In this document: in pieces, positions 1 through 64,000 of the stretch
Layout of the letters: every line of letters starts with the position of its first letter
Numbering within the stretch: the first letter of the stretch is position 1
NCBI GenBank assembly: GCA_947501885.1
Contig: CANMXN010000001.1
Span: forward strand, 1,364,001-1,428,000
Direction of reading: 5' to 3'
Origin: an uncultured Sphingorhabdus sp.
GTDB lineage: Bacteria > Pseudomonadota > Alphaproteobacteria > Sphingomonadales > Sphingomonadaceae
Length of the DNA stretch: 64,000 bases
Program-made: the position numbers and the translations under genes
Notes under the pieces: model-generated
Databases searched by the model: none
Told to the model about the DNA's origin: nothing
Seen by the model: only the letters and a program-made list of their open reading frames with translations

Positions 1-1533
1 GATAAAGGCTTGGACTTGGCCAAGGCTTGTTGCTGTAGAAGCAAAGTTACCAACATCTAAGAATTGTTGCACTTCTGGTGTGATTGAACCAACAGGGCCG
101 AATATATTGATCGGCACACATCCGCCGCTTGGGTCAATACATGTATTTGGATCGATTGAGAAAAGCGATTGATCCAAACGTGTTCTGGTGCCATTCCCTG
201 ATTGAGCACTACGCAGATCACTCTCGCCATAAGCTGCAAAAACGTCAAATTCGATATTATCTGTAATATCGCCGCGTACACCCAGTTTAATCTGGAATAA
301 ACGCGTTTGACGTTCATTAAGTCTAGGTCCAAACTCAACAAAGCGACGTGCTAGATTGGTAACAGGCGCTAAGAAATCTGGGTTTGCAGAACCATCGGCC
401 AATGTTGGGCCGAATGGCGTTGCCCCCGCAGCATCACAAGCTGCTTGCGTAATGCCTTGCGCCCCACAGATAATATTACGGATATTATCATTTAAGAAAG
501 GATTATTAAGCGGAAGAGGTGCATTCACACCAAATGAACCCGATGGTGCAATCGCAGTTGTATTAGTGCTTTGCGTAAACAAACCTTCCGAATAGAATGA
601 AATGCCATCGGTGATTTCATATGTTGCCGTACCAAAAATACGGAACTGCTCTAATGGCAATTGCAACAAGTTGAATGGGTTAAAGTTAAAAGGTCTATCA
701 AATGGCACTAATGTGCTGCCATCATCTGTAACCTGCTGAAAACCAAGACCAGGTAGAGATATTCTAACTGGAGCAGCTGTACTAGATCCTCCAGGATTAC
801 CTGTTACAGAGCTAATGTTAAAATTACTAAACTCACGCTGACCTTGGAGCACTTGAGAACGGTTCGTGTAACCAACACTTAAGGTTGCGTTACCGCGACC
901 ATCATCAAAATTACCACCAATGGTAAGATCGGCACGGAATGTTTCGCCATCGCCGCGCTCAGTCAAACCTTGCGTCAAGCTAAGGTCAACACCAGTAAAG
1001 TCAGTTTTCGTAATAAAGTTTACAACACCACCAATAGCATCAGCACCATAAGCAGCACCCGCACCACCGGTCAAAACATCAACACGGCCAATTAGGGCCA
1101 CAGGAATAACGTCAACGTTAGTAACGGCAGCCAAGCCAGCTGGAATTACGCGTGTACCGTTCAATAGTACGATGTTACGGTTTGCGCCGATACCGCGAAG
1201 GTTCAAAGTTGTAGAACCGCCGTTGCCGTTATTTACGTTTGCGCCAATACCAGGAACAACACCCGGAATTTCACGAATAAATTCTTCAACAACATTTGCC
1301 TGACGAAGGTTAATTTCTTCTGAGGTAACTGCGGCAACTGGACTTGATAACTCTAAGTTGGGGTTTGTAATACGTGAACCAGTAACAACAATTATATCTT
1401 CTTCTGCAATTTCGTCTGCTGCGGCATCTTCAGGAGCCTCCTGTGCATGCGCATTGGATGACAACATAGCCAGTCCAAGAATTGCAGGCGCTGCACCTAT
1501 TTTTAATTGATTAATAAAACTAATATCTTTCAT
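1..1533 (-). CDS. TonB-dependent outer-membrane receptor (3' end beyond the window)
   Basis: These are the first 511 codons of a TonB-dependent receptor that continues past the left edge. The ATG is preceded by GGGAGAAATAAT. Residues 1 to about 31 are a signal peptide ending in AHAQ, followed by an acidic linker and a TonB-box-like DIIVVTGSR. A plug domain follows, with the LNLRGIGANRNIVLLNG segment and the GAGAAYGADAIGGVVNF signature, and then the first part of the beta-barrel. Receptors of this family import siderophores, vitamins, glycans or other large nutrients across the outer membrane using TonB energy. No riboswitch or regulator pair is visible beside it, so the substrate cannot be named. 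The divergent secreted amidohydrolase is the only functional hint. Confidence 0.93.
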   Translation of the reverse strand, partial: MKDISFINQLKIGAAPAILGLAMLSSNAHAQEAPEDAAADEIAEEDIIVVTGSRITNPNLELSSPVAAVTSEEINLRQANVVEEFIREIPGVVPGIGANVNNGNGGSTTLNLRGIGANRNIVLLNGTRVIPAGLAAVTNVDVIPVALIGRVDVLTGGAGAAYGADAIGGVVNFITKTDFTGVDLSLTQGLTERGDGETFRADLTIGGNFDDGRGNATLSVGYTNRSQVLQGQREFSNFNISSVTGNPGGSSTAAPVRISLPGLGFQQVTDDGSTLVPFDRPFNFNPFNLLQLPLEQFRIFGTATYEITDGISFYSEGLFTQSTNTTAIAPSGSFGVNAPLPLNNPFLNDNIRNIICGAQGITQAACDAAGATPFGPTLADGSANPDFLAPVTNLARRFVEFGPRLNERQTRLFQIKLGVRGDITDNIEFDVFAAYGESDLRSAQSGNGTRTRLDQSLFSIDPNTCIDPSGGCVPINIFGPVGSITPEVQQFLDVGNFASTATSLGQVQAFI

Positions 1534-1833
1534 ATTATTTCTCCCAGAAATTTAAGACATTACAGTAGGTTATTTGAAATTTATTTGTCAGAAGAGTATA
1601 GACTGTCACGCAGCTCCCCCATACAAGTGATTGATTAACAGAAAAAATGGCGCAAATTATACAAAAATCTACACAATCTGCGATTTTATTATAAAATGCG
1701 ATATTAATACAACAATGGCACAAAGCTGCAGTTTCACCTTAAGTATATTTTATAAGCAATAATAGTTATCAAATATATTTCCATGTTGCATAGTCATTTA
1801 CGCTTGTTACTATAGCAGCTAGGAGAGCAGTAT
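1534..1833. other. Divergent intergenic region, TonB receptor / amidohydrolase
   Basis: About 300 AT-rich bases separate two divergent start codons and should hold both promoters. I see the two ribosome binding sites (GGGAG before the receptor, AGGAGAG before the amidohydrolase). I see no convincing riboswitch, no clear operator dyad and no small gene with a ribosome binding site. Confidence 0.5.
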
Positions 1834-3240
1834 ATGGATAAAATTTTCATAGTTATTTTAGCGCTTGCTATAACGCTATTTTCTACATCGCAAAGCCAGG
1901 CACAAGACAAAGTCTATAGCAGCAAGAAAGCCTTGGTAGGCGGCACATTGGTTGATGGTCTTGGTGGCGCTCCTTTACAAGACAGTGTAATCCTGATCGA
2001 TGGCAATAATATTGTCGATGTTGGTACGGTGGATAACTTACCCATACCCAATGGTTATGAAATAATCTCTACAGAAGCCATGACAGTTATGCCTGGGTTA
2101 TGGGAGATGCATGCGCATCTTATGCTCACTGGTCATAGCGATTATACCCATTGGGATAAGACTTATGCAAACCGATTGTCCGATGAGATTATGCCAGCAT
2201 CCGCTGTGCAATTACTATTGGCTGGGGTTACCAGCGCCCGTGATTTGGGCGCGCCGCTAGATGATAGTGTGTCCGTTAAAAACCGCATTGCGCAAGGCAA
2301 AATCCCTGGACCGAGATTATTTATCTCTGGTCCCTTCATTCAACACAAAGCCAAATCAGGCACAGAGCATTTCCGTTGGGGTGTTGCTAGTCCCACTGAT
2401 GCACGAGCAAAAGTTCGGCGATTGGCTCAGGCGGGTGCTGATGTGGTAAAGCTAATCGACCAAGATGTTATGAGCCGCGATACCGCCAAGGCCGTGGTTG
2501 ATGAAGCTCATAAATTAGGTCTAAAAGTTGTGGGTCATTCGCACAAACCCGACGAAATTCGTATTGGCTTAGAAATTGGTATTGATAATTTTGAACATAC
2601 TGGCCTTACCACGGCCCCCGAATATCCAGAAGATATCATACTCATGCTGAGGGAGCGCACCGCAAAAGGGCGTATTGCGGGCGGTCCATTATATTGGACT
2701 CCTACAGTTGAAGGTTTATGGAATTTTGTCGAGACTCGCGATAACAACGAAAAGGTAGATGATGATTGTTGGCATCGCGGTTTAAAACCCGACACCATCG
2801 CCGATATCAAGGCCTCAATCCAGCACCCCAATAGGCTTGATTATTTTCAGCTTACTCCCAAACGCCAACCCACCTTAAAGCGCAAATTTACACAGCTTCG
2901 CAAGGCTGGCGTTGTTATGCTTATTGGAACGGACAGCGGTATCCCGCTTAAATTTCACTGCCAATCCACATGGAATGAAATTGATATTTGGACCCGTATA
3001 ATGGGAGTCCCTGTGATGGAGACTATTCAAGCCGCAACCTATTGGCCTTCCAAAATGATGGGTGTTGAGGATAAGTGGGGTACGATCCAACCGAACCGCT
3101 TTGCCGACATTATAGCGATTAAAGGCGATGCTATTAAATATCCCGCCCTATTCCAACGTGTCGATTTTGTTATGAAAGATGGCATCATCTATAAAAAGGA
3201 TGGCGATCCCGTGGAAGAAAATCTAAAAAATACACCATAA
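1834..3240 (+). CDS. Secreted amidohydrolase (metal-dependent, imidazolonepropionase/prolidase-like)
   Basis: This 468-residue protein belongs to the amidohydrolase superfamily, which hydrolyses cyclic amides, dipeptides or related compounds in a metal-bearing TIM barrel. A signal peptide (residues 1-23, ending SQAQ) predicts export to the periplasm. The metal motif HAH is at residues 93-95, in GLWEMHAHL. The probable carboxylated lysine is near 206 (ADVVKLI), further ligand histidines lie in VVGHSHK and FEHTG, and the catalytic aspartate is in GTDSG. The C-terminal strand set (NRFADIIAIKGD) completes the composite beta domain. AGGAGAG precedes the ATG. It is divergent from the TonB receptor, which suggests but does not prove processing of an imported compound. 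The substrate cannot be read from the sequence. Confidence 0.88.
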   Translation: MDKIFIVILALAITLFSTSQSQAQDKVYSSKKALVGGTLVDGLGGAPLQDSVILIDGNNIVDVGTVDNLPIPNGYEIISTEAMTVMPGLWEMHAHLMLTGHSDYTHWDKTYANRLSDEIMPASAVQLLLAGVTSARDLGAPLDDSVSVKNRIAQGKIPGPRLFISGPFIQHKAKSGTEHFRWGVASPTDARAKVRRLAQAGADVVKLIDQDVMSRDTAKAVVDEAHKLGLKVVGHSHKPDEIRIGLEIGIDNFEHTGLTTAPEYPEDIILMLRERTAKGRIAGGPLYWTPTVEGLWNFVETRDNNEKVDDDCWHRGLKPDTIADIKASIQHPNRLDYFQLTPKRQPTLKRKFTQLRKAGVVMLIGTDSGIPLKFHCQSTWNEIDIWTRIMGVPVMETIQAATYWPSKMMGVEDKWGTIQPNRFADIIAIKGDAIKYPALFQRVDFVMKDGIIYKKDGDPVEENLKNTP

Positions 3241-3280
3241 GGTTCATAGCCACACTGATTATATTGGTTCATCATACAGA

Positions 3281-3670
3281 CTATTGTATAATCTTTATAT
3301 CGACGCGTGCTGTGCCGCTCTTTATCATTCCAATTTCACGCGCAGCAGCACGCGATAAATCAATGACGCGCCCTTTAATCCAAGGTCCACGATCATTAAT
3401 ACGCACCGTCACTTCACGGCCATTTCGGCGATTGATAACGCGAACTATAGTGTCAAACTTAAGCGTTTTATGCGCTGCCGTCATTTTGCTATTGTTAAAT
3501 ATCTCGCCATTTGCGGTGCGTCTCCCATTGAACTTATTGGCATAAAAACTAGCAACGCCACTCTGAAAAATAGAGGCTGTATCTTGGCTGATACTATAAG
3601 CACGAGATGGATTGCTCAGCACCATCATAGACAGTGCCGTTATTCCGATAATATATGCAAATTTTTTCAT
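3281..3670 (-). CDS. rlpA: RlpA-like septal ring lytic transglycosylase (DPBB domain)
   Basis: This is a 129-residue exported protein made almost entirely of a double-psi beta-barrel. RlpA proteins cleave glycan strands of peptidoglycan, often stripped of stem peptides, at the division septum. Start choice: the ATG at 3670 has GGGGTGAA just upstream and opens a signal peptide ([13 protein letters not shown]...SRA). The longer reading from 3721 adds a segment that would bury it. Family motifs are [40 protein letters not shown] and VIDLSRAAA. There is no SPOR domain, so this is the short form of the family. No lipobox is evident, which suggests a soluble periplasmic protein. Confidence 0.88.
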
Positions 3671-3839
3671 TTCACCCCCTCGATTCACGCAGAACATAGA
3701 GCATCCAGCGCAAAAGTCCAAATTTAGCGCATTGGCAATTGATCCAGACGATCATAATCTACAATTATGTCAGTTTCAGTCCAATATAACTTATATTGAT
3801 TATAATTTACGCAGATATTTGGAACGCAATATAAAAATA

Positions 3840-6455
<2,616 letters not shown>

Positions 6456-6574
6456 TTATCCACATATTTTTATCATTTATAATCAATAACTTCATCTTAT
6501 TTTCCTGAGGAGTCTTTCATAATGTGATTATCTATGCCTTATTATATGGAGAGAAGAGATGAATTTGAGAGAAT

Positions 6575-8158
6575 ATGATGCCTAAAAATGATGATAAAGC
6601 CGCTATAGATGTTATCACTGAACTAGAAAAAGAATTTGGCGACTATGACGCGCTTATCCATGCATGGGGAGCGCTGCGGCCAGAGCATCCCGCTCTCATT
6701 GATGACAATGTGACGTTAAACTGGCAGCAAGTTGATGCTCTGACATCACGCATAGCAGCAGCCTTGCAACGCGATGGATTGCGCAAAGGCCAAGCCGTCG
6801 CTATTTTGGGAACAACGACCAATAATTATGCGCTAATCTATATCGCCGCTATACGCGCTGGCGGATGCGCCGCCCCGCTCACAACATCAGCAGCACCCAA
6901 TCAATTACGCGCTATGATGGCCGATAGCGGCGCTATGCATCTTTTTATAGACAGTGCTAAATTAATGGACCTAGAGGGAGAAGAAATTGCGCCATCGCAT
7001 ATCATCATGCTCAATGAAGCGCAGGTTGAATATCCCTCTATGTTAGATTGGATGGCAGAAGATAGCGAGCGGCATCAACCGCCCAATGTCGACCCAGATG
7101 ATCCACAAAATATCATCTATAGCAGCGGCACCACTGGCACGCCCAAGGGCATCGTTCACTCGCGCCTTATGCGCTGGCGACAAACCGCTATCGGTGAGAA
7201 ATCAGGCTACGGCGAAAATAGCGTTACCTTGCTCTCAACGCCGCTTTATTCCAACACCACTTTGGCATGTTTCAACCCATCCATCGGTTATGGCGGTACA
7301 ACCATAATCATGCCAAAATTTGATGTGAAGACATATTTGGAGCTTGCTCAGAAATATCGCGCAACCCACACAATGCTGGTGCCTGTGCAATATAAGCGTA
7401 TTATGGAATATGAAGCTTTTGATGATTATGACTTAAGCAGTTTCCGCCTCAAATATTGCACCAGTGCGCCGTTTGCTGCGGATTTAAAAGCCGACATAGT
7501 AAAACGCTGGCCTGGCGAATTAATCGAAATATATTCCATGACAGAAGGCGGTGTTGTCTGCTTGCTACGCTGCAACCAATACCCCAACAAGCTCCACACA
7601 GTGGGGCAACCCCATATTGGCAGCGAAGTCATTACGATTGATGAAGAGCTTAATCGCCTTCCCACAGGCTCTGTCGGTGAATTGGTGGGTCGTTCCCCAA
7701 CCATAATGAGCGGCTATCAAAACCAACCTGAAAAAACGTCCGAAGCCCATTGGATCGATGAAGAAGGCAATCGCTGGCAACGCATGGGCGATATTGGCCG
7801 CGTTGATGATGAAGGCTTTGTTGAGCTAATTGGACGCAGCAAAGATATGATTATATCGGGCGGTTTTAATATCTATCCCAAAGACCTCGAGGAAATATTG
7901 CTTACGCTTCCAGCCGTTGATGAAGCAGGCGTTATTGGCGTGCCGTCTGATCACTGGGGCGAAACGCCCGTTGGCTTCATCAGCACGATTGGTAACACGG
8001 CTGCAGATTTGGATAGTATAATTACGGATGTGAATGCGCAGCTTGGTAAAACACAACGACTATCGCAACTGTATCAAATAGAAGAAATGCCGCGCAGCCA
8101 TATTGGCAAATTACTCAAAACAAAATTGCGCGCTATATATAATGGGATGGAGAAGTAG
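6575..8158 (+). CDS. Acyl-CoA synthetase / AMP-dependent ligase
   Basis: This 527-residue class I adenylate-forming enzyme activates a carboxylic acid to an acyl-AMP and then an acyl-CoA thioester. The phosphate-binding A3 motif is IIYSSGTTGTPKG. A5 is IYSMTEGG, A7 is RMGDIGRVDDEGF, the hinge A8 is GRSKDMIISGGFNIYP, and the catalytic lysine lies in A10 (RSHIGKLLK). Two adjacent ATGs at 6575 and 6578 are possible starts, preceded by GAGAGAAT. No pathway gene adjoins it, so chain length and substrate are unknown; medium- or long-chain fatty acids are the usual guess. A restriction-modification pair begins 45 bases downstream. Confidence 0.9.
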   Translation: MMPKNDDKAAIDVITELEKEFGDYDALIHAWGALRPEHPALIDDNVTLNWQQVDALTSRIAAALQRDGLRKGQAVAILGTTTNNYALIYIAAIRAGGCAAPLTTSAAPNQLRAMMADSGAMHLFIDSAKLMDLEGEEIAPSHIIMLNEAQVEYPSMLDWMAEDSERHQPPNVDPDDPQNIIYSSGTTGTPKGIVHSRLMRWRQTAIGEKSGYGENSVTLLSTPLYSNTTLACFNPSIGYGGTTIIMPKFDVKTYLELAQKYRATHTMLVPVQYKRIMEYEAFDDYDLSSFRLKYCTSAPFAADLKADIVKRWPGELIEIYSMTEGGVVCLLRCNQYPNKLHTVGQPHIGSEVITIDEELNRLPTGSVGELVGRSPTIMSGYQNQPEKTSEAHWIDEEGNRWQRMGDIGRVDDEGFVELIGRSKDMIISGGFNIYPKDLEEILLTLPAVDEAGVIGVPSDHWGETPVGFISTIGNTAADLDSIITDVNAQLGKTQRLSQLYQIEEMPRSHIGKLLKTKLRAIYNGMEK

Positions 8159-8203
8159 TTAATTACAATTGACACAGACGTGTTCGTCATATCTATTGAA
8201 ACC

Positions 8204-9121
8204 ATGTACAATCCATCATCACAATATAAATTTATAGATCTTTTTGCGGGCATTGGTGGTTTCCATCTTGCTTTTGATAGCTTGGGTGCTGAATGTGTAT
8301 TTGCATCAGAAAAAGATATTCCTGCACGCAAAACATATTGGGAAAATTTTCGTGATATTTCTCCTGATCTTTTCAAGAATAATCGCTTCAATGATGACAT
8401 ATTGAAAGTTAACCCACACGAAATCCCAGATTTTGATATATTATGCGCAGGATTCCCATGCCAACCATTTAGTCAGGCAGGCCATAAAAGAGGCTTCGGT
8501 GAAAATAAAGACGCACGGGGCAATATGTTCTTTGTGATAAGAGACATTATTAAAACTAAACGTCCACAAGCAATCTTTCTAGAAAATGTAAGACATCTTT
8601 TAAGACATGACGAGGGCCGAACATTTGAGATCATTCGTCAAACTATAGAAGAATTAAATTACGACTTCTATTATAAAATAGTCAAAGCTTCGGATTATGG
8701 CTTACCTCAACATAGACCACGCATCTTTATGATTGGCGTAGATAGAAGTCTTGGAATCAATGCTCCTTTTCAGTTCCCAGAATTAATTCCGCTCAAATAT
8801 ACATTATCCGATATTTTTGATGGCAAATGTGACAAAGATGTTGGCTATACATTGCGCGTTGGTGGCCGTGGCTCAAAAATTGATGATCGCCGAAATTGGG
8901 AATTTTACCGTGTTGATGGTGAAGTAAAACGATTAGGCGTTCAAGAAGGCAAGATGATGATGGGACTGCCTGATGATTTTCGCTTTCCTGTTTCTGAAAC
9001 TCAAGCCATGAAGCAATTAGGTAATAGCGTTGCCGTTGATGCAGTAAGAGCGGTTGCACAGAATTTATTAAATCATCTTGATGCACATCAATCAACTAAT
9101 ACATTATTGAGATATGGATAA
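8204..9121 (+). CDS. DNA (cytosine-5)-methyltransferase of a type II restriction-modification system
   Basis: This m5C methyltransferase of about 305 residues transfers a methyl group from SAM to a cytosine in its recognition sequence. Motif I is FIDLFAGIGGF. The catalytic Pro-Cys dipeptide is in GFPCQPFSQAGHKRGF (Cys86 counted from 8204), motif VI is FLENVRHLL, motif VIII is QHRPRIFMIG, and motif X is KQLGNSVAVDAV. The target-recognition segment around RVGGRGSKIDDRRNW sits between motifs VIII and IX. A GTG at 8180 would add eight residues that match no family N-terminus; neither start has a good ribosome binding site. It directly abuts the endonuclease gene (stop TAA, then ATG), so the two are cotranscribed. 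Base composition is clearly more AT-rich than in the flanking core genes, which suggests acquisition. Confidence 0.93.
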   Translation: MYNPSSQYKFIDLFAGIGGFHLAFDSLGAECVFASEKDIPARKTYWENFRDISPDLFKNNRFNDDILKVNPHEIPDFDILCAGFPCQPFSQAGHKRGFGENKDARGNMFFVIRDIIKTKRPQAIFLENVRHLLRHDEGRTFEIIRQTIEELNYDFYYKIVKASDYGLPQHRPRIFMIGVDRSLGINAPFQFPELIPLKYTLSDIFDGKCDKDVGYTLRVGGRGSKIDDRRNWEFYRVDGEVKRLGVQEGKMMMGLPDDFRFPVSETQAMKQLGNSVAVDAVRAVAQNLLNHLDAHQSTNTLLRYG

Positions 9122-10216
9122 ATGACAACTCAAATATTAGGCAATAAAGGTGATTGGTCCGAGTTTTATGCTTTCCTGAAAATCTTAGAACTAAAGAAAC
9201 TCCCGTCTGCAAATGAAAAGTTAGAGGCAGAAGAAAATAAATTTATTCACTTTCGAAAAATACATCGTCTAGACCAGCACGACAATGAAATAATATACGA
9301 TTTATCAGGTGATGAAATACAGATCCATGAGAACCATAATGATATAACTATAATCAAAAATGAAGAAATTACATCTAAAATTCAAACTATCTTTAAAAAA
9401 ATTATCGATGGGCCTGGAAGTGAGAGAAAAGGTAGCTTTTGTATTGAGGAAGCCGAACTCCTTGCAAGTCTCTTATTATGTCATTCGATCAAAGCGCCAA
9501 GTTCCCAAAAATCAGATATCGTTGCTACTATATTAGATCAAGTCACACACATTGAAGAACGTTCTGGTTTTTCAGTAAAATCAATGACTGGTTCAGCATC
9601 AACATTATTAAATGCTGGGGAAACCACTAACTTTGAATATCTGATTAAAGGTCTTAATAAAGAACACATACAAAAAATAAACTCTATCGATAGTAGATCT
9701 AAAATCCAAGATCGAGTAAAAGAAATTATAAAACAAGGCGGAGAACTAGTTTTTTGTAAATTACAGAATAATATATTTGAAAAAAACTTACGCAAGATTG
9801 ATACAATGATGCCTGAGTTTATAGCTGAAACACTAGTTTATTCTTCTCACAATAAAGACAGATCATTAATAAAGCTTGCCACTTTTTTATCTGAACACAA
9901 CAAGTTTAGTAAGTTTGATTTTACAAAAGACGATTATAAATTCAAACTACAGCAGCTACTAATTGCAAGTGCATTGGGAATGGTACCTGCAACTTCATGG
10001 GATGGTATGATGAAAGCTCATGGAGGGTATATTGTTGTAAAAAGCGAAGGTGACATTGTTTGTTATCACGCTTTCAATCGCGATTTGTTCTTAGAATATT
10101 TATTTAATAATACAAGATTCGAAGCTGCAAGTACCAAACGTTATAAATATGGAGAACTATACGAAGAACATAATCAGATTAAATTAAAATTAAATCTTCA
10201 AATTCGTTTCAAATAA
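9122..10216 (+). CDS. HpaII-family type II restriction endonuclease
   Basis: This 364-residue protein resembles the HpaII restriction endonuclease family. The family-like N-terminus is LGNKGDWSEFYAFLKIL; a central region contains KGSFCIEEAELL and the C-terminal part contains SWDGMMKAHGGYIVVK and YHAFNRDLFLEYLF. It would cut unmodified foreign DNA at the site protected by the adjoining methyltransferase. Assignment rests on the overall pattern and on the partner gene; I cannot give the recognition sequence, although CCGG is that of the founding member. The gene is rich in A and T and in AGA and ATA codons, unlike coaD, which ends one base away on the other strand. It therefore looks like a compact cassette inserted between the acyl-CoA ligase and coaD genes. 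Confidence 0.8.
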   Translation: MTTQILGNKGDWSEFYAFLKILELKKLPSANEKLEAEENKFIHFRKIHRLDQHDNEIIYDLSGDEIQIHENHNDITIIKNEEITSKIQTIFKKIIDGPGSERKGSFCIEEAELLASLLLCHSIKAPSSQKSDIVATILDQVTHIEERSGFSVKSMTGSASTLLNAGETTNFEYLIKGLNKEHIQKINSIDSRSKIQDRVKEIIKQGGELVFCKLQNNIFEKNLRKIDTMMPEFIAETLVYSSHNKDRSLIKLATFLSEHNKFSKFDFTKDDYKFKLQQLLIASALGMVPATSWDGMMKAHGGYIVVKSEGDIVCYHAFNRDLFLEYLFNNTRFEAASTKRYKYGELYEEHNQIKLKLNLQIRFK

Positions 10217-10693
10217 TCAGAGCTTACCCAAAACATCATCCTTAACCGATGCGCTGACAAATTTGCTAATGTCGCCACCAAATTTAGCGATTTCTCTAAC
10301 CAAGCTTGATGATATCGGCTGCAATGCAACATCGGACATTAGAAATATCGTCTCAATATCGCTGGCCATTTGCGCATTCATACCCGTCATTTGATATTCA
10401 TATTCAAAATCTGTGCTGTTGCGCAATCCGCGAATGATAGCATTTGCCCCCTGCTGACGCGCAAAATCCACCAGCAATGAACGAAAACCAACCACCTCTA
10501 TATTCTCACCAAGATTAGAGACCTCGCGCTTGACCATCGCAATGCGTTCTTCTGGAGAGAACATGGGGGACTTGCTGATATTGGTGGTAACACCAATGAC
10601 AAGCTTATCGGTTAGTTTTGCGGCGCGTCGGATAATATCAGCATGGCCCAATGTAATGGGATCAAATGTTCCTGGATATATTGCAGTTTTCAT
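10217..10693 (-). CDS. coaD: Phosphopantetheine adenylyltransferase
   Basis: CoaD makes dephospho-CoA from 4'-phosphopantetheine and ATP, the penultimate step of coenzyme A synthesis. The 158-residue length is normal. The nucleotidyltransferase HxGH-type motif appears as TFDPITLGHADI, and the second signature ISSSLVREIA lies near the C-terminus. The start overlaps the ispA stop (TAATG), so the two genes are translationally coupled. The 3' end meets the restriction endonuclease gene end-to-end with no intergenic space. Confidence 0.97.
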   Translation of the reverse strand: MKTAIYPGTFDPITLGHADIIRRAAKLTDKLVIGVTTNISKSPMFSPEERIAMVKREVSNLGENIEVVGFRSLLVDFARQQGANAIIRGLRNSTDFEYEYQMTGMNAQMASDIETIFLMSDVALQPISSSLVREIAKFGGDISKFVSASVKDDVLGKL

Positions 10694-11598
10694 TACCTAT
10701 CCCTCTCCACAATATAGCGCGCTATACTGCGCAATAAATCAGCCTCTTTGCCGTAGACACTCAAATATTCAATCGCTTGGTCCACTAGATGCTCCGCTTG
10801 TCTTTTAGCACGCTCTGCGCCCATCAGCGAGACAAATGTCTCTTTGCCCGCTGCCGCATCTTTTTGTAGCGCTTTACCGGCCGCCACCGCATCACCTTCT
10901 ACATCGATAATGTCATCGGTAATTTGAAAGGCTAGGCCAATATTACGCGCATAGCCACGCAGATGTGTACGCCCATCCTCTTGAATATGTCCTAGAATAG
11001 CGCCAATTTCAACGCTCACATCAATCAACGCTCCTGTTTTTAATTGTTGCAGGCGCGTCACAGTTGTCAGATCAAAACTGTCTTGCTCCGCAGCCAAGTC
11101 CATCATTTGACCGCCCGCCATTCCCGCAGGACCGCTCGCCTTAGCAAGCGCGGCGATACATTCGCTACGTACAAAAGAGTCCGTATGCATCACAGGGTTT
11201 GACAATATCTCAAAAGCCAGCGCGAGCAGTGCATCACCCGCTAGCACGGCTGTCGCTTCATCAAATTTACGGTGCACTGTCGCCTTGCCGCGCCGCACAT
11301 CATCATCATCCATGCAAGGCAAATCATCATGTATGAGTGAATAGACATGAATGGCTTCTACCGCTGTTGCGGCATGTATAGCGACACCTCGATCAACGTT
11401 AAAAATTTCGGCTGTTGCAGCAAGGAGCAAAGGGCGCAAACGTTTGCCGCCACCTATTGCGCTATATCGCATAGCTTCATATAGCCGCTTTCGTGCATCA
11501 TCAGGGACTTTTAAAATATGATCAAAACTTGAATCTATATCATGCGAAATTTGATCAATCGCAGCTTGCAAATCAACGGATATAGACGCCGTTTCCAT
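10693..11598 (-). CDS. ispA: Polyprenyl synthetase, probably farnesyl diphosphate synthase
   Basis: This 301-residue all-alpha prenyltransferase condenses isopentenyl diphosphate with allylic diphosphates in isoprenoid synthesis. It has GGKRLRPLLLAA, the first aspartate-rich motif DDLPCMDDDD with the two-residue insertion typical of type II farnesyl synthases, and the second motif ITDDIIDVEGD. Its position directly downstream of xseB matches the common xseB-ispA arrangement (often followed by dxs). Here dxs is absent and coaD follows instead. Confidence 0.93.
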   Translation of the reverse strand: METASISVDLQAAIDQISHDIDSSFDHILKVPDDARKRLYEAMRYSAIGGGKRLRPLLLAATAEIFNVDRGVAIHAATAVEAIHVYSLIHDDLPCMDDDDVRRGKATVHRKFDEATAVLAGDALLALAFEILSNPVMHTDSFVRSECIAALAKASGPAGMAGGQMMDLAAEQDSFDLTTVTRLQQLKTGALIDVSVEIGAILGHIQEDGRTHLRGYARNIGLAFQITDDIIDVEGDAVAAGKALQKDAAAGKETFVSLMGAERAKRQAEHLVDQAIEYLSVYGKEADLLRSIARYIVERDR

Positions 11599-11600
11599 TA

Positions 11601-11852
11601 TTATTCGCTATCAAAGCTCTCAACCGATGCCGCATTACCGTCGGGACCAATATTGATTTTCTCAATTTGCGCACGAGCATCATCTAGTCGTTTTTGGCAA
11701 TATTCGCGCAAAGTATGGCCTTTTTGATAAAGTGCTATTGATTGCTCAAGCGCAACTTCACCGCTTTCTAATTGCCGTACTATATTCTCAAGCTGGCCTA
11801 ATGCATCTTCAAAGGCTGGTTCGTCAGCGATATTCTTTTGTTTATTTTCCAT
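11601..11852 (-). CDS. xseB: Exodeoxyribonuclease VII small subunit
   Basis: XseB is the small helical subunit of exonuclease VII, which degrades single-stranded DNA to oligonucleotides with the XseA subunit. The 83 residues contain the family core FEDALGQLENIVRQLESG and the ALYQKGHTLREYCQKRL helix. Its stop is two bases from the ispA start. The xseA gene is not in this window. Confidence 0.95.
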   Translation of the reverse strand: MENKQKNIADEPAFEDALGQLENIVRQLESGEVALEQSIALYQKGHTLREYCQKRLDDARAQIEKINIGPDGNAASVESFDSE

Positions 11853-11996
11853 AGCGTAATATAATGCCTGCCCTCTGGTTCACGGTCAAGCTTTTGATGT
11901 ATCTCTAGCGCTAAGATATAATATTTATCAAAAAATATGATGATATATTATTTTATCGTTGCAATGTTTGAGATAGCTGTCAAAAGCGCAGCCGTT

Positions 11997-12389
11997 ATGA
12001 AAAAAACATCCCTCATTATCTCATCCATCTGCGTGTTGGCGTTAGCGGCATGTGGTCCAGGCAGAACAGAACAAGCCGAAATCGCTAAAAAAGAAGCGGA
12101 AGAAGCAAAAGCAGCACAAGCACCTGTTGAACTTCCACCATCAATTACTTCCAGCACCAATTATCGCTGTAGAGGCGGAGCGGTTGCATATGTTGATTAT
12201 TTCGGTGAAAATGTTGCTGCGCAAATTCGTCTTGATGACAAAAATTCATTGCCGGTTCGCGTTGAACCAGCCGAAGATGCACCAGAAGACCCTATGGTAT
12301 CAGCCGATGGCACAGTGAAGTTGGTTGGCACAGGCAGCGAAGTTAGCCTAACATGGCCAGAAAAAGGTACAATGGTCTGCAAAGGTTAA
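11997..12389 (+). CDS. Small lipoprotein, possibly MliC-like
   Basis: This is a 130-residue predicted lipoprotein. The ATG at 11997 opens MKKTSLIISSICVLALAACG, a signal sequence with lipobox LAAC; the open frame upstream of it adds no sensible sequence. An alanine/glutamate-rich linker follows, then a C-terminal domain with two cysteines (YRCRGG and MVCKG). That domain vaguely resembles the MliC fold of C-type lysozyme inhibitors, which have paired cysteines, an early Y-x-C and a hydrophobic strand pattern. The match is weak and the function is best left open. A strong intrinsic terminator follows the gene. Confidence 0.6.
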   Translation: MKKTSLIISSICVLALAACGPGRTEQAEIAKKEAEEAKAAQAPVELPPSITSSTNYRCRGGAVAYVDYFGENVAAQIRLDDKNSLPVRVEPAEDAPEDPMVSADGTVKLVGTGSEVSLTWPEKGTMVCKG

Positions 12390-12431
12390 ACCTAAACTAT
12401 ATTATATTCACTTCAAATGAAGTCACAATAG

Positions 12432-12458
12432 AGGTCAGCATTATGCTGGCCTTTTTTG
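12432..12458 (+). terminator. Intrinsic terminator after the lipoprotein gene
   Basis: AGGTCAGCA and TGCTGGCCT form a nine-pair stem (one G-U pair) around a TTA loop, followed by a run of T. It lies 43 bases after the lipoprotein stop codon. Confidence 0.85.
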
Positions 12459-12555
12459 TGTCCGATCATTGGGTATAATATAACATTGGTAGATTTCTTA
12501 AAAAGTTGCATTTAAAAACCTATAATGATATAGCTAGGCATATTAGGAGACTATT

Positions 12556-13209
12556 ATGTATATCGGTCATTTTGCTCCCGCATTCATAGCAGCAGCTTAT
12601 CCCAAATCCCCAAAGCTACCAATAATGCTTATAGCTGCCCAGCTGGTTGATTATGGGTTTTTCACTTTTGCTTTATTTGGCATTGAGAATTTTCGTATCA
12701 CTCCTGGCATTTCCGTTATGAACCCATTGGATCTTTACGATATGCCTTACACGCATAGCCTATTGGGTAGTATATTTTGGGCCCTTGGTTTTGCAATTCT
12801 CATATGGGGTTTTACCAAAAATATGGTGGGCGCCTGCATTGGTGGAGCTGTAGTATTGTCCCATTGGTTTTTGGATTATTTGGTCCATATTCCAGATCTC
12901 ACTATTGCAGGTAGCGAACCCAAATTGGGCCTTGGTCTATGGAATCACCCTGTCATTGAAATGCCGCTTGAATTCCTCATCACCTTTGGTGCAGTGGCAT
13001 TTTATATTGGTAAAACCAAAATGAGAGAGCATGGCACACCCCATGGCCTCTATGCTTTAATCGCTACATTATTACTCTTACAAGCTTTTGATTGGTTTGC
13101 TCCTAAGCCCGAAAGTGCGAATGCCAGCCTCATGATAATGGCGCTTTGCTCTTTTGCATTGGTGGCATTATTGGGGCATTGGACCGCAAAAAATAGAGAA
13201 TATGATTGA
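12556..13209 (+). CDS. Integral membrane protein, unknown function (YdjM-like)
   Basis: This 217-residue protein has about six hydrophobic segments. Conserved-looking polar positions sit in the membrane part: GHFAPAF near the N-terminus, AAQLVDYGF, MPYTHSLLGS and LSHWFLDYLVH. The His/Asp pattern recalls YdjM-like membrane proteins sometimes called metal-dependent hydrolases, but no activity is established. GGAGACTATT precedes the ATG. The DUF2177 gene starts nine bases after its stop, so the two are probably one transcription unit. The terminator upstream separates it from the lipoprotein gene. Confidence 0.7.
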   Translation: MYIGHFAPAFIAAAYPKSPKLPIMLIAAQLVDYGFFTFALFGIENFRITPGISVMNPLDLYDMPYTHSLLGSIFWALGFAILIWGFTKNMVGACIGGAVVLSHWFLDYLVHIPDLTIAGSEPKLGLGLWNHPVIEMPLEFLITFGAVAFYIGKTKMREHGTPHGLYALIATLLLLQAFDWFAPKPESANASLMIMALCSFALVALLGHWTAKNREYD

Positions 13210-13218
13210 GGCAAAAAG

Positions 13219-13641
13219 ATGAGAATATTCATTAAAGCTTATAGCATCGCATTGTTAATTTTTATCACACTGGAAATGGCATGGCTAAGCCTTGCCGCTC
13301 CTTCTCTATATAGCCCAGCGCTCGATCCCATTATGGCCGCGCAGCCCAATGCAATAGCAGGACTGGCTTTCTTTATAATATATCCACTCGGCATTGCCTA
13401 TTTTGCGATATTGCCCTCTCATTGGCAATGGCAGCGCGCCTTTACCAAGGGCGCACTCTTAGGGTTTTTATGCTATGCAACCTATGATCTTACCAATTTT
13501 GCAACGCTCAAGGGATGGACGCTCACCATTATGACTGCTGACTTGCTATGGGGAGCAATCCTTACTGGCTTATCAGCCGCCATTACCGTTGCTTTATGCA
13601 ACAAATTATCACCCAAAGTGGCTATAGCTGGGCCTCATTAA
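13219..13641 (+). CDS. DUF2177 family membrane protein
   Basis: This 140-residue protein has four predicted membrane helices and the DUF2177 hallmark YDLTNFATLKGWTLTI, followed by a charged Asp-Leu-Leu-Trp-Gly turn. The function of the family is unknown. It follows the preceding membrane-protein gene at nine bases and ends 48 bases before purL. Confidence 0.85.
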   Translation: MRIFIKAYSIALLIFITLEMAWLSLAAPSLYSPALDPIMAAQPNAIAGLAFFIIYPLGIAYFAILPSHWQWQRAFTKGALLGFLCYATYDLTNFATLKGWTLTIMTADLLWGAILTGLSAAITVALCNKLSPKVAIAGPH

Positions 13642-13689
13642 TTACAATAAAGACTAGCCCCAAATTACCCAAAGCGCTAAAGGGCAAAT

Positions 13690-15897
13690 ATGTCTGATTC
13701 CATTGCAAATAGCCCGCCCGAAATTACCCCTGAAATCATAGCCGAACATGGCCTCAATGATGCCGAATATGAACGGCTATTAGCCGCCATGGGCCGAACA
13801 CCCAATATGGTTGAATTGGGTATATTTTCGGTCATGTGGTCCGAACATTGTTCTTATAAATCTTCACGCCACCATCTGGGGCGCTTGCCCACCACTGGCA
13901 AACAAGTAATTTGCGGCCCCGGCGAAAATGCTGGTGTCATTGATATTGGTGATGGTCCCAATGGTACGCAATTAGCCGCAATTTTCAAAATGGAATCGCA
14001 CAACCACCCTAGCTATATTGAGCCTTATCAAGGCGCAGCAACGGGTGTTGGCGGAATATTGCGCGATGTTTTTACTATGGGTGCGCGCCCAATGGCAAAC
14101 CTTAATGCGCTGCGTTTTGGCCGCCCCGAACATCCGAAAATGAAACATCTTGTTAAAGGCGTAGTGGCTGGCATTGGCGGTTATGGCAATTGCGTTGGCG
14201 TCCCCACTGTGGGCGGTGAAACCAATTTCGACGCCGCTTATGATGGCAATATTTTGGTCAATGCCATGACTGTTGGTATTGCTGATCAAGAAAAGATTTT
14301 CTATTCCGCAGCTAGCGGCGTTGGCAATAGTATCGTCTATGTAGGCTCAAAAACAGGGCGTGATGGCATTCATGGTGCGACGATGGCATCGGCTGATTTT
14401 GGCGATGATACCGATGAGAAACGCCCGACTGTTCAAGTAGGCGACCCCTTTACCGAAAAACTGTTGATAGAAGCCTGCCTCGAGCTGATGGCAACCGATG
14501 CGATTGTAGCGATCCAAGATATGGGCGCTGCGGGTCTCACCTCATCGAGCGTAGAGATGGCGACTAATGGGCAGGTTGGTATCCGCCTCGATATGAACAA
14601 AGTGCCATGCCGCGAAGAAGGTATGACACCCTATGAAATGATGTTATCTGAGAGCCAAGAGCGCATGCTCATGGTGTTAAAACCTGGCAAAGAAGAAATG
14701 GCTGAAGCGATTTTCAAAAAATGGGAATTGGACTTTGCCGTGATTGGCGAGGTTACCGATAGCAAACATATGATATTGGAATTTGACGGCGAAGTAGTAT
14801 GCGACATTCCGCTCGAACCACTGGCCGAAGATGCACCCAAATATGATGAGAATGACCGTCCTTATTTATCACGTGAAGAGTATAGAGTATGGGCCAATGT
14901 TGCGCCATTAAACGACATTCCCGAAAGCACAGACATTGGCGCTGATTTGCTGACATTGATGGCGAGCCCTGCACTGGCATCGCGCGCATGGATTTGGCAG
15001 CAATATGACAGCCAAGTCGGCGCTGATACCGCCCAACGCAGCGGCGGTGATGCAGCCGTAGTGCGTATTCATGGCACCAACAGAGCATTAGCCATGAGTA
15101 CCGATTGCACACCGCGCTATTGCTATGCTGATCCGTTTGAAGGCGGCAAACAAGCGGTGGCAGAAACCTATCGTAATATCTGTGCAGTGGGCGCAAAACC
15201 ACTAGCCATTACCAATTGTCTCAATTTTGCTAATCCGCAGCGTCCCGAAATTATGGCGCAATTTGTCGGCTGCTTAGAGGGTATGGCAGAGGCATGCAAA
15301 ACCCTCGATTATCCGATCGTTTCTGGCAATGTTAGCCTCTATAATGAAAGTAAGGCAACAGGCGGCGGCAGCGCGATTTTACCAACGCCTGCTATCGGCG
15401 GTGTCGGTCTACTCGAAGACATTGATACAATGGCAACTATCGGGTTTAAGAATGAAGGTGATACTATTTGGCTTATCGGCGATTATGGCAGCTCGCTGGG
15501 TCAATCATTATGGCTCAAAAATATCTTGAACCAAAGTGCAGGTGATGCACCGATGGTAAACCTTGATAATGAATTATCACGCGGAGAAATGGTACAGGCC
15601 TTAATAGCGCAAGACCAAGTCAACGCCGTACACGACATTAGCGATGGTGGCATTCTGGTCGCACTTGCTGAAATGGCTTTGGCTAGTGGTATGGGCTGTA
15701 TATTAGAAGATAATATGGATACCGTTCAAGCCTTTGGTGAAGACCAAGGACGCTATATCATCACGGCTCCCTCTGGAACTATGATTGAAGGGGCAAAACA
15801 TATTGGCACTGTCTCTGGTGACAAGGTTGCAGGTCAATCTATTACCGACCTTCGCAAGGCGCATAAGAGTTTCTTTAAGGATTGGATGGAGAATTAA
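13690..15897 (+). CDS. purL: Phosphoribosylformylglycinamidine synthase subunit PurL
   Basis: PurL is the synthetase subunit that, with PurQ and PurS, converts FGAR to FGAM in de novo purine synthesis. The 735-residue length fits the small, three-component form. Motifs include [12 protein letters not shown] near residue 55, [33 protein letters not shown] and the C-terminal [17 protein letters not shown]. purQ and purS are not adjacent. Two other purine genes, purT and guaA, occur elsewhere in the window on the opposite strand. Confidence 0.97.
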
Positions 15898-15931
15898 AAC
15901 TTTCATGTATCAACCATTGTTCATGCTCCTT

Positions 15932-15998
15932 CGTCACCCTATACTTGATCCAGGGTCTGAAAGTCATGAACAGATGCTGAAATAAATTCAGCATGGCG
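15932..15998. repeat. Degenerate pair of REP-like palindromic units
   Basis: Two diverged copies of the motif pair found intact at 40964-40990 and 41442-41531 lie here: CGTCACCCTATACTTGATCC with AGGGTCT at 15932-15958, and AGATGCTGAAATAAATTCAG with CATGGCG at 15972-15998. They sit in the gap between purL and the DUF6122 gene and carry no open frame of their own. Confidence 0.65.
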
Positions 15999-16085
15999 AA
16001 AGCAAACAGATAATAGCTAAAGCTGATAGCTGATGACAGACTCCAATACTTGATGACGAAGCCCAATATTTGTCTATAAGGCACC

Positions 16086-16430
16086 ATGCTGCAATCCATC
16101 ATTCATTATAGTGCGCACTGGATTATACCATTTGCTATTGCCTATTTGATCTGGGGGCGCAGCAATAAAAGCGATGATAAGCGGCTCTGGTTAAAAGCGA
16201 GCCTTATCATGATAGCCTGTAATCTCATTGATATAGATCATTTACTCGCAACACCAATATTTGATTCAAATCGCTGTTCCATCGGCTTTCATCCACTGCA
16301 TAGCAAATGGGCCATAATTTTCTATTTGCTGCTCTTGCTGGTGCGTAAATATTGGGCGCGCGCTATCGGTATAGGCTGCATCTGGCATCTTATCACTGAC
16401 AGCGGTGATTGCTTTATGCAGTCATTATAA
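16086..16430 (+). CDS. DUF6122 family small membrane protein
   Basis: This 114-residue protein has three or four hydrophobic helices and conserved polar patches: an N-terminal HYSAHW, a central NLIDIDHLLATPIFD, then SIGFHPLHS, and a C-terminal GIGCIWHLITDSGDC. The histidine/aspartate pattern matches my recollection of the DUF6122 family, whose function is unknown. It stands alone between a repeat region and the convergent coq4-like gene. Confidence 0.7.
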   Translation: MLQSIIHYSAHWIIPFAIAYLIWGRSNKSDDKRLWLKASLIMIACNLIDIDHLLATPIFDSNRCSIGFHPLHSKWAIIFYLLLLLVRKYWARAIGIGCIWHLITDSGDCFMQSL

Positions 16431-16471
16431 ATTGGGTAAAAGCGAGGCCAGATAAATTATTAGAAATTGCG

Positions 16472-17251
16472 CTATGTTTGCGTCATCACCAACATGTCAT
16501 GCGGATTAATGCCAGCCTCATTATATATATTATGCGCTGCTTCATAATGAGTAGGCGCAGCGATATGTAATTGTTTGCGAACCTCATCCAAGGGCAGCGG
16601 TAATAATGCTGTAATGTCTTGATGGCTGATAACGCCTGCAGCTTTACCATTACGCTGCGCTTCACGTATCGCAGAAAATATAGGGGTATTAGCAGGCGCT
16701 CTACGTTTCACTTCAAAACCGCCCGCATAAGCGATGAATAAAAAGCCAAGATTTGCATCTTGGCTGTAAGTAAAGGCCAGCACACATTGTTCACCCAACG
16801 GATCACGGCCATAACCCGTTAAGATATGCGCCATATCATGTGTATCGCGAGTGCGGTTATGGAACCATTCCATACGGTCATCAAATTTGGCTATTTTGGA
16901 CGAAAATTTATCATTTTCTTCTACCAGCCCATGGGCGCTAATATTTTCGCGCTCCATAAATTCGGCATAGGTGCGACCCAGAGAGCCGACTGGCATTGCC
17001 AATAACGATGCATGATCGTCCAAAATATCGGGTAAAAATTCATCGCGCGCATAAAGGGCTTCACCTTGCGCACTTTTGAGGAATTTTAGCGCTTGGCGCG
17101 TATAGCGACCATCGCGCAAATTATTTGTGATATGGAATACTTGTTCCGTATCTTCTTTATCAGCAATCAAATTACGGAAATGATGCAATGCCTTTAACGG
17201 ACGAATAGAAGAGGTGCTGCGATCCGGGTGGATATAGGGGATATCAGTCAT
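16472..17251 (-). CDS. Coq4 family protein (ubiquinone biosynthesis)
   Basis: This 259-residue protein contains the Coq4 zinc-binding signature HDxxH-x11-E (THDMAHILTGYGRDPLGE). Coq4 supports ubiquinone synthesis, and in eukaryotes it has been linked to removal of the C1 carboxyl group and to organising the Coq complex. The N-terminal half contains LKALHHFRNLIADKEDTEQVF and FLKSAQGEALYARDEFLPDI. Alphaproteobacteria, sphingomonads among them, carry homologues. It stands as a single gene with its 5' end facing the nitroreductase gene. It is probably peripheral at the inner membrane, since no signal peptide is visible. Confidence 0.88.
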   Translation of the reverse strand: MTDIPYIHPDRSTSSIRPLKALHHFRNLIADKEDTEQVFHITNNLRDGRYTRQALKFLKSAQGEALYARDEFLPDILDDHASLLAMPVGSLGRTYAEFMERENISAHGLVEENDKFSSKIAKFDDRMEWFHNRTRDTHDMAHILTGYGRDPLGEQCVLAFTYSQDANLGFLFIAYAGGFEVKRRAPANTPIFSAIREAQRNGKAAGVISHQDITALLPLPLDEVRKQLHIAAPTHYEAAHNIYNEAGINPHDMLVMTQT

Positions 17252-17369
17252 GTCATTTCCATTAGGAGTGAATCAAGTTGCTTTATGAAACTATCAATAA
17301 CACTACTAACAACAATGTCAATAAGCTTTATATCTTTACCCTATTATTGTAGCGCCCTATAGTCGCATC

Positions 17370-18044
17370 ATGAAAGAACATGATACGATCCCCTATTCTC
17401 AATTACCTGATTATAGTGATGAAGAGCGCATTGCTCGATCTCAGGCATTTTATGAAGCCATCAAAACCCGCCGTTCTTGCCGCTATTTTAGCGATGAACC
17501 GATAGCACGCACCGTGATTGAAAACGCAATATTATCAGCCGGTACAGCACCCAATGGGGCCAATCATCAACCTTGGCATTTTACCGTGATTGAAAGCGCT
17601 GATAAAAAGAAAGCCTTACGAGAAGCCGCTGAAGCTGAAGAGCGTGAATTTTATGAAGGCAAAGCCAGCGATGAATGGCTTGATGCCTTGGCACCGCTTG
17701 GCACCGACAGCGACAAACCGTTTCTTGAAATAGCACCTTATTTAATTGTCGTCTTTGGACAACGTAAAGGTGGCATGAACCCAGGCGATATGAAACAAAA
17801 TTATTATGTTAATGAAAGCGTAGGCATTGCATCTGGCATGCTTATCACGGCACTGCATGATGCAGGCTTAGCAACCCTTACCCATACACCAAACCCAATG
17901 AAATTTCTTAATCAGATTTGCGATAGACCAAGCAATGAAAAACCCATGATGATCGTAGTAACGGGCAAACCCGCAAAAGACGCGACCATCCCTGTACATG
18001 CAGTCCAAAAAAAGCCACTCGAGCAGATTAGCAGTTGGGTTTAA
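17370..18044 (+). CDS. Nitroreductase family flavoprotein
   Basis: This 224-residue FMN-dependent nitroreductase-fold protein has the family start RRSCRYFSDEPI, the FMN-contacting APNGANHQPWHFTVI, and a C-terminal ALHDAGLATLTHTPNPMKFL. Members reduce nitro-compounds, quinones or related substrates with NAD(P)H, or dehalogenate aromatics; this one cannot be assigned further. The DUF418 gene starts two bases after its stop, indicating cotranscription and coupling. Confidence 0.92.
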   Translation: MKEHDTIPYSQLPDYSDEERIARSQAFYEAIKTRRSCRYFSDEPIARTVIENAILSAGTAPNGANHQPWHFTVIESADKKKALREAAEAEEREFYEGKASDEWLDALAPLGTDSDKPFLEIAPYLIVVFGQRKGGMNPGDMKQNYYVNESVGIASGMLITALHDAGLATLTHTPNPMKFLNQICDRPSNEKPMMIVVTGKPAKDATIPVHAVQKKPLEQISSWV

Positions 18045-18045
18045 T

Positions 18046-19296
18046 ATGACCTCAGAGAATGGCACTACGCCGCAAACGCGCTATATCCATATGGATGCGC
18101 TGCGCGGCTTTGCCGTCATGGGCATATTGGTCATCAACATATTATCCTTCTCTATGCCAGAAGCAGCAATTTATAGTCCCGCTATTTTTGGCGGCACAGG
18201 CACATCCGATATTGCAACATGGGTGGCAAGTTTCATCTTATTTGATGGCAAAATGCGCGGGCTTTTCTCACTGCTTTTTGGTGCCAGCATGATATTAATC
18301 ATAAATCGTACCGAAGCACAAGGAGATAGCAGTGCTAAGGTTCATTATAACCGTATGTTTTGGTTGGGTTTCTTTGGCCTTGTTCATCTCTTTTTCATAT
18401 GGATTGGCGATATATTATTTTTATATGCCATTATGGGCTGCTTTGCTTATTTAATGCATCATATGAGCGCCAAAAACCTTATCAAATGGGGCGTTGGGGT
18501 TTTCTTAGCATTCACCTTTATATTTGCCTTACTATATGGCTCGCTTTTCATGCTCGAATATTATGCTTTACAACCCAATAGCAGCCCCACCCAAACCGCC
18601 AAATATCGAGATGCAATCCTTGACATTGCTCCTAACCAAGCCCTGCTCGCGCAAGAAATATCACTACACCAAAGCAGTTATTTGGCCATTGTGATAGAGA
18701 AATTAACAGAACAAACTTATATGCCGCTTATCTATATCATCATCGGTTTTAGCGAGACGCTTTACTTTATGATGATCGGTATGGCTTTGTTTAAAAATGG
18801 TTTCATCACTGGTGAGTTACCAGCAAAAACCTATAGGAATAGTATCATCTATGGTTTGTTTGGTGGTGGCATCATATACATCATCTTTGCTGCATTGCTC
18901 ATATCATCTGATTATAATCCAATCATAGCAATTAATATATATCAACCGTGGAGTGCGATACCAAGATTGATGATGACTATCGGATATACTGCTTTATTCA
19001 TTGTTATTATTCAGGGTTTTAGACGAAATAACCTACTTATCCGTATTGCCGCAGCAGGACGCATGGCCTTTACCAATTATATTATTACGAGCATCATTAT
19101 GACGAGTGTGTTTTATGGTTATGGTTTGGGATTATTTGGTGAATTAAGCCGCGTTCAGCTCATACCCTATATTATCGGGATGTGGACATTAATGCTGATA
19201 TGGTCAAAACCTTGGTTGATGCGCTTTCACTATGGACCATTGGAATGGCTATGGCGATCCTTAGCGCGTCGTCAATTACAAGCTTTTAAACGTTAG
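18046..19296 (+). CDS. DUF418 domain-containing membrane protein
   Basis: This 416-residue multi-span inner-membrane protein begins RYIHMDALRGFAVMGILVIN, the typical opening of the DUF418/YeiB family, and has around ten hydrophobic segments including FVFGASM-like and LFGGG turns. The C-terminal DUF418 region contains AGRMAFTNYIITSIIM, PYIIGMWTLMLIWSKPWL and FHYGPLEWLWRS. The family is related to acyltransferase-3 type proteins and has no established reaction. The ATG at 18046, two bases after the nitroreductase stop, is chosen over an upstream in-frame ATG at 17998 that lies inside the preceding gene. Confidence 0.9.
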   Translation: MTSENGTTPQTRYIHMDALRGFAVMGILVINILSFSMPEAAIYSPAIFGGTGTSDIATWVASFILFDGKMRGLFSLLFGASMILIINRTEAQGDSSAKVHYNRMFWLGFFGLVHLFFIWIGDILFLYAIMGCFAYLMHHMSAKNLIKWGVGVFLAFTFIFALLYGSLFMLEYYALQPNSSPTQTAKYRDAILDIAPNQALLAQEISLHQSSYLAIVIEKLTEQTYMPLIYIIIGFSETLYFMMIGMALFKNGFITGELPAKTYRNSIIYGLFGGGIIYIIFAALLISSDYNPIIAINIYQPWSAIPRLMMTIGYTALFIVIIQGFRRNNLLIRIAAAGRMAFTNYIITSIIMTSVFYGYGLGLFGELSRVQLIPYIIGMWTLMLIWSKPWLMRFHYGPLEWLWRSLARRQLQAFKR

Positions 19297-19327
19297 GAAT
19301 AATAAAGCTTCCTATATTTTCTGGCTC

Positions 19328-19759
19328 TTAGCTGCCATAATTATAATTGCCAAACACATTACGGTTACTATTCACGGCCCTACGGTTAACCAATGGACTC
19401 GACTCTTTTTCTAGCGCATCTAAGGTTGACTCAAACAATGGGCGCAACAAAACGGCCTTTTCCAACAAATCTTCAGGATCTTGTTGAATTTCAATATAAT
19501 GGCGTGCTGTCATCTCAATATCTTCAGCCAGTTCTGCTAATTTTTCAGCTCCAAATTGCCATGCTTCACCTTTTAGCGTGTGGGCAGGAATAACCAATTT
19601 GCTGGAATCCCGAAGACGCAAAGCCTCTTCAATTTGAGCCAGTGATTTTATGCCATCTTCACGGAAATATCCTAATATTCTCACGAAACCTGCCCCCAAT
19701 AGTTCACGGGTATTCGTGTAGGTCTTCCAATTAATTATCTCACCTTCGGTAAGGGACAT
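19328..19759 (-). CDS. Histidine phosphotransfer (Hpt) domain protein
   Basis: This 143-residue protein is mostly one Hpt domain. The phosphoacceptor histidine is in PAHTLKGEAWQFGA, in a predicted four-helix bundle preceded by FREDGIKSLAQIEEAL. Hpt proteins shuttle phosphate between hybrid kinases and response regulators. No kinase or receiver gene adjoins it, so it is an orphan phosphotransfer protein. ChpT-type CckA relays are different proteins. The C-terminal 20 residues (NRRAVNSNRNVFGNYNYGS) are disordered and asparagine-rich. The region between it and der's 3' end contains nothing recognisable. Confidence 0.85.
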   Translation of the reverse strand: MSLTEGEIINWKTYTNTRELLGAGFVRILGYFREDGIKSLAQIEEALRLRDSSKLVIPAHTLKGEAWQFGAEKLAELAEDIEMTARHYIEIQQDPEDLLEKAVLLRPLFESTLDALEKESSPLVNRRAVNSNRNVFGNYNYGS

Positions 19760-19974
19760 CCCTATAGCTCCTAGTTAATTTCCAATACTGTCTAGTGAAT
19801 ACTATACTCTCGATTGGTAAACGGAGTGTTGACAATCAAAAAAACTATAAACTTGTGCTAATTTTGTCATCATAAACGAAAATATAGCCACTAGTTAGAA
19901 CTATATATTTTTTGCAAGCTATCATAAAAAGCTAAGCTAGTCTTATCCTATTCTATTGATTTAATATAGAATAT

Positions 19975-21354
19975 CTAATCATTATCAGCATATGGATTGT
20001 TCGATGCACGCATATTCATACGCACTGGCACCGCACCAAATTCTAAATCACGGCGCAATCCATTTATTAAATAACGATTATAACTTTCTGGTAATTTATC
20101 CACTCTGGTACCAAAAACCGCAAATGTTGGCGGCCTATTGCGTACCTGCGTAATATAACGCAGCTTGATTCTTTTACCGCCAGGAGCAGGAGGTGGATTT
20201 TTTTCTATGGCATGTTCAAACCAACGATTCAAAATACCCGTTGGCACACGCCGACTCCATGCCTCGCGTGCATCAAATGCTGCAGCAATTAATTGATCTA
20301 GCCCTTTACCCGTCATCGCAGATACTGCAATCATCGGCACACCTTTTAGCTGTGCCAGGCCTTCATCCAACGCCTCTCTAATGCCGTTAAACAGCGCGCT
20401 TCCATCTTCGGCAATATCCCATTTATTGATCGCAATAATGAGTGCGCGTCCTTCTTGGATACAATGATCGCCTATTTTTAAATCCTGTAATTCAAGACCT
20501 TTGGTCGCATCAAGCATTAAGATTACCACTTCGGAGAAATCTATCGCACGGCGCGCATCAGCCACTGATAATTTTTCTAACTTTTCTTTTACCCGCGCCT
20601 TTTTACGCATACCTGCTGTATCAATGATACGAATTTCACGATGCGCAATTTCGGCATCGCTTTGATCGGGATTTTCCCACACCCAATCAACCGTAATACT
20701 ATCACGTGTAATGCCTGCTTCTGGCCCTGTAATAAGCCTATTTTCGCCCAGCATCTTGTTAATCATAGTCGACTTACCTGCATTAGGCCTGCCCACAACC
20801 GCCAATTTCAGCGGTGCTGTCGGCGATTCAATATCATAATCTTCTTCTTCGCCTTCCCATGCGTCAATGTGCGGACGCAAAGCTTGATAAAGATCAGCCA
20901 TACCTTCACCATGCTCCGCACTAATAGCAATAGGTTCGCCAAAACCGAGTGAATAAGATTCCAATATCGTTGAATCAGCACGGCTACCTTCAGCTTTATT
21001 AATCACCAATTCAACCGCAATATTGCTACCTCGCAACCAACGGGCAATTTCTTCATCAAGCGGCGTGAGCCCTGCTCGGCCATCAATAATAAAAATTGCC
21101 GCAATAGAACCTTGTAGAGCAGCTTCGGTTTGTGAACGCATACGGCCCGGCAATGTATTGGGGTCTTCATCCTCATAACCCGCAGTATCAACCGCCATAA
21201 ATTTAATATCAAATAATTTTGCGCTGCCTTCGCGCCGGTCACGCGTAACGCCAGGTTGATCATCAACCAGAGCCAGTTTTTTGCCAACCAAACGGTTAAA
21301 TAAGGTCGACTTACCGACATTCGGTCTGCCAATTATGGCAATAGTGGGCTGCAT
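19975..21354 (-). CDS. der: Ribosome biogenesis GTPase Der (EngA)
   Basis: Der has two consecutive GTPase domains and is required for maturation of the 50S subunit. G1 motifs are GRPNVGKSTLFN (residue about 8) and GRPNAGKSTMIN (about 190). G3 motifs are DTAGYEDED and DTAGMRKK, and the G4 motif NKWD is visible in the second domain (NKAE in the first). The C-terminal KH-like domain contains FEHAIEKNPPPAP and KLRYITQVRNRPPTF. The 459-residue length is standard. It is the last gene of the run panB - TPR protein - bamB - der. Confidence 0.97.
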   Translation of the reverse strand: MQPTIAIIGRPNVGKSTLFNRLVGKKLALVDDQPGVTRDRREGSAKLFDIKFMAVDTAGYEDEDPNTLPGRMRSQTEAALQGSIAAIFIIDGRAGLTPLDEEIARWLRGSNIAVELVINKAEGSRADSTILESYSLGFGEPIAISAEHGEGMADLYQALRPHIDAWEGEEEDYDIESPTAPLKLAVVGRPNAGKSTMINKMLGENRLITGPEAGITRDSITVDWVWENPDQSDAEIAHREIRIIDTAGMRKKARVKEKLEKLSVADARRAIDFSEVVILMLDATKGLELQDLKIGDHCIQEGRALIIAINKWDIAEDGSALFNGIREALDEGLAQLKGVPMIAVSAMTGKGLDQLIAAAFDAREAWSRRVPTGILNRWFEHAIEKNPPPAPGGKRIKLRYITQVRNRPPTFAVFGTRVDKLPESYNRYLINGLRRDLEFGAVPVRMNMRASNNPYADND

Positions 21355-21408
21355 TATGCCATAACTCCCTATTAGATGATTTTAGCAACCAGCAATATTG
21401 GCTCAATA

Positions 21409-22737
21409 TTATTGATAAGCGGTAATTGTTCCCGAATCATCCAATACATATAAAACATTATTGGCAACCACAGGCGGAACAGAGATAGGCGCTTTAACCT
21501 CTTCGATCAAAAACGCAACACCTTCTTCGGGTTCAATCGCCCATATCTCACCCTCTGAATTGGTTGATATTAGTCGATTACCAGCCAAAATAGGGCCGCG
21601 CCAGCTAATAGCATCTTTCTTCTTTTTCTCATTCGCATATTGGGGCAATTGAGATATCCAACGGATTTTTCCGCTTGAGCGTGATACACAGAGCAAACGT
21701 GCATCATCCGTCATAACAAACACCCACTCGCCTGCGACAACGGGGGTTGCAATACCCGCAATATTTAATTCCCAGATACGACGTCCTTGGTCAAGGTCAT
21801 AAGCCGCCATACGGCCACCTTGCCCCAATGCATAGACGCGTCCTCGATCAATAACGGGGGCTGCATCAACATCGGATAATTCAGAAACAGACAATGACAT
21901 ACGTGTGCGCGACAATGTGTCATTCCACAAGCTGCGTCCATTCTCATAACGATAAGCGGCCAATTCACCCGATGAATAACCAGCAACCACGGTTCCCGAC
22001 GCAGCAGCAGGCGCCGCTACACCAAAGATACCCGAAATACCAACGGCTCCAGCCTCATTCCACTCGGAATCGCCTGTCCGTGCATTGAGCGCATATATTT
22101 GATTATCTTGCGTCATTACATAAAGATTACCATTGGATAATGTGGGTGATCCACGCAGAGGGCCCGATGGCCTTTGCTTCCAAATCACGCTGCCATCATC
22201 CATATTCAGTGCCGCCACATCGCCAATACCGTTGGTCACATATATTACAGTACCGTCCGATGCTACCCCGCCGCCAAACAGCGTGGATTTGTTTTCATCA
22301 CTATCAGTAAATTCAGAACGCCATAACCGTTGGCCGCTATTAATATCAAACGCCACTACGACTGCATCGGTACCAATTGCAAACAGCTTACCATTTACAA
22401 TGATAGGCGTAGACGCCAAACGGGCACGGGTCGATGACCCTGTAATTCTAGCCGTCCATTTTTTGGTTAGTTCTTCATTTAAGGTCACATGCCCTGGTGC
22501 TTTAGACGCATTGCCGCCTGGTTGTTGCCAATCAGCATTGGTGGCCGCCGTTGGCAAAATTACTGACTGCCCTTCTAATGCAGGGTCAGCTTCTGTATCA
22601 ACGCGTGCCCCCAAAATATCAACGCGATTACCAACAGTGGGAGTCACCCGCTTATCACCGCCGCCACCAAGCGCACCACAGCCTGCCAAAACTGAAACAG
22701 CTGTCAAACTTAATAGTAATTTAGATCTTTTGATCAC
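21409..22737 (-). CDS. bamB: Outer-membrane protein assembly factor BamB (PQQ-like propeller lipoprotein)
   Basis: This 442-residue lipoprotein has the lipobox LAGC at residues 17-20. A beta-propeller follows, built of PQQ-like repeats such as GNLYVMTQDNQIYALNARTG, YVTNGIGDVAALNMDDGSV and YALGQGGRMAAYDLDQGR. BamB is a lipoprotein of the BAM complex that helps insert beta-barrel proteins into the outer membrane. Context supports the call, since a YfgM-like TPR protein lies upstream and der downstream, as in E. coli. It is longer than E. coli BamB because of an N-terminal linker. Confidence 0.93.
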   Translation of the reverse strand: MIKRSKLLLSLTAVSVLAGCGALGGGGDKRVTPTVGNRVDILGARVDTEADPALEGQSVILPTAATNADWQQPGGNASKAPGHVTLNEELTKKWTARITGSSTRARLASTPIIVNGKLFAIGTDAVVVAFDINSGQRLWRSEFTDSDENKSTLFGGGVASDGTVIYVTNGIGDVAALNMDDGSVIWKQRPSGPLRGSPTLSNGNLYVMTQDNQIYALNARTGDSEWNEAGAVGISGIFGVAAPAAASGTVVAGYSSGELAAYRYENGRSLWNDTLSRTRMSLSVSELSDVDAAPVIDRGRVYALGQGGRMAAYDLDQGRRIWELNIAGIATPVVAGEWVFVMTDDARLLCVSRSSGKIRWISQLPQYANEKKKKDAISWRGPILAGNRLISTNSEGEIWAIEPEEGVAFLIEEVKAPISVPPVVANNVLYVLDDSGTITAYQ

Positions 22738-22779
22738 GCAAACTTACTCCAATTTATATCAAAACATAGGCTATAATAT

Positions 22780-23577
22780 CTATTCGTCTTCTGATTTTAC
22801 GCCATCTTCTAATTCTGCATTATCTTCGCTTTCATCAAGCTGAACAGCGTCAACGCCCAATACACCCGACATTTGTCGCGCACGATTGCGCAAACTTTCG
22901 GGCAAATCTTCTTGAGCTGCAATTTGGGCAAAAATAGGGCCAGCAAGATTTTCTTTATCCATGCGCATATAGGCAATAGCTGTCATCTCACCCGCGCTGC
23001 CAAACCATGGGTTACCCGGTGTTGCCAGCGGCTTCAGTCGGTCGATAACCTCTTGTGGTTTTAAATCATCATATTGTGCCGTTGTTTTACGGATAAGTGC
23101 AAAATCACGAAAAGCATCAGGCAAACTCTCATCGGTTAATACTTCATCATAAGCTGCTATCGCTGCTTTTATATCGCCTTTCTCTACCGCAATATTACCC
23201 TTTAATATTTTTGATAAAGCTCGATATCCAGCCTGATCAGCATTCTCAAAGGGTTTAAGCGCTTCAAGCGCCTCGTCATTTTTACCAGCATCTAGTGTAT
23301 CGACAGCTTTAATCAGCGCTTCACCCTGTTCGCCCGTCGCACTCACGCTTTGATTTTGATAATATATCCAACCTGCCAAAGAACCAAATATCAGCACAAT
23401 GGCGAGCAACAACCAACGCCCCCATGTGTTCCAAAATTGCTTGAGATCGCTATCCCGAACGGCTTCATCTACTTCTCGCAGAAAGGCTTCATCGGCTAAA
23501 TCTTTTTCGTCTGTAGGGCTTTTCGCCACTATTTCCTCCATCAATGAGCGCATTTTTTGCGCAATATTCTTTTCCAT
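22780..23577 (-). CDS. YfgM-like membrane-anchored TPR protein
   Basis: This 265-residue protein has a cytoplasmic N-terminus and a single transmembrane helix around residues 50-72 (WGRWLLLAIVLIFGSLAGWI). Periplasmic tetratricopeptide-type helices follow (ALIKAVDTLDAGKNDEALEA, LSKILKGNIAVEKGDIKAAI). YfgM interacts with the Sec translocon and periplasmic chaperones in E. coli, and its gene also precedes bamB there. The C-terminal 40 residues are acidic and likely disordered. It is in an operon with bamB, 42 bases downstream. Confidence 0.85.
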   Translation of the reverse strand: MEKNIAQKMRSLMEEIVAKSPTDEKDLADEAFLREVDEAVRDSDLKQFWNTWGRWLLLAIVLIFGSLAGWIYYQNQSVSATGEQGEALIKAVDTLDAGKNDEALEALKPFENADQAGYRALSKILKGNIAVEKGDIKAAIAAYDEVLTDESLPDAFRDFALIRKTTAQYDDLKPQEVIDRLKPLATPGNPWFGSAGEMTAIAYMRMDKENLAGPIFAQIAAQEDLPESLRNRARQMSGVLGVDAVQLDESEDNAELEDGVKSEDE

Positions 23578-23696
23578 TAGCCGTCAATGACGTGACTTGC
23601 TAGCCTCTTTATCAATAGCGCCTATCTCATCACCGATATTGCTATGAGATTCTAGAATATAAGCTTAATAGGGATCAATATTAAGATAAAACAACT

Positions 23697-24575
23697 TTAT
23701 GGCTTTTTATCAATGGCTCCATAAAGTTGATCTTCGCTTGGGAATGTACGGTTACGGACTTCTTCGGCATATTCACGCACCGACTTGAGCACCACATCCG
23801 ACATAGCACCATAGCGTTTTACAAATTTTGGCGTACGGTCAAACAAACCAAGCATATCTTCAGACACCAAAACCTGTCCGTCGCATTGTGCAGACGCACC
23901 AATACCAATAGTTGGACATGCAACTTTATTGGTGATCTCAATCGCAATATGCTCAAGCACACCTTCTATCACCATAGCAAAAGCTCCTGCATCAGCTAGC
24001 GCAACCGCATCTTCGACAATCGCCCTAGCCTCTTCATCGCTTTTACCGCGCACGCCATAACCGCCCAAAATATTAATCGCTTGAGGGGTAAGGCCAACAT
24101 GCGCCATTACGGGAATACCGCGCTTGGTAAGAAATTCCACCGTTGGGGCCAATACTTTGCCACCCTCAATTTTAATCGCCGCAGCACCCGTATGTTTTAA
24201 AAGCTTGGATGCATTTTCAAAAGCCTGTTCGGGTGAGGCCTCATAAGAACCAAAGGGCATATCGACAATTACCGCTGCATGGTAACTACCACGAACCACA
24301 GCCGCTCCATGCGCAATCATCATATCCATCGTTACCGCAACAGTATGCGGCAGGCCATAAATCACCTGCCCCAGCGAATCACCCACCAAGAGCATATCGC
24401 ATTCAGGGTCCAGCAATTGCGCCATACGCACTGTATAGGCGGTAAGCATGACCAGCGGTTCGCCGCCTTTACGTTGGCGAATTTTGGGTACACTAAGCCT
24501 TTTCATCGGCTTGGGCGTTGGGTTGGCACGGCTCGTAGACGTGTCAAAAGTTAGCGTTTTTGAAGTCGTAGACAT
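23697..24575 (-). CDS. panB: 3-methyl-2-oxobutanoate hydroxymethyltransferase
   Basis: PanB makes ketopantoate from 2-oxoisovalerate and methylene-tetrahydrofolate, the first committed step of pantothenate synthesis. Motifs include GGEPLVMLTAYTVRMAQLLD, MLLVGDSLGQVIYGLPHT, VVDMPFGSYE-like IVDMPFGSYEASPEQA, AHVGLTPQAINILGGYGVRG and IGIGASAQCDGQVLV. The ATG at 24575 gives 292 residues; the frame continues upstream to 24626 but the added residues do not belong to the family. It heads the run of four genes ending with der. It links to coaD through the coenzyme A pathway, though not by operon. Confidence 0.97.
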   Translation of the reverse strand: MSTTSKTLTFDTSTSRANPTPKPMKRLSVPKIRQRKGGEPLVMLTAYTVRMAQLLDPECDMLLVGDSLGQVIYGLPHTVAVTMDMMIAHGAAVVRGSYHAAVIVDMPFGSYEASPEQAFENASKLLKHTGAAAIKIEGGKVLAPTVEFLTKRGIPVMAHVGLTPQAINILGGYGVRGKSDEEARAIVEDAVALADAGAFAMVIEGVLEHIAIEITNKVACPTIGIGASAQCDGQVLVSEDMLGLFDRTPKFVKRYGAMSDVVLKSVREYAEEVRNRTFPSEDQLYGAIDKKP

Positions 24576-24718
24576 AATATCTGTGTAGCGACAAATACCC
24601 CGCTTAAAAAGGGATGATTGCATCAAATGATAATGCTTATGTTATTTTTACTTGACTTAATGTTAAATTTATATAACGCAGAGTTATGAATATTAAACAT
24701 TAAAGGCAGAACTATATT

Positions 24719-24868
24719 ATGAATCCTATATCAAAATTATATCGGCTCGCTCGCCGCGCAATAATCAATGGACTACGCTATGTTTGGCAACAAGAGGTGC
24801 CTTCAACATTACCAAGCATCATCATGTCCCTCACTATATTTTCAATTTCTTCAGCATTGCAATCATAA
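24719..24868 (+). CDS. Possible small protein, 49 residues
   Basis: A short frame begins MNPISKLYRLARRAIINGLR and ends SISSALQS. It has a basic amphipathic N-terminus and a hydrophobic C-terminal half (PSIIMSLTIFSIS). An AAAGGCAG sequence lies 10 bases upstream of the ATG. Its stop TAA overlaps the AAGGAG of the next gene, an arrangement compatible with translational coupling. I recognise no family. It could equally be a noncoding leader. Confidence 0.4.
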   Translation: MNPISKLYRLARRAIINGLRYVWQQEVPSTLPSIIMSLTIFSISSALQS

Positions 24869-24878
24869 GGAGTTTATT

Positions 24879-25295
24879 ATGTCTTTCCGCGAAAAAATGC
24901 TCTGGGTAGCGATCACCGCTATGGGTCTAGGCTTTGGATTTTACTTTGTCACCTTGCTCACTCCTATAGGAGAGAATGCAACGGCTGATTATTATGTCGG
25001 GTTGCTATTATCCATCATTGGTATCACCATTGGGGCTATGTTGATTGCAACTTTATTATTATTTTTGCGTGATCGTAGCGAAGTGCATTTCACCGAAGAC
25101 GAACGGGACAGAGATATCCATAAATCAGGCACGCAAATGGCCTATTATCCACTATTACTCGGTGTCTGGGGAGCTGGCATATTATATCATCATGGTGTAT
25201 CGACACCAACAATGCTCAATGCTTTACTTGCTGTCATTGTCTCAGCTGAGATGATCCGTCTCGGCTATCAAATCTATCTTTATCGCAAGGCATAA
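24879..25295 (+). CDS. Small four-helix membrane protein paired with an XRE regulator
   Basis: This 138-residue protein has four predicted transmembrane helices and a charged loop HFTEDERDRDIHKSGT between helices 2 and 3. The ATG at 24879 is preceded by AAGGAGTTTATT and is preferred to an upstream in-frame ATG at 24768. The XRE regulator gene starts three bases after the stop. This membrane protein/YozG-type regulator pair recurs in many bacteria and is usually of unknown role. The regulator probably controls the pair. Confidence 0.75.
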   Translation: MSFREKMLWVAITAMGLGFGFYFVTLLTPIGENATADYYVGLLLSIIGITIGAMLIATLLLFLRDRSEVHFTEDERDRDIHKSGTQMAYYPLLLGVWGAGILYHHGVSTPTMLNALLAVIVSAEMIRLGYQIYLYRKA

Positions 25296-25298
25296 ACC

Positions 25299-25511
25299 AT
25301 GGCCCAATTACCTTTTACAAATAATATTCGCGCGCTACGTTTTGCTCATAAAGAAATGACACAAGGCGAATTAGGCGAGCATCTTGGCCTGACGCGCCAA
25401 ACTGTTGCAGCGATTGAGCAAGGCAAATATTCACCTTCACTTGAAACCGCCTTTCGTATCGCTCATATTTTTGAACAACCACTCGAGGATATATTTATTT
25501 GGGATGGATAG
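25299..25511 (+). CDS. XRE-family helix-turn-helix transcriptional regulator
   Basis: This 70-residue Cro/CI-type DNA-binding protein is a single domain: MTQGELGEHLGLTRQTVAAIEQGKYSPSLETAF covers the helix-turn-helix, and FEQPLEDIF is the usual C-terminal helix. Such stand-alone YozG-like proteins regulate the adjacent membrane-protein gene. It is coupled to the upstream gene at three bases. Confidence 0.93.
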   Translation: MAQLPFTNNIRALRFAHKEMTQGELGEHLGLTRQTVAAIEQGKYSPSLETAFRIAHIFEQPLEDIFIWDG

Positions 25512-25532
25512 AAAATATCGGGCCGCTATGGC

Positions 25533-26609
25533 TCAATATTCATTAAAGGCTTCCAAGGCCATGCCTGGATGATCGCTAAAAAAACCATCCACTCCAGCCT
25601 CACGATAGGCACGAACTTCAGACTTTAGATCACCTAATGCAATCGGGTCTAACGAAGATTTCATCCCTTCGGGCAAGAAGTAGTTTTCAGCACGTATTGT
25701 CCAAATATGTACCAGCAGATCATTAGCATGGGCATTTTTGACAAGATCACTAGGTACAGCCAAACGGCCCATCAAAGTGCGGTCAATCACCAAAGATTTA
25801 GCCACTCCGATAACATCTGCATAGGCCGCTATATTTTTTAAGCCAGAGGGACTCGTCATAACATCTGGCGTTAAATTAGGTTGGTCTGGCGGTGCATGCT
25901 TATCATGCACCAATTGCACCAAGCGAATGTCTGTTGCGTTAGACAATTCTTTTAAGGATCCGACTTCAAACGATTGAATAAAAACAGCATCGCTAGCATC
26001 ACGATAACCAAATATATTGAGCTGCTTTAATAAAGTATCTTGGTGCGGCAAACCAATAGACTTGAAATAGGCTGGATGCTTTATTTCAGGGTAAATACCA
26101 ATAACTCGGCCCGTCTTTTGTTCCATTCTCTGCACAAATTTAAGCACTTCTTCAAAGGATAAAATATTAAATTCATTGTCATAATCACGATTGGCTGGGC
26201 GCAATTCAGCAAGGCGTTCTTTCGCCCGCAATGTTTTTAGCTCATTATATGTAAAATCTTCGGTAAACCAGCCACTTATTTCCTGTCCATCAATAATTTT
26301 GGTCGTGTAACGGTCCGCAAATTCGCGCTTAGTTGATATGTTGGTGGTGCCTGAGATTTCATTCTCATGACGCACCATTAATATACCATCTTTGCTTACC
26401 ACCAAATCGGGCTCAATATAGTCCGCGCCTTGCTCAATAGCCAATTCATAGGCTGCGCGCGTATGTTCAGGCCGCTCACCACTTGCACCACGATGTCCAA
26501 TGATAATAGGCAAAACAACCTCCTCTGATATACCAGATTCCGCATTGCCATTACTGCATGCGCCCAATGCTAAGAATAAAAATGATAATATGGCAAAGCG
26601 CATGATCAT
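25533..26609 (-). CDS. Glycerophosphodiester phosphodiesterase lipoprotein
   Basis: GlpQ-type enzymes hydrolyse glycerophosphodiesters to glycerol-3-phosphate and an alcohol. The catalytic region IIGHRGASGERPEHT (His and Arg) and the metal-binding ADYIEPDLVVSKDG with VRHE are intact, as are YPEIKHP and the C-terminal GVDGFFSDHPG. The signal sequence MIMRFAILSFLFLALGAC ends in lipobox LGAC, so it is membrane-anchored on the periplasmic side. The start at 26609 overlaps the preceding stop as ATGA; an ATG two codons further in (26603) is also possible. It is coupled to the DUF427 gene. Confidence 0.9.
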   Translation of the reverse strand: MIMRFAILSFLFLALGACSNGNAESGISEEVVLPIIIGHRGASGERPEHTRAAYELAIEQGADYIEPDLVVSKDGILMVRHENEISGTTNISTKREFADRYTTKIIDGQEISGWFTEDFTYNELKTLRAKERLAELRPANRDYDNEFNILSFEEVLKFVQRMEQKTGRVIGIYPEIKHPAYFKSIGLPHQDTLLKQLNIFGYRDASDAVFIQSFEVGSLKELSNATDIRLVQLVHDKHAPPDQPNLTPDVMTSPSGLKNIAAYADVIGVAKSLVIDRTLMGRLAVPSDLVKNAHANDLLVHIWTIRAENYFLPEGMKSSLDPIALGDLKSEVRAYREAGVDGFFSDHPGMALEAFNEY

Positions 26610-26890
26610 TGCTGCACTTCGACCCCATTCCAAAAAGCGATATGGTCTTTAATCTGTGCTGCCTTTTCAGAAGGTGCAGTATAATACCAAGCTGCATTGG
26701 CATTCACCACACCACCAGCGACAATATTATAATAAAGTGCATCACCCTTCCATGGACAATGGGACGTTGCATCACTCTCTTGAAAATATTCGGACTTGAT
26801 AGAGCCAAGAGGAAAATAGATATTATTTTCAACGATGACAATATCATCGCTTTGCGCAAGAATATGCCCATTCCATTTTGCAATTGCCAT
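26606..26890 (-). CDS. DUF427 domain protein
   Basis: This 94-residue protein matches the DUF427 fold: AKWNGHILAQSDDIVIVENNIYFP, then SHCPWKGDALYYNI with the conserved CPWKG, then AAWYYTAPSEKA. The function is unknown. The ATG at 26890 has GGGAGCAATT upstream. Its stop overlaps the start of the glycerophosphodiesterase gene (ATGA), so the two are cotranslated. Confidence 0.92.
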   Translation of the reverse strand: MAIAKWNGHILAQSDDIVIVENNIYFPLGSIKSEYFQESDATSHCPWKGDALYYNIVAGGVVNANAAWYYTAPSEKAAQIKDHIAFWNGVEVQQ

Positions 26891-27072
26891 AATTGCTCCC
26901 CAAATCTTCAATGCACTATCAATGTTTCACCTTAGATAAGATGATTCTTTTGAGTATTTTGATACATCCAAGCACATGCATCAAGGTGAATCGGTGCTAC
27001 AAAGCCTCATAGCGTCATATTTTACATTATCGCGTCATTATGAAACATTATATAGTAATATAATTACTTACA

Positions 27073-27423
27073 TCATTCTACCAAGGCGGCTTCATATTCG
27101 GAAGATTTAAAACCAACCAATAATCCCATATCACTTTCTAGGACAGGACGTTTAATCATACTGGGATATTCCATCATCAGCATAATTGCTTTTGCTTCAT
27201 CAATATTCTCACGATTGGCTGCTGGTAATTTTTTAAAGGTTGTCCCACGTTTATTGAGCAACACTTCCCAGCCGACTTGCCCGATCCACTCTTTAAGCTT
27301 TGCACCATCGACACCCGCTTTTTTATAATCATGAAAATCATAAATAATGTCGCGCTGCTCCATCCATTTGCGTGCTTTTTTAATCGTATCGCAATTGGAA
27401 ATGCCATAAATTTTCGTAGCCAT
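27073..27423 (-). CDS. ArsC/Spx-like thioredoxin-fold protein (YffB type)
   Basis: This 116-residue protein of the ArsC/Spx/YffB group has KIYGISNCDTIKKARKWM with the single N-terminal cysteine, then DFHDYKKAGVD, LLNKRGTTFKKLP and IKRPVLE. YffB-like members are predicted glutathione-dependent reductases rather than true arsenate reductases, and no ars gene is nearby. The ATG at 27423 removes 21 residues of the longer frame that do not belong to the fold. Confidence 0.88.
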   Translation of the reverse strand: MATKIYGISNCDTIKKARKWMEQRDIIYDFHDYKKAGVDGAKLKEWIGQVGWEVLLNKRGTTFKKLPAANRENIDEAKAIMLMMEYPSMIKRPVLESDMGLLVGFKSSEYEAALVE

Positions 27424-27609
27424 GCCGATGATCCCATTCAAAAATAGTGAAGCACGCTCTATCTGCAAATCAGGCCAATTGGTCAAGCCTGTTTAAAGCC
27501 TATAAGAATCAATCTACGATATCAGCAATAAATAAGCATAAGAACATCTACAACTCGATTATTACAAACGCCTATAATATATTAATAAATATATAGAGGC
27601 TACAAATAA

Positions 27610-28266
27610 TTAACGCTCGAAGGGTCTAGCTGGATTGCCAACCACGACGGCTCCATCAGGAACATCTTTTGTTACCACAGCCCCCATACCTACCACAGCA
27701 TTTTTACCAATCTTAAGAGGCTTATCCGCTGTGCCTTGCTTAATGATAGCACCTGTACCAATATAGGCATGATCTGCGATATGGATATTACCATTACAGC
27801 GCACGCCGGGTGCAAACGTAACAAAATCACCGATCACACAATTATGCGCAACATAGCTGTAGATATTTGCCTGAAAATGTTTACCAATTATTACATTGCT
27901 GGTTATCATCGTAAAATGATTTAAAATAGAACCTTCACCTATTTCTACATTATCTAATTTCACATTGTTCTTTGCTACTACAGGCATAAATCCGATATCA
28001 GCTTTAATACATTTTTGTACTAAGCGTTCTCTTACTTTACTGTCGCCAATCGCTATATTGATTTTTTTTTGCGATGCTTGATGCGCTAATAATTCTTCAA
28101 AATTCCAAACCTCATAACCATTAACCAATTCAACATCCGAACTGGTCTTATTATCATCAACAAATATTATTTTGGCGGTATCCTGAGAATATTGTTCTGC
28201 AGCTAATGGTATAACCTCTGTACCGAAACCACTTTTCCCATATATAGCATAAATTTTATTTTCCAT
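27610..28266 (-). CDS. NeuD/PglD-family sugar O- or N-acetyltransferase
   Basis: This 218-residue protein has an N-terminal Rossmann-like domain (YAIYGKSGFGTEVIPLA) and a C-terminal left-handed beta-helix of hexapeptide repeats (GEGSILNHF, IGKHFQANIYSYV, IGKNAVVGMGAVVTKDVPDG). The likely catalytic histidine is in SYVAHNCVIGDFV. Family members acetylate amino sugars or sialic acid with acetyl-CoA. It overlaps the sugar-transferase gene by 11 bases, so the two act in one glycan pathway. Confidence 0.9.
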   Translation of the reverse strand: MENKIYAIYGKSGFGTEVIPLAAEQYSQDTAKIIFVDDNKTSSDVELVNGYEVWNFEELLAHQASQKKINIAIGDSKVRERLVQKCIKADIGFMPVVAKNNVKLDNVEIGEGSILNHFTMITSNVIIGKHFQANIYSYVAHNCVIGDFVTFAPGVRCNGNIHIADHAYIGTGAIIKQGTADKPLKIGKNAVVGMGAVVTKDVPDGAVVVGNPARPFER

Positions 28267-28858
28267 TTTTTGTCCCTTTAAATATTGGCATCGTTACATT
28301 ATCATCCGCTGAAATACCTTTTCGATTGATAATCGTCCAAAGCGTCAACCATAAAATTTTCATATCAAACCACAGACTCTGATGATCGACATAATATATA
28401 TCAAGCGCAAATTTCTGTTCCCAAGACAGCGCATTACGGCCGCTCACCTGAGCCCATCCTGTTATTCCCGGTCTCACTTCATGTCTGCGCAACTGCTTCT
28501 CATCATATAAAGGCAAATAACTTACCAATAAAGGCCGTGGTCCCACCAAGCTCATATCGCCTTTAATGACATTCCAAAGCTCAGGCAATTCATCAAGGCT
28601 AGTGCTTCGCAAAAACTTACCATAAGATGCTAAGCGCACATCATCTGGTAATAAATGGCCATCAACATCACGCGCATTGCTCATCGTGCGGAATTTAATC
28701 ATTTTAAAAATAGCACCATTCAAACCAGGTCTATCTTGCCGAAAAAAAATTGGGCGCCCAAAAAATAACAAAGAAGCAAGACTAACCATAATAAAAAATG
28801 GTGATGCAAGGAATAAGACAGTTATAGCACCAATAATATCAAATACACGCTTTAGCAT
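28256..28858 (-). CDS. Undecaprenyl-phosphate sugar phosphotransferase (PglC-like)
   Basis: This is a 200-residue monotopic phosphoglycosyl transferase that moves a sugar-1-phosphate from a UDP-sugar onto undecaprenyl phosphate to start a glycan. The N-terminal reentrant hydrophobic segment ([16 protein letters not shown]) is followed by [21 protein letters not shown], the catalytic region [25 protein letters not shown] and [15 protein letters not shown]. It lacks the extra N-terminal membrane domain of WcaJ-type enzymes. With the downstream acetyltransferase it recalls the PglC-PglD pair of bacillosamine pathways, but no aminotransferase, dehydratase or flippase gene is near. Confidence 0.92.
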
Positions 28859-29067
28859 TTTATAAGCCTTAAATCATATCGCATTTGCTCAAACCAATAT
28901 TAGAGGAGGTTAATGCTATCCCATAAAGAGGCTTCTACAGCAGTGTCAAATAATAACTAAAAGCTATGCATGGCTGCATATAAATGACGCCTTATACCCA
29001 TTCTATGATACCGTACGCTATAATCATAGATGGTGAGTTCACACCTTTCTCCTCACGGCGCAGCAGA

Positions 29068-30264
29068 CTATGAACCATATTCTATCACAATTTTTTGTGC
29101 TGCATCAGCGGCCAATTTTCTGGCTTGATCGCTAGTTCCATTATCACAGCGCGCAAGAGCCACGCCCATTCGGCGATAGGGCCGCGTAACTGGCTTGCCA
29201 AAAATACGAACATCCACATATTCCCCTTCCAAGCCACTCATACTCAAAGCTTCTGCCAAACCCGTAAATGCGAAATCATCAGACTCCCTATCCGCCAATA
29301 TCACGGCACTGGCCGATGCACCGCTGCAATGGATTTGCGGTATTGGTAATCCTAATATCGCTCTTGCATGCAGATCAAATTCACTCAATTCTTGCGAAAT
29401 TAAAGTCACCATCCCTGTATCATGCGGGCGCGGGGACAATTCGGAAAATATCACCTGATCGCCTTTGACGAAAAATTCGACCCCAAACAGACCCCATCCT
29501 TTACCCTTACCTGCAAGAGCTTTCACAACTTTTGCCGCCATTTCTTGAGCAACCCTAAGTGCGCTTTCAGACATTGCAGCGGGTTGCCAGCTTTCCTGAT
29601 AATCACCGCGTTCTTGGCGATGACCAATCGGCGGACAAAAATATATCCCACCCTTGGCCGATACGGTCAGCAAGGTAATCTCATAATCAAAGTCGATAAA
29701 TTGTTCGGCAATAACCCGCACCCTATCGCCGCGCATACCATCGGCGGCATAATCCCACGCCGCATCAATTTCTGATAGGTCTTTCACCATGCTTTGCCCC
29801 TTGCCCGATGATGACATGACAGGCTTTACCACTAAAGGCGCACCAATTTTTTCGGCTATTTCACGCAATTCCTCACGGCTTTCCGCATAATCATAGCGCG
29901 ATGTTAATAGCCCTAAATCACGCGAAGCCAGATCACGAATAGCATCACGGTTCATGGTCAATTGCGCCGCGTAAGCAGAGGGCACAATATTATAACCCTC
30001 TTGTTCCAAATCCGCCAAAACCTCTGTGCGAATAGCCTCTATCTCAGGCACGATATAATCAGGCTTATGCTTTTCGATGGCAGCGCGCAGCGCATCAGCA
30101 TCAAGCATAGAGAAGACTTCATGTGCATCTGCCAATTGCATGGCGGGTGCGCCTTCATAGGCATCGCAGGCTATGACATAAGCACCAAGCCGCTTGGCGG
30201 AGATCACAAATTCACGGCCCAATTCACCCGAACCCAACAACAATATTTTCGCGATGTGACTCAT
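29068..30264 (-). CDS. purT: Formate-dependent phosphoribosylglycinamide formyltransferase
   Basis: PurT formylates GAR using formate and ATP, a folate-independent alternative to PurN in purine synthesis. It is an ATP-grasp enzyme of 398 residues: LLLGSGELGREF at the N-terminus, PVMSSSGKGQSMV for ATP binding, WGLFGVEFFVKGD and SELSPRPHDTGMVTLISQ in the active site. The ATG at 30264 has GAGAGGAACAAT upstream, so the slightly longer frame is not used. It lies downstream of guaA with one unrelated gene between. Confidence 0.96.
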   Translation of the reverse strand: MSHIAKILLLGSGELGREFVISAKRLGAYVIACDAYEGAPAMQLADAHEVFSMLDADALRAAIEKHKPDYIVPEIEAIRTEVLADLEQEGYNIVPSAYAAQLTMNRDAIRDLASRDLGLLTSRYDYAESREELREIAEKIGAPLVVKPVMSSSGKGQSMVKDLSEIDAAWDYAADGMRGDRVRVIAEQFIDFDYEITLLTVSAKGGIYFCPPIGHRQERGDYQESWQPAAMSESALRVAQEMAAKVVKALAGKGKGWGLFGVEFFVKGDQVIFSELSPRPHDTGMVTLISQELSEFDLHARAILGLPIPQIHCSGASASAVILADRESDDFAFTGLAEALSMSGLEGEYVDVRIFGKPVTRPYRRMGVALARCDNGTSDQARKLAADAAQKIVIEYGS

Positions 30265-30429
30265 ATTGTTCCTCTCCATGAAATTCTAATATTATTTCAA
30301 CATCATTTGAGCAGATTTTTAGTCTTAAATTTACCTACCTTGAACTTCCATGCCCTGAGCCTTCTAGTCCTATGCTGATAAAAAACAACTCAGGAGAAAT
30401 CCTCACTTAACTATCTTTGAAACTAAAAA

Positions 30430-30963
30430 TTACTGACTTCCGAACCAATATTTTTCAATACACCACAATCTATGCTCGTTACCCAAAGTTTTACGAACCA
30501 AGCTAATAGTCTTTTCATAGTCAAGAGATGAAAATTTTGACCACGCTCTTGGATAACCTCTCCAAAGTTCGGGGTGCGCTCTAGCTAACTCATCAATCAA
30601 TAAACGATCTATGGGAGGGTGAATTACCTGCACCCGCTGATTATCAGCCAATGTATCATGAACAAATACTGCCTTTAGATATACATTGATGAGCTTAGCA
30701 GCAATGCCATGTGTAACTTGAAACCCGCTTTCTTGGGCTGCCGCGATTATTCCACGCCTCCAAGACTTATGAACTGCATCAAAAGATTTTGCGGTAGGTA
30801 AGTGGTCAACACCTAAACGACAGTCATATAATTTCGATACAGACTCAATCCAATGCTTTCCGTTCGAGACCTTGAAACGGCATGTTATTGTGGATGAAGC
30901 CCGAGCAGCTGCCCAAGCAGCGAAACGATGGGAATGCTCATGTATATCATAATTGCTCACCAT
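30430..30963 (-). CDS. Conserved protein of unknown function downstream of guaA
   Basis: This 177-residue soluble protein has no signal peptide or membrane segment. It belongs to a family I recognise only by pattern: an N-terminal HEHSHRFAAWAAARASS, a central GFQVTHGIAAKLINVYLKAVFV, a HPPIDRLLIDEL motif, and a C-terminal WSKFSSLDYEKTISLVR with LWCIEKYWFGSQ. The function is unknown to me. It starts eight bases after the guaA stop, so it is probably read from the guaA transcript, yet it is unrelated to purine synthesis. The 3' end of guaA is a known landing site for genomic islands, which makes it a candidate cargo gene; no duplicated guaA end is visible. Confidence 0.75.
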   Translation of the reverse strand: MVSNYDIHEHSHRFAAWAAARASSTITCRFKVSNGKHWIESVSKLYDCRLGVDHLPTAKSFDAVHKSWRRGIIAAAQESGFQVTHGIAAKLINVYLKAVFVHDTLADNQRVQVIHPPIDRLLIDELARAHPELWRGYPRAWSKFSSLDYEKTISLVRKTLGNEHRLWCIEKYWFGSQ

Positions 30964-30971
30964 AGATTATA

Positions 30972-32525
30972 TCACTCCCATTCAATGGTTCCAGGAGGTT
31001 TGCTGGTGTAATCATAAACCACGCGGTTTATGCCTTTAACTTCGTTCACAATGCGCGTTGCGGTGCGCGTTAGGAATGCAGCCTCAAACGGATAAACATC
31101 GGCGGTCATGCCATCGGTGCTGGTCACGGCGCGCAATCCGCACACGCTGTCATAGGTGCGATGATCACCCATCACACCCACAGTTTTAACGGGCAACAGA
31201 ACCGCAAAGGCTTGCCAAATTTCATCATAAAGCCCTGCATTGCGAATTTCTTCTAGATATATCGCATCGGCCTTGCGTAATATATCGCAGCGCTCTTTGG
31301 TCACTTCGCCTGGAATACGAATAGCAAGGCCTGGCCCAGGAAATGGATGACGTCCGACGAATTGATCATTCAATCCAAGCTCGCGCCCCAAATCGCGCAC
31401 TTCGTCTTTAAACAATTCGCGCAAAGGTTCGACCAACTGCATATTCATACGCTCTGGAAGACCGCCAACATTATGGTGCGATTTGATCGTCACGCTCGGA
31501 CCACCCGTAAAGGACACGCTCTCAATCACATCGGGATAGAGCGTGCCTTGGGCCAGAAAATCAGCACCGCCAATTTTTTGCGCTTCTTCCTCAAACACAT
31601 CAATGAAAGCACCGCCAATGAATTTGCGCTTTTTCTCTGGATCAGACACGCCATCAAGCCCCGCCATAAAGCGTTGCTCGGCATCAACGACGATGAGCGG
31701 AATATTATAATGATCGCGGAATAATGTCTCGACCTGTTCACGCTCATTGAGACGCAGCAGGCCATGATCAACAAAGACGCAAGTCAACTGATCGCCAATC
31801 GCTTCATGGATTAAAATCGCGGCGACGGAGCTATCCACCCCGCCCGATAGACCGCATATCACGCGGCCGCTTCCGACCTGCGTGCGAATCTCATCAATCT
31901 TGGTTTTGCGAAATTCGGCCATCGTCCAATCACCAGCAAGACCGCAAACCTCATGCACGAAATGCGATAATAATTTGCCGCCACCTGGCGTATGCACCAC
32001 CTCTGGGTGAAATTGCATGCCATAATATTGGCGCGCTTCATCGGCAATCACAGCATATGGCGCGCCCGATGATGTTGCTACCACTTCAAACCCATCGGCC
32101 ATTTGCGTGACTTTATCGCCATGACTCATCCATACTTGCTGCACATCGCCAACCGACCATAATCCGTCAAAGAGGCGGCAATTTTTATCGATAGAGATTT
32201 CTGCACGGCCAAATTCGCCGCCATCACCAATAGATACTTTGCCGCCCAATTGCTGCATCATCACTTGCTGGCCATAGCAAATGCCAAAAATAGGCAGGCC
32301 ACTATCAAATATTACCTGCGGCGCGCGCGGCGAGTCTGCATCAGTCACCGATGCAGGGCCACCCGATAGGATGATGCCTTTGGGTTTGATACGGTGAAAC
32401 GCTTCTTCGGCATTATTGAACGGAGCAATTTCAGAATAGACACCCGCTTCGCGCACACGGCGTGCTATAAGCTGGGTGACTTGAGAGCCGAAATCGATGA
32501 TGAGGATGGAATCGCTTTGTGTCAT
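30972..32525 (-). CDS. guaA: GMP synthase (glutamine-hydrolysing)
   Basis: GuaA converts XMP to GMP using glutamine and ATP. The class I amidotransferase domain has its catalytic cysteine in FGICYGQQ and the His/Glu pair in QFHPEVVHT. The ATP pyrophosphatase domain follows ([15 protein letters not shown]), then the dimerisation domain ending KPPGTIEWE. The 517-residue length is standard. It is the first recognisable gene of a possible guaA - unknown - purT unit. A long, partly structured intergenic region lies upstream. Confidence 0.98.
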
Positions 32526-32952
32526 GCCATGCCGTTAAAGAATGGCGCATCAATAGTCCATAAGCATAGATTATTTAGCTGCGGATAATTGATTATAATT
32601 TTAAACCAAACAGACAAGATTCTCGTAAGAAAAAACCTGTGATATTGTAAAGGAGAAGTTACGGGACGGGTAGCGCGAGACTAGAAGCTGCTGACCCGTC
32701 CGAAACTTATGGGTGTGTTGAACAATATTGGGTGTTTAACAATGGGTGTTAGTTGAACGCTATTATATATGCAGCCCTTATGCCAATTTTTGCACGGACT
32801 AAAATAACAATGGTTTAGATGGTTAAAACCATATTAACTTTATTCGCTTTGTAAATATATCCGACAATTTAGTCGGCTTTGACACTTGCGTAATATTAGG
32901 CACAAAAAAGGGCGAGAAAACTCCCGCCCTTTCTAATCATATATATGTATCT
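32526..32952. other. 427-base intergenic region with hairpin and repeated TGGGTGT
   Basis: This gap lies upstream of guaA and downstream of the M16 protease, both on the minus strand. It contains a hairpin at 32664-32701 (GGACGGGT pairing with ACCCGTCC, extended by AGC/GCT with one bulged G). Next come three copies of TGGGTGT, at 32710, 32729 and 32743, set in similar AACA-containing surroundings. The protease terminator lies at 32905. No coding frame with a ribosome binding site is apparent. It may be a structured guaA leader or a small RNA gene. Confidence 0.45.
32905..32932 (-). terminator. Intrinsic terminator of the M16 protease gene
   Basis: AAAGGGCG and CGCCCTTT form an eight-pair stem around a ten-base loop; on the minus strand the stem is followed by six T. 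It lies about 20 bases after the protease stop codon. Confidence 0.85.
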
Positions 32953-35820
32953 TTATTGCGCTTTGGTCTTATCGCTCACAATACGAACATTGAGACGATT
33001 GGCTTCAGTAAGATATTGCTTAGCTGCTGCCTGAACATCCGCAGGTGTAACGGCAAGCATCAATTTTTCAGCATTACGTTTGCGCTCAAGGAACTCAGGC
33101 TGTCCTTGCGCACGCGCAGCATAAAAGAGCCAATCACCATTCTCGCGTTGATCTTTTACAAGCTCTTCCAACAATGGCTTGCGAGCACGATCAAGCGTAT
33201 CAGCATCAATGCCTTCATTAATCATCTTCGCCGTAATGGCCTTGATAGCATTGCTAATTTCATCCATCTTATCAGGAGCGGCAATAACAGATGCGGAGAA
33301 ATAGCCATATCCATCATGACGGGTAGACGCCACACTATTTGCACCAGGTGAATATGTTGCACCCAATTTTTCACGGACTTCATCGAGTAATAACAAGCGG
33401 AAGACTGTCGCCGTCAATTGACGTTTGATTGCAGATGACTGGTCTTTACCATCGGTTGATGGCCAATAAGAAACATAAAAACCCTGTTCCACTGTACCTT
33501 TATGATAGAGGGTAATCTCGTCTTTAGATGAAATGAGTTTTGGCGCGGTAACTGAAGCGTTTAAAGACTCACTTCTTTTGGGAATAGCGCCAAAGCTCTT
33601 AGCAACGGCATCAATGGCTGCTTGCTCATCAATATCACCAACAATACCGATCTCAATCGGTGCCGACGCACCAATAGGACTTAATAATGATTCTATGTCA
33701 CTCGCTTTATAATCAAGCAGCTCTTGTGCACTACCGATACCAAATCGCTTATCGCCACCATGAAGGACACGGGGCAATTCAAATTGTAATATGGATTGCG
33801 GAAGCGCATCTAACTGTGCGGCGAAAGCTGGCACTGCATTTTGCCATGATGTATCTATTTCAGAGCGATACCCGCCGTCTGTCACATAGGCTGCTAATGT
33901 TTTCATTTGCAATTCAAAATCAGCAGGTGTTGTAGCACTCGTACTACCAAAGCTATCTGGACCAGCTTGCAGACCTAGGTTCACAGACTTACCCGCCATA
34001 ATACGTTGTAACTCTTCAAAACTATGTTCTTTTAATCCGCCAACCGCAGACATACTGCTTAGGAATATTCCCATGCTGCCTTTATCTTGCGATAGTGACT
34101 CCGTACCACCGCCATAACGCAACGAATAGCGCACACGACCTTCTTCAAAATCGGTCTTCTTAATGTTAAGCTTAACCCCATTAGCAAAAGTGATGCTTCT
34201 TATTCCTAGATCATCAATAATGTTATCTGATGCGATTTTACCAACGTCACCAAAATTGTCATAAGCAAAAGCCTTGGTTTCCACTTGCTCAGGAGCAGTT
34301 ACTGCAACGCGGCTACTTTCTGTCAATACTGCTATCGCTTCAGTTTGAACATTTTCAATAGGCTGTTTGCTAGACACAAATAAAACCGATGGTGGTGTGC
34401 TTAGTTTGGACCGAAAGTGCGCTGTCACAGCTTCTACTGTTAATGCAGGTTTAAGAGCCGTGAAAGTTTCCAAATCGGTTTGCGGTGCACTGACAATAGA
34501 CTTTTCAGTAATACTGCGCACAATTTGATTTGCAATCGCACGATTAGAACGTGTGTCTGCTTGTTCAACACGGTTTTTAAACCCTGTTTCTAAATTGGCC
34601 AATTGTTGATCAAGCTCCGCTTGGGTGAAACCAAATTGTAATGCGCGGCGTAGCTCTTGTTCACCAATGGCAAGGGCGTCTTTCCATTGGCCGTCTTTAG
34701 GATTCATCGTCAGACCTGATTGTTCAGCAGCTCCCAAAAAGTTACCAAAGCCAATACCACCGCCATTAATTTTAGCATCTTCTGCTAAGGATAATTTTTG
34801 GAACCGCTGACCCATTATTCTAGATGCTAATGTTTCGAGCAATGTTTCTTTGGTTTCGGCAACGCTATCATCTTTACGCTCATAAGGACTGAAGATAGCA
34901 AGTTGAACTTGTTCATTAACTGCGGGATCACTGAATGATCCTATTTTAAATTGCGAAGCTTTTACTGTCCCGCGATCCAATTCTGCTCCAGGATCGCCAA
35001 CAGCCTTCCAGTCGCCAAATGTTTTCTTGATCTTCGCTTCCATTTCATCCAGATCAAAATCACCCACCATCACTAATGTTGTTTTTTCTGGGCGGTAATA
35101 GCGCTCATAAAGGCTACGCATAGCAGATGCTGGCGCTGTTTTTAAAACTTCCTCTGTCCCAATTGGTAATCTGTTACCAAAGGGCGTATCAGGGAGGGCA
35201 AATTTGAGTAATTCCTCGATATTACGCAATCCAGCCGAATTACGGAATTGACGTTCAGAATCCACCACGCCGCGTTCGCGCTCAACGGCCTCGTCGGTAA
35301 TTGTAAGTTCACTCGCAGTTTCACGCATTAAAAATAAGCTAGCGTCAACCGTTTCTGCATCAGTCTTAGGTAAATCAAGTTGATAGATAGTCTCGTCAAA
35401 ACCAGTTGACGCATTGGTATCCGCACCAAAAGACAAGCCCAAGCGTTCCAAGATTTTAACCATCTCACCTTCAGGGACATTTTTTGAACCATTAAAAGCC
35501 ATATGCTCCAAAAAGTGAGATAGACCACGTTCATTTTCTGCTTCAGCAATCGACCCTAATGTCACATGCATACGCAATGATGCGTTACCCTTGGGCGTTT
35601 CATTTTTCTTGATCGCATATTTCATACCATTGGAAAGCACGCCATATTTAATAGTTTCATCAGGCTTAACATCTGCTGATTTTGCACCCCAAGCCGTTTG
35701 GAATCCTGTTGATTGGTTTTGAGTTTGTGCGTCCTGCGCCATAGTTTGTGATGGCAGTGAAATTGCCAACGCAAGCATTGATGCTGCTAAAAGGTGATTG
35801 GTACGAAAATATTTTTTCAT
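32953..35820 (-). CDS. M16 family metalloprotease (insulinase-like), periplasmic
   Basis: This 955-residue exported zinc protease has a signal peptide (residues 1-28, ending TMAQ). An N-terminal M16 domain carries the inverted zinc motif HFLEH (in LSHFLEHMAFNGS), with the downstream glutamate in ERERGVVDSERQ. The other three M16-type domains are inactive in sequence, the usual two-plus-two clam-shell. Members degrade peptides; in Gram-negatives they are thought to clear peptide fragments in the periplasm. It is divergent from the BlaI/M56 pair, and a probable BlaI operator lies between the two starts. A terminator follows. Confidence 0.93.
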   Translation of the reverse strand: MKKYFRTNHLLAASMLALAISLPSQTMAQDAQTQNQSTGFQTAWGAKSADVKPDETIKYGVLSNGMKYAIKKNETPKGNASLRMHVTLGSIAEAENERGLSHFLEHMAFNGSKNVPEGEMVKILERLGLSFGADTNASTGFDETIYQLDLPKTDAETVDASLFLMRETASELTITDEAVERERGVVDSERQFRNSAGLRNIEELLKFALPDTPFGNRLPIGTEEVLKTAPASAMRSLYERYYRPEKTTLVMVGDFDLDEMEAKIKKTFGDWKAVGDPGAELDRGTVKASQFKIGSFSDPAVNEQVQLAIFSPYERKDDSVAETKETLLETLASRIMGQRFQKLSLAEDAKINGGGIGFGNFLGAAEQSGLTMNPKDGQWKDALAIGEQELRRALQFGFTQAELDQQLANLETGFKNRVEQADTRSNRAIANQIVRSITEKSIVSAPQTDLETFTALKPALTVEAVTAHFRSKLSTPPSVLFVSSKQPIENVQTEAIAVLTESSRVAVTAPEQVETKAFAYDNFGDVGKIASDNIIDDLGIRSITFANGVKLNIKKTDFEEGRVRYSLRYGGGTESLSQDKGSMGIFLSSMSAVGGLKEHSFEELQRIMAGKSVNLGLQAGPDSFGSTSATTPADFELQMKTLAAYVTDGGYRSEIDTSWQNAVPAFAAQLDALPQSILQFELPRVLHGGDKRFGIGSAQELLDYKASDIESLLSPIGASAPIEIGIVGDIDEQAAIDAVAKSFGAIPKRSESLNASVTAPKLISSKDEITLYHKGTVEQGFYVSYWPSTDGKDQSSAIKRQLTATVFRLLLLDEVREKLGATYSPGANSVASTRHDGYGYFSASVIAAPDKMDEISNAIKAITAKMINEGIDADTLDRARKPLLEELVKDQRENGDWLFYAARAQGQPEFLERKRNAEKLMLAVTPADVQAAAKQYLTEANRLNVRIVSDKTKAQ

Positions 35821-36022
35821 AGTATAAGGCCCCTAAATAATATCATGCAATTGCAAGCATGTTTCCATTGATCATAATTAATAATTATAACTGAACAGAT
35901 ATTGAACATATTTCGACCAATAGGAAATAGTGGCCGATAAAACACAATAATATTTACCTCCGTAAATATTTCGCAAAACTATCATAAGACTATTTGAAAA
36001 TGTTAAGCAATAAATTTTATTG

Positions 36023-36058
36023 TTTACAAATGTAGTCTATGTGACTATGTCCGTAGTC
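36023..36058. promoter_or_regulatory. Probable BlaI/MecI-type operator
   Basis: TTTACAAATGTAGT contains the TACA/TGTA core and flanking AGT typical of BlaI/MecI operators. It is followed by two further half-site dyads sharing GACTA/TAGTC (36034-36048 and GACTATGTCCGTAGTC at 36043-36058). The cluster ends ten bases before the blaI ATG and lies within the region shared with the divergent M16 protease, so both promoters could be repressed. Confidence 0.6.
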
Positions 36059-36068
36059 GGAGAATGAT

Positions 36069-36431
36069 ATGAACGAGAGAATCAGTGACGCCGAATTGGC
36101 AATTATGAAAATATTATGGGAAGATGCACCATTAACCGCAACTGACATAGCAGGGCGAGTTGAACGCGATTGGACCATTACGACAGTAAAGACATTATTG
36201 TCACGTTTGGTAAGCAAAAATGCCCTCTCTAATGAACGGGATGGTCGCCGATTTTTATATAGCCCCTTAGTTGCTAAAGATGCCTATATTGACACAGAGT
36301 CTCAACGCTTTGTTGATCGTTTATTTGGCGGAAAGTTTATGCCGCTTGTTGCTCATCTGGCTGAAAAAGAGAAATTAAGCAGCAAAGAAATTACCGAGAT
36401 TGAACAGATTTTGAAGGACCTAAAGTCATGA
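36069..36431 (+). CDS. BlaI/MecI/CopY-family transcriptional repressor
   Basis: This 120-residue protein has a winged-helix domain: ISDAELAIMKILWEDAPLTATDI, WTITTVKTLLSRLVSKNAL and RRFLYSPLV. A C-terminal dimerisation helix set follows (FVDRLFGGKFMPLVAHLAE). Family members are dimeric repressors inactivated by cleavage after a membrane sensor protease is triggered. Its stop overlaps the start of the M56 gene (ATGA), giving the classic repressor-sensor pair. No beta-lactamase gene is nearby, so the signal and the regulon are unknown; the divergent M16 protease is the likely target. Confidence 0.93.
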   Translation: MNERISDAELAIMKILWEDAPLTATDIAGRVERDWTITTVKTLLSRLVSKNALSNERDGRRFLYSPLVAKDAYIDTESQRFVDRLFGGKFMPLVAHLAEKEKLSSKEITEIEQILKDLKS

Positions 36432-38110
36432 TGGAATGGATGATTGATACATTCTGGGCAACCAGCCTGCTTATTTTGGCGGTAATATTGCTCCGTAAGC
36501 CTATCGCACAATATTTTGGAGCAAGCATTGCTTATACACTATGGCTCATCCCCGCAGCGCGGCTATTAATGCCTACTATTGAAAAAGAAGTTGTAGTTCC
36601 AAATGACCCTATTAATATTATCATTCCTCAGACCAACATAACCAGCAATATTGTTGATAGCACTGCTACAACAATAACCTCTCAAAGCACTCATATAGAT
36701 TGGGTCTTTATTGCAGTTATATTATGGATCAGCATAGCTGGAGCAACCTTTATCATACAAACCGCACGCTATATGATGATGCGTGATGAAATTTTAGCCA
36801 ATGCCCATCATTACGGTCAGATAGGGAATGTAATTGTCATAGAAAGCGATATTGTATCAGGGCCATTGGCATTTGGTATTTTCAAAAAATATATTGTCGT
36901 CCCTCAAGACTTTGAAAAGCTATTTCCTATTGGCGAACGTGATTTGGCGATTGCCCATGAAATGGCGCATCACAAATCAGGCGATCTTATTGCCAACTTA
37001 TGCGCCTTTATATTTCTATGTCTCACATGGTTCAGTCCCTTATCTTGGTATGCTTGGACCAAATTCCGCCTCGATCAAGAATCAGCTTGTGATGCACGGG
37101 TACTCAAAAATGCCAATAACAAGGCCAAACAGATTTATGGCCGAGCTTTAACCAGAGGTGCAGCCAATGATAGCCCAATATTTTTAGCAGCTATGAGTAA
37201 CCCCAAAACTATCATTACGCGTTTAAGGAAATTAAAAATGCCCCCTATTAGCAAATCACGGTCATTATTTGGCAAAATATCTATCGCAACAATAATTGCC
37301 ATCACTCTACCCTTCACCGCAACTGTCCATACTGTGGCAGCACAAGACAGAGAAGTTGATGTAAAAGAAATCGATATACAGGATAATGAAATTATCTCTG
37401 AAAATAAGACTCAAAAGGTTGATGAGGCTAGTACAGCCCAAAAAGTTCGTATCATTAAAATCAAAAATAAAGATGATAAAAAAATACGAACAGTCAAAAT
37501 TTCACCTAACTCTACTGAAAATCATGACATCCAAACCATAGAAAAAGAAGGTAAGGTTTTTCATATCTCAAGCGATGGAGAGTTATCACAAGACAAAATT
37601 GACAAAATCATTGCAGATACAGAAAAGTCCATATCTACAATTAATTTTACAACCGCTGATAACATCGACTCTGGTAGCACAAGATTTATTATCAAAACCG
37701 ATAATGATGGTGAAGTCAAAACATTTGATGTCTTGGGAGATGCGAGTGATAATACTTACGCAAAGACTGTTATTTTTGAAAATAAAAGTGAGGCACCCAT
37801 TAATATTGATGATTTTGAAGATGCAAAATTTAGTCTAAAGATAAATTTTGATAATCACATTATGGATTGTATCAATGCAGATAATAATGATGAAAAGTGT
37901 GAAAACATCGACGTAATAGTTAATAAAGAAATAGATAGATTTAAAAAAGAAGACTTGTCCAGATTAAAAAATAACATGCGTAAAAATATCATTCCCGCAA
38001 TTAAGGCTAGCCTCAAAAATACAGAACTCTCAAAGAAAGAATGCAAAGAAATAATCAAAGAATTATCAGAAGAAGTAGAGAAATTAGACATACGCTTTAC
38101 AGAGACATAA
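36428..38110 (+). CDS. M56 family metallopeptidase (BlaR1-like sensor protease)
   Basis: This 560-residue membrane protein has three or four N-terminal transmembrane helices around an M56 zinc-protease domain. The HExxH motif is AHEMAHHKSGD, with His177 the first ligand. A further helix near residue 295 (IATIIAITLPFTATV) is followed by a highly charged, lysine- and aspartate-rich C-terminal domain of about 250 residues, presumably periplasmic. That domain is not the penicillin-binding domain of BlaR1: no SxxK/KTG set is visible. The sensed signal is therefore probably not a beta-lactam. It is coupled to the repressor gene and ended by an intrinsic terminator. Confidence 0.88.
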   Translation: MMEWMIDTFWATSLLILAVILLRKPIAQYFGASIAYTLWLIPAARLLMPTIEKEVVVPNDPINIIIPQTNITSNIVDSTATTITSQSTHIDWVFIAVILWISIAGATFIIQTARYMMMRDEILANAHHYGQIGNVIVIESDIVSGPLAFGIFKKYIVVPQDFEKLFPIGERDLAIAHEMAHHKSGDLIANLCAFIFLCLTWFSPLSWYAWTKFRLDQESACDARVLKNANNKAKQIYGRALTRGAANDSPIFLAAMSNPKTIITRLRKLKMPPISKSRSLFGKISIATIIAITLPFTATVHTVAAQDREVDVKEIDIQDNEIISENKTQKVDEASTAQKVRIIKIKNKDDKKIRTVKISPNSTENHDIQTIEKEGKVFHISSDGELSQDKIDKIIADTEKSISTINFTTADNIDSGSTRFIIKTDNDGEVKTFDVLGDASDNTYAKTVIFENKSEAPINIDDFEDAKFSLKINFDNHIMDCINADNNDEKCENIDVIVNKEIDRFKKEDLSRLKNNMRKNIIPAIKASLKNTELSKKECKEIIKELSEEVEKLDIRFTET

Positions 38111-38135
38111 GCACCACTTTTGTGGCTTACCGATG

Positions 38136-38166
38136 AAGGAGCGGAGTTGATATCCGCTCCTTTTTC
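38136..38166 (+). terminator. Intrinsic terminator after the M56 gene
   Basis: AAGGAGCGGA and TCCGCTCCTT form a ten-pair stem around a seven-base loop and are followed by a T run. It lies 25 bases after the M56 stop. Confidence 0.9.
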
Positions 38167-38208
38167 TTTATCCTTTTTCTTTGAGGCCGCTTCGTCCATA
38201 AGGGACGC

Positions 38209-39141
38209 ATGAACAATCAATGGCCCGATACAATAACCGCTGGCGAGTGCGAGCAACATGAACCGCTCGTGCGCCGCGTGCTAGCCCCCAATCCATCGCC
38301 CTATACCTATACAGGAACCCAAACTTGGTTGGTCGGCAACAAAGGTGACATCGCGGTCATTGACCCTGGCCCCAATGGCAGCGGTATGAATATAGGCAAC
38401 CCTAAACTCGACCAAAAAGCGCATAAAGACCTTCACGGGGAAGGGCATGTCGATGCAATATTGGCCGCCGTAAGGGATGCTAAAATTACCGCCATTATCT
38501 GCACCCATACGCACCGCGATCATAGCCCCGCCGCTATTCCGTTAAAAGCTGCAACGGGTGCCCCTATCATTGGGTGTGCGCCGCTCATGCTATCCGATGA
38601 TGGCCCGCGCAGCGATAGCGCCTTTGATCCCGATTATGCCCCCGACACAATCTTATCCGATGGCGATACAGTATCGGGCAATGGTTGGACGCTAGAGGCC
38701 ATTGCGACGCCTGGCCACACCAGCAATCATATTTGCTATGCCCTGCAAGAAAGCGGCGCTGTTTTCACGGGCGATCATGTGATGAAATGGTCAACATCCG
38801 TGGTGTCCCCACCCGATGGAAATATGAATGATTATATGAACAGCCTGCAAAAGCTATATGAACGCGACGATAAAGTCTATTATCCAGCGCACGGCCCTGC
38901 CGTTACAAAGCCCCGCCAATTGGTGCGCGGTATGATAGGGCATAGAAAATCGCGTGAACGGCAAATATTAAAAATCCTAGAGACTGGTCCATCCGATATT
39001 CCTTCTATGGTCGAGCAAATGTATAAAGGACTTGATCCGCGCTTAAAAGGGGCGGCTGGAAGATCTGTATTGGCGCATCTTATTGACCTCCAATCACAAG
39101 CTCATGTAACCGAAGAAGGTGAAATTTGGTCACTTACATAG
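38209..39141 (+). CDS. Metallo-beta-lactamase-fold hydrolase
   Basis: This 310-residue protein has the metal-binding HTHRDHSPAAIP (HxHxDH) motif, GHTSNHICY, FTGDHVMKW and a final YPAHGPAV. A winged-helix-like C-terminal domain is suggested by FLKG-type residues (LDPRLKGAAGRSVLAHL). This architecture is that of the LACTB2-like subgroup, hydrolases or nucleases of unknown substrate. It starts with AAGGGACGC before the ATG. It is followed at 75 bases by nadA. Confidence 0.9.
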   Translation: MNNQWPDTITAGECEQHEPLVRRVLAPNPSPYTYTGTQTWLVGNKGDIAVIDPGPNGSGMNIGNPKLDQKAHKDLHGEGHVDAILAAVRDAKITAIICTHTHRDHSPAAIPLKAATGAPIIGCAPLMLSDDGPRSDSAFDPDYAPDTILSDGDTVSGNGWTLEAIATPGHTSNHICYALQESGAVFTGDHVMKWSTSVVSPPDGNMNDYMNSLQKLYERDDKVYYPAHGPAVTKPRQLVRGMIGHRKSRERQILKILETGPSDIPSMVEQMYKGLDPRLKGAAGRSVLAHLIDLQSQAHVTEEGEIWSLT

Positions 39142-39216
39142 AATTTACGCTCAAGCATTGCAAAGCGCGAGTAGCATCTGCCATAAGTAGAGAATATTTC
39201 AAAGGACGATAAAATA

Positions 39217-40233
39217 ATGAACACACCCGCCAGCCCCAACAATGCTATCCCAACGGGCCAAGATTTAATCGAAGAAATCAAGCGCCTCAAGCAAGAACGC
39301 AATGCTGTGATATTGGGCCATTATTACCAAACACCCGACATTCAAGACTTGTCCGATTTTGTTGGGGACTCGCTCGAATTATCGCGCAAAGCCGCCGATA
39401 CCGATGCCGATGTCATTGCCTTTTGTGGCGTGCGTTTCATGGCCGAAACCGCGAAAATATTATCACCAGAGAAAACGGTAATCCTGCCCGATATGAAAGC
39501 AGGGTGCAGCCTAGAAGATAGCTGCCCGCCTGAGAAATTTAAGGCCTTTCGCGAAAAACATCCCGATCATATTGCGCTGACCTATATTAATTGCTCAGCC
39601 GAGGTAAAGGCACTGTCTGACATTATCGTGACTAGCTCCAGCGCGGAAACCATCATCGCGCAAATCCCATCCGAACAGAAAATTATCTTTGGCCCTGATC
39701 GCCATTTGGGCGGATATATGAGCCGCAAATTTGACCGTGAAATGCTGCTATGGCCTGGCGTGTGCATCGTTCATGAAGCCTTTAGCGAGAGCGAATTGCT
39801 CAAACTTAAAGCACAAAATCCCGATGCACCAATTGCTGCGCATCCCGAATGCCCGCCGCATATTATCGATCATGCCGATATGGTGGGCAGTACCAGTGCT
39901 ATCCTGAAATTTGCCAAGGAAAGCCCTGCACAAACCATGATAATCGCCACCGAACCGCATATCATTCACCAGATGGAAAAGGCTGTACCCGAAAAGACAT
40001 TTATCGGTGCGCCAGGTGCGGATGGCAATTGTGCATGCAATATTTGTCCCTATATGGCGCTCAATACGCTGGAGAAATTATATGTCTCTTTGCGTGATTT
40101 ATCGCCGCAAATTACCATGGACGAAGATGTACGCATTGCAGCCAAAGTCGCGCTTGATCGCATGCTTGATATGAGCGCGGGCAATAGCGGCGGCACCGAT
40201 CTTGGCCCCAAAGATTTGGCGCATGGGAAGTAG
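39217..40233 (+). CDS. nadA: Quinolinate synthase
   Basis: NadA condenses iminoaspartate with dihydroxyacetone phosphate to quinolinate in NAD synthesis, using a 4Fe-4S cluster. The 338 residues show AVILGHYYQTPDIQDLSDFVGDS, FCGVRFMAETAKIL and MKAGCSLEDSC (first cluster cysteine). A second lies in AHPECPPHI and the third in NCACNICPYM. AAAGGAC precedes the ATG. nadC follows 1.4 kb downstream, separated by accessory genes and repeats, and nadB is absent from the window. Confidence 0.97.
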   Translation: MNTPASPNNAIPTGQDLIEEIKRLKQERNAVILGHYYQTPDIQDLSDFVGDSLELSRKAADTDADVIAFCGVRFMAETAKILSPEKTVILPDMKAGCSLEDSCPPEKFKAFREKHPDHIALTYINCSAEVKALSDIIVTSSSAETIIAQIPSEQKIIFGPDRHLGGYMSRKFDREMLLWPGVCIVHEAFSESELLKLKAQNPDAPIAAHPECPPHIIDHADMVGSTSAILKFAKESPAQTMIIATEPHIIHQMEKAVPEKTFIGAPGADGNCACNICPYMALNTLEKLYVSLRDLSPQITMDEDVRIAAKVALDRMLDMSAGNSGGTDLGPKDLAHGK

Positions 40234-40236
40234 AGT

Positions 40237-40923
40237 ATGGCACTAAGCCAAATACAAATAATTCAATCTCTCGGTGAATCTTTATCTTGGTTTGAAAGAG
40301 AATTATCATGGGGCGTAAAAGAAGGAGAACTTAGACATCTAACTGGCCGAATTGGTGAATTATATGCAGCTATGATTACTAGAGGCCAGATGGCTCCAGA
40401 AACTAATCAAAGAGGTTATGATGTTATAAGTGCTGATAATGAACGTATCTCTGTTAAAACTGTTACTTCCTCAAATCATGCAGCTTTCAATGAAACTACG
40501 ATAGAGCTTGTAGATCGAATTATTATATTAAAATTAAATGTTGATGCAGACAATGGCGTATCTATTGAATGTTTAATGGACCTACCAATTGATAAAGCCA
40601 AAAGTCAACTTAATGATAATCTTCGTTTTTATATATCAAATGTTAACCGTTCCAGCAAACCAATTGAAAATATAGACATATCATCAACCGCTACATTTGA
40701 TAATTATGAAATCCGACAATATGAAAATGGCACTATACATATTGTCTCAGACAATGAAATAATGTCACCTGCTAGACCTATTTTAAGAGATATTGCTGTA
40801 AAAATTGGAGTTGATATTAACTTTGAAACTGGGGCAGAAAAAAATACCAGGCATCTTGGCGCTCAAGTAATAAAGAGAGTCAATCATATTAATGCTGCTG
40901 GATTCCCGCCTGCGCGGGAATGA
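40237..40923 (+). CDS. DUF6998-like protein with a possible PD-(D/E)xK nuclease core
   Basis: This 228-residue AT-rich gene sits three bases after nadA but is unrelated to NAD synthesis. Residues 30-80 read LRHLTGRIGELYAAM, then QRGYDVISADNERISVKTVT. A glutamate, a GYD aspartate and a hydrophobic-VK pair in that order recall the PD-(D/E)xK nuclease core. I believe this family is DUF6998, but that is from memory. The C-terminus (AAGFPPARE) is encoded by a GC-rich palindromic repeat that supplies the stop codon, so the original gene end may have been replaced. AT content and codon use differ from nadA. Confidence 0.7.
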   Translation: MALSQIQIIQSLGESLSWFERELSWGVKEGELRHLTGRIGELYAAMITRGQMAPETNQRGYDVISADNERISVKTVTSSNHAAFNETTIELVDRIIILKLNVDADNGVSIECLMDLPIDKAKSQLNDNLRFYISNVNRSSKPIENIDISSTATFDNYEIRQYENGTIHIVSDNEIMSPARPILRDIAVKIGVDINFETGAEKNTRHLGAQVIKRVNHINAAGFPPARE

Positions 40924-40926
40924 CGA
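40899..40926. repeat. GC-rich palindromic repeat (ATTCCCGC...GCGGGAAT type)
   Basis: TTCCCGC and GCGGGAA pair around a CTGC loop (40903-40920), flanked by TGGA and TGACGA, the form in which this short repeat is dispersed in many proteobacterial genomes. It overlaps the last codons and stop of the upstream gene. Confidence 0.75.
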
Positions 40927-40963
40927 ATGAGAGAAATAGAACACAAGACGATCATAATAACAC

Positions 40964-40990
40964 CGTCATGCTGAACTTGTTTCAGTATCT
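40964..40990. repeat. REP-like palindromic repeat unit
   Basis: CGTCATGCTGAACTTGTTTC followed by AGTATCT is one unit of the TGCTGAAC/GTTTCAGTA palindrome family; related units occur at 41442-41531 and, degenerate, at 15932-15998. Confidence 0.75.
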
Positions 40991-41044
40991 ATTGATGGCA
41001 TTCATGAGTGGTAAATATGCTCTGTGCGGTAATAGACATCATAT

Positions 41045-41419
41045 ATGAAACACGCATTTAAACTATTCTGCAAAGCTTTTGGATTTGTGATCCTATGCAT
41101 CGCATTTTTATTTCTATGGAACAGTTTACGCATTTCAAAATCTATCGAAGATGGTGCTTTTGAAAAAGCTGTTTTTTGCATAGATGAGCATCATATACAC
41201 AAAACCAAAAATGGTAAGCCTACCAAATATATTCTTGAATGGGTTATTGTTGAACAAATCGGTCATGAGACATATGGATTACGTGCTATGAAGATATCCT
41301 GGCATTTAAATCAGGCTATAAATTACTTCACCATTAGAATGCTTTGGTCGGAAGAAGAAAAGTTAAAACTATATAATTTAATGATAGATGATGCACAGCA
41401 TTGCTCAAGCTTTAAGTAA
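41045..41419 (+). CDS. Membrane-anchored protein of unknown function
   Basis: This 124-residue frame begins with a basic segment and one hydrophobic helix (AFGFVILCIAFLFLWNSL). A soluble part follows with YILEWVIVEQIGHETYGLRAM and MLWSEEEKLKLYNLMIDDAQ. I recognise no family. It is AT-rich and lies between two palindromic repeat clusters. It has no strong ribosome binding site, so it may be a recently acquired or decaying gene. Confidence 0.5.
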   Translation: MKHAFKLFCKAFGFVILCIAFLFLWNSLRISKSIEDGAFEKAVFCIDEHHIHKTKNGKPTKYILEWVIVEQIGHETYGLRAMKISWHLNQAINYFTIRMLWSEEEKLKLYNLMIDDAQHCSSFK

Positions 41420-41441
41420 ATACATTAATCTCATAACACAA

Positions 41442-41531
41442 CGTCATGCTGAACTTGGTTCAGCATCTATTTATGCTAGTATCCGTCCATTCATTATACA
41501 CAAGAGACCCTGAAACAAGTTCAGGGTGACG
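41442..41531. repeat. Pair of REP-like units in inverted orientation
   Basis: A first unit, CGTCATGCTGAACTTGGTTC (41442 onward) with AGCATCT, and a second in opposite orientation, AGACCCTGAAACAAGTTCAG with GGTGACG (41504-41531), flank 35 bases of unrelated sequence. This is the typical paired arrangement of a mobile or folded REP element. Confidence 0.75.
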
Positions 41532-41644
41532 AAGATTGGAGGTTTAGATATTAAAAATGATGGAGACCAAGAACTTGCAGTTATTAAAACCAAGCATCAT
41601 CATTACCGCTTTATCAGATGCCCTCATTACGCTAAACATATGCA

Positions 41645-42532
41645 ATGACATTTCACATCGATAAATTTGACCTAGTAGCCTTTGTGCGCGCTACCCTGTC
41701 CGAAGATATGGATGGGCCATTAGAGGGCGATCCACAAAATCAAAACGAAACACCTCTGGGCCGCGATGTCACATCGCAGAGCGTGATCCCCGCCGATGCC
41801 ATATTCAGCGGCGTCATGGACAGCCGCGATGATGCAGTAATCTGCGGCCTACCCATTGCACAGGCTTTTTTCGAAACCCTTGACCCCAATGCGCACATTG
41901 AAACCCTTGTAGAAGAAGGCGCGCATGTTGAAGCTGGCAGTGAGATCATGCGCATCAAGGGCAATGCAAGGGCGCTACTCACGGCTGAGCGCGCCGCGCT
42001 CAATACGGTGCAACATCTATCGGGCATCGCCACATTAACCGCGCAATATGTTGCCAAGATAGAAGGCACAGGCGCGACATTACTCGACACGCGCAAAACC
42101 ATTCCAGGGCTACGAGCGTTAGAGAAATATGCAGTGCGTATGGGCGGCGGTGCAAACCACCGAATGGGCCTTTATGATGCGGCGATGATAAAGGATAATC
42201 ATATCGCCGTGGCTGGTAGTATCGGTGAAGCTGTGCGCCGCGCAGTGACCGCCGATATTCAAAACATTATTGTCGAAGTCGATAGGCTCGATCAGATTGA
42301 AGATGCTGTTGCCGCTGGCGGCACACATATATTGCTCGATAATATGGAGCCTGATATATTGCGCAAGGCTGTCACCATCATTGCGGGACGTACCAAAGCA
42401 GAGGCATCAGGCGGGATTAATCTGGATACTATCCATGCCAAGGCCAATACTGGTGTTGATTTTGTGTCCGTTGGCCGCTTAACACAAAGCGCACCCGCCG
42501 CCGATATAGGGCTTGATTTTGAGCAAGTTTAA
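41645..42532 (+). CDS. nadC: Nicotinate-nucleotide pyrophosphorylase (carboxylating)
   Basis: NadC converts quinolinate and PRPP to nicotinate mononucleotide. The 295 residues show LTAERAALNTVQHLSGIAT, the PRPP/quinolinate site LLDTRKTIPGLRALEKYAVRMGGG, HRMGLYDAAMIKDNHI, IIVEVDRL, ILLDNM and EASGGINL. It pairs functionally with nadA upstream. Its last 20 bases overlap the probable TTG start of the RNase T2 gene. Confidence 0.97.
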   Translation: MTFHIDKFDLVAFVRATLSEDMDGPLEGDPQNQNETPLGRDVTSQSVIPADAIFSGVMDSRDDAVICGLPIAQAFFETLDPNAHIETLVEEGAHVEAGSEIMRIKGNARALLTAERAALNTVQHLSGIATLTAQYVAKIEGTGATLLDTRKTIPGLRALEKYAVRMGGGANHRMGLYDAAMIKDNHIAVAGSIGEAVRRAVTADIQNIIVEVDRLDQIEDAVAAGGTHILLDNMEPDILRKAVTIIAGRTKAEASGGINLDTIHAKANTGVDFVSVGRLTQSAPAADIGLDFEQV

Positions 42533-43277
42533 CACCGCATTGATCAGTGTGCTATTATTAGGCACATTAGCGATACTATGGCCAAGCCCCAAAATGGCAC
42601 ATGCGCAAAGCTGGCAATGTCGCGCACCAAATATTGGTACTCTGCCTCGACCCAAAATTGAAAATGCACCAAACCGCAATGCGATACGCCGCACCGTTAT
42701 CGATGGCTATATTATGGTACTAAGCTGGAGCCGTGAATATTGCAAACGCCGCGGCAATGGTGCCAAAAACCTATTGCAATGTAACAATAGTATCGGTGAA
42801 TTTGGGTTTATATTGCATGGTTTATGGCCCGAGGCCAAAGGCCCCAATTACCCACAATGGTGCCGCAAAGCAGCGGTTTTGCCACGCACTGTCATACGCA
42901 AAAATATCTGCATGACGCCATCGGCGCAATTATTGCAGCGCGAATGGGCCAAGCATGGGACGTGCATGACGCAGCGGCCAGAGGCCTATTTTGATGCGGC
43001 ACGGGTGATGTTCAATGCCATCACTTTTCCTGATATGGACCGCCTTTCGCGCCAATATAAGCGCGGTGATACTATTACGGTTGCTGGGTTAGGACAGGCC
43101 TTTGCGCGCAATAATGAAGACTTACCTGCATCAGCCATTAAAGTGAAAATCAACAATAGAGGTTGGCTACAAGAGGTGTATCTATGCCTGGGTAAAGATT
43201 TTATGCCGCGCCAATGCCCCAATTTTGTGCGCGGTGCACGCAGCGAGACTATAGTGAAAATCTGGCGCGGTACATAG
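42513..43277 (+). CDS. Ribonuclease T2 family protein, secreted
   Basis: This 254-residue exported RNase is of the T2 type (endonuclease yielding 2',3'-cyclic phosphates). Both catalytic segments are intact: CAS I in GFILHGLWPEAKG and CAS II in REWAKHGTCM. A signal peptide (SVLLLGTLAILWPSPKMAHAQ) requires a start near the 5' end. The only candidates are TTG codons at 42513 or 42519 inside the end of nadC, so initiation is probably TTG and coupled to nadC translation. Cysteines that form the family disulfides are present, in keeping with periplasmic location. Confidence 0.9.
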   Translation: MILSKFNTALISVLLLGTLAILWPSPKMAHAQSWQCRAPNIGTLPRPKIENAPNRNAIRRTVIDGYIMVLSWSREYCKRRGNGAKNLLQCNNSIGEFGFILHGLWPEAKGPNYPQWCRKAAVLPRTVIRKNICMTPSAQLLQREWAKHGTCMTQRPEAYFDAARVMFNAITFPDMDRLSRQYKRGDTITVAGLGQAFARNNEDLPASAIKVKINNRGWLQEVYLCLGKDFMPRQCPNFVRGARSETIVKIWRGT

Positions 43278-43331
43278 ATTAAGCAATATTTAAATATTAT
43301 ACTCTATCTTATGAATGAGGGGGTATAAAAT

Positions 43332-43739
43332 ATGAAAATACAATTAGCCATATATTTTGCTACAGCTACTTTAGTGGGTTCTACTGTAACACTAAATACA
43401 CTCGATTCTGAGTATAATTATATCGAAACTGTTGGCCTTACCTCTTCCATAAAAACCACTTGCTACATTGAAGCCCTTGGTGAAATAGGCACCGAAGATT
43501 CTATTGATACTATGCCATGTGATAAAGCCAACAGGTTGGTAAATAGTGATGCTGACTATGGATCAAAGCAAGTTCAGAGTGTGACCACTGTAAAGTTTCA
43601 TTATGAATCTCCAGCAGATAATAGCAAACATAGTGGCACATTAGAATATCGCTATGGCGAATCCTTTGAAATGATGCGCGGTGGTAGATTAAAGATTATG
43701 GCACACAAGAGCGATCCTAAGAAGGTTCAGAAATTATAA
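43332..43739 (+). CDS. Small exported protein, unknown function
   Basis: This 135-residue protein has a hydrophobic N-terminus (IQLAIYFATATLVGSTVTL) that is probably a signal peptide or anchor. The body contains two cysteines (TTCYIEALG and TMPCDKAN) and a C-terminal strand-rich part (VTTVKFHYESP, GTLEYRYGESFEMM). I recognise no family. GAGGGGGTATAAAAT precedes the ATG. It is convergent with the DUF4112 gene, one base apart. Confidence 0.6.
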   Translation: MKIQLAIYFATATLVGSTVTLNTLDSEYNYIETVGLTSSIKTTCYIEALGEIGTEDSIDTMPCDKANRLVNSDADYGSKQVQSVTTVKFHYESPADNSKHSGTLEYRYGESFEMMRGGRLKIMAHKSDPKKVQKL

Positions 43740-43740
43740 T

Positions 43741-44178
43741 TTATCCTTCTATCACGCGCGATGCAGGATGATGCTTGTCGAGATGTTTACTGATGATACG
43801 CAGGTTCCTGCTATTGCTGCGCCAAAAGAAATCAAAAACATCGCCTACTAATGGGATAGCACCCAATAGCGCATCAATACCGACATTGGCGGCCATACGG
43901 GTGAGTTGAAATTTTGATAGGCCCAAATTACGTGCTTCCCATACAATATAAGTACCCATAGCCGCGGTAATAATATCACCAATGACAGGGATAAGCCCTA
44001 TTATGGAATCAAGCCCAACAGGGGTCTTGGTGCCCGGGATAGTAAAACTGCGTTCAAGCAAAGCTTCCATCATCTCAACACGTTGGCGAATAGCAACAGG
44101 ATTATCGCTCATCGTTACAGCGTTCATCTCTGATAATTTGCGCGCCAATTCATCCATTTGGTCTTGCGACATTGCCAT
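43741..44178 (-). CDS. DUF4112 domain protein
   Basis: This 145-residue protein has the DUF4112 pattern of two related hydrophobic hairpins: VGLDSIIGLIPVIGDIITAA and GIDALLGAIPLVGDVFDFFWRS, both carrying the IP-x-x-GD motif, followed by NLRIISKHLDKH. It is probably membrane-associated, and its function is unknown. It lies 34 bases downstream of the binding-protein pair and could be cotranscribed. Confidence 0.9.
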   Translation of the reverse strand: MAMSQDQMDELARKLSEMNAVTMSDNPVAIRQRVEMMEALLERSFTIPGTKTPVGLDSIIGLIPVIGDIITAAMGTYIVWEARNLGLSKFQLTRMAANVGIDALLGAIPLVGDVFDFFWRSNSRNLRIISKHLDKHHPASRVIEG

Positions 44179-44212
44179 GTTTTTCGCTTTCTAATTTAGG
44201 CTCCTATACCCT

Positions 44213-45664
44213 CTATATTGGTCCTTGCCCCAAATATTGCAAGGGGTGGAGGCCGCGCGGGTTAGGCGCAAAGCCAAGCAACCCCGAACGCGCGACAGTC
44301 CATGAACTTGGGTTTGCTATAGGGATAAAATTACGTTTTTGTTGAATACGGCGCTCTGCTGCTGCCAATAATTGACTGCGTTCTGTCAAATTTATATTAA
44401 TGCGCGCGCTATTTACAAATTCATCGGCCTCCTCATCACAGATTATCGTTTTTTTGCATGACAGTTGCGACAAATACCATAAAGGGCTCGATAACTCTGC
44501 CACTCTATCAATAAGGCGCAAATCAGCATCTTGATTGATAGCCACTTTGACAGCGCTAATACCGATATTAGCCATATCACTCTTAAGACGCGCAAATAAT
44601 ATATCACCACCCGGCCCCTCTGGAATGGAAATACGCAGATCACGCACATCACCATTTTCCGATTTCCATCGTGCAATAATTTGCCGCGCTGTGTCGATAC
44701 GCTGATCAATGCGCAGGCTATTCCATGCAGGACGCTCAACAGCCGCTCTATTTTGCAACGTTTCAGGAACCAGCGTCAAAACCTCGCGCCATTCCGTGCG
44801 AAAATCAATTAATAGTCTAGGGCGATCAACAGCCATAGTGAGGGCTTCTCGCACTTCTTCATCGGCTAAATAATCGCTATCCTCCACAAATAATAATCCA
44901 AATAACCCTGGCACTGGGTCAAAACTAAGCAAATTTTCTTCTATGGCTGAAGCGGTGACATAGGGCAGGTCTTGAAATTGCCCCCCTATTATCAGATCTG
45001 TATCACCCTCGATGAAACGCGCCAATGCCAAAGGGGCTTGCATATTATTTAGCACCACCCATGCATCATCAGTAGCGATTTTACCATCTTCCTCAAATGT
45101 TACATGGCGCATGCGCATATGTTCTAATTCTTTTTTGGCTTGCATCGGGCCACTGCCAAAACCAGTATGGATTAAACCCATTTCTGGTTGCGCTAATAAT
45201 TCCAGTAAATTGGGCCGTGGAGCCGATAACCTTATTTCAATAATACGCCCCGTACGAGCGATAATTTCTTGGATCGACTCCATTTCATCGGCAAAATTTG
45301 AGCGGCCGATATTAGTAATATTTCTGCGTAAAGAGGCAGCAACATCATCGGCAGTAATCGCTTCACCATTTTTCCACCATATTTTATCCAGCCGAAAAAT
45401 ATAACTGAGACCATCATCGGTCACAATCCAACGCGATGCTAATGCAGGCACAATATTGCCATTACGGGTGAACTTTACCAAACCTTGCGCAGTGGCATTA
45501 CGCAATTCCGCAGATGATCTTGGCAAGGGTAATTTCTCAACATTAAAACCCTCTATATTTTGGCCGATAACATCAACATGTAATTTGTCATTATCAATGG
45601 TCTCTGCACATGCAGATAATAGCATAATTGTAACAAGGCCAAAAAAGGATAGAAAGGATTTCAT
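44213..45664 (-). CDS. Oligopeptide-type ABC transporter substrate-binding lipoprotein (second of a pair)
   Basis: This 483-residue family-5 solute-binding protein has a lipobox LSAC (residues 16-19). N-terminal lobe features include LVKFTRNGNIVPALASRWIV and YIFRLDKIWWKNGEAITADDVAASL; the hinge and C-terminal lobe contain EVREALTMAVDRPRLLIDF. It starts by overlapping the preceding paralogue (ATGA). No permease or ATPase gene is present, so its transporter is elsewhere or it has a non-transport role. It is more divergent from the classic family than its neighbour. Confidence 0.85.
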   Translation of the reverse strand: MKSFLSFFGLVTIMLLSACAETIDNDKLHVDVIGQNIEGFNVEKLPLPRSSAELRNATAQGLVKFTRNGNIVPALASRWIVTDDGLSYIFRLDKIWWKNGEAITADDVAASLRRNITNIGRSNFADEMESIQEIIARTGRIIEIRLSAPRPNLLELLAQPEMGLIHTGFGSGPMQAKKELEHMRMRHVTFEEDGKIATDDAWVVLNNMQAPLALARFIEGDTDLIIGGQFQDLPYVTASAIEENLLSFDPVPGLFGLLFVEDSDYLADEEVREALTMAVDRPRLLIDFRTEWREVLTLVPETLQNRAAVERPAWNSLRIDQRIDTARQIIARWKSENGDVRDLRISIPEGPGGDILFARLKSDMANIGISAVKVAINQDADLRLIDRVAELSSPLWYLSQLSCKKTIICDEEADEFVNSARININLTERSQLLAAAERRIQQKRNFIPIANPSSWTVARSGLLGFAPNPRGLHPLQYLGQGPI

Positions 45665-47208
45665 TGTGCTTCTTCTATCAGAGTTATACTTGGATGGATA
45701 TTGGATATATTATCACGCCATCCGCTAAGATGTGGTGATACTAAGGCGCGCGAGACATAATGATATAGCGGTACAATCGGCGCTTGTTCCATAAGATATT
45801 CTTCCGCTTTGCGCATCTTTTCTTGGCGCATTTTGGGGTCAGACTCCTTGGTAGCATCGCGCAACAATGCCTCATATCGTGGATCATCAAAACCCGAATA
45901 ATTAGATGCACCAGCACCCTTGCTATGAACAGCAAGAAAATTCTCTGGTGCAGCAATATCAGCAATCCAACCCGAACGCGCCAGCGCAAAATCACTGCGG
46001 CGCAAACTCGCAAAATGCAAGCTTGCCTCACTATTGAGCAAAGCCGCCTCTACACCAATATCACGCCACATATTTGCCATAACAACCGACACGCGGCGAT
46101 GTTCATTGCTGCTATTAAACCTTATGTCAAAGCGCAGAGGATTATCCTCATCATAACCCGCCTCATACAATAATTTGCGAGCTTTCTCTTGGCGTTTTTC
46201 TTTGCTCCATTTCGCCCAAGGTGGCTGATATTGCTTACCCCCTGCAAGAGCCTTGGGCAGTAATCCATAAGCTGGGTCATTACCTGATTTCATTAAGTCG
46301 TCAGCGATCCATTCTCGGTCTATCACCATATTGAGCGCATGACGCACACGCACATCATCAAAAGGAGCCTTGCGCGTATTAAACGCATAATAATAAGTGC
46401 CCAGATAGTCACCAATGTGCAAACTTTCTGGATCACTTATGCGCAAACTCTCTATGCGGTTTACAGGAACATCACTAGTCGTATCAGCCGCTCCCGATAA
46501 AAAGGTTCGCATCCCAGTGAGGCTATTGTTCATCGGCTTCCATATAATGGTTTTCACTTTCCCATGCTTACCATGCCAGTTCGTATTAACCTCTAACATC
46601 ATCTGATTACCAAGCTGCCACTCACTAAGCCGATAAGGACCAGATGTCACCAATGGTCGCATGATGGTCCAATCATCATTAATTATATGCAGTGGGAGTG
46701 CCGCCATTGCAGGATGTGCAAGCAGCTCTAGTAACTGCGGGAAAGGTGATTTGAGTGTCACTATCACATGATCATCACCTTCATGCTCAATAGTCTCTAT
46801 AATATCAAATAATGCAAGGTGCGGTGATGCTGTTTTAGGGTCTTGGAGCCTAGCAAAACCACGCGTAAAATGAGACGCTACAATCGGTACATTATCAGAA
46901 AATATCAACCCTTTCTGCAATTGAAAGCGCCATATTAACCCATCATCTGAAACATTCCATGTTTGCGCTAAACCCGCAATCGGTTTCCCATAAGCATCAA
47001 AACGCACCAAGCCTTCAAATTGATCCATCGCAACCCGCAATGACGAGAGATCTGAGACGCTCTGTGGATCGAGACCCGCAGCTTCGCTATCGGAGAGACG
47101 GATAATTTGCGTGCTATCAATAGACTGACGATTAATGGCCCCATCCGTTCCATCATTATTGGCGTCACAACCTGTTAAAAGTAAAAAGAAGAAAAAAAAT
47201 AATCTCAT
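45661..47208 (-). CDS. Oligopeptide-type ABC transporter substrate-binding lipoprotein (first of a pair)
   Basis: This 515-residue solute-binding protein has the short signal MRLFFFFFLLLTGC with lipobox LTGC. Family-5 features are clear: LAQTWNVSDDGLIWRFQLQKGL, the canonical FDDVRVRHALNMVIDREWI, and NMWRDIGVEAALLN. It would capture peptides or similar ligands in the periplasm for a Dpp/Opp-type importer. Its stop overlaps the start of the second binding-protein gene. The absence of permease and ATPase genes next to two such proteins is notable. Confidence 0.9.
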   Translation of the reverse strand: MRLFFFFFLLLTGCDANNDGTDGAINRQSIDSTQIIRLSDSEAAGLDPQSVSDLSSLRVAMDQFEGLVRFDAYGKPIAGLAQTWNVSDDGLIWRFQLQKGLIFSDNVPIVASHFTRGFARLQDPKTASPHLALFDIIETIEHEGDDHVIVTLKSPFPQLLELLAHPAMAALPLHIINDDWTIMRPLVTSGPYRLSEWQLGNQMMLEVNTNWHGKHGKVKTIIWKPMNNSLTGMRTFLSGAADTTSDVPVNRIESLRISDPESLHIGDYLGTYYYAFNTRKAPFDDVRVRHALNMVIDREWIADDLMKSGNDPAYGLLPKALAGGKQYQPPWAKWSKEKRQEKARKLLYEAGYDEDNPLRFDIRFNSSNEHRRVSVVMANMWRDIGVEAALLNSEASLHFASLRRSDFALARSGWIADIAAPENFLAVHSKGAGASNYSGFDDPRYEALLRDATKESDPKMRQEKMRKAEEYLMEQAPIVPLYHYVSRALVSPHLSGWRDNISNIHPSITLIEEAQ

Positions 47209-47247
47209 ATTGAGAGTGTAGTTTCCTCTTATCGACTTAGCAAATCA

Positions 47248-47871
47248 TCATTGAGAATAAAAATCTTGAAAATATTCTCTATACTGTGGTGGAATATCAA
47301 TGTCATATAGAGACCCATTGAAAGCCATGATAATCAGAACGCCAATCATTGCACCAATGACCATAGCCATAGGGGCTATTACCTTCGCTTTTTCTGGCCA
47401 CCCAAAATGAATAGCAGCGGCTAAATGACTAAATAATGAAAAGACTGCCAAAAAGTAATAGGGCGTAAAAAAATAGGGTAATATTCCTATATTTAATGTT
47501 CCTGCTACCCAATAAAAATTGGTATCTAAACCAATATAATATCGGGTTATCAACGCAGCACTGCTATGCATCACAAGAAAATAACCTAGAAAGGCACCAC
47601 TCAAAATTTGAACCCATCCCCAAAACCCTTTGTCTTTCTGTTTCCATCGCCGTTTAAGCAACATAAAGCCAATAATGACCTGAGCCACTAAGGATAATAT
47701 CAATATCGGTTCAATGATTGCATTAAGATAAAAATACCTTGCCAATGATAATATTTTAATATGCAGATTAGTGCCTCCTAATGCGGTCAAATGGATGAGC
47801 AAATGTGTTATAATAAATATCAACAATAGCGATGCTAATATGCGATGGGCTTTGACAAGTGATATGGGCAT
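47248..47871 (-). CDS. Multi-span membrane protein with histidine-rich helices (possible b-type cytochrome)
   Basis: This 207-residue protein has five hydrophobic segments. Histidines sit within or at helix ends (KAHRIL, ITHLLIHLT, YFLVMHSSAAL, LFSHLAAAIHFGWP), the pattern seen in membrane cytochrome b subunits such as those of succinate dehydrogenase or ferric reductase-like proteins. Heme binding is an inference. It is divergent from an Rrf2-family regulator, and a large palindrome fills the space between them, so it is likely the regulator's target. Confidence 0.7.
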   Translation of the reverse strand: MPISLVKAHRILASLLLIFIITHLLIHLTALGGTNLHIKILSLARYFYLNAIIEPILILSLVAQVIIGFMLLKRRWKQKDKGFWGWVQILSGAFLGYFLVMHSSAALITRYYIGLDTNFYWVAGTLNIGILPYFFTPYYFLAVFSLFSHLAAAIHFGWPEKAKVIAPMAMVIGAMIGVLIIMAFNGSLYDIDIPPQYREYFQDFYSQ

Positions 47872-47891
47872 AGTATGACCTTAATTGAATA

Positions 47892-47925
47892 GGATAAAAA
47901 ATATTCGGATATTTTTTATCCGAAT
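47892..47925. promoter_or_regulatory. Overlapping palindromes, probable Rrf2 operator
   Basis: GGATAAAAAATAT (47892-47904) and its exact inverse ATATTTTTTATCC (47909-47921) surround TCGG. A second, overlapping dyad ATTCGGATA/TATCCGAAT spans 47903-47925. The element lies 21 bases from the membrane-protein start and 19 from the Rrf2 start, ideal for control of both. Confidence 0.7.
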
Positions 47926-47944
47926 TAAAAGTGAAAGTCAAATT

Positions 47945-48439
47945 ATGCAAATATCAAAAGGCGTCGAATGGGCATGCCATGCCGCAGCAATATTGATGTC
48001 ATTGCCGAAAGACAGAGCATTACGAGCCGATTCATTGGCGCGTTATTATGATTTACCATCAGCTTATATGGCAAAACAATTACAGGCGTTGAGCAAAGCA
48101 GGAATCACACAATCAACGCGTGGAGCACGCGGTGGTTATCGCCTTGCCAAATCACCAGAAGATATAAACCTATGGGATATCACCACAGCTATAGAAGGTA
48201 ATAAACCCGTCTTTCGTTGTACTGAGATTCGTCAAAATGGCCCATGCCGTTTTGACAAAAATAGCTGCAAAAAAGCCTGCCCCATTGCAAAGAGTTTCGC
48301 ATTAGCGGAAAAAGCATTTCGAGACACATTAGCAAATATAAACTTAATCGATATTGCTATCATATTTGCACAAGATACACATGAAGAAGATATTTTAAAA
48401 GGCAGCGCATGGATTCAAAAAGAAGCCGTTCCGCTGTAA
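47945..48439 (+). CDS. Rrf2-family transcriptional regulator (Fe-S type)
   Basis: This 164-residue regulator has the Rrf2 winged helix: MQISKGVEWACHAAAIL, LARYYDLPSAYMAKQLQAL, then AGITQSTRGARGGYRLAK. A cysteine cluster Cx8Cx6Cx3C (in RCTEIRQNGPC and SCKKACPIA) probably holds an iron-sulfur cluster, as in NsrR and IscR, which sense NO, iron or oxidants. The ATG at 47945 is chosen because upstream codons overlap the palindromic operator. It is divergent from the membrane-protein gene. Confidence 0.92.
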   Translation: MQISKGVEWACHAAAILMSLPKDRALRADSLARYYDLPSAYMAKQLQALSKAGITQSTRGARGGYRLAKSPEDINLWDITTAIEGNKPVFRCTEIRQNGPCRFDKNSCKKACPIAKSFALAEKAFRDTLANINLIDIAIIFAQDTHEEDILKGSAWIQKEAVPL

Positions 48440-48515
48440 TGACCCTATCCCAATGCTCATCTATCTTTGAATAGGGTTGCGATGATAACAAATAATATGG
48501 GAATAGCTTGCATGC

Positions 48516-48602
48516 TGGTGCGGACGGCCGGACTCGAACCGGCACACCCATATTGGATAGCAGATTTTAAGTCTGCTGCGTCTACCATTTCGCCACGTCC
48601 GC
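48516..48602 (-). tRNA. tRNA-Leu (anticodon TAA)
   Basis: The reverse strand reads GCGGACGTGG... and ends with an encoded ACCA. The acceptor arms GCGGACG/CGTCCGC pair, the anticodon stem-loop is CAGACTTAAAATCTG with TAA, a long variable arm follows, and the T-loop is GGTTCGAGTCC. It is a class II tRNA of 87 bases including CCA. Confidence 0.95.
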
Positions 48603-48800
48603 AAAACAGCATGCACAGAAGCGCAAACAGCATTGTGCGCTCTAGGTCAAGTCACAAGGTGAAAATTTTTTAATTTTTTTGAAAATAATGCCTGCAACAA
48701 ATGAGAATAAACCCATATAGAAATAGCCCTATCATAGGATAGAGCTATATTCTGATGAACTATCGTAACGCATCGCCAATAGAAGCTGATAGCCTATGGT

Positions 48801-49079
48801 TTATTTGTTTAGGCGCAAACGCACTTCTTTGCCTGGTTTAAAATAAGGTGCGCGTTTAGCAGGAACATCAACCGATTCCCCCGTACGCGGGTTGCGGCCT
48901 TTGCGCGGCGCTCTCTCCCGAGTAGAAAATGCGCCAAAACCACGCAGTTCAACGCGGCCACCATCAGCCAAGCGTTCAATAATTTGGTTGAAGAAGATGT
49001 CGACAATTTTTTCGACTTCTTCCGCTTTCAACTCTGGATTTTCATTCTCTAACTTTTTTAAAAGTTCCGAACGTATCAT
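48801..49079 (-). CDS. ihfB: Integration host factor subunit beta
   Basis: This 92-residue DNA-bending protein of the HU/IHF family contains [24 protein letters not shown], the DNA-intercalating arm region, and ends [15 protein letters not shown]. As IHF-beta it dimerises with IHF-alpha and assists recombination, replication and transcription. Its place just downstream of rpsA is the common gammaproteobacterial and alphaproteobacterial order and supports IHF rather than HU. Confidence 0.93.
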
Positions 49080-49243
49080 AGCAATTACCTTAATATTATC
49101 TGTGTGTGAGGTAAGCGAGCAAATTACTCAAGACTACAAGACTCAATAGACTAAGCATATGCTATTATATAAAAAATGCAATTTAAATATAATTTAGGCA
49201 CGTAAAATTACATTATACTGCATATTTTATACCAAATAAGCAA

Positions 49244-49273
49244 AATAAAACCCGCCATTCTCATGGCAGGTTT
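49244..49273 (-). terminator. Intrinsic terminator after rpsA
   Basis: On the minus strand, AAACCTGCCAT and ATGGCGGGTTT pair (one G-U) around a GAGA loop, followed by TTATTTT. It lies about 40 bases after the rpsA stop. Confidence 0.88.
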
Positions 49274-49310
49274 CATTGTTTTAGCTATGTAAGTCTCTCG
49301 ACTTATTAGA

Positions 49311-51011
49311 TTAATCATCTTTTCCTTTGAGAGCTTCACCTAGGATATCACCGAGGCTAGCACCAGAATCAGACGATCCATATTGTTCAACCGCTTGTTT
49401 CTCTTCAGCAAGCTGCAGAGCTTTGATAGAGAAGTTTGGTTTTTTCGAACGATCAAAACCAGCAACCATCGCATCAAACTTCTGCCCTACTTGGAAGCGA
49501 TCAGGACGTTGTTCATCACGGTCGCGGCCAAGATCAGTACGTTTAATAAAGCCTGTTGCGCCATCATCACCTGCTTGCACTTCAAGACCGCCTTCGCGTA
49601 CTTCAAGAACAGTAACAGTAACAGTCGCACCTTTCTTCAGGCCACTTGCAGAAGGAGCCGCCGCTGGTGCACCTTTTTCAAGTTGTTTAATGCCAAGCGA
49701 GATACGCTCTTTTTCGACATCAATATCAAGCACGATAGCTTTGACTTGTTCGCCTTTACGGTGCAAGTGAAGCGCATCTTCACCGCTGATACCCCACGCA
49801 ATATCAGACATGTGAACCATGCCATCAACATCATCTTCAAGGCCAATGAACAATCCAAATTCGGTAGCGTTTTTAACTTCGCCTTCAACCGTCGCACCAA
49901 CAGGGAATTTCTCTGCAAATGCTTCCCATGGGTTTGATTGCGCTTGTTTCAGACCCAATGAAATGCGACGTTTGTCGAGATCAACATCAAGAACCAACAC
50001 ATCCACTTCTTGGCTGGTCGATACAATCTTACCAGGGTGAACATTTTTCTTAGTCCAGCTCATTTCAGAAACGTGAACCAAACCTTCAATGCCAGGCTCT
50101 AGTTCAATGAAAGCACCATATTCGGTGATGTTGGTCACCGCACCAGATAGACGTGCGCCCACAGGATATTTGGCGACTGCATCTTCCCATGGATCACTTT
50201 CAAGCTGTTTCATACCAAGCGAAATGCGCTGTGTATCGCGGTTGATACGAACGATTTGTACCTTCACCGTATCACCAATGTTGATAATTTCAGATGGGTG
50301 CGTGATACGCTTATAGCTAATGTCGGTGACATGGAGCAAACCATCGATACCGCCAAGATCAACAAAGGCACCATAATCGGTGATGTTTTTAACAACACCT
50401 TCGATAATTTGGTCTTCAGCCAATGAATCGATAAGACCGCTGCGTTGTTCTGCACGAGTTTCTTCGAGGATAGCGCGGCGCGATACCACAATATTTCCGC
50501 GGCGACGGTCCATCTTCAAAATTTGGAACGGCTGGACAATATCCATCAAAGGACCAACGTCACGCACGGGGCGTACATCAACTTGGCTGCCAGGTAAGAA
50601 AGCCACAGCACCGCCAAGATCAACGGTAAAGCCGCCTTTTACGCGGCCAAAGATGGTTCCATCAACGCGGTTACCAGCTTCAAATTCACCTTCCAGCGTA
50701 TCCCAAGCGGCCTCGCGGCGTGCACGATCGCGTGATAACATGGCCTCGCCATTTACATTTTCAACGCGGTCGACATAAACTTCTACTTCATCACCAACAT
50801 TAAGATCAGCTTTCTGACCCGGTGATGCAAATTCACGCAGAGGCACACGGCCTTCTGCTTTTAGACCAACGTCAATAACGGCATGGTCGTTTTCAATAAG
50901 AGTGATGGTGCCTTTTACAACGCGGCCTTCGAAGCCTGCATCTGCACCGCCGAGCGATTCGTCTAATAATGCTGAAAAATCGTCACGGGTTGGGTTTGGC
51001 GATGTTGCCAT
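49311..51011 (-). CDS. rpsA: 30S ribosomal protein S1
   Basis: S1 is the large RNA-binding ribosomal protein needed to recruit many mRNAs. The 566 residues hold six S1/OB domains. The recognisable repeats include GVVKNITDYGAFVDLGGIDG, GAVTNITEYGAFIELEPGIE and GEVKNATEFGLFIGLEDDVD. The ATG at 51011, with AAGGA upstream, starts MATSPNPTRDDFSALLDES; the longer open frame adds 27 unsupported residues. It lies between cmk and ihfB as usual. Confidence 0.97.
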   Translation of the reverse strand: MATSPNPTRDDFSALLDESLGGADAGFEGRVVKGTITLIENDHAVIDVGLKAEGRVPLREFASPGQKADLNVGDEVEVYVDRVENVNGEAMLSRDRARREAAWDTLEGEFEAGNRVDGTIFGRVKGGFTVDLGGAVAFLPGSQVDVRPVRDVGPLMDIVQPFQILKMDRRRGNIVVSRRAILEETRAEQRSGLIDSLAEDQIIEGVVKNITDYGAFVDLGGIDGLLHVTDISYKRITHPSEIINIGDTVKVQIVRINRDTQRISLGMKQLESDPWEDAVAKYPVGARLSGAVTNITEYGAFIELEPGIEGLVHVSEMSWTKKNVHPGKIVSTSQEVDVLVLDVDLDKRRISLGLKQAQSNPWEAFAEKFPVGATVEGEVKNATEFGLFIGLEDDVDGMVHMSDIAWGISGEDALHLHRKGEQVKAIVLDIDVEKERISLGIKQLEKGAPAAAPSASGLKKGATVTVTVLEVREGGLEVQAGDDGATGFIKRTDLGRDRDEQRPDRFQVGQKFDAMVAGFDRSKKPNFSIKALQLAEEKQAVEQYGSSDSGASLGDILGEALKGKDD

Positions 51012-51223
51012 AGATATAATTCCTTCACACTCGCTTCTTGGTCGGTTGGTTTTTACGGTCATAATCAATAAAGCCTTGGCAGCCTCATGCACACCAAAAC
51101 ATTCTCCAAGCCTTTGATAATACAGATTATCGGCAAAAATTTTGCATCAAAAAAGCATAAGACCGACCCAGCGAATAAGGGCCTTAACCGCGCTTTCTAT
51201 CTGCTTGAAATGGACCAGAAATA

Positions 51224-51853
51224 TTATATCTGGTTTTGCAGTCTATCCTGTATCAGAGCAATTGCTTGTTGAACGGCGTCGCCTATAGCGAGATTTGTTG
51301 TATCTAGCAAGTGTGCATCTTGCGCGGGCTTTAACGGCGATGCACTACGTCCGCTATCACGTTCATCACGCGCTTTGATATCATCGAGCATTTGTTGCTC
51401 AGACACATTACGGCCACGTGCAACCATTTCTTTATGACGGCGCATAGCGCGAACCTCTGGTGACGCCGTAACGAACAGCTTTACATCCGCATCGGGTGCA
51501 ATCACTGTGCCAATATCACGCCCATCAAGCACCGCGCCGCCATCTTGATATGCGAAATTCTGCTGCCGCTCAAATAGAGCTTTACGCACAGCAGCATGCA
51601 CCGAGATACGGCTTGCAAGCGAACCAATATCCTCATCGCGGAGTCTGTCATCATCCAGCAGCACATCATCAAATCCGCAAGCCGCAAGCGCATCATCCTC
51701 ATTATCGGCATCACCGCCCTTATCAAGCAATGTCTTACCCACAGCACGATAGAGCAAACCCGTATCAAGTAGCGGCAAACCAAAATGCGCCGCCACTTTC
51801 TTGGCTATCGTGCCTTTGCCCGATGCCGTTGGCCCATCAATCGCTATAATCAT
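51224..51853 (-). CDS. cmk: Cytidylate kinase
   Basis: Cmk phosphorylates CMP and dCMP. The 209 residues begin IIAIDGPTASGKGTIAKKVA (P-loop) and contain FGLPLLDTGLLYRAVG, the substrate-binding DGRDIGTVIAPDADVKLFVTAS and a lid region with RDERDSGRSASPLKPA. It overlaps the small membrane-protein gene by four bases (ATGA) and precedes rpsA, a widespread order. Confidence 0.97.
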   Translation of the reverse strand: MIIAIDGPTASGKGTIAKKVAAHFGLPLLDTGLLYRAVGKTLLDKGGDADNEDDALAACGFDDVLLDDDRLRDEDIGSLASRISVHAAVRKALFERQQNFAYQDGGAVLDGRDIGTVIAPDADVKLFVTASPEVRAMRRHKEMVARGRNVSEQQMLDDIKARDERDSGRSASPLKPAQDAHLLDTTNLAIGDAVQQAIALIQDRLQNQI

Positions 51854-52131
51854 AATGTTTCAATATCCGCAGTTTTTCTGCGCGCCACAAGAGCTTTAGC
51901 AATACCAAAGACCGCAATAGTCATCCAAATGATTTCTAACACCATCGATGGCAGGTTAAAATTCACCGTGAGCGAGACCATCAACAAGATCGCGCCAATA
52001 AGATTAATGACATTAAACAATAGCAAATTCATTTCTTTGGTCAGATTGCTATAAGCATAGGCCGCAACAATGCAAAACATACCAACAAAGCCGATTATAT
52101 CAGCCGTAAAAGAGGATATATAATTGCTCAT
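51850..52131 (-). CDS. CBU_0592-family small membrane protein
   Basis: This 93-residue protein has three predicted membrane helices (DIIGFVGMFCIVAAYAY, LLFNVINLIGAILLMVS, MVLEIIWMTIAVFGIAKAL). The arrangement matches the small family named after Coxiella CBU_0592, whose function is unknown. Its stop overlaps the cmk start (ATGA). It starts two bases after the end of the large exported protein gene, so all are probably in one operon. Confidence 0.8.
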   Translation of the reverse strand: MSNYISSFTADIIGFVGMFCIVAAYAYSNLTKEMNLLLFNVINLIGAILLMVSLTVNFNLPSMVLEIIWMTIAVFGIAKALVARRKTADIETL

Positions 52132-52132
52132 A

Positions 52133-53521
52133 CTATCTTTCTAAATCTGCTAATATCAATTTGAAATTATGGACTAACCTTTGTTCATATACACCCAATC
52201 CATTTTTATCATCTAATATCTCTATTTTGCTAGCATAGTCCATATATAAATAGGCAATTTGCTTATATCGATTAGGCGCACGGTGCACTGGCGCTAGGTT
52301 CGCTGCATATTCAAGCATATCAAGAGCCTGAATGTAGGTCCCAATTATTCGATAATTTTCTTTTTCACTTAGAGTTTTTAAAGCATGGAACTTTGCCTTT
52401 GCTATGTAAAGGGCGACAAGATCGTCATTGGTTTTAAAACCTCTTCTAATACCATCTTTATAAGTTAAAGGATCGGATAAGTCTCCTCCACTATTTCGAA
52501 ACCAGTGCGTCAACGCAACGGCGTAATGAAATGCGCTACCATCAAATCTTTTGGATTGTTTAGGGTCATAGCTTAGGAAATTTTCATGCGCCTTGTTGCG
52601 CCAATAATTGAGGGATTCAATAAAGATATCCTCGTCATCCTCTTGCTCAATTTCTATTAATAATTCTTTATTATGTTTAGGAATTCCTTCATCATAATCA
52701 TGCCAATTCTGGCTCACAAAATCACCAGCCTGTTCATAAGCCTTCAATTTCTCTGGAGATATACTATCGACCTTAAAAATATCCTCTTCCCAAACCAGTT
52801 GTCCAAAACCCAAACGCATATTGTAGATGCGGTAAAGCATATCTTGCACAGTCAGATAATCACGATATTCAGGAATAAAATGCCGTTTAATGACGGATTT
52901 CATGGTTTCCATTTCTTCAACTTTAGTGTGAAAAAATCGATGATGATATAATGCTGGCCGTAGCAAAATTTCAGCACGCTCTAAAAATACAGTGTCTCCA
53001 TAAAATTCAGCGGCTTCAAGATAAAAGCCTGCAAGCCAATGCGAACTACTCTGTTTAATGATCTCTTGGAATACCGTAATTTGCTTATCCAAATTTCGCT
53101 GCGTCTTTTTCTTAACCTTACCATATTTTTGTTTATCAAATTGCGCTTCATTCCACGCTGATAGAACAGCATCCCATCGCACTTGGTAAATTATACCCCT
53201 ATCCTGAGAGAGATTATCTGGCACAAAGGATTTATCTTCAAAATATTGCAAGACCGCTGCTGTACTGGTACGTGAACCATACGCAAAATGCCAATCAAGC
53301 AGGCCTCTAGTTATTAATTGGATGCGTTCACAGCCATCGCTTTCAAATCGCGATCTATAACTTTGCGGAATGGGATTTTTTTCAATATTATTTGTTTCCG
53401 TTTCATCCCCTGACCAGCGAGTTGCAACTGTAGTACAAATTATATAATCATCTTGAGCATGTGCATTAAGGGTAGAAAAAACCATCAAAAATACACATGA
53501 TAAATATGATGTATAACGCAT
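52133..53521 (-). CDS. Large exported protein of unknown function
   Basis: This 462-residue protein has a clear signal peptide (MRYTSYLSCVFLMVFSTLNAHAQ) and a mostly helical body. TPR-like stretches such as HWLAGFYLEAAEFYGDTVFL and EKENYRIIGTYIQALDMLEYA are visible, and cysteines lie only near the N-terminus. I recognise no family and find no catalytic motif. It lies three bases after aroA and two bases before the small membrane-protein gene, embedded in the conserved aroA-cmk-rpsA block, where it looks like a lineage-specific insertion. Confidence 0.7.
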   Translation of the reverse strand: MRYTSYLSCVFLMVFSTLNAHAQDDYIICTTVATRWSGDETETNNIEKNPIPQSYRSRFESDGCERIQLITRGLLDWHFAYGSRTSTAAVLQYFEDKSFVPDNLSQDRGIIYQVRWDAVLSAWNEAQFDKQKYGKVKKKTQRNLDKQITVFQEIIKQSSSHWLAGFYLEAAEFYGDTVFLERAEILLRPALYHHRFFHTKVEEMETMKSVIKRHFIPEYRDYLTVQDMLYRIYNMRLGFGQLVWEEDIFKVDSISPEKLKAYEQAGDFVSQNWHDYDEGIPKHNKELLIEIEQEDDEDIFIESLNYWRNKAHENFLSYDPKQSKRFDGSAFHYAVALTHWFRNSGGDLSDPLTYKDGIRRGFKTNDDLVALYIAKAKFHALKTLSEKENYRIIGTYIQALDMLEYAANLAPVHRAPNRYKQIAYLYMDYASKIEILDDKNGLGVYEQRLVHNFKLILADLER

Positions 53522-53524
53522 TGC

Positions 53525-54850
53525 TTATTCCTTAGATTGCAGCTCTTTTAGCATATCTTCAAAGCTCGGGAAACTGGTACGCACTGGGGTCATATCATCG
53601 ATATGAACACCGCCATCGGTCACTTGACCAGTGATAGCAAAGCTCATCGCAATACGGTGATCGAGCGCGGTTTTAATGGTGGTATTGCTACCTCTTAACA
53701 TAGCACCACCGCTACCCATAATTATCAAACCATCGGGCGTTTCTTCTAATGCAACGCCTAGTGATTTCAGCCCCTCGGCCATAAGCGCTAATCTATCGCT
53801 CTCTTTCACGCGCAGTTCATCTAGGCCGCTGGTGCGCGTTACACCATGTGCCATTGCAGCGGCGACAAAGAATATCGGAAATTCATCTATCATGCTGGGG
53901 ACCACATCGGCAGGAACAGTGATAGCTTTCAATTTACTATGACGCACATGGATATCAGCTACATCCTCGCCGCCGACTGTTCGCTCGTTCAGTAATTCTA
54001 AATCACCACCCATTTTCTTGAGTATGGCGAATATACCCGTGCGCGTTGAGTTCATGCCGACATTTTCTACCACGACATCGCTGCCTTCGGTAATCAGCGC
54101 TGCTACCACTGGAAAAGCAGCCGATGAAGGATCGCCTGGAACAGTGATATTTTGTGGTTGTAATTCTGCTTCACCGCGTAATTTTATCACCCTTGCGCCA
54201 TCCTCGCGGATCGTAATACGCACATCAGCACCAAAACCTATGAGCATCCTCTCGCTATGATCGCGCGTTAGGGTTGGTTCGATGACGGTGGTAACGCCTG
54301 CACTATTTAATCCTGCGAGAAGCACTGCACTTTTTACCTGCGCCGAGGCCACAGGTAATTCATATGTGATCGCCAATGCAGGTACCACACCGCGCACCAT
54401 CGCCGGCAATGTCCCGTCTGGGCTAGTGGTAAAGCTTGCTCCGCACATAGATAGTGGGTCCGTCACCCTAGCCATTGGCCGCGAAGAGAGCGATGCATCG
54501 CCTGTAAAGGTCACCATTATATCATGACTAGCAACGAGTCCCATCAAAAGGCGTGTTGATGTGCCGCTATTGCCCAGATCAAGCGCCGCCTTTGGCTGCA
54601 TCAATCCGCCCACACCAACACCTGTAACGCTCCACACTGCATCGTCATCGCGCACAATATCAGCTCCCATAGAGCGCATTGCCGCTGCGGTGGCCAGAAC
54701 ATCCTCCCCCTCAAGTAAACCCTCAATGCTACTGGTGCCGATAGCGAGCGAGGCAAATATGATCGCACGGTGTGAAATAGATTTATCACCAGGCACACGG
54801 ATTTTGCCGCTTAACGGGCCAACAGGCTTAAAGAATGATGCTTGTGTCAT
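53525..54850 (-). CDS. aroA: 3-phosphoshikimate 1-carboxyvinyltransferase (EPSP synthase)
   Basis: AroA transfers the enolpyruvyl group of PEP to shikimate-3-phosphate in chorismate synthesis. The sequence has IRVPGDKSISHRAIIFASLA, DLGNSGTSTRLLMGL, LSSRPMARV, LTRDHSERML and LRVKESDRL. The ATG at 54850 gives 441 residues and begins close to the conserved core. An in-frame ATG at 54889 adds 13 basic residues and cannot be excluded, as neither has a clear ribosome binding site. It heads a probable operon of aroA, an unknown gene, a small membrane protein and cmk. Confidence 0.96.
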   Translation of the reverse strand: MTQASFFKPVGPLSGKIRVPGDKSISHRAIIFASLAIGTSSIEGLLEGEDVLATAAAMRSMGADIVRDDDAVWSVTGVGVGGLMQPKAALDLGNSGTSTRLLMGLVASHDIMVTFTGDASLSSRPMARVTDPLSMCGASFTTSPDGTLPAMVRGVVPALAITYELPVASAQVKSAVLLAGLNSAGVTTVIEPTLTRDHSERMLIGFGADVRITIREDGARVIKLRGEAELQPQNITVPGDPSSAAFPVVAALITEGSDVVVENVGMNSTRTGIFAILKKMGGDLELLNERTVGGEDVADIHVRHSKLKAITVPADVVPSMIDEFPIFFVAAAMAHGVTRTSGLDELRVKESDRLALMAEGLKSLGVALEETPDGLIIMGSGGAMLRGSNTTIKTALDHRIAMSFAITGQVTDGGVHIDDMTPVRTSFPSFEDMLKELQSKE

Positions 54851-55036
54851 GCGCTTGCTTTGCTGTTTCTTGGGTCTTAAGTCAATCATGATAGATAATT
54901 AATTCGTATCAAATGATGATAAAAATAATCAAAATCAAAGACAGTTTTTGACAGATGCGTTTTGCTGCGGTAATGGCGGCGCAACTATAGCGAATCTATA
55001 TATCGCACACATAATTTTTGGAAAGGTTGGCCACAC

Positions 55037-55366
55037 ATGGTGAAGGCTGAATGGGGAACAAAACGGACATGTCCAAAATGCGGCAACCGTTTCTATGATT
55101 TGGGTAATGACAGCCCTGTAGAATGCATCACGCCAGATTGCGGTGAGAGCTGGGAACCCGAACCCGTATTAAAATCAAAACAACCGCTGCCTTATGAAGA
55201 AAATAAGAAAGAAGGCGATGCCGATCTTGCGGGTGATGATGATTTGGACATTGATGTTGATGCGGTTGACGCCAATGACTCTCCCGATAATGATGTTGAT
55301 CTTGGTGGTGATGAAGAAATTGTTGTTACCAAAACAACCGACAATGATGAGAAAGAAGAAACCTAA
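55037..55366 (+). CDS. TIGR02300 family zinc-ribbon protein
   Basis: This 109-residue alphaproteobacterial family protein starts MVKAEWGTKRTCPKCGNRFY. Four cysteines (CPKC and CITPDC) form a probable zinc ribbon; the remaining 65 residues are strongly acidic and low in complexity (DDDLDIDVDAVDAND). The function is unknown. It is divergent from aroA and directly precedes tRNA-Ala, the usual order in alphaproteobacteria. AAAGG stands upstream of the ATG. Confidence 0.93.
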   Translation: MVKAEWGTKRTCPKCGNRFYDLGNDSPVECITPDCGESWEPEPVLKSKQPLPYEENKKEGDADLAGDDDLDIDVDAVDANDSPDNDVDLGGDEEIVVTKTTDNDEKEET

Positions 55367-55367
55367 G

Positions 55368-55388
55368 ACGGTTTACCAGACCGTTTTA
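55368..55388 (+). terminator. Possible weak terminator after the TIGR02300 gene
   Basis: ACGGT (55368-55372) and ACCGT (55380-55384) pair around a seven-base loop and are followed by TTT. The stem has only five pairs, so efficiency is doubtful. Confidence 0.4.
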
Positions 55389-55434
55389 TAATCGTGAAAG
55401 CGATTGCAGTGCGCAAAACCCATGCGCACCATAT

Positions 55435-55510
55435 GGGGCCTTAGCTCAGCTGGTAGAGCGCTTCGCTGGCAGCGAAGAGGTCAGGGGTTCGACTCCCCTA
55501 GGCTCCACCA
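55435..55510 (+). tRNA. tRNA-Ala (anticodon GGC)
   Basis: The cloverleaf is intact: acceptor GGGGCCT/AGGCTCC with the alanine-identity G3-U70 pair, D-arm GCTCAGCTGGTAGAGC, anticodon loop CTGGCAG, T-loop GGTTCGACTCC and encoded CCA. It is 76 bases long. Its 3' end is the left boundary of the genomic island, and the serine recombinase gene reads into it from the other strand. Confidence 0.97.
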
Positions 55511-57026
55511 TTCTGCTTTTGAGGTTTGAAAAGTCATCTAAAGCCTTGAAAGGTATAGATATTTTAGGCGTTCGATACCCTGTTTTACGGCTATAGGCCA
55601 AATTGTCCAAAAAGGTCAGTTTTAGCACTGTCCGCTTCTCTTGAAATGTGCCCTTAGCCCATATCTTATGCGGGTTTGCAAGAAATGTCATAGCGCGTTC
55701 GAACATCTCCTCGAAGGGGGTCTGTGATTCACCGTTAGAATCACATTTTTCAGCTAGTTTTAACTTTTTCGACTCTAGCTTTTTCAAATGATCTTCATAA
55801 GTCCCGACAAGCCTATCACTATCTGTGTTCATAATTCGATCCAAAAGCTTCTGTATTTGCTTTTCAAGCTTAATAAGCTCCTGCTTTATTGACTGCACCA
55901 TAGTAATGCCTTGCCTGCCCTGATAGTCCCAGAGGTCTCTGAACATTTTAGAAGCAATGCTGAATAATTGTGTTGTCGGTTCTAATGAAGCAAGAATGGC
56001 TTCAAACTCTTGTTCCATCACATCACGGCGGATGGACTTACCCTTGCTCTCACAATGATTATATCTGCACAGATAATATGGGTGGAGTTTCCCAGTTGAA
56101 CTTTTCGACCAGCAAGCCGTTAAAGGCCGATCACAATCACCGCAGACTACAAAACCGCGTAAAGGGAAATCCTCCTTTACATCGGGGCGTGTTTTGACCA
56201 ATGGCTTGCCAACAAGCCGCTCTTGTATCTTGAGATATGTCTCATAAGAGATAAGCCCTTCATGCTTACCCTTACGCATGGATATATCCCATTCTTGATT
56301 CTCAATAAAACCAGCATACATCGGGCACTTCAATATATCCGTCACACGTTGATAACGAACATCCCCATAGCTATCCCTTGGAAAATGTGGATAGCCCTCT
56401 AAGAAACGTTTTACATCCGCTTGGGTTTGCAATCGTCCCGATGCATAACCTTCCAATGCTTCTTTAACCATGGTTGCTACTGGCTCGCTAGGAGTAATAA
56501 GTTTGCCATATTCAGCTGTCTTTTGATAGACATAGCCAACAGGCGCACGAAACACCCAAAAGCCTTGTTCTAATCTGGCTTTCATCTTTTGAACGGTTTG
56601 GCGTCTATTCTGCAATCGCTCCAATTGACCTTGTGCTGCAAAGACGGTTTCAACAAATTCACCCTCTGGCGTATCTTCAAAGCGAAAGTTTAGACATTCT
56701 GGTAGCGCATTATATTGCGCCAAGGTCTTCTTAAGTTTGAAGTGAAAAATGGTATCACGAGCAAAGCGCTTCAAATCATCAAATATAACAACCATATTCT
56801 CATCAGGATGCTGCGATAAGAAATTTAAAAGCTTTACCATGCCGGGACGCTTCATAAAGTCACCGCCGCCCGACACATCATCAGGAAACACTTCTAAGAC
56901 TTCATAGCCTTTACCTTGCGCATATTGGCGACAACGATGCTCTTGTGAATCTAAACCACTACCATCAATAGTCTGGCGTTTTGATGATACGCGGCAATAA
57001 ATGAGCGCATATTGAACCTTATTCAT
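55446..57026 (-). CDS. Large serine recombinase (site-specific integrase)
   Basis: This protein of about 526 residues has three domains in order. A resolvase-type catalytic domain has the nucleophile serine in YCRVSSKRQ, then KRPGMVKLLNFL and FDDLKRFARD. A recombinase domain covers roughly residues 165-260. A zinc ribbon (VCGDCDRPLTACWS and YLCRYNHCESKG) leads into a coiled-coil C-terminal part. The ATG at 57026 is preferred because AAGGAG is seven bases upstream; the ATG at 57032 is only one base from it. The final 20 or so residues (VEPRGVEPLTSSLPAKRSTS) are the antisense of tRNA-Ala, so the gene crosses the attachment site. It overlaps the small acidic gene upstream by eight bases. Confidence 0.95.
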   Translation of the reverse strand: MNKVQYALIYCRVSSKRQTIDGSGLDSQEHRCRQYAQGKGYEVLEVFPDDVSGGGDFMKRPGMVKLLNFLSQHPDENMVVIFDDLKRFARDTIFHFKLKKTLAQYNALPECLNFRFEDTPEGEFVETVFAAQGQLERLQNRRQTVQKMKARLEQGFWVFRAPVGYVYQKTAEYGKLITPSEPVATMVKEALEGYASGRLQTQADVKRFLEGYPHFPRDSYGDVRYQRVTDILKCPMYAGFIENQEWDISMRKGKHEGLISYETYLKIQERLVGKPLVKTRPDVKEDFPLRGFVVCGDCDRPLTACWSKSSTGKLHPYYLCRYNHCESKGKSIRRDVMEQEFEAILASLEPTTQLFSIASKMFRDLWDYQGRQGITMVQSIKQELIKLEKQIQKLLDRIMNTDSDRLVGTYEDHLKKLESKKLKLAEKCDSNGESQTPFEEMFERAMTFLANPHKIWAKGTFQEKRTVLKLTFLDNLAYSRKTGYRTPKISIPFKALDDFSNLKSRMVEPRGVEPLTSSLPAKRSTS

Positions 57027-57297
57027 GGTCATACTCCTTATGAGCGGTTTTATTATCCGAATCTATCAAATGAAGATTATCTTCATTACATTTTTGAAAC
57101 TCTTGAACCAATCTATCCACAGCTTCCATGCCATAACCCATCATGACGAAAGACTTCATGATATTAAAGAGTGTTTCCAATAGCTCTAATTTCTGTTCTT
57201 CAGATAAATCATCTTCATCATCCAGCATATCCATATAGTCAGAAGCGCATGGCTGCGCTCCATTCTTGGCCGCTTTATTAAATTCATTACCATCCAT
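57019..57297 (-). CDS. Small acidic protein coupled to the serine recombinase
   Basis: This 92-residue acidic protein contains DMLDDEDDLSEEQKLELLETL and the amphipathic helix FNIMKSFVMMGYGMEAVDRLVQEF; the C-terminal third is polar and disordered. The ATG at 57297 stands seven bases after AAGGAG, the same spacing as for the recombinase; an ATG at 57303 is too close. Its stop lies inside the recombinase start region (overlap of eight bases), so translation is coupled. I recognise no family. A role as recombinase partner or directionality factor is an inference from position alone. Confidence 0.75.
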   Translation of the reverse strand: MDGNEFNKAAKNGAQPCASDYMDMLDDEDDLSEEQKLELLETLFNIMKSFVMMGYGMEAVDRLVQEFQKCNEDNLHLIDSDNKTAHKEYDHE

Positions 57298-57628
57298 TTG
57301 CATGCTCCTTTCAATCTGCAAAGGCAGATATATATGAGGCATGGTTACCAAAGATATGTTTGAAAATGGAGGTTATGGATAGGAAACATATGTGCCCTAT
57401 CTATGCATTAGCAATCTATGCAATGCGCATTTCTGAAATGCTCTAATAATGTTAGTTTGTTTGAGATGGTCTGAGAATATCAATTATAAAATAATCAGGT
57501 CCAATCTGCCCCCACTGATCACTTGTGTAATCTATGTTACTTAACCGCTATGCCTCACACGAGCGCCAAATGATCACAAATCATGTATAACTTCATTACA
57601 TCATCTCAAAGTTAAGACTTTCTTAATT
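57298..57628. other. AT-rich gap between the recombinase unit and the Fic gene
   Basis: These 331 bases separate the 3' end of the Fic gene from the small acidic gene and should contain the promoter of the recombinase unit on the minus strand. I see no frame with a ribosome binding site and no strong hairpin. Confidence 0.4.
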
Positions 57629-59095
57629 TTACTGTGAAACAAATATTTGGGCATATAGTTCTTCTATAGTTTCCACCTCTACATCCGACAGTGCTTCAAA
57701 CTCTTTCGACCGTGCGCGCTCTGATAATTTCCCTTTACCCTGTTCCAAAAACTTAAATAGCAGATTGAGTATACGATCTGGCATATCAACTATATTCTGA
57801 ACCGCAGTATCAAAGCGGTCATAATTTTCTAGAAATTGAGCCTCTTTCGGTAAATCAATCTCGATAGTTTGCGCCACGCATTCATACAAAAATTCAGCAT
57901 GAGGTGTTGCATCAAAATAGCGATATAAATCTATAGTTTCATTTAGCACTTCGACATTATTCTGTTCAGTGGCTTTCCATTTTATAAATGGCAGAGCCTT
58001 AGCCGAGTGGCTTTCCAACACCTTTCTATATGCACCAATTTGATCTAAAATCGCTGCGGAAACTGGAAATGTAATGCCCGGTGGATTAAACCCTCGCTGT
58101 GCTAAGACATGGTGTATAAGGTAACGGTGCAAGCGTCCATTACCATCTTCAAAAGGATGCACATAGACAAAACCAAAAGCTAGCATCGCAGCGGCGATGA
58201 CTGCATCCAATCCGCTTGAATGCGTGTTGGCGAAATCAATGATTGCCCCCATTAATGGTTCAATATCCTCATGTCTGGAACTGATATGATCAGGTATCGG
58301 TGCGCCGCTATGACGGTCATGCTCACCAACAAAACCGCCTTCAAGTCTATAGCCAAGCTTTACAAAACGTTCATCGCGCATGACAATCTTTTGCAATCTA
58401 TGAAATTCATCATTGCTAAGCGGCTGCTTACCAGCCTCACCAATTGCTTTCCCCCATTGTTGAATACGATTTTGTGGGGGGCGCTCGCCCTCGATTACAT
58501 AGCTGGATTTAGAGTCTTTCAAAAGAAGAAAGGCCGCTGTGCGCGCAAGCACATCTTTGGGTATCTCTGCGATACTCGCTTGCGCTTTGGCCGCAAGGTC
58601 TTGCTCTAAAAACTTTTCTAATTTCTCGCTGCGAAAAGCCATGGGACAAAAATTAGATGTGCCAGGAAGATTATTCAACACACGGTAGCGAGAGAGCCTC
58701 TCGCCTTTAATGGCGAACTGAAGCTTTGTATCTACAACGGGTACATAATTACTAACAGGCGGTTCTGGTAGATCAATTATGTCACCAGTCAGCCATTCAT
58801 ACAGAAACCAGATACGTCTGGCATAAGTCCCTGTTGGTGTAGTTTCAACAATGTCTTTAACGGCTTCAGGGCCAACCGCTTCAAATATTTTCTTAAGTAT
58901 ATATAGATCAAGCCCTTCATATTTGAGAGCAAATACAAGATGCCCCTCAAAGCTTGCTTCTGGTGTATAGCGCACACCCATGATCCGCCATGTATCTTGG
59001 TCAATGGTTTTGTGATGTTGAGCCGTGGCAAACATTTTGTGCGGTAAGGCAATGTCTAGAGCAAGCGCATCAATAAGAGCAGCATAGCCTGCCAA
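57629..59095 (-). CDS. Fic-domain protein (predicted AMP-transferase), abnormal 5' end
   Basis: Fic proteins usually transfer AMP from ATP to target hydroxyls. The active-site loop HPFEDGNGRLHR (His313) is intact, and an inhibitory-helix motif SSYVIEGE (S-x3-E-G) lies about 115 residues before it, the arrangement in which the enzyme restrains itself. The rest matches a long Fic family: PTGTYARRIWFLYEWLTG and LSRYRVLNNLPGTSNFCP. The only usual start is TTG at 59095, without a good ribosome binding site. The frame is open 28 codons further, and ILPEQARLAGYAAL looks like the true family N-terminus. A good AAAGGA precedes an ATC codon at 59155. A one-base change in an A5 run would instead join an ATG at 59183. 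Confidence 0.88.
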   Translation of the reverse strand: MAGYAALIDALALDIALPHKMFATAQHHKTIDQDTWRIMGVRYTPEASFEGHLVFALKYEGLDLYILKKIFEAVGPEAVKDIVETTPTGTYARRIWFLYEWLTGDIIDLPEPPVSNYVPVVDTKLQFAIKGERLSRYRVLNNLPGTSNFCPMAFRSEKLEKFLEQDLAAKAQASIAEIPKDVLARTAAFLLLKDSKSSYVIEGERPPQNRIQQWGKAIGEAGKQPLSNDEFHRLQKIVMRDERFVKLGYRLEGGFVGEHDRHSGAPIPDHISSRHEDIEPLMGAIIDFANTHSSGLDAVIAAAMLAFGFVYVHPFEDGNGRLHRYLIHHVLAQRGFNPPGITFPVSAAILDQIGAYRKVLESHSAKALPFIKWKATEQNNVEVLNETIDLYRYFDATPHAEFLYECVAQTIEIDLPKEAQFLENYDRFDTAVQNIVDMPDRILNLLFKFLEQGKGKLSERARSKEFEALSDVEVETIEELYAQIFVSQ

Positions 59096-59325
59096 GCGGG
59101 CCTGTTCGGGAAGTATATTTTCTCGAAAAACTGTTTTATCTTGTGAAAACTCGATTTTTATATCCTTTAGCCAGAATTATCATTTTTAATATAGTTCGTA
59201 ATTTTTATTGTGTAAAACTCATGAAAAACCAATTTAGCACGTGAATTATCATTTTTAAATGTATTTTTTATGAATTATGTTTTTTGTTATGATTGTCTAA
59301 GGATAGAAATCAAAACCTTTAAATC

Positions 59326-59493
59326 CTATTTTTTGGCCAAACTCATATTTATTATTCTAATATTCGATTGGATTACTGCTTTCTCGGCGGAAGAACCTGC
59401 TGAATGAAACTGGGCTATGAGGTTAACTTTTAGAGCTAATAATTCTTGTTTTGATAATTTGGCTAGCGCGGCCATGTTAAATTGATGTTTCAT
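59326..59493 (-). CDS. Small conserved-looking protein, 55 residues
   Basis: The frame starts at the second of two close ATGs (59493), eight bases after GGGAG, and reads MKHQFNMAALAKLSKQELLA to INMSLAKK. It is a two-helix protein with the LAKLSKQEL start and SAGSSAEKAVIQSNIRII second half, a pattern I have seen in small unnamed proteins of plasmids and islands. No function is known. It lies upstream of the Fic gene on the same strand, with about 170 bases of very AT-rich sequence between. Confidence 0.6.
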   Translation of the reverse strand: MKHQFNMAALAKLSKQELLALKVNLIAQFHSAGSSAEKAVIQSNIRIINMSLAKK

Positions 59494-59815
59494 GTCATTC
59501 TCCCTTGTAGGAAGCCCTCACCATTGCGGCCTTCGATAGGGATGAGAGACAGGCAAGATTAGCCCTGACATCATTCGCAGAATCGGAACAAAGAGGTGAA
59601 GCCTTTAGGCTTGATGTTTTAAGGGATGATATTGACTAGAACCGACCTTCGATAAGGCGCACATGCGCAGGCTTCCAAGAGGCAGATATGACTACGAACG
59701 GCAAAAGGTTGTATTACCTATGACTTGATGTGATAAAGCTTGATTGTATCGATTATTTAACTTAGAGGTTTACTCTATGCTGACGATATAGTCTTGTGGT
59801 AGAATAGGCATTACT
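59494..59815. other. Divergent control region inside the island
   Basis: This 322-base region lies between the minus-strand small gene and the plus-strand HEPN-like gene. It contains two near-copies of CCTTCGATA (59530-59538 and 59645-59653), the second as CCTTCGATAAGG with a short internal stem, and a hairpin AAGCCT-TT-AGGCTT near 59600. No coding frame with a convincing start was found. It probably carries promoters in both directions. Confidence 0.4.
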
Positions 59816-61105
59816 ATGAAAGAAAAAGATGCCCCCCTTCCAACTAGAGATTACGTAAAACAGCAATATAATCAGATACGGCCTTTGATGAAGGTTATAG
59901 GCTTTTTTAATAAAGATATTGCCAAGAAAACGAAAGATTTAGAAGGCCAGTTCGAAAAAATTGAGCAAATGGAAAAAGACCGCTTAGAGTTTGTAGAGCG
60001 ATTTTCTCCAATGGGCTGGACATTATATGATAACATATCAGTTGATATTGTTAGTGAAGTGGTTTCTGAATCAAATGACGAAGAAGCAGAGAAAATCCTG
60101 GCTACCTATCATACCGATCTTGATCATCTAGAACGATTGGGTTATCGATTTAATATCAGTCGTTATGAGGCTTGGAGGGAGCTTTATGAAAGGGCTATAG
60201 AGCGTGCCAACCATAAAGACTTTCTTTCCGCAGTCCCGCTTATTCTCATTATCATCGATGGCATCTGCACAACAAAAACTGGGAAGCACCCATTTTCTGG
60301 GGGCGCAGATGCTCCTGTTTTTGACAGCGAAGTATCAAGACCAGGCGGCATATCTGACGGGCTTGCAATTCTAGGTTCTACTCGGCGCAAACTTGATACA
60401 ACTGAAATATCCAGTCCATATCGTCACGGTATAATCCATGGCCTCAATCCGTCTTTCGGTAATTTACTAGTTATGGCGAAAGCATTTAATCTTCTTCAGG
60501 CAAGTATAGACTATTTTGATCGCCGTGATGACGAGGAAGAAAGACTGGAAAAGGCAGCATCCGAGCAGCGCGAACCACCTTGGTCAGAGGTTGCTGATAC
60601 ATTAATGAAGAATCAGGAGGCGCGACAAAGAATTGATGAGTGGCAACGCCGACCTGAAATATCCAATAGCGTGATAGCATCTTCCGATGACAACAGCGGG
60701 TTGGTTGCCGAGTCGCCTGAGGCAACTGCAGCACAGTATCTCTCTAGCCTTGAGGCCAAAAACTTTGGATCAATAGCTAAGCTCACCATTGATTTTCCTC
60801 TTCGTTCGATCAAATATCGTGCAGGTAAACATCGCGAAGAACTGGGCGAATTAGAAGTTACTGGATGGGAAATTACAGGCATCAGAGATGAAGCTCCAGC
60901 AATAAGCGTTGTTACTATCTATTTAAGAGGAGTATATGATGAGAGTGAGTGGTCGGGTGAACAAACCATGCGTCTAATATACGGAGACTCAGAATATAAG
61001 AGTTTGGTGCGTACCGATTCGAACGGAAGTTGGGCAGTTATGCCAAATTTTATAAATGAATTATGGGCTACAATGATAAGATCAACCAAGGATAATATTG
61101 GTTGA
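59816..61105 (+). CDS. Unrecognised island protein with a HEPN-like RxxxxH motif
   Basis: This 429-residue protein has three parts. Residues 1-65 are helical and partly coiled-coil (DIAKKTKDLEGQFEKIEQME). Residues about 100-235 are a helical domain containing FLSAVPLILIIIDGIC and PYRHGIIHGLN, where R203 and H208 form the Rx4H signature of HEPN ribonucleases. From about 295, AAQYLSSLEAKNFGSIAKLT begins a mixed alpha/beta domain that could be NTF2-like, with GELEVTGWEITG and SVVTIYLRGVYDE strands. I recognise no named family. HEPN domains are frequent in toxins and anti-phage proteins, and the neighbours (Fic, ArdA, HipA) fit that setting; the activity is inference. Confidence 0.65.
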   Translation: MKEKDAPLPTRDYVKQQYNQIRPLMKVIGFFNKDIAKKTKDLEGQFEKIEQMEKDRLEFVERFSPMGWTLYDNISVDIVSEVVSESNDEEAEKILATYHTDLDHLERLGYRFNISRYEAWRELYERAIERANHKDFLSAVPLILIIIDGICTTKTGKHPFSGGADAPVFDSEVSRPGGISDGLAILGSTRRKLDTTEISSPYRHGIIHGLNPSFGNLLVMAKAFNLLQASIDYFDRRDDEEERLEKAASEQREPPWSEVADTLMKNQEARQRIDEWQRRPEISNSVIASSDDNSGLVAESPEATAAQYLSSLEAKNFGSIAKLTIDFPLRSIKYRAGKHREELGELEVTGWEITGIRDEAPAISVVTIYLRGVYDESEWSGEQTMRLIYGDSEYKSLVRTDSNGSWAVMPNFINELWATMIRSTKDNIG

Positions 61106-61532
61106 GAAAATCTCACATACAAATGATAAATATAACAATTCTTAAATTTATTGAAACCATACTCAAAAATCAAATAATCAAAAAAGAATACAAATTGACC
61201 AAATGAACTCTACGCTAGTTGACTTAGGTTGAATTATAAAAATACTTTGAGAATATCGGCATCTACACGGGCTTTCGTGAACCGAACCTGTCTGATGGTC
61301 AGTTTCGGCCATGCGGCTTTGATCCCTGATGCAAGATTTAAGACTTAGGGCTTTGCCCTCAGCGCACTTCGATAAAAATAGACGCTCTCCCGTGGCTCGG
61401 TTTCACCTGCGCCCGCACCGCCCGAGACGCGATTTTTACACTGCCGTTTGCACACCCATTCTCGCCGAAGGGCAGAGTTTCATGAGCAGAGCAAAAGCTC
61501 TCGTTTGAAACTCAAACCCAATGGAGGAAGAA
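61106..61532. other. Long leader of ardA with stem-loops
   Basis: This is 427 bases without a gene. The left 150 bases are AT-rich; the right 180 are GC-richer than their surroundings, starting near 61330. Stems seen are CTCGG/CCGAG around 61395-61430, AGAGC-AAAA-GCTCT near 61497, and GTTTGA-AAC-TCAAAC just before the ardA ribosome binding site. The stems and position suggest a regulated leader, possibly a promoter that works in single-stranded DNA as described for ardA genes of conjugative plasmids; that is inference. Confidence 0.4.
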
Positions 61533-62048
61533 ATGACAGATAATGAAATCAGAATATATGTGGCGTGCTTAGCAGCCTATAATAATGGTATTTTGCATGG
61601 GGCGTGGATCGATGCGAACCAAGATGCTTATGCAATCTATGATGAGGTAAAAGATATGCTCAATGCTTCGCCCATATCAGGCGCAGAGGAATGGGCTATC
61701 CATGACTATGAAGGCTTTGAAGGTTATTCCATATCTGAATATGAGGGTTTTGGTGAAGTTTACAAGATAGCGGCTTTCATTGCCGAACATGGCGCATTGG
61801 GCGGGGAGCTATTATCTTATTATAGTAATGTTGAAGATGCCCAAAAAGCGATAGAAGATCATTATGCAGGGACATATGAAAGCCTATCTGATTTTGCCCG
61901 TGAGATGACCGAGCAAAGCGGGGCATCGATACCTGACAATTTGGCCTATTATATTGATTATGAAGCCATGGCGCGTGACATGGCAATCAGCGATGCCATG
62001 ACCATAGAGACAGGCCATGAGCAAGTGCATGTGTTTTGGGCGCATTGA
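61533..62048 (+). CDS. ardA: Antirestriction protein ArdA
   Basis: ArdA is an acidic DNA mimic that binds type I restriction-modification complexes and protects an incoming element. The 171 residues contain IRIYVACLAAYNNGILHGAWIDA, the ArdA opening, EEWAIHDYEGFEGYSISEYE, and a DNA-mimic body rich in Asp and Glu. GGAGGA lies five bases before the ATG at 61533; an ATG at 61521 overlaps that site and is not used. The companion gene starts two bases after its stop. Confidence 0.95.
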   Translation: MTDNEIRIYVACLAAYNNGILHGAWIDANQDAYAIYDEVKDMLNASPISGAEEWAIHDYEGFEGYSISEYEGFGEVYKIAAFIAEHGALGGELLSYYSNVEDAQKAIEDHYAGTYESLSDFAREMTEQSGASIPDNLAYYIDYEAMARDMAISDAMTIETGHEQVHVFWAH

Positions 62049-62049
62049 T

Positions 62050-62346
62050 ATGAGCAGCGCATCACAAAACTATCACCTCATATGGCAAGATATAGAGATA
62101 GAAGTAACCTATAAGCCGTTAGAGTTTGATATGATCGCTTGGCTAGAGATTAAATCTGTCGTGCCAAAGGCTGCGCCATTGCCAATAACGGAAACAGGTT
62201 ATTTATCCCATTATCATCAGCCTGGCCATATAGAGGCGCAAGGTGGTGATGTGATAGCATTTGTGACTGCATGGTTAGATAAGGAAGCCAGCACACCGCA
62301 GTGGCAAAAATATAGTGAGGCAATCAGACAATATGATCTGTTCTAA
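62050..62346 (+). CDS. ArdA-companion protein, conserved in mobile elements
   Basis: This 98-residue protein contains IEVTYKPLEFDMIAWLEIKS and then the striking APLPITETGYLSHYHQPGHIE and GGDVIAFVTAWLDKEAS. I recall this PITETGY...FVTAWLD pattern in unnamed proteins of alphaproteobacterial plasmids and integrative elements, often near ardA, but know no function. The ATG at 62050 follows the ardA stop by two bases, so they are cotranscribed and probably coupled. Confidence 0.7.
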   Translation: MSSASQNYHLIWQDIEIEVTYKPLEFDMIAWLEIKSVVPKAAPLPITETGYLSHYHQPGHIEAQGGDVIAFVTAWLDKEASTPQWQKYSEAIRQYDLF

Positions 62347-62639
62347 AGCATCGCATTATGACTTGCTTATCGCTCGGTATAATGTGCGTGTGCTTAACCT
62401 ACATCTATCGGCAATCATAGCTAAAGCTACAATGGCGTGCACGTCAATATCAGCCTTAAACATAATCATATGTATAATGATCTAGCACATCTCTATGTGA
62501 TTGATTGCCTGTTAAACCAGCAAAGGGAGTTGTTTGACCTTTAGAAACGCATTTTGTACAAATAGTAGAATGGCAAGGATATATATTCAACTTAAGCTAA
62601 AGTCTAAAACGGCATAGCTTCTTAACACTCCACAGAGCT
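62347..62639. other. Gap between convergent ardA unit and hipA
   Basis: About 290 AT-rich bases separate two convergent transcription units. I found neither a strong terminator nor a gene in it. Confidence 0.4.
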
Positions 62640-63908
62640 TTATTGAGAGTCTTGAAAGCCGTGTAATGCGAAAGGATTGAGAAATTGGCGGCCCCATAAG
62701 AAAGCACGGTCGACTTCGGTCATATTTGCTTCGTCGCAGACGGCAGACCATTGCATCTTAATCACATTAATTTGTGCTTCAATAATTTTTCGCGCTCGAT
62801 TCTCACTCAGCAAGAAATTGGGTGCGGCTTCAAGGCAAATTGTCAATTGGCTTAGTCGCTTATTACCCGTGAGAAGCATAGCTTGCGATGCTTCGCCGCC
62901 CGTGCGTCCTTGCGGGCAGATATCATAGGCAGGGCTCAGGGTAAGACTGCGACCATCCCAGAACGCAGCATGATTACGTGCATGATCATCCGTATTGCCA
63001 GATAGGATATTAAAAACAATTCGGCCAAACAACTCTTCAAGGGTTTTCTTCGGATCAGTGAAGCGGTGGCGGACTAATGTCGCAAACTCTTCATAACTCG
63101 CATAACGCGCTTCAGTTTCATCAAGTGCAAGCATTGTCAGCGCCGAGACAAGGCCACGCCTCATCCAACCGCTTGGTGATTTTTTGCGGTCGAAGCGCTC
63201 AATCAACAGTACATCTTTACCAAGCCCGCGCGTTAGTCTGACAGGTGCAACGTCGAGTCCTGCGTGATGCCCAAGCCGCATCGTAATAAATTCGCTTTTC
63301 ACAACATTATAGAGATCGTTGCTCGCCGAGAATTTGGCGATGTATTTCTTATTATTATCATCGATCAACGCTTTGGGCCTTGCGCCCCCTAGTGCCGTGC
63401 CGTGCTGTAGCGCGAGATCAAGTTCAAGCGAGAGAGGCACACCTTCTTCGACGCGTTGCGCGGATTGCATAAGTTCTTCAAGTGATGCGTTTTGGCGTTG
63501 GCGCGGCACATAATCCGTAGCTGATGTTTGAAAATCTAGCGCTCCAATCCGATCAGAGCCAGATTCTAGCAGATAGGTGAGTTCGTCTAGCTCGGCGCTA
63601 TCGGCATCTTTACCTTTTAGGCCCAACATTCGGTTGATGATAACCCGTCGACCCCATGCATCAGGAGACCCGTCACGAATGGAGCTTGGAAGCTGCATCT
63701 TATCGTGAGTATCTATTGCGCCCACCTTCAAAGGAAGCTCAGGCTCATAGATCGCTATGGCATTGTCTCGCGCCAGATAGCTCTGACCATAGTTGAATGT
63801 TAAGCGACCATCCGCTTGACGCCCTAACCGCCCCGCGACCACAGGATCGGTAGCGTCTGGTAGCCATATCCAAACATAGGCTTCATCATGGCGGCGATTA
63901 GAAGTCAT
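62640..63908 (-). CDS. hipA: HipA-family serine/threonine kinase (type II toxin)
   Basis: This 422-residue protein is of the HipA family, kinases that in E. coli phosphorylate glutamyl-tRNA synthetase and induce dormancy. The N-terminal subdomain has AYVWIWLPDATDPVVAGRLG and YLARDNAIAIYEPELPLK. The HipA_C kinase core shows GGARPKALIDD with YIAKFSAS, LIERFDRK, the catalytic loop GNTDDHARNHAAFW and the metal-binding SPAYDICP. Its start overlaps the stop of the partner gene (ATGA), the usual antitoxin-first order. Target and effect here are unknown. Confidence 0.92.
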   Translation of the reverse strand: MTSNRRHDEAYVWIWLPDATDPVVAGRLGRQADGRLTFNYGQSYLARDNAIAIYEPELPLKVGAIDTHDKMQLPSSIRDGSPDAWGRRVIINRMLGLKGKDADSAELDELTYLLESGSDRIGALDFQTSATDYVPRQRQNASLEELMQSAQRVEEGVPLSLELDLALQHGTALGGARPKALIDDNNKKYIAKFSASNDLYNVVKSEFITMRLGHHAGLDVAPVRLTRGLGKDVLLIERFDRKKSPSGWMRRGLVSALTMLALDETEARYASYEEFATLVRHRFTDPKKTLEELFGRIVFNILSGNTDDHARNHAAFWDGRSLTLSPAYDICPQGRTGGEASQAMLLTGNKRLSQLTICLEAAPNFLLSENRARKIIEAQINVIKMQWSAVCDEANMTEVDRAFLWGRQFLNPFALHGFQDSQ

Positions 63909-64000
63909 CTTTCACCACCGTTTGGCTCTTGCGTATAGTTTTGGGCATGAGAGCAAGCTTCTCGCTCTGCTCGCTCAAACGCATGGATAACCTGCTGATA
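63905..64000 (-). CDS. C-terminal end of the HipA partner gene (probable HipB-like antitoxin, partial)
   Basis: An open frame enters from the right edge and ends with the stop TGA overlapping the hipA ATG. The 31 visible residues, YQQVIHAFERAEREACSHAQ followed by NYTQEPNGGER, are helical and polar. The helix-turn-helix expected of a HipB antitoxin would lie beyond the window, so the name rests on position only. Confidence 0.6.
   Translation of the reverse strand, partial: YQQVIHAFERAEREACSHAQNYTQEPNGGER

Follow-up and report, generated by a model that had tools for sequence, protein, structure and literature searches.

A serine recombinase gene that reads out of its island and into the adjoining tRNA gene raises the question of whether integration itself rewrites the C-terminus of the integrase. 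We addressed this for a 64,000-nucleotide stretch of DNA (the window), for which it had been predicted that the frame enters tRNA-Ala by about 65 bases and that the last 20 or so residues are the tRNA read backwards. The features at this border are as follows.

55435-55510, plus strand: tRNA-Ala(GGC), intact as a tRNA gene and serving as the attachment target (attL) (ARAGORN; synteny with G012 and G035)
55446-57032, minus strand: large serine integrase of 528 aa with a tRNA-antisense tail, the hybrid form (ORF call, domains, Foldseek)
55446-55505, minus strand: portion of the integrase frame that would be host tRNA, residues 510-528 plus the stop (from the core dinucleotide matching between attL and attR in relatives)
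55506-55510, plus strand: attL core at the tRNA 3' end (CCA, N73, edge of nt 72-71), with the probable crossover at positions 5-6 of TGGN(GC/GG) on the integrase strand
55511-55540, minus strand: element side of attL (P' arm), final codons of the integrase body, outer limit approximate (empty-site homology ends at 55512, sister-element homology continues)
57019-57351, minus strand: ORF of 110 aa that shares 14 nt with the start of the integrase gene and has a conserved counterpart in the sister element (no Pfam match above the cut-off)

The integrase starts with the ATG at 57032, making the ORF slightly longer than first described, and it overlaps tRNA-Ala(GGC) in antisense by 65 nt with its stop inside the tRNA, just as predicted. 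In two near relatives (G012 and G035), the corresponding site is syntenic with the window as far as base 55512 and diverges from there on, and the border of the element was therefore placed at the tRNA 3' end. With the crossover put at 55505-55506, on the basis of the attachment-site comparison given below, residues 510-528 (EPRGVEPLTSSLPAKRSTS) would be host tRNA in reverse. The small ORF at the integrase start is a possible candidate for a regulator or directionality factor.

The predicted assignment to the serine integrases was borne out by several lines of evidence. The protein matched Resolvase (PF00239, 4.6e-24) and Zn_ribbon_recom (PF13408, 1.2e-8), with PF07508 falling just under the cut-off (19.8 versus 21.1 bits). 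The catalytic Y-x-R-V-S motif was present, its residues Y12, R14, V15, and S16 being invariant among 38 aligned sequences, as were the zinc ribbon cysteines C297, C300, C322, and C327. The sequence matched a solved structure, the catalytic domain of TP901-1 integrase (4.6e-9), and the best Foldseek matches of the structural model (mean pLDDT 80.4, pTM 0.53) were serine integrase complexes (best E 1.7e-20, TM about 0.43). The catalytic and zinc domains, together with the 5-bp motif shift and the identical central dinucleotide described below, place it among the large serine integrases; being a serine recombinase, it falls outside the tyrosine-recombinase families of the Mx8 and SSV integrases.

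Matches to the integrase body were found in 30 of 396 genomes of the order at E 1e-60 and in 24 of 385 genomes of the class at 1e-30. Nine named loci carried an integrase of this family, eight of which we take to be alphaproteobacterial and one of which is labelled Oceanospirillaceae. There were no relatives on plasmids at 1e-40, phage relatives amounted to three records at 29% identity, and viral contigs yielded one locus, with the same tail as L039. We collected 76 distinct integrases whose match reached at least query residue 480, a set that includes partial sequences and almost identical ones from sister species, and counted the 72 (the window's included) that had at least 130 nt beyond the body, dropping L211, L156, L182, and L219, which had too little sequence. 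The end of the gene lay antisense inside a complete tRNA gene in 62 of these 72 and in sense orientation in none; this antisense overlap is more than chance. Among the ten non-overlapping integrases, L149 and L217 were antisense to a tRNA but ran off the end of the fetched stretch. The overlapping integrases entered the tRNA in one phase in 58 cases and in another in four, and 58 of the 62 had no internal stops. Nineteen isotype/anticodon combinations were targeted (Arg 30, Thr 9, Leu 6, Ala 5, Ser 5, Met 4, and Val 3).

A clue to the other form of the enzyme came from a relative without a tRNA (L022/L178), in which the integrase body was fused to a tail ending MARPGGESLNSLFDELADWEHQ...; L178 is a pseudogene with two in-frame TAG codons, and it is the sole natural body-tail fusion seen. 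Peptides of the same kind were found at the far end of other islands. Using a profile HMM built from 11 tails and a threshold of E 0.01, we searched 38 element sequences, comprising the window element, its sister, L178, 15 first-batch islands, and 20 fetched later (the contig-end-cut stretches of G748, with two elements, and of G612 stand outside this set). A tail was matched in 32 of the 38, always on the integrase strand. The matches included 21 of the 27 sequences outside the profile, among which the tails of G040a and G224 were already known, and 15 of the 20 later-fetched sequences, G040b at only 0.008. No tail below E 0.01 was found in the remaining six, among them the later-fetched G801, G560, G559, G524, and G057C4b. 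An opposite-strand match outside element 2, the sister element (L192:9208, E 0.0016), was taken as chance. Native tails were 25 to 79 aa long in the 32 elements, with the consensus M[AV]RxEGExSNxLFxxLxxW[NE]xxLxH, and the three tested against Pfam gave no match above the cut-off. The pattern L-F-x2-L-x2-W-x3-L suits an amphipathic helix, and the native tail was modelled as a helix, with pLDDT under 50.

Each of the 17 first-batch tails had as its next ORF one recognizable by eye as MobC-like, whose start lay anywhere from 19 nt upstream to 109 nt downstream of the tail stop. For the later tails, a match to a profile made from these ORFs lay at most 700 nt away in 12 of 14, with none in G434 and G660 (G529 was unscored). 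The arrangement is extended in the sister element, which sits in the same genome as the window and has an integrase 84% identical to the window's. Its tail (MARLEGETSNALFDALEEWNDHLKDTDLDNFRGPKP at C1:1842935, E 7.8e-17) lies 24,750 nt from the end of its own integrase, the next gene is NikA-like (PF21983)/MobC (PF05713), a relaxase gene (PF03432) follows, and a coupling protein gene is found at L042:9050-10822. In a circle, integrase, mobC, and relaxase would thus be codirectional.

The sister integrase itself (L005/L043) has a tRNA-Arg 3' half without the 5' half. The possibility that this was an attP form was rejected, the tRNA having been split at the anticodon loop by a tyrosine-integrase element of about 39 kb. 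This conjugative-type element splits the tRNA-Arg(CCG) adjoining the sister integrase (L043:1744-3245; L114:1286-1362 and 1501-1540), carries a complete tRNA-Arg(CCG) of its own near its far end, and by its insertion changed the sister integrase tail to ...AFGVSKY. L034 resembles this split-tRNA case, and L139 and L188 may do so. Beyond the tail end of the sister element (L192:12769-16950; C1:1830604, 1833928, and 1839130) there are also repeats of 117 to 126 bp with 96% identity and long ORFs.

We then compared the attachment sites, using TGG, the antisense of the tRNA CCA end, as the reference point. TTCGAA, with at most one mismatch, was found 17 nt from TGG in 30 of 36 attL, where it is the tRNA T-loop, and 22 nt from TGG in 22 of 31 attR (21 of 31 when the attR TGG was picked by nearness alone), compared to 128 of 23609 for all TGG in the elements. 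The difference of 22 versus 17 nt matches what Rutherford et al. (PMC3783163) describe for serine integrases, namely a zinc-domain motif placed 5 bp farther out in attP. The T-loop is probably the recognition motif of the integrase, which would explain the range of tRNAs used.

In all 30 pairs, attL and attR carried the same bases at positions 5-6, numbered from TGG (24 with GC and 6 with GG), with positions 4 and 7 agreeing in 25 and 13 pairs, respectively; full agreement at positions 5-6 was reached in 1 of 200000 shuffles. The original choice of the attR TGG had rested in part on resemblance to attL and on the TTCGAA motif. With distance to the tail as the sole criterion, the choice changed for G040b alone and the dinucleotide was identical in 28 of 29. 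From this we infer that the crossover dinucleotide is positions 5-6, corresponding to acceptor nt 71-72, and most of the attL tRNA would therefore be host, as would the window residues from 510 onward.

In one genome (G005), the flank past the tail end was the same, over 48 nt, as the flank after the intact tRNA at the other end, so that the ends of this element are exact and provide internal evidence for its empty site. Searches for other empty sites were negative: the flank of the sister element was absent from 24 relatives, the virtual empty site of G040 was not found whole in 19 genomes, and the flank of G380 proved to be a repeated gene family, with 12 loci in other genomes lacking an adjacent tRNA-Arg(CCT). 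Among the first guesses at attR, made from tRNA 3' repeats, those at 38738 in G224 and 31105 in G067 were borne out by the tail search, while those at 35824 in G043 (18/18 nt), 40251 in G382, and 38860 in G224, as well as an inverted match in G220 (17/18), were unsupported by it. The matches to the own tRNA 3' end in G043 (L125:15807-15824) and G220 (L155:11426-11455) lie away from the tail end, are too good for chance, and may be the termini of other elements. Tandemly repeated copies of the tRNA 3' end and its flank were also observed downstream of intact tRNAs in G005 (L151:202-451) and G035 (L171:11218-11350), possibly as scars of repeated integration or slippage, and the G005 integrase frame passes through three of them.

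If body and tail are parts of one protein, as in L178, their frames are of particular interest. Relative to TGG, the integrase and the tail had the same phase in 27 of 27 directly scored pairs. Scoring by script had given 29 of 31; of the four pairs then corrected, G361 and G004b were wrong TGG picks at loci without a tRNA (the phases agree by hand), G331 had been scored off the locus end (the phase agrees through L105), and G057a, which compared one site with itself, was left out; the three that agree are additional to the 27. G529, whose tail lacks a TGG, was left unscored. The elements G106, G094, and G057C1 had a shifted phase (phase 2), and they had it at both the integrase and the tail end.

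The tail sequences also varied in the manner of a coding sequence. Information at codon positions 1, 2, and 3 was 0.87, 1.33, and 0.35 bits (15 codons, 26 aligned tails), and pS exceeded pN in 10 of 11 chosen tail pairs. For the sister tail against G220 and G005, pS was 0.96 (saturated) and pN 0.20 and 0.16; the exception was the pair G550-G529, with 0 synonymous and 1 nonsynonymous change. Together with the hybrid ends, the far-end tail, the frame match, and the adjacent MobC, protein-level constraint on the tail can be read from the sequences themselves. Being both constrained and matched in frame, the tail is shown to matter, an argument that does not extend to its loss.

The far-end tail in the integrase frame, and its fusion to the body in L178, place attP within the integrase frame, so that the circular and integrated forms would have different C-termini, as judged from the two ends of the elements and not from a sequenced circle. 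It is thus very probable that integration swaps the conserved tail for host tRNA antisense and that the circle restores the full-length enzyme and its linkage to the mob genes. In the circle, the integrase would read through attP into the conserved C-terminal tail, followed by the MobC-like gene, the expression of a fused protein being presumed. Crossover at acceptor positions 71-72 upon integration at a tRNA would then strand the tail and the mob genes at the island's opposite end and append host tRNA antisense to the integrase, and excision would give back the complete enzyme and reunite its gene with the mob genes. The original prediction that integration rewrites the C-terminus, and that the circle differs, therefore held at the level of the family (tails in 32 of 38 elements, in frame, and the L178 fusion), while for the window copy itself no partner end was found in the 147 kb searched.

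What the exchange does for the element is a more tentative matter. One possibility, to which we give a little less than an even chance, is that the state of the DNA is written into the integrase, in such a way that a helical tail present only in the circle favours integration and is coupled to mob expression, while the tRNA tail turns off or reverses the enzyme. This would be a directionality device located in the att site and common to a widespread family. Most likely, the full-length enzyme of a newly entered circle would integrate, and the hybrid would then be weaker, less stable, or changed in preference. Such a switch may let the enzyme register whether the element is free or inserted, and many relatives are built alike.

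It is also conceivable, if rather unlikely, that the overlap is a passive by-product, with a body that is sufficient by itself, any read-through tail being tolerated, and rewriting that has no consequence. Integrated tails do vary widely: the integrase stop lies inside the tRNA in 32 of 62 cases and beyond it in 30, and the length of the integrated tail is thus not conserved. Furthermore, the tRNA-derived tail was modelled without secondary structure, at low confidence. However, the far-end tail is constrained as a protein and matched in frame to the integrase, unlike a useless tail.

A less probable reading still, which we regard as quite improbable, places the far-end peptide outside the integrase, either as a stand-alone leader of mobC or as a pure DNA constraint of attP. 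MobC does start close by (8 of the 17 first-batch tails overlap it by 4 nt, ATGA), the first tail codons overlap the att motifs, and many tails start with ATG, GTG, or TTG at TGG. Yet third codon positions are much freer, and the tail frame co-varies with that of the integrase, including in the three phase-2 elements, which have no start codon at TGG. In two of these (G106 and G094) an in-frame TTG lies just ahead in the flank, but G057C1 has no ATG, GTG, or TTG in the preceding 15 codons, making an independent tail ORF unlikely, although one may exist in some elements. The fusion of tail and body in L178 also argues against a separate leader. Finally, it is scarcely credible that the tRNA overlap is an annotation artefact and that the real integrase stops earlier, as L106 does just ahead of its tRNA, since the L106 body also has an in-frame stop and 62 of 72 integrases enter the tRNA in a frame continuous with the conserved body.

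In the window's own element, the following cargo was identified.

57629-63908, no strand assigned: cargo region (domain search)
57629-59095, minus strand: Fic protein
61521-62048, plus strand: ArdA antirestriction protein
62640-63908, minus strand: HipA-like protein

Two parts of this cargo are shared with the sister element (59327-59688 at 85.5% and 61258-62421 at 86.9%), and the two elements cease to be homologous at C1:1434977 and 1852682. The right junction that had been expected past 64000 did not turn up, as neither DNA comparison nor the tail profile revealed an attR or other partner end in the 147 kb searched. Within the window, TGG-N19-TTCGAA had two matches, which is chance level (12 of 100 shuffles reach two). 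Synteny with G035 resumes only near C1:1539123 of the window's own genome, and the right end of the window element has therefore probably been lost or rearranged. In addition, its coupling-protein gene is in pieces compared to that of the sister (L045, L042). With no partner end found and a fragmented coupling-protein gene, the window copy looks stranded, and the change of its tail is probably permanent. What the window holds is the left end (attL) of a mobile element that has decayed, that probably belongs among the integrative and mobilizable elements, and whose family uses a large serine integrase for insertion at tRNA acceptor ends. Elsewhere in the window, an intergenic inverted repeat (TGAACTTGTTTCAGC) was seen at 41436-41540 and 40963-40993; it also lies beside tRNA-Ala in several relatives and is probably a common terminator-like repeat.

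The integrases of Mx8 and Mx9 are tyrosine recombinases of phages, whereas the enzyme here is a large serine integrase, its elements are of the mobilizable type and sit in tRNA genes, and its native tail is under constraint and adjoins MobC. In these Myxococcus phages, attP lies within the int coding sequence and integration gives int a new 3' end, which is described as a molecular switch, the changed int being reported as altered in specificity, not inactive (PMC6070905). The archaeal suicidal integrases (SSV, pTN3, and pT26-2) likewise have attP within the integrase gene, which is altered by integration (PMC8371274). Their gene is described as broken into two pieces, Int(N) and Int(C), which sets the catalytic part apart, whereas here the catalytic, recombinase, and zinc domains stay intact and the tail alone is swapped. 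The large serine integrases LI/A118, phiC31, and Bxb1 share with the present family the domain order, the fold, and the 5-bp attP/attB motif shift, but here the tRNA acceptor end is targeted, in many isotypes, and attP is inside the gene.

Mobile elements joining similar functions have also been described. In Tn916, transfer genes become linked to promoters only once the element circularizes (PMC9632896); here the junction would also complete the integrase protein, with joint expression presumed. The serine-integrase IMEs of Firmicutes (Tn4451 and others) combine a serine integrase with mobilization genes (PMC5704250) and are described as disrupting dispensable genes, unlike the tRNA target here. 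Serine-recombinase IMEs of alphaproteobacteria are already known from Mesorhizobium; the accessible portion of that account (PMC8627217) does not mention an altered integrase. The 1.75 million islands mapped by TIGER may well hold elements like the present ones.

A literature search of one open library returned, in the text it makes available, no report of self-rewriting by a serine integrase. The principle of self-editing is known in tyrosine integrases, as the available accounts of Mx8 and the archaeal suicidal enzymes make clear; the novelty appears to lie in the serine family, in targeting across tRNAs, and in the keeping of a constrained tail at the island's opposite end. If true, this would suggest how recognition of one near-universal feature, the T-loop, gives a serine integrase access to a wide range of tRNA genes, and the long-standing question of serine-integrase direction becomes testable with two natural versions of one enzyme. 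Self-editing integrases would thereby extend from the tyrosine to the serine recombinases.
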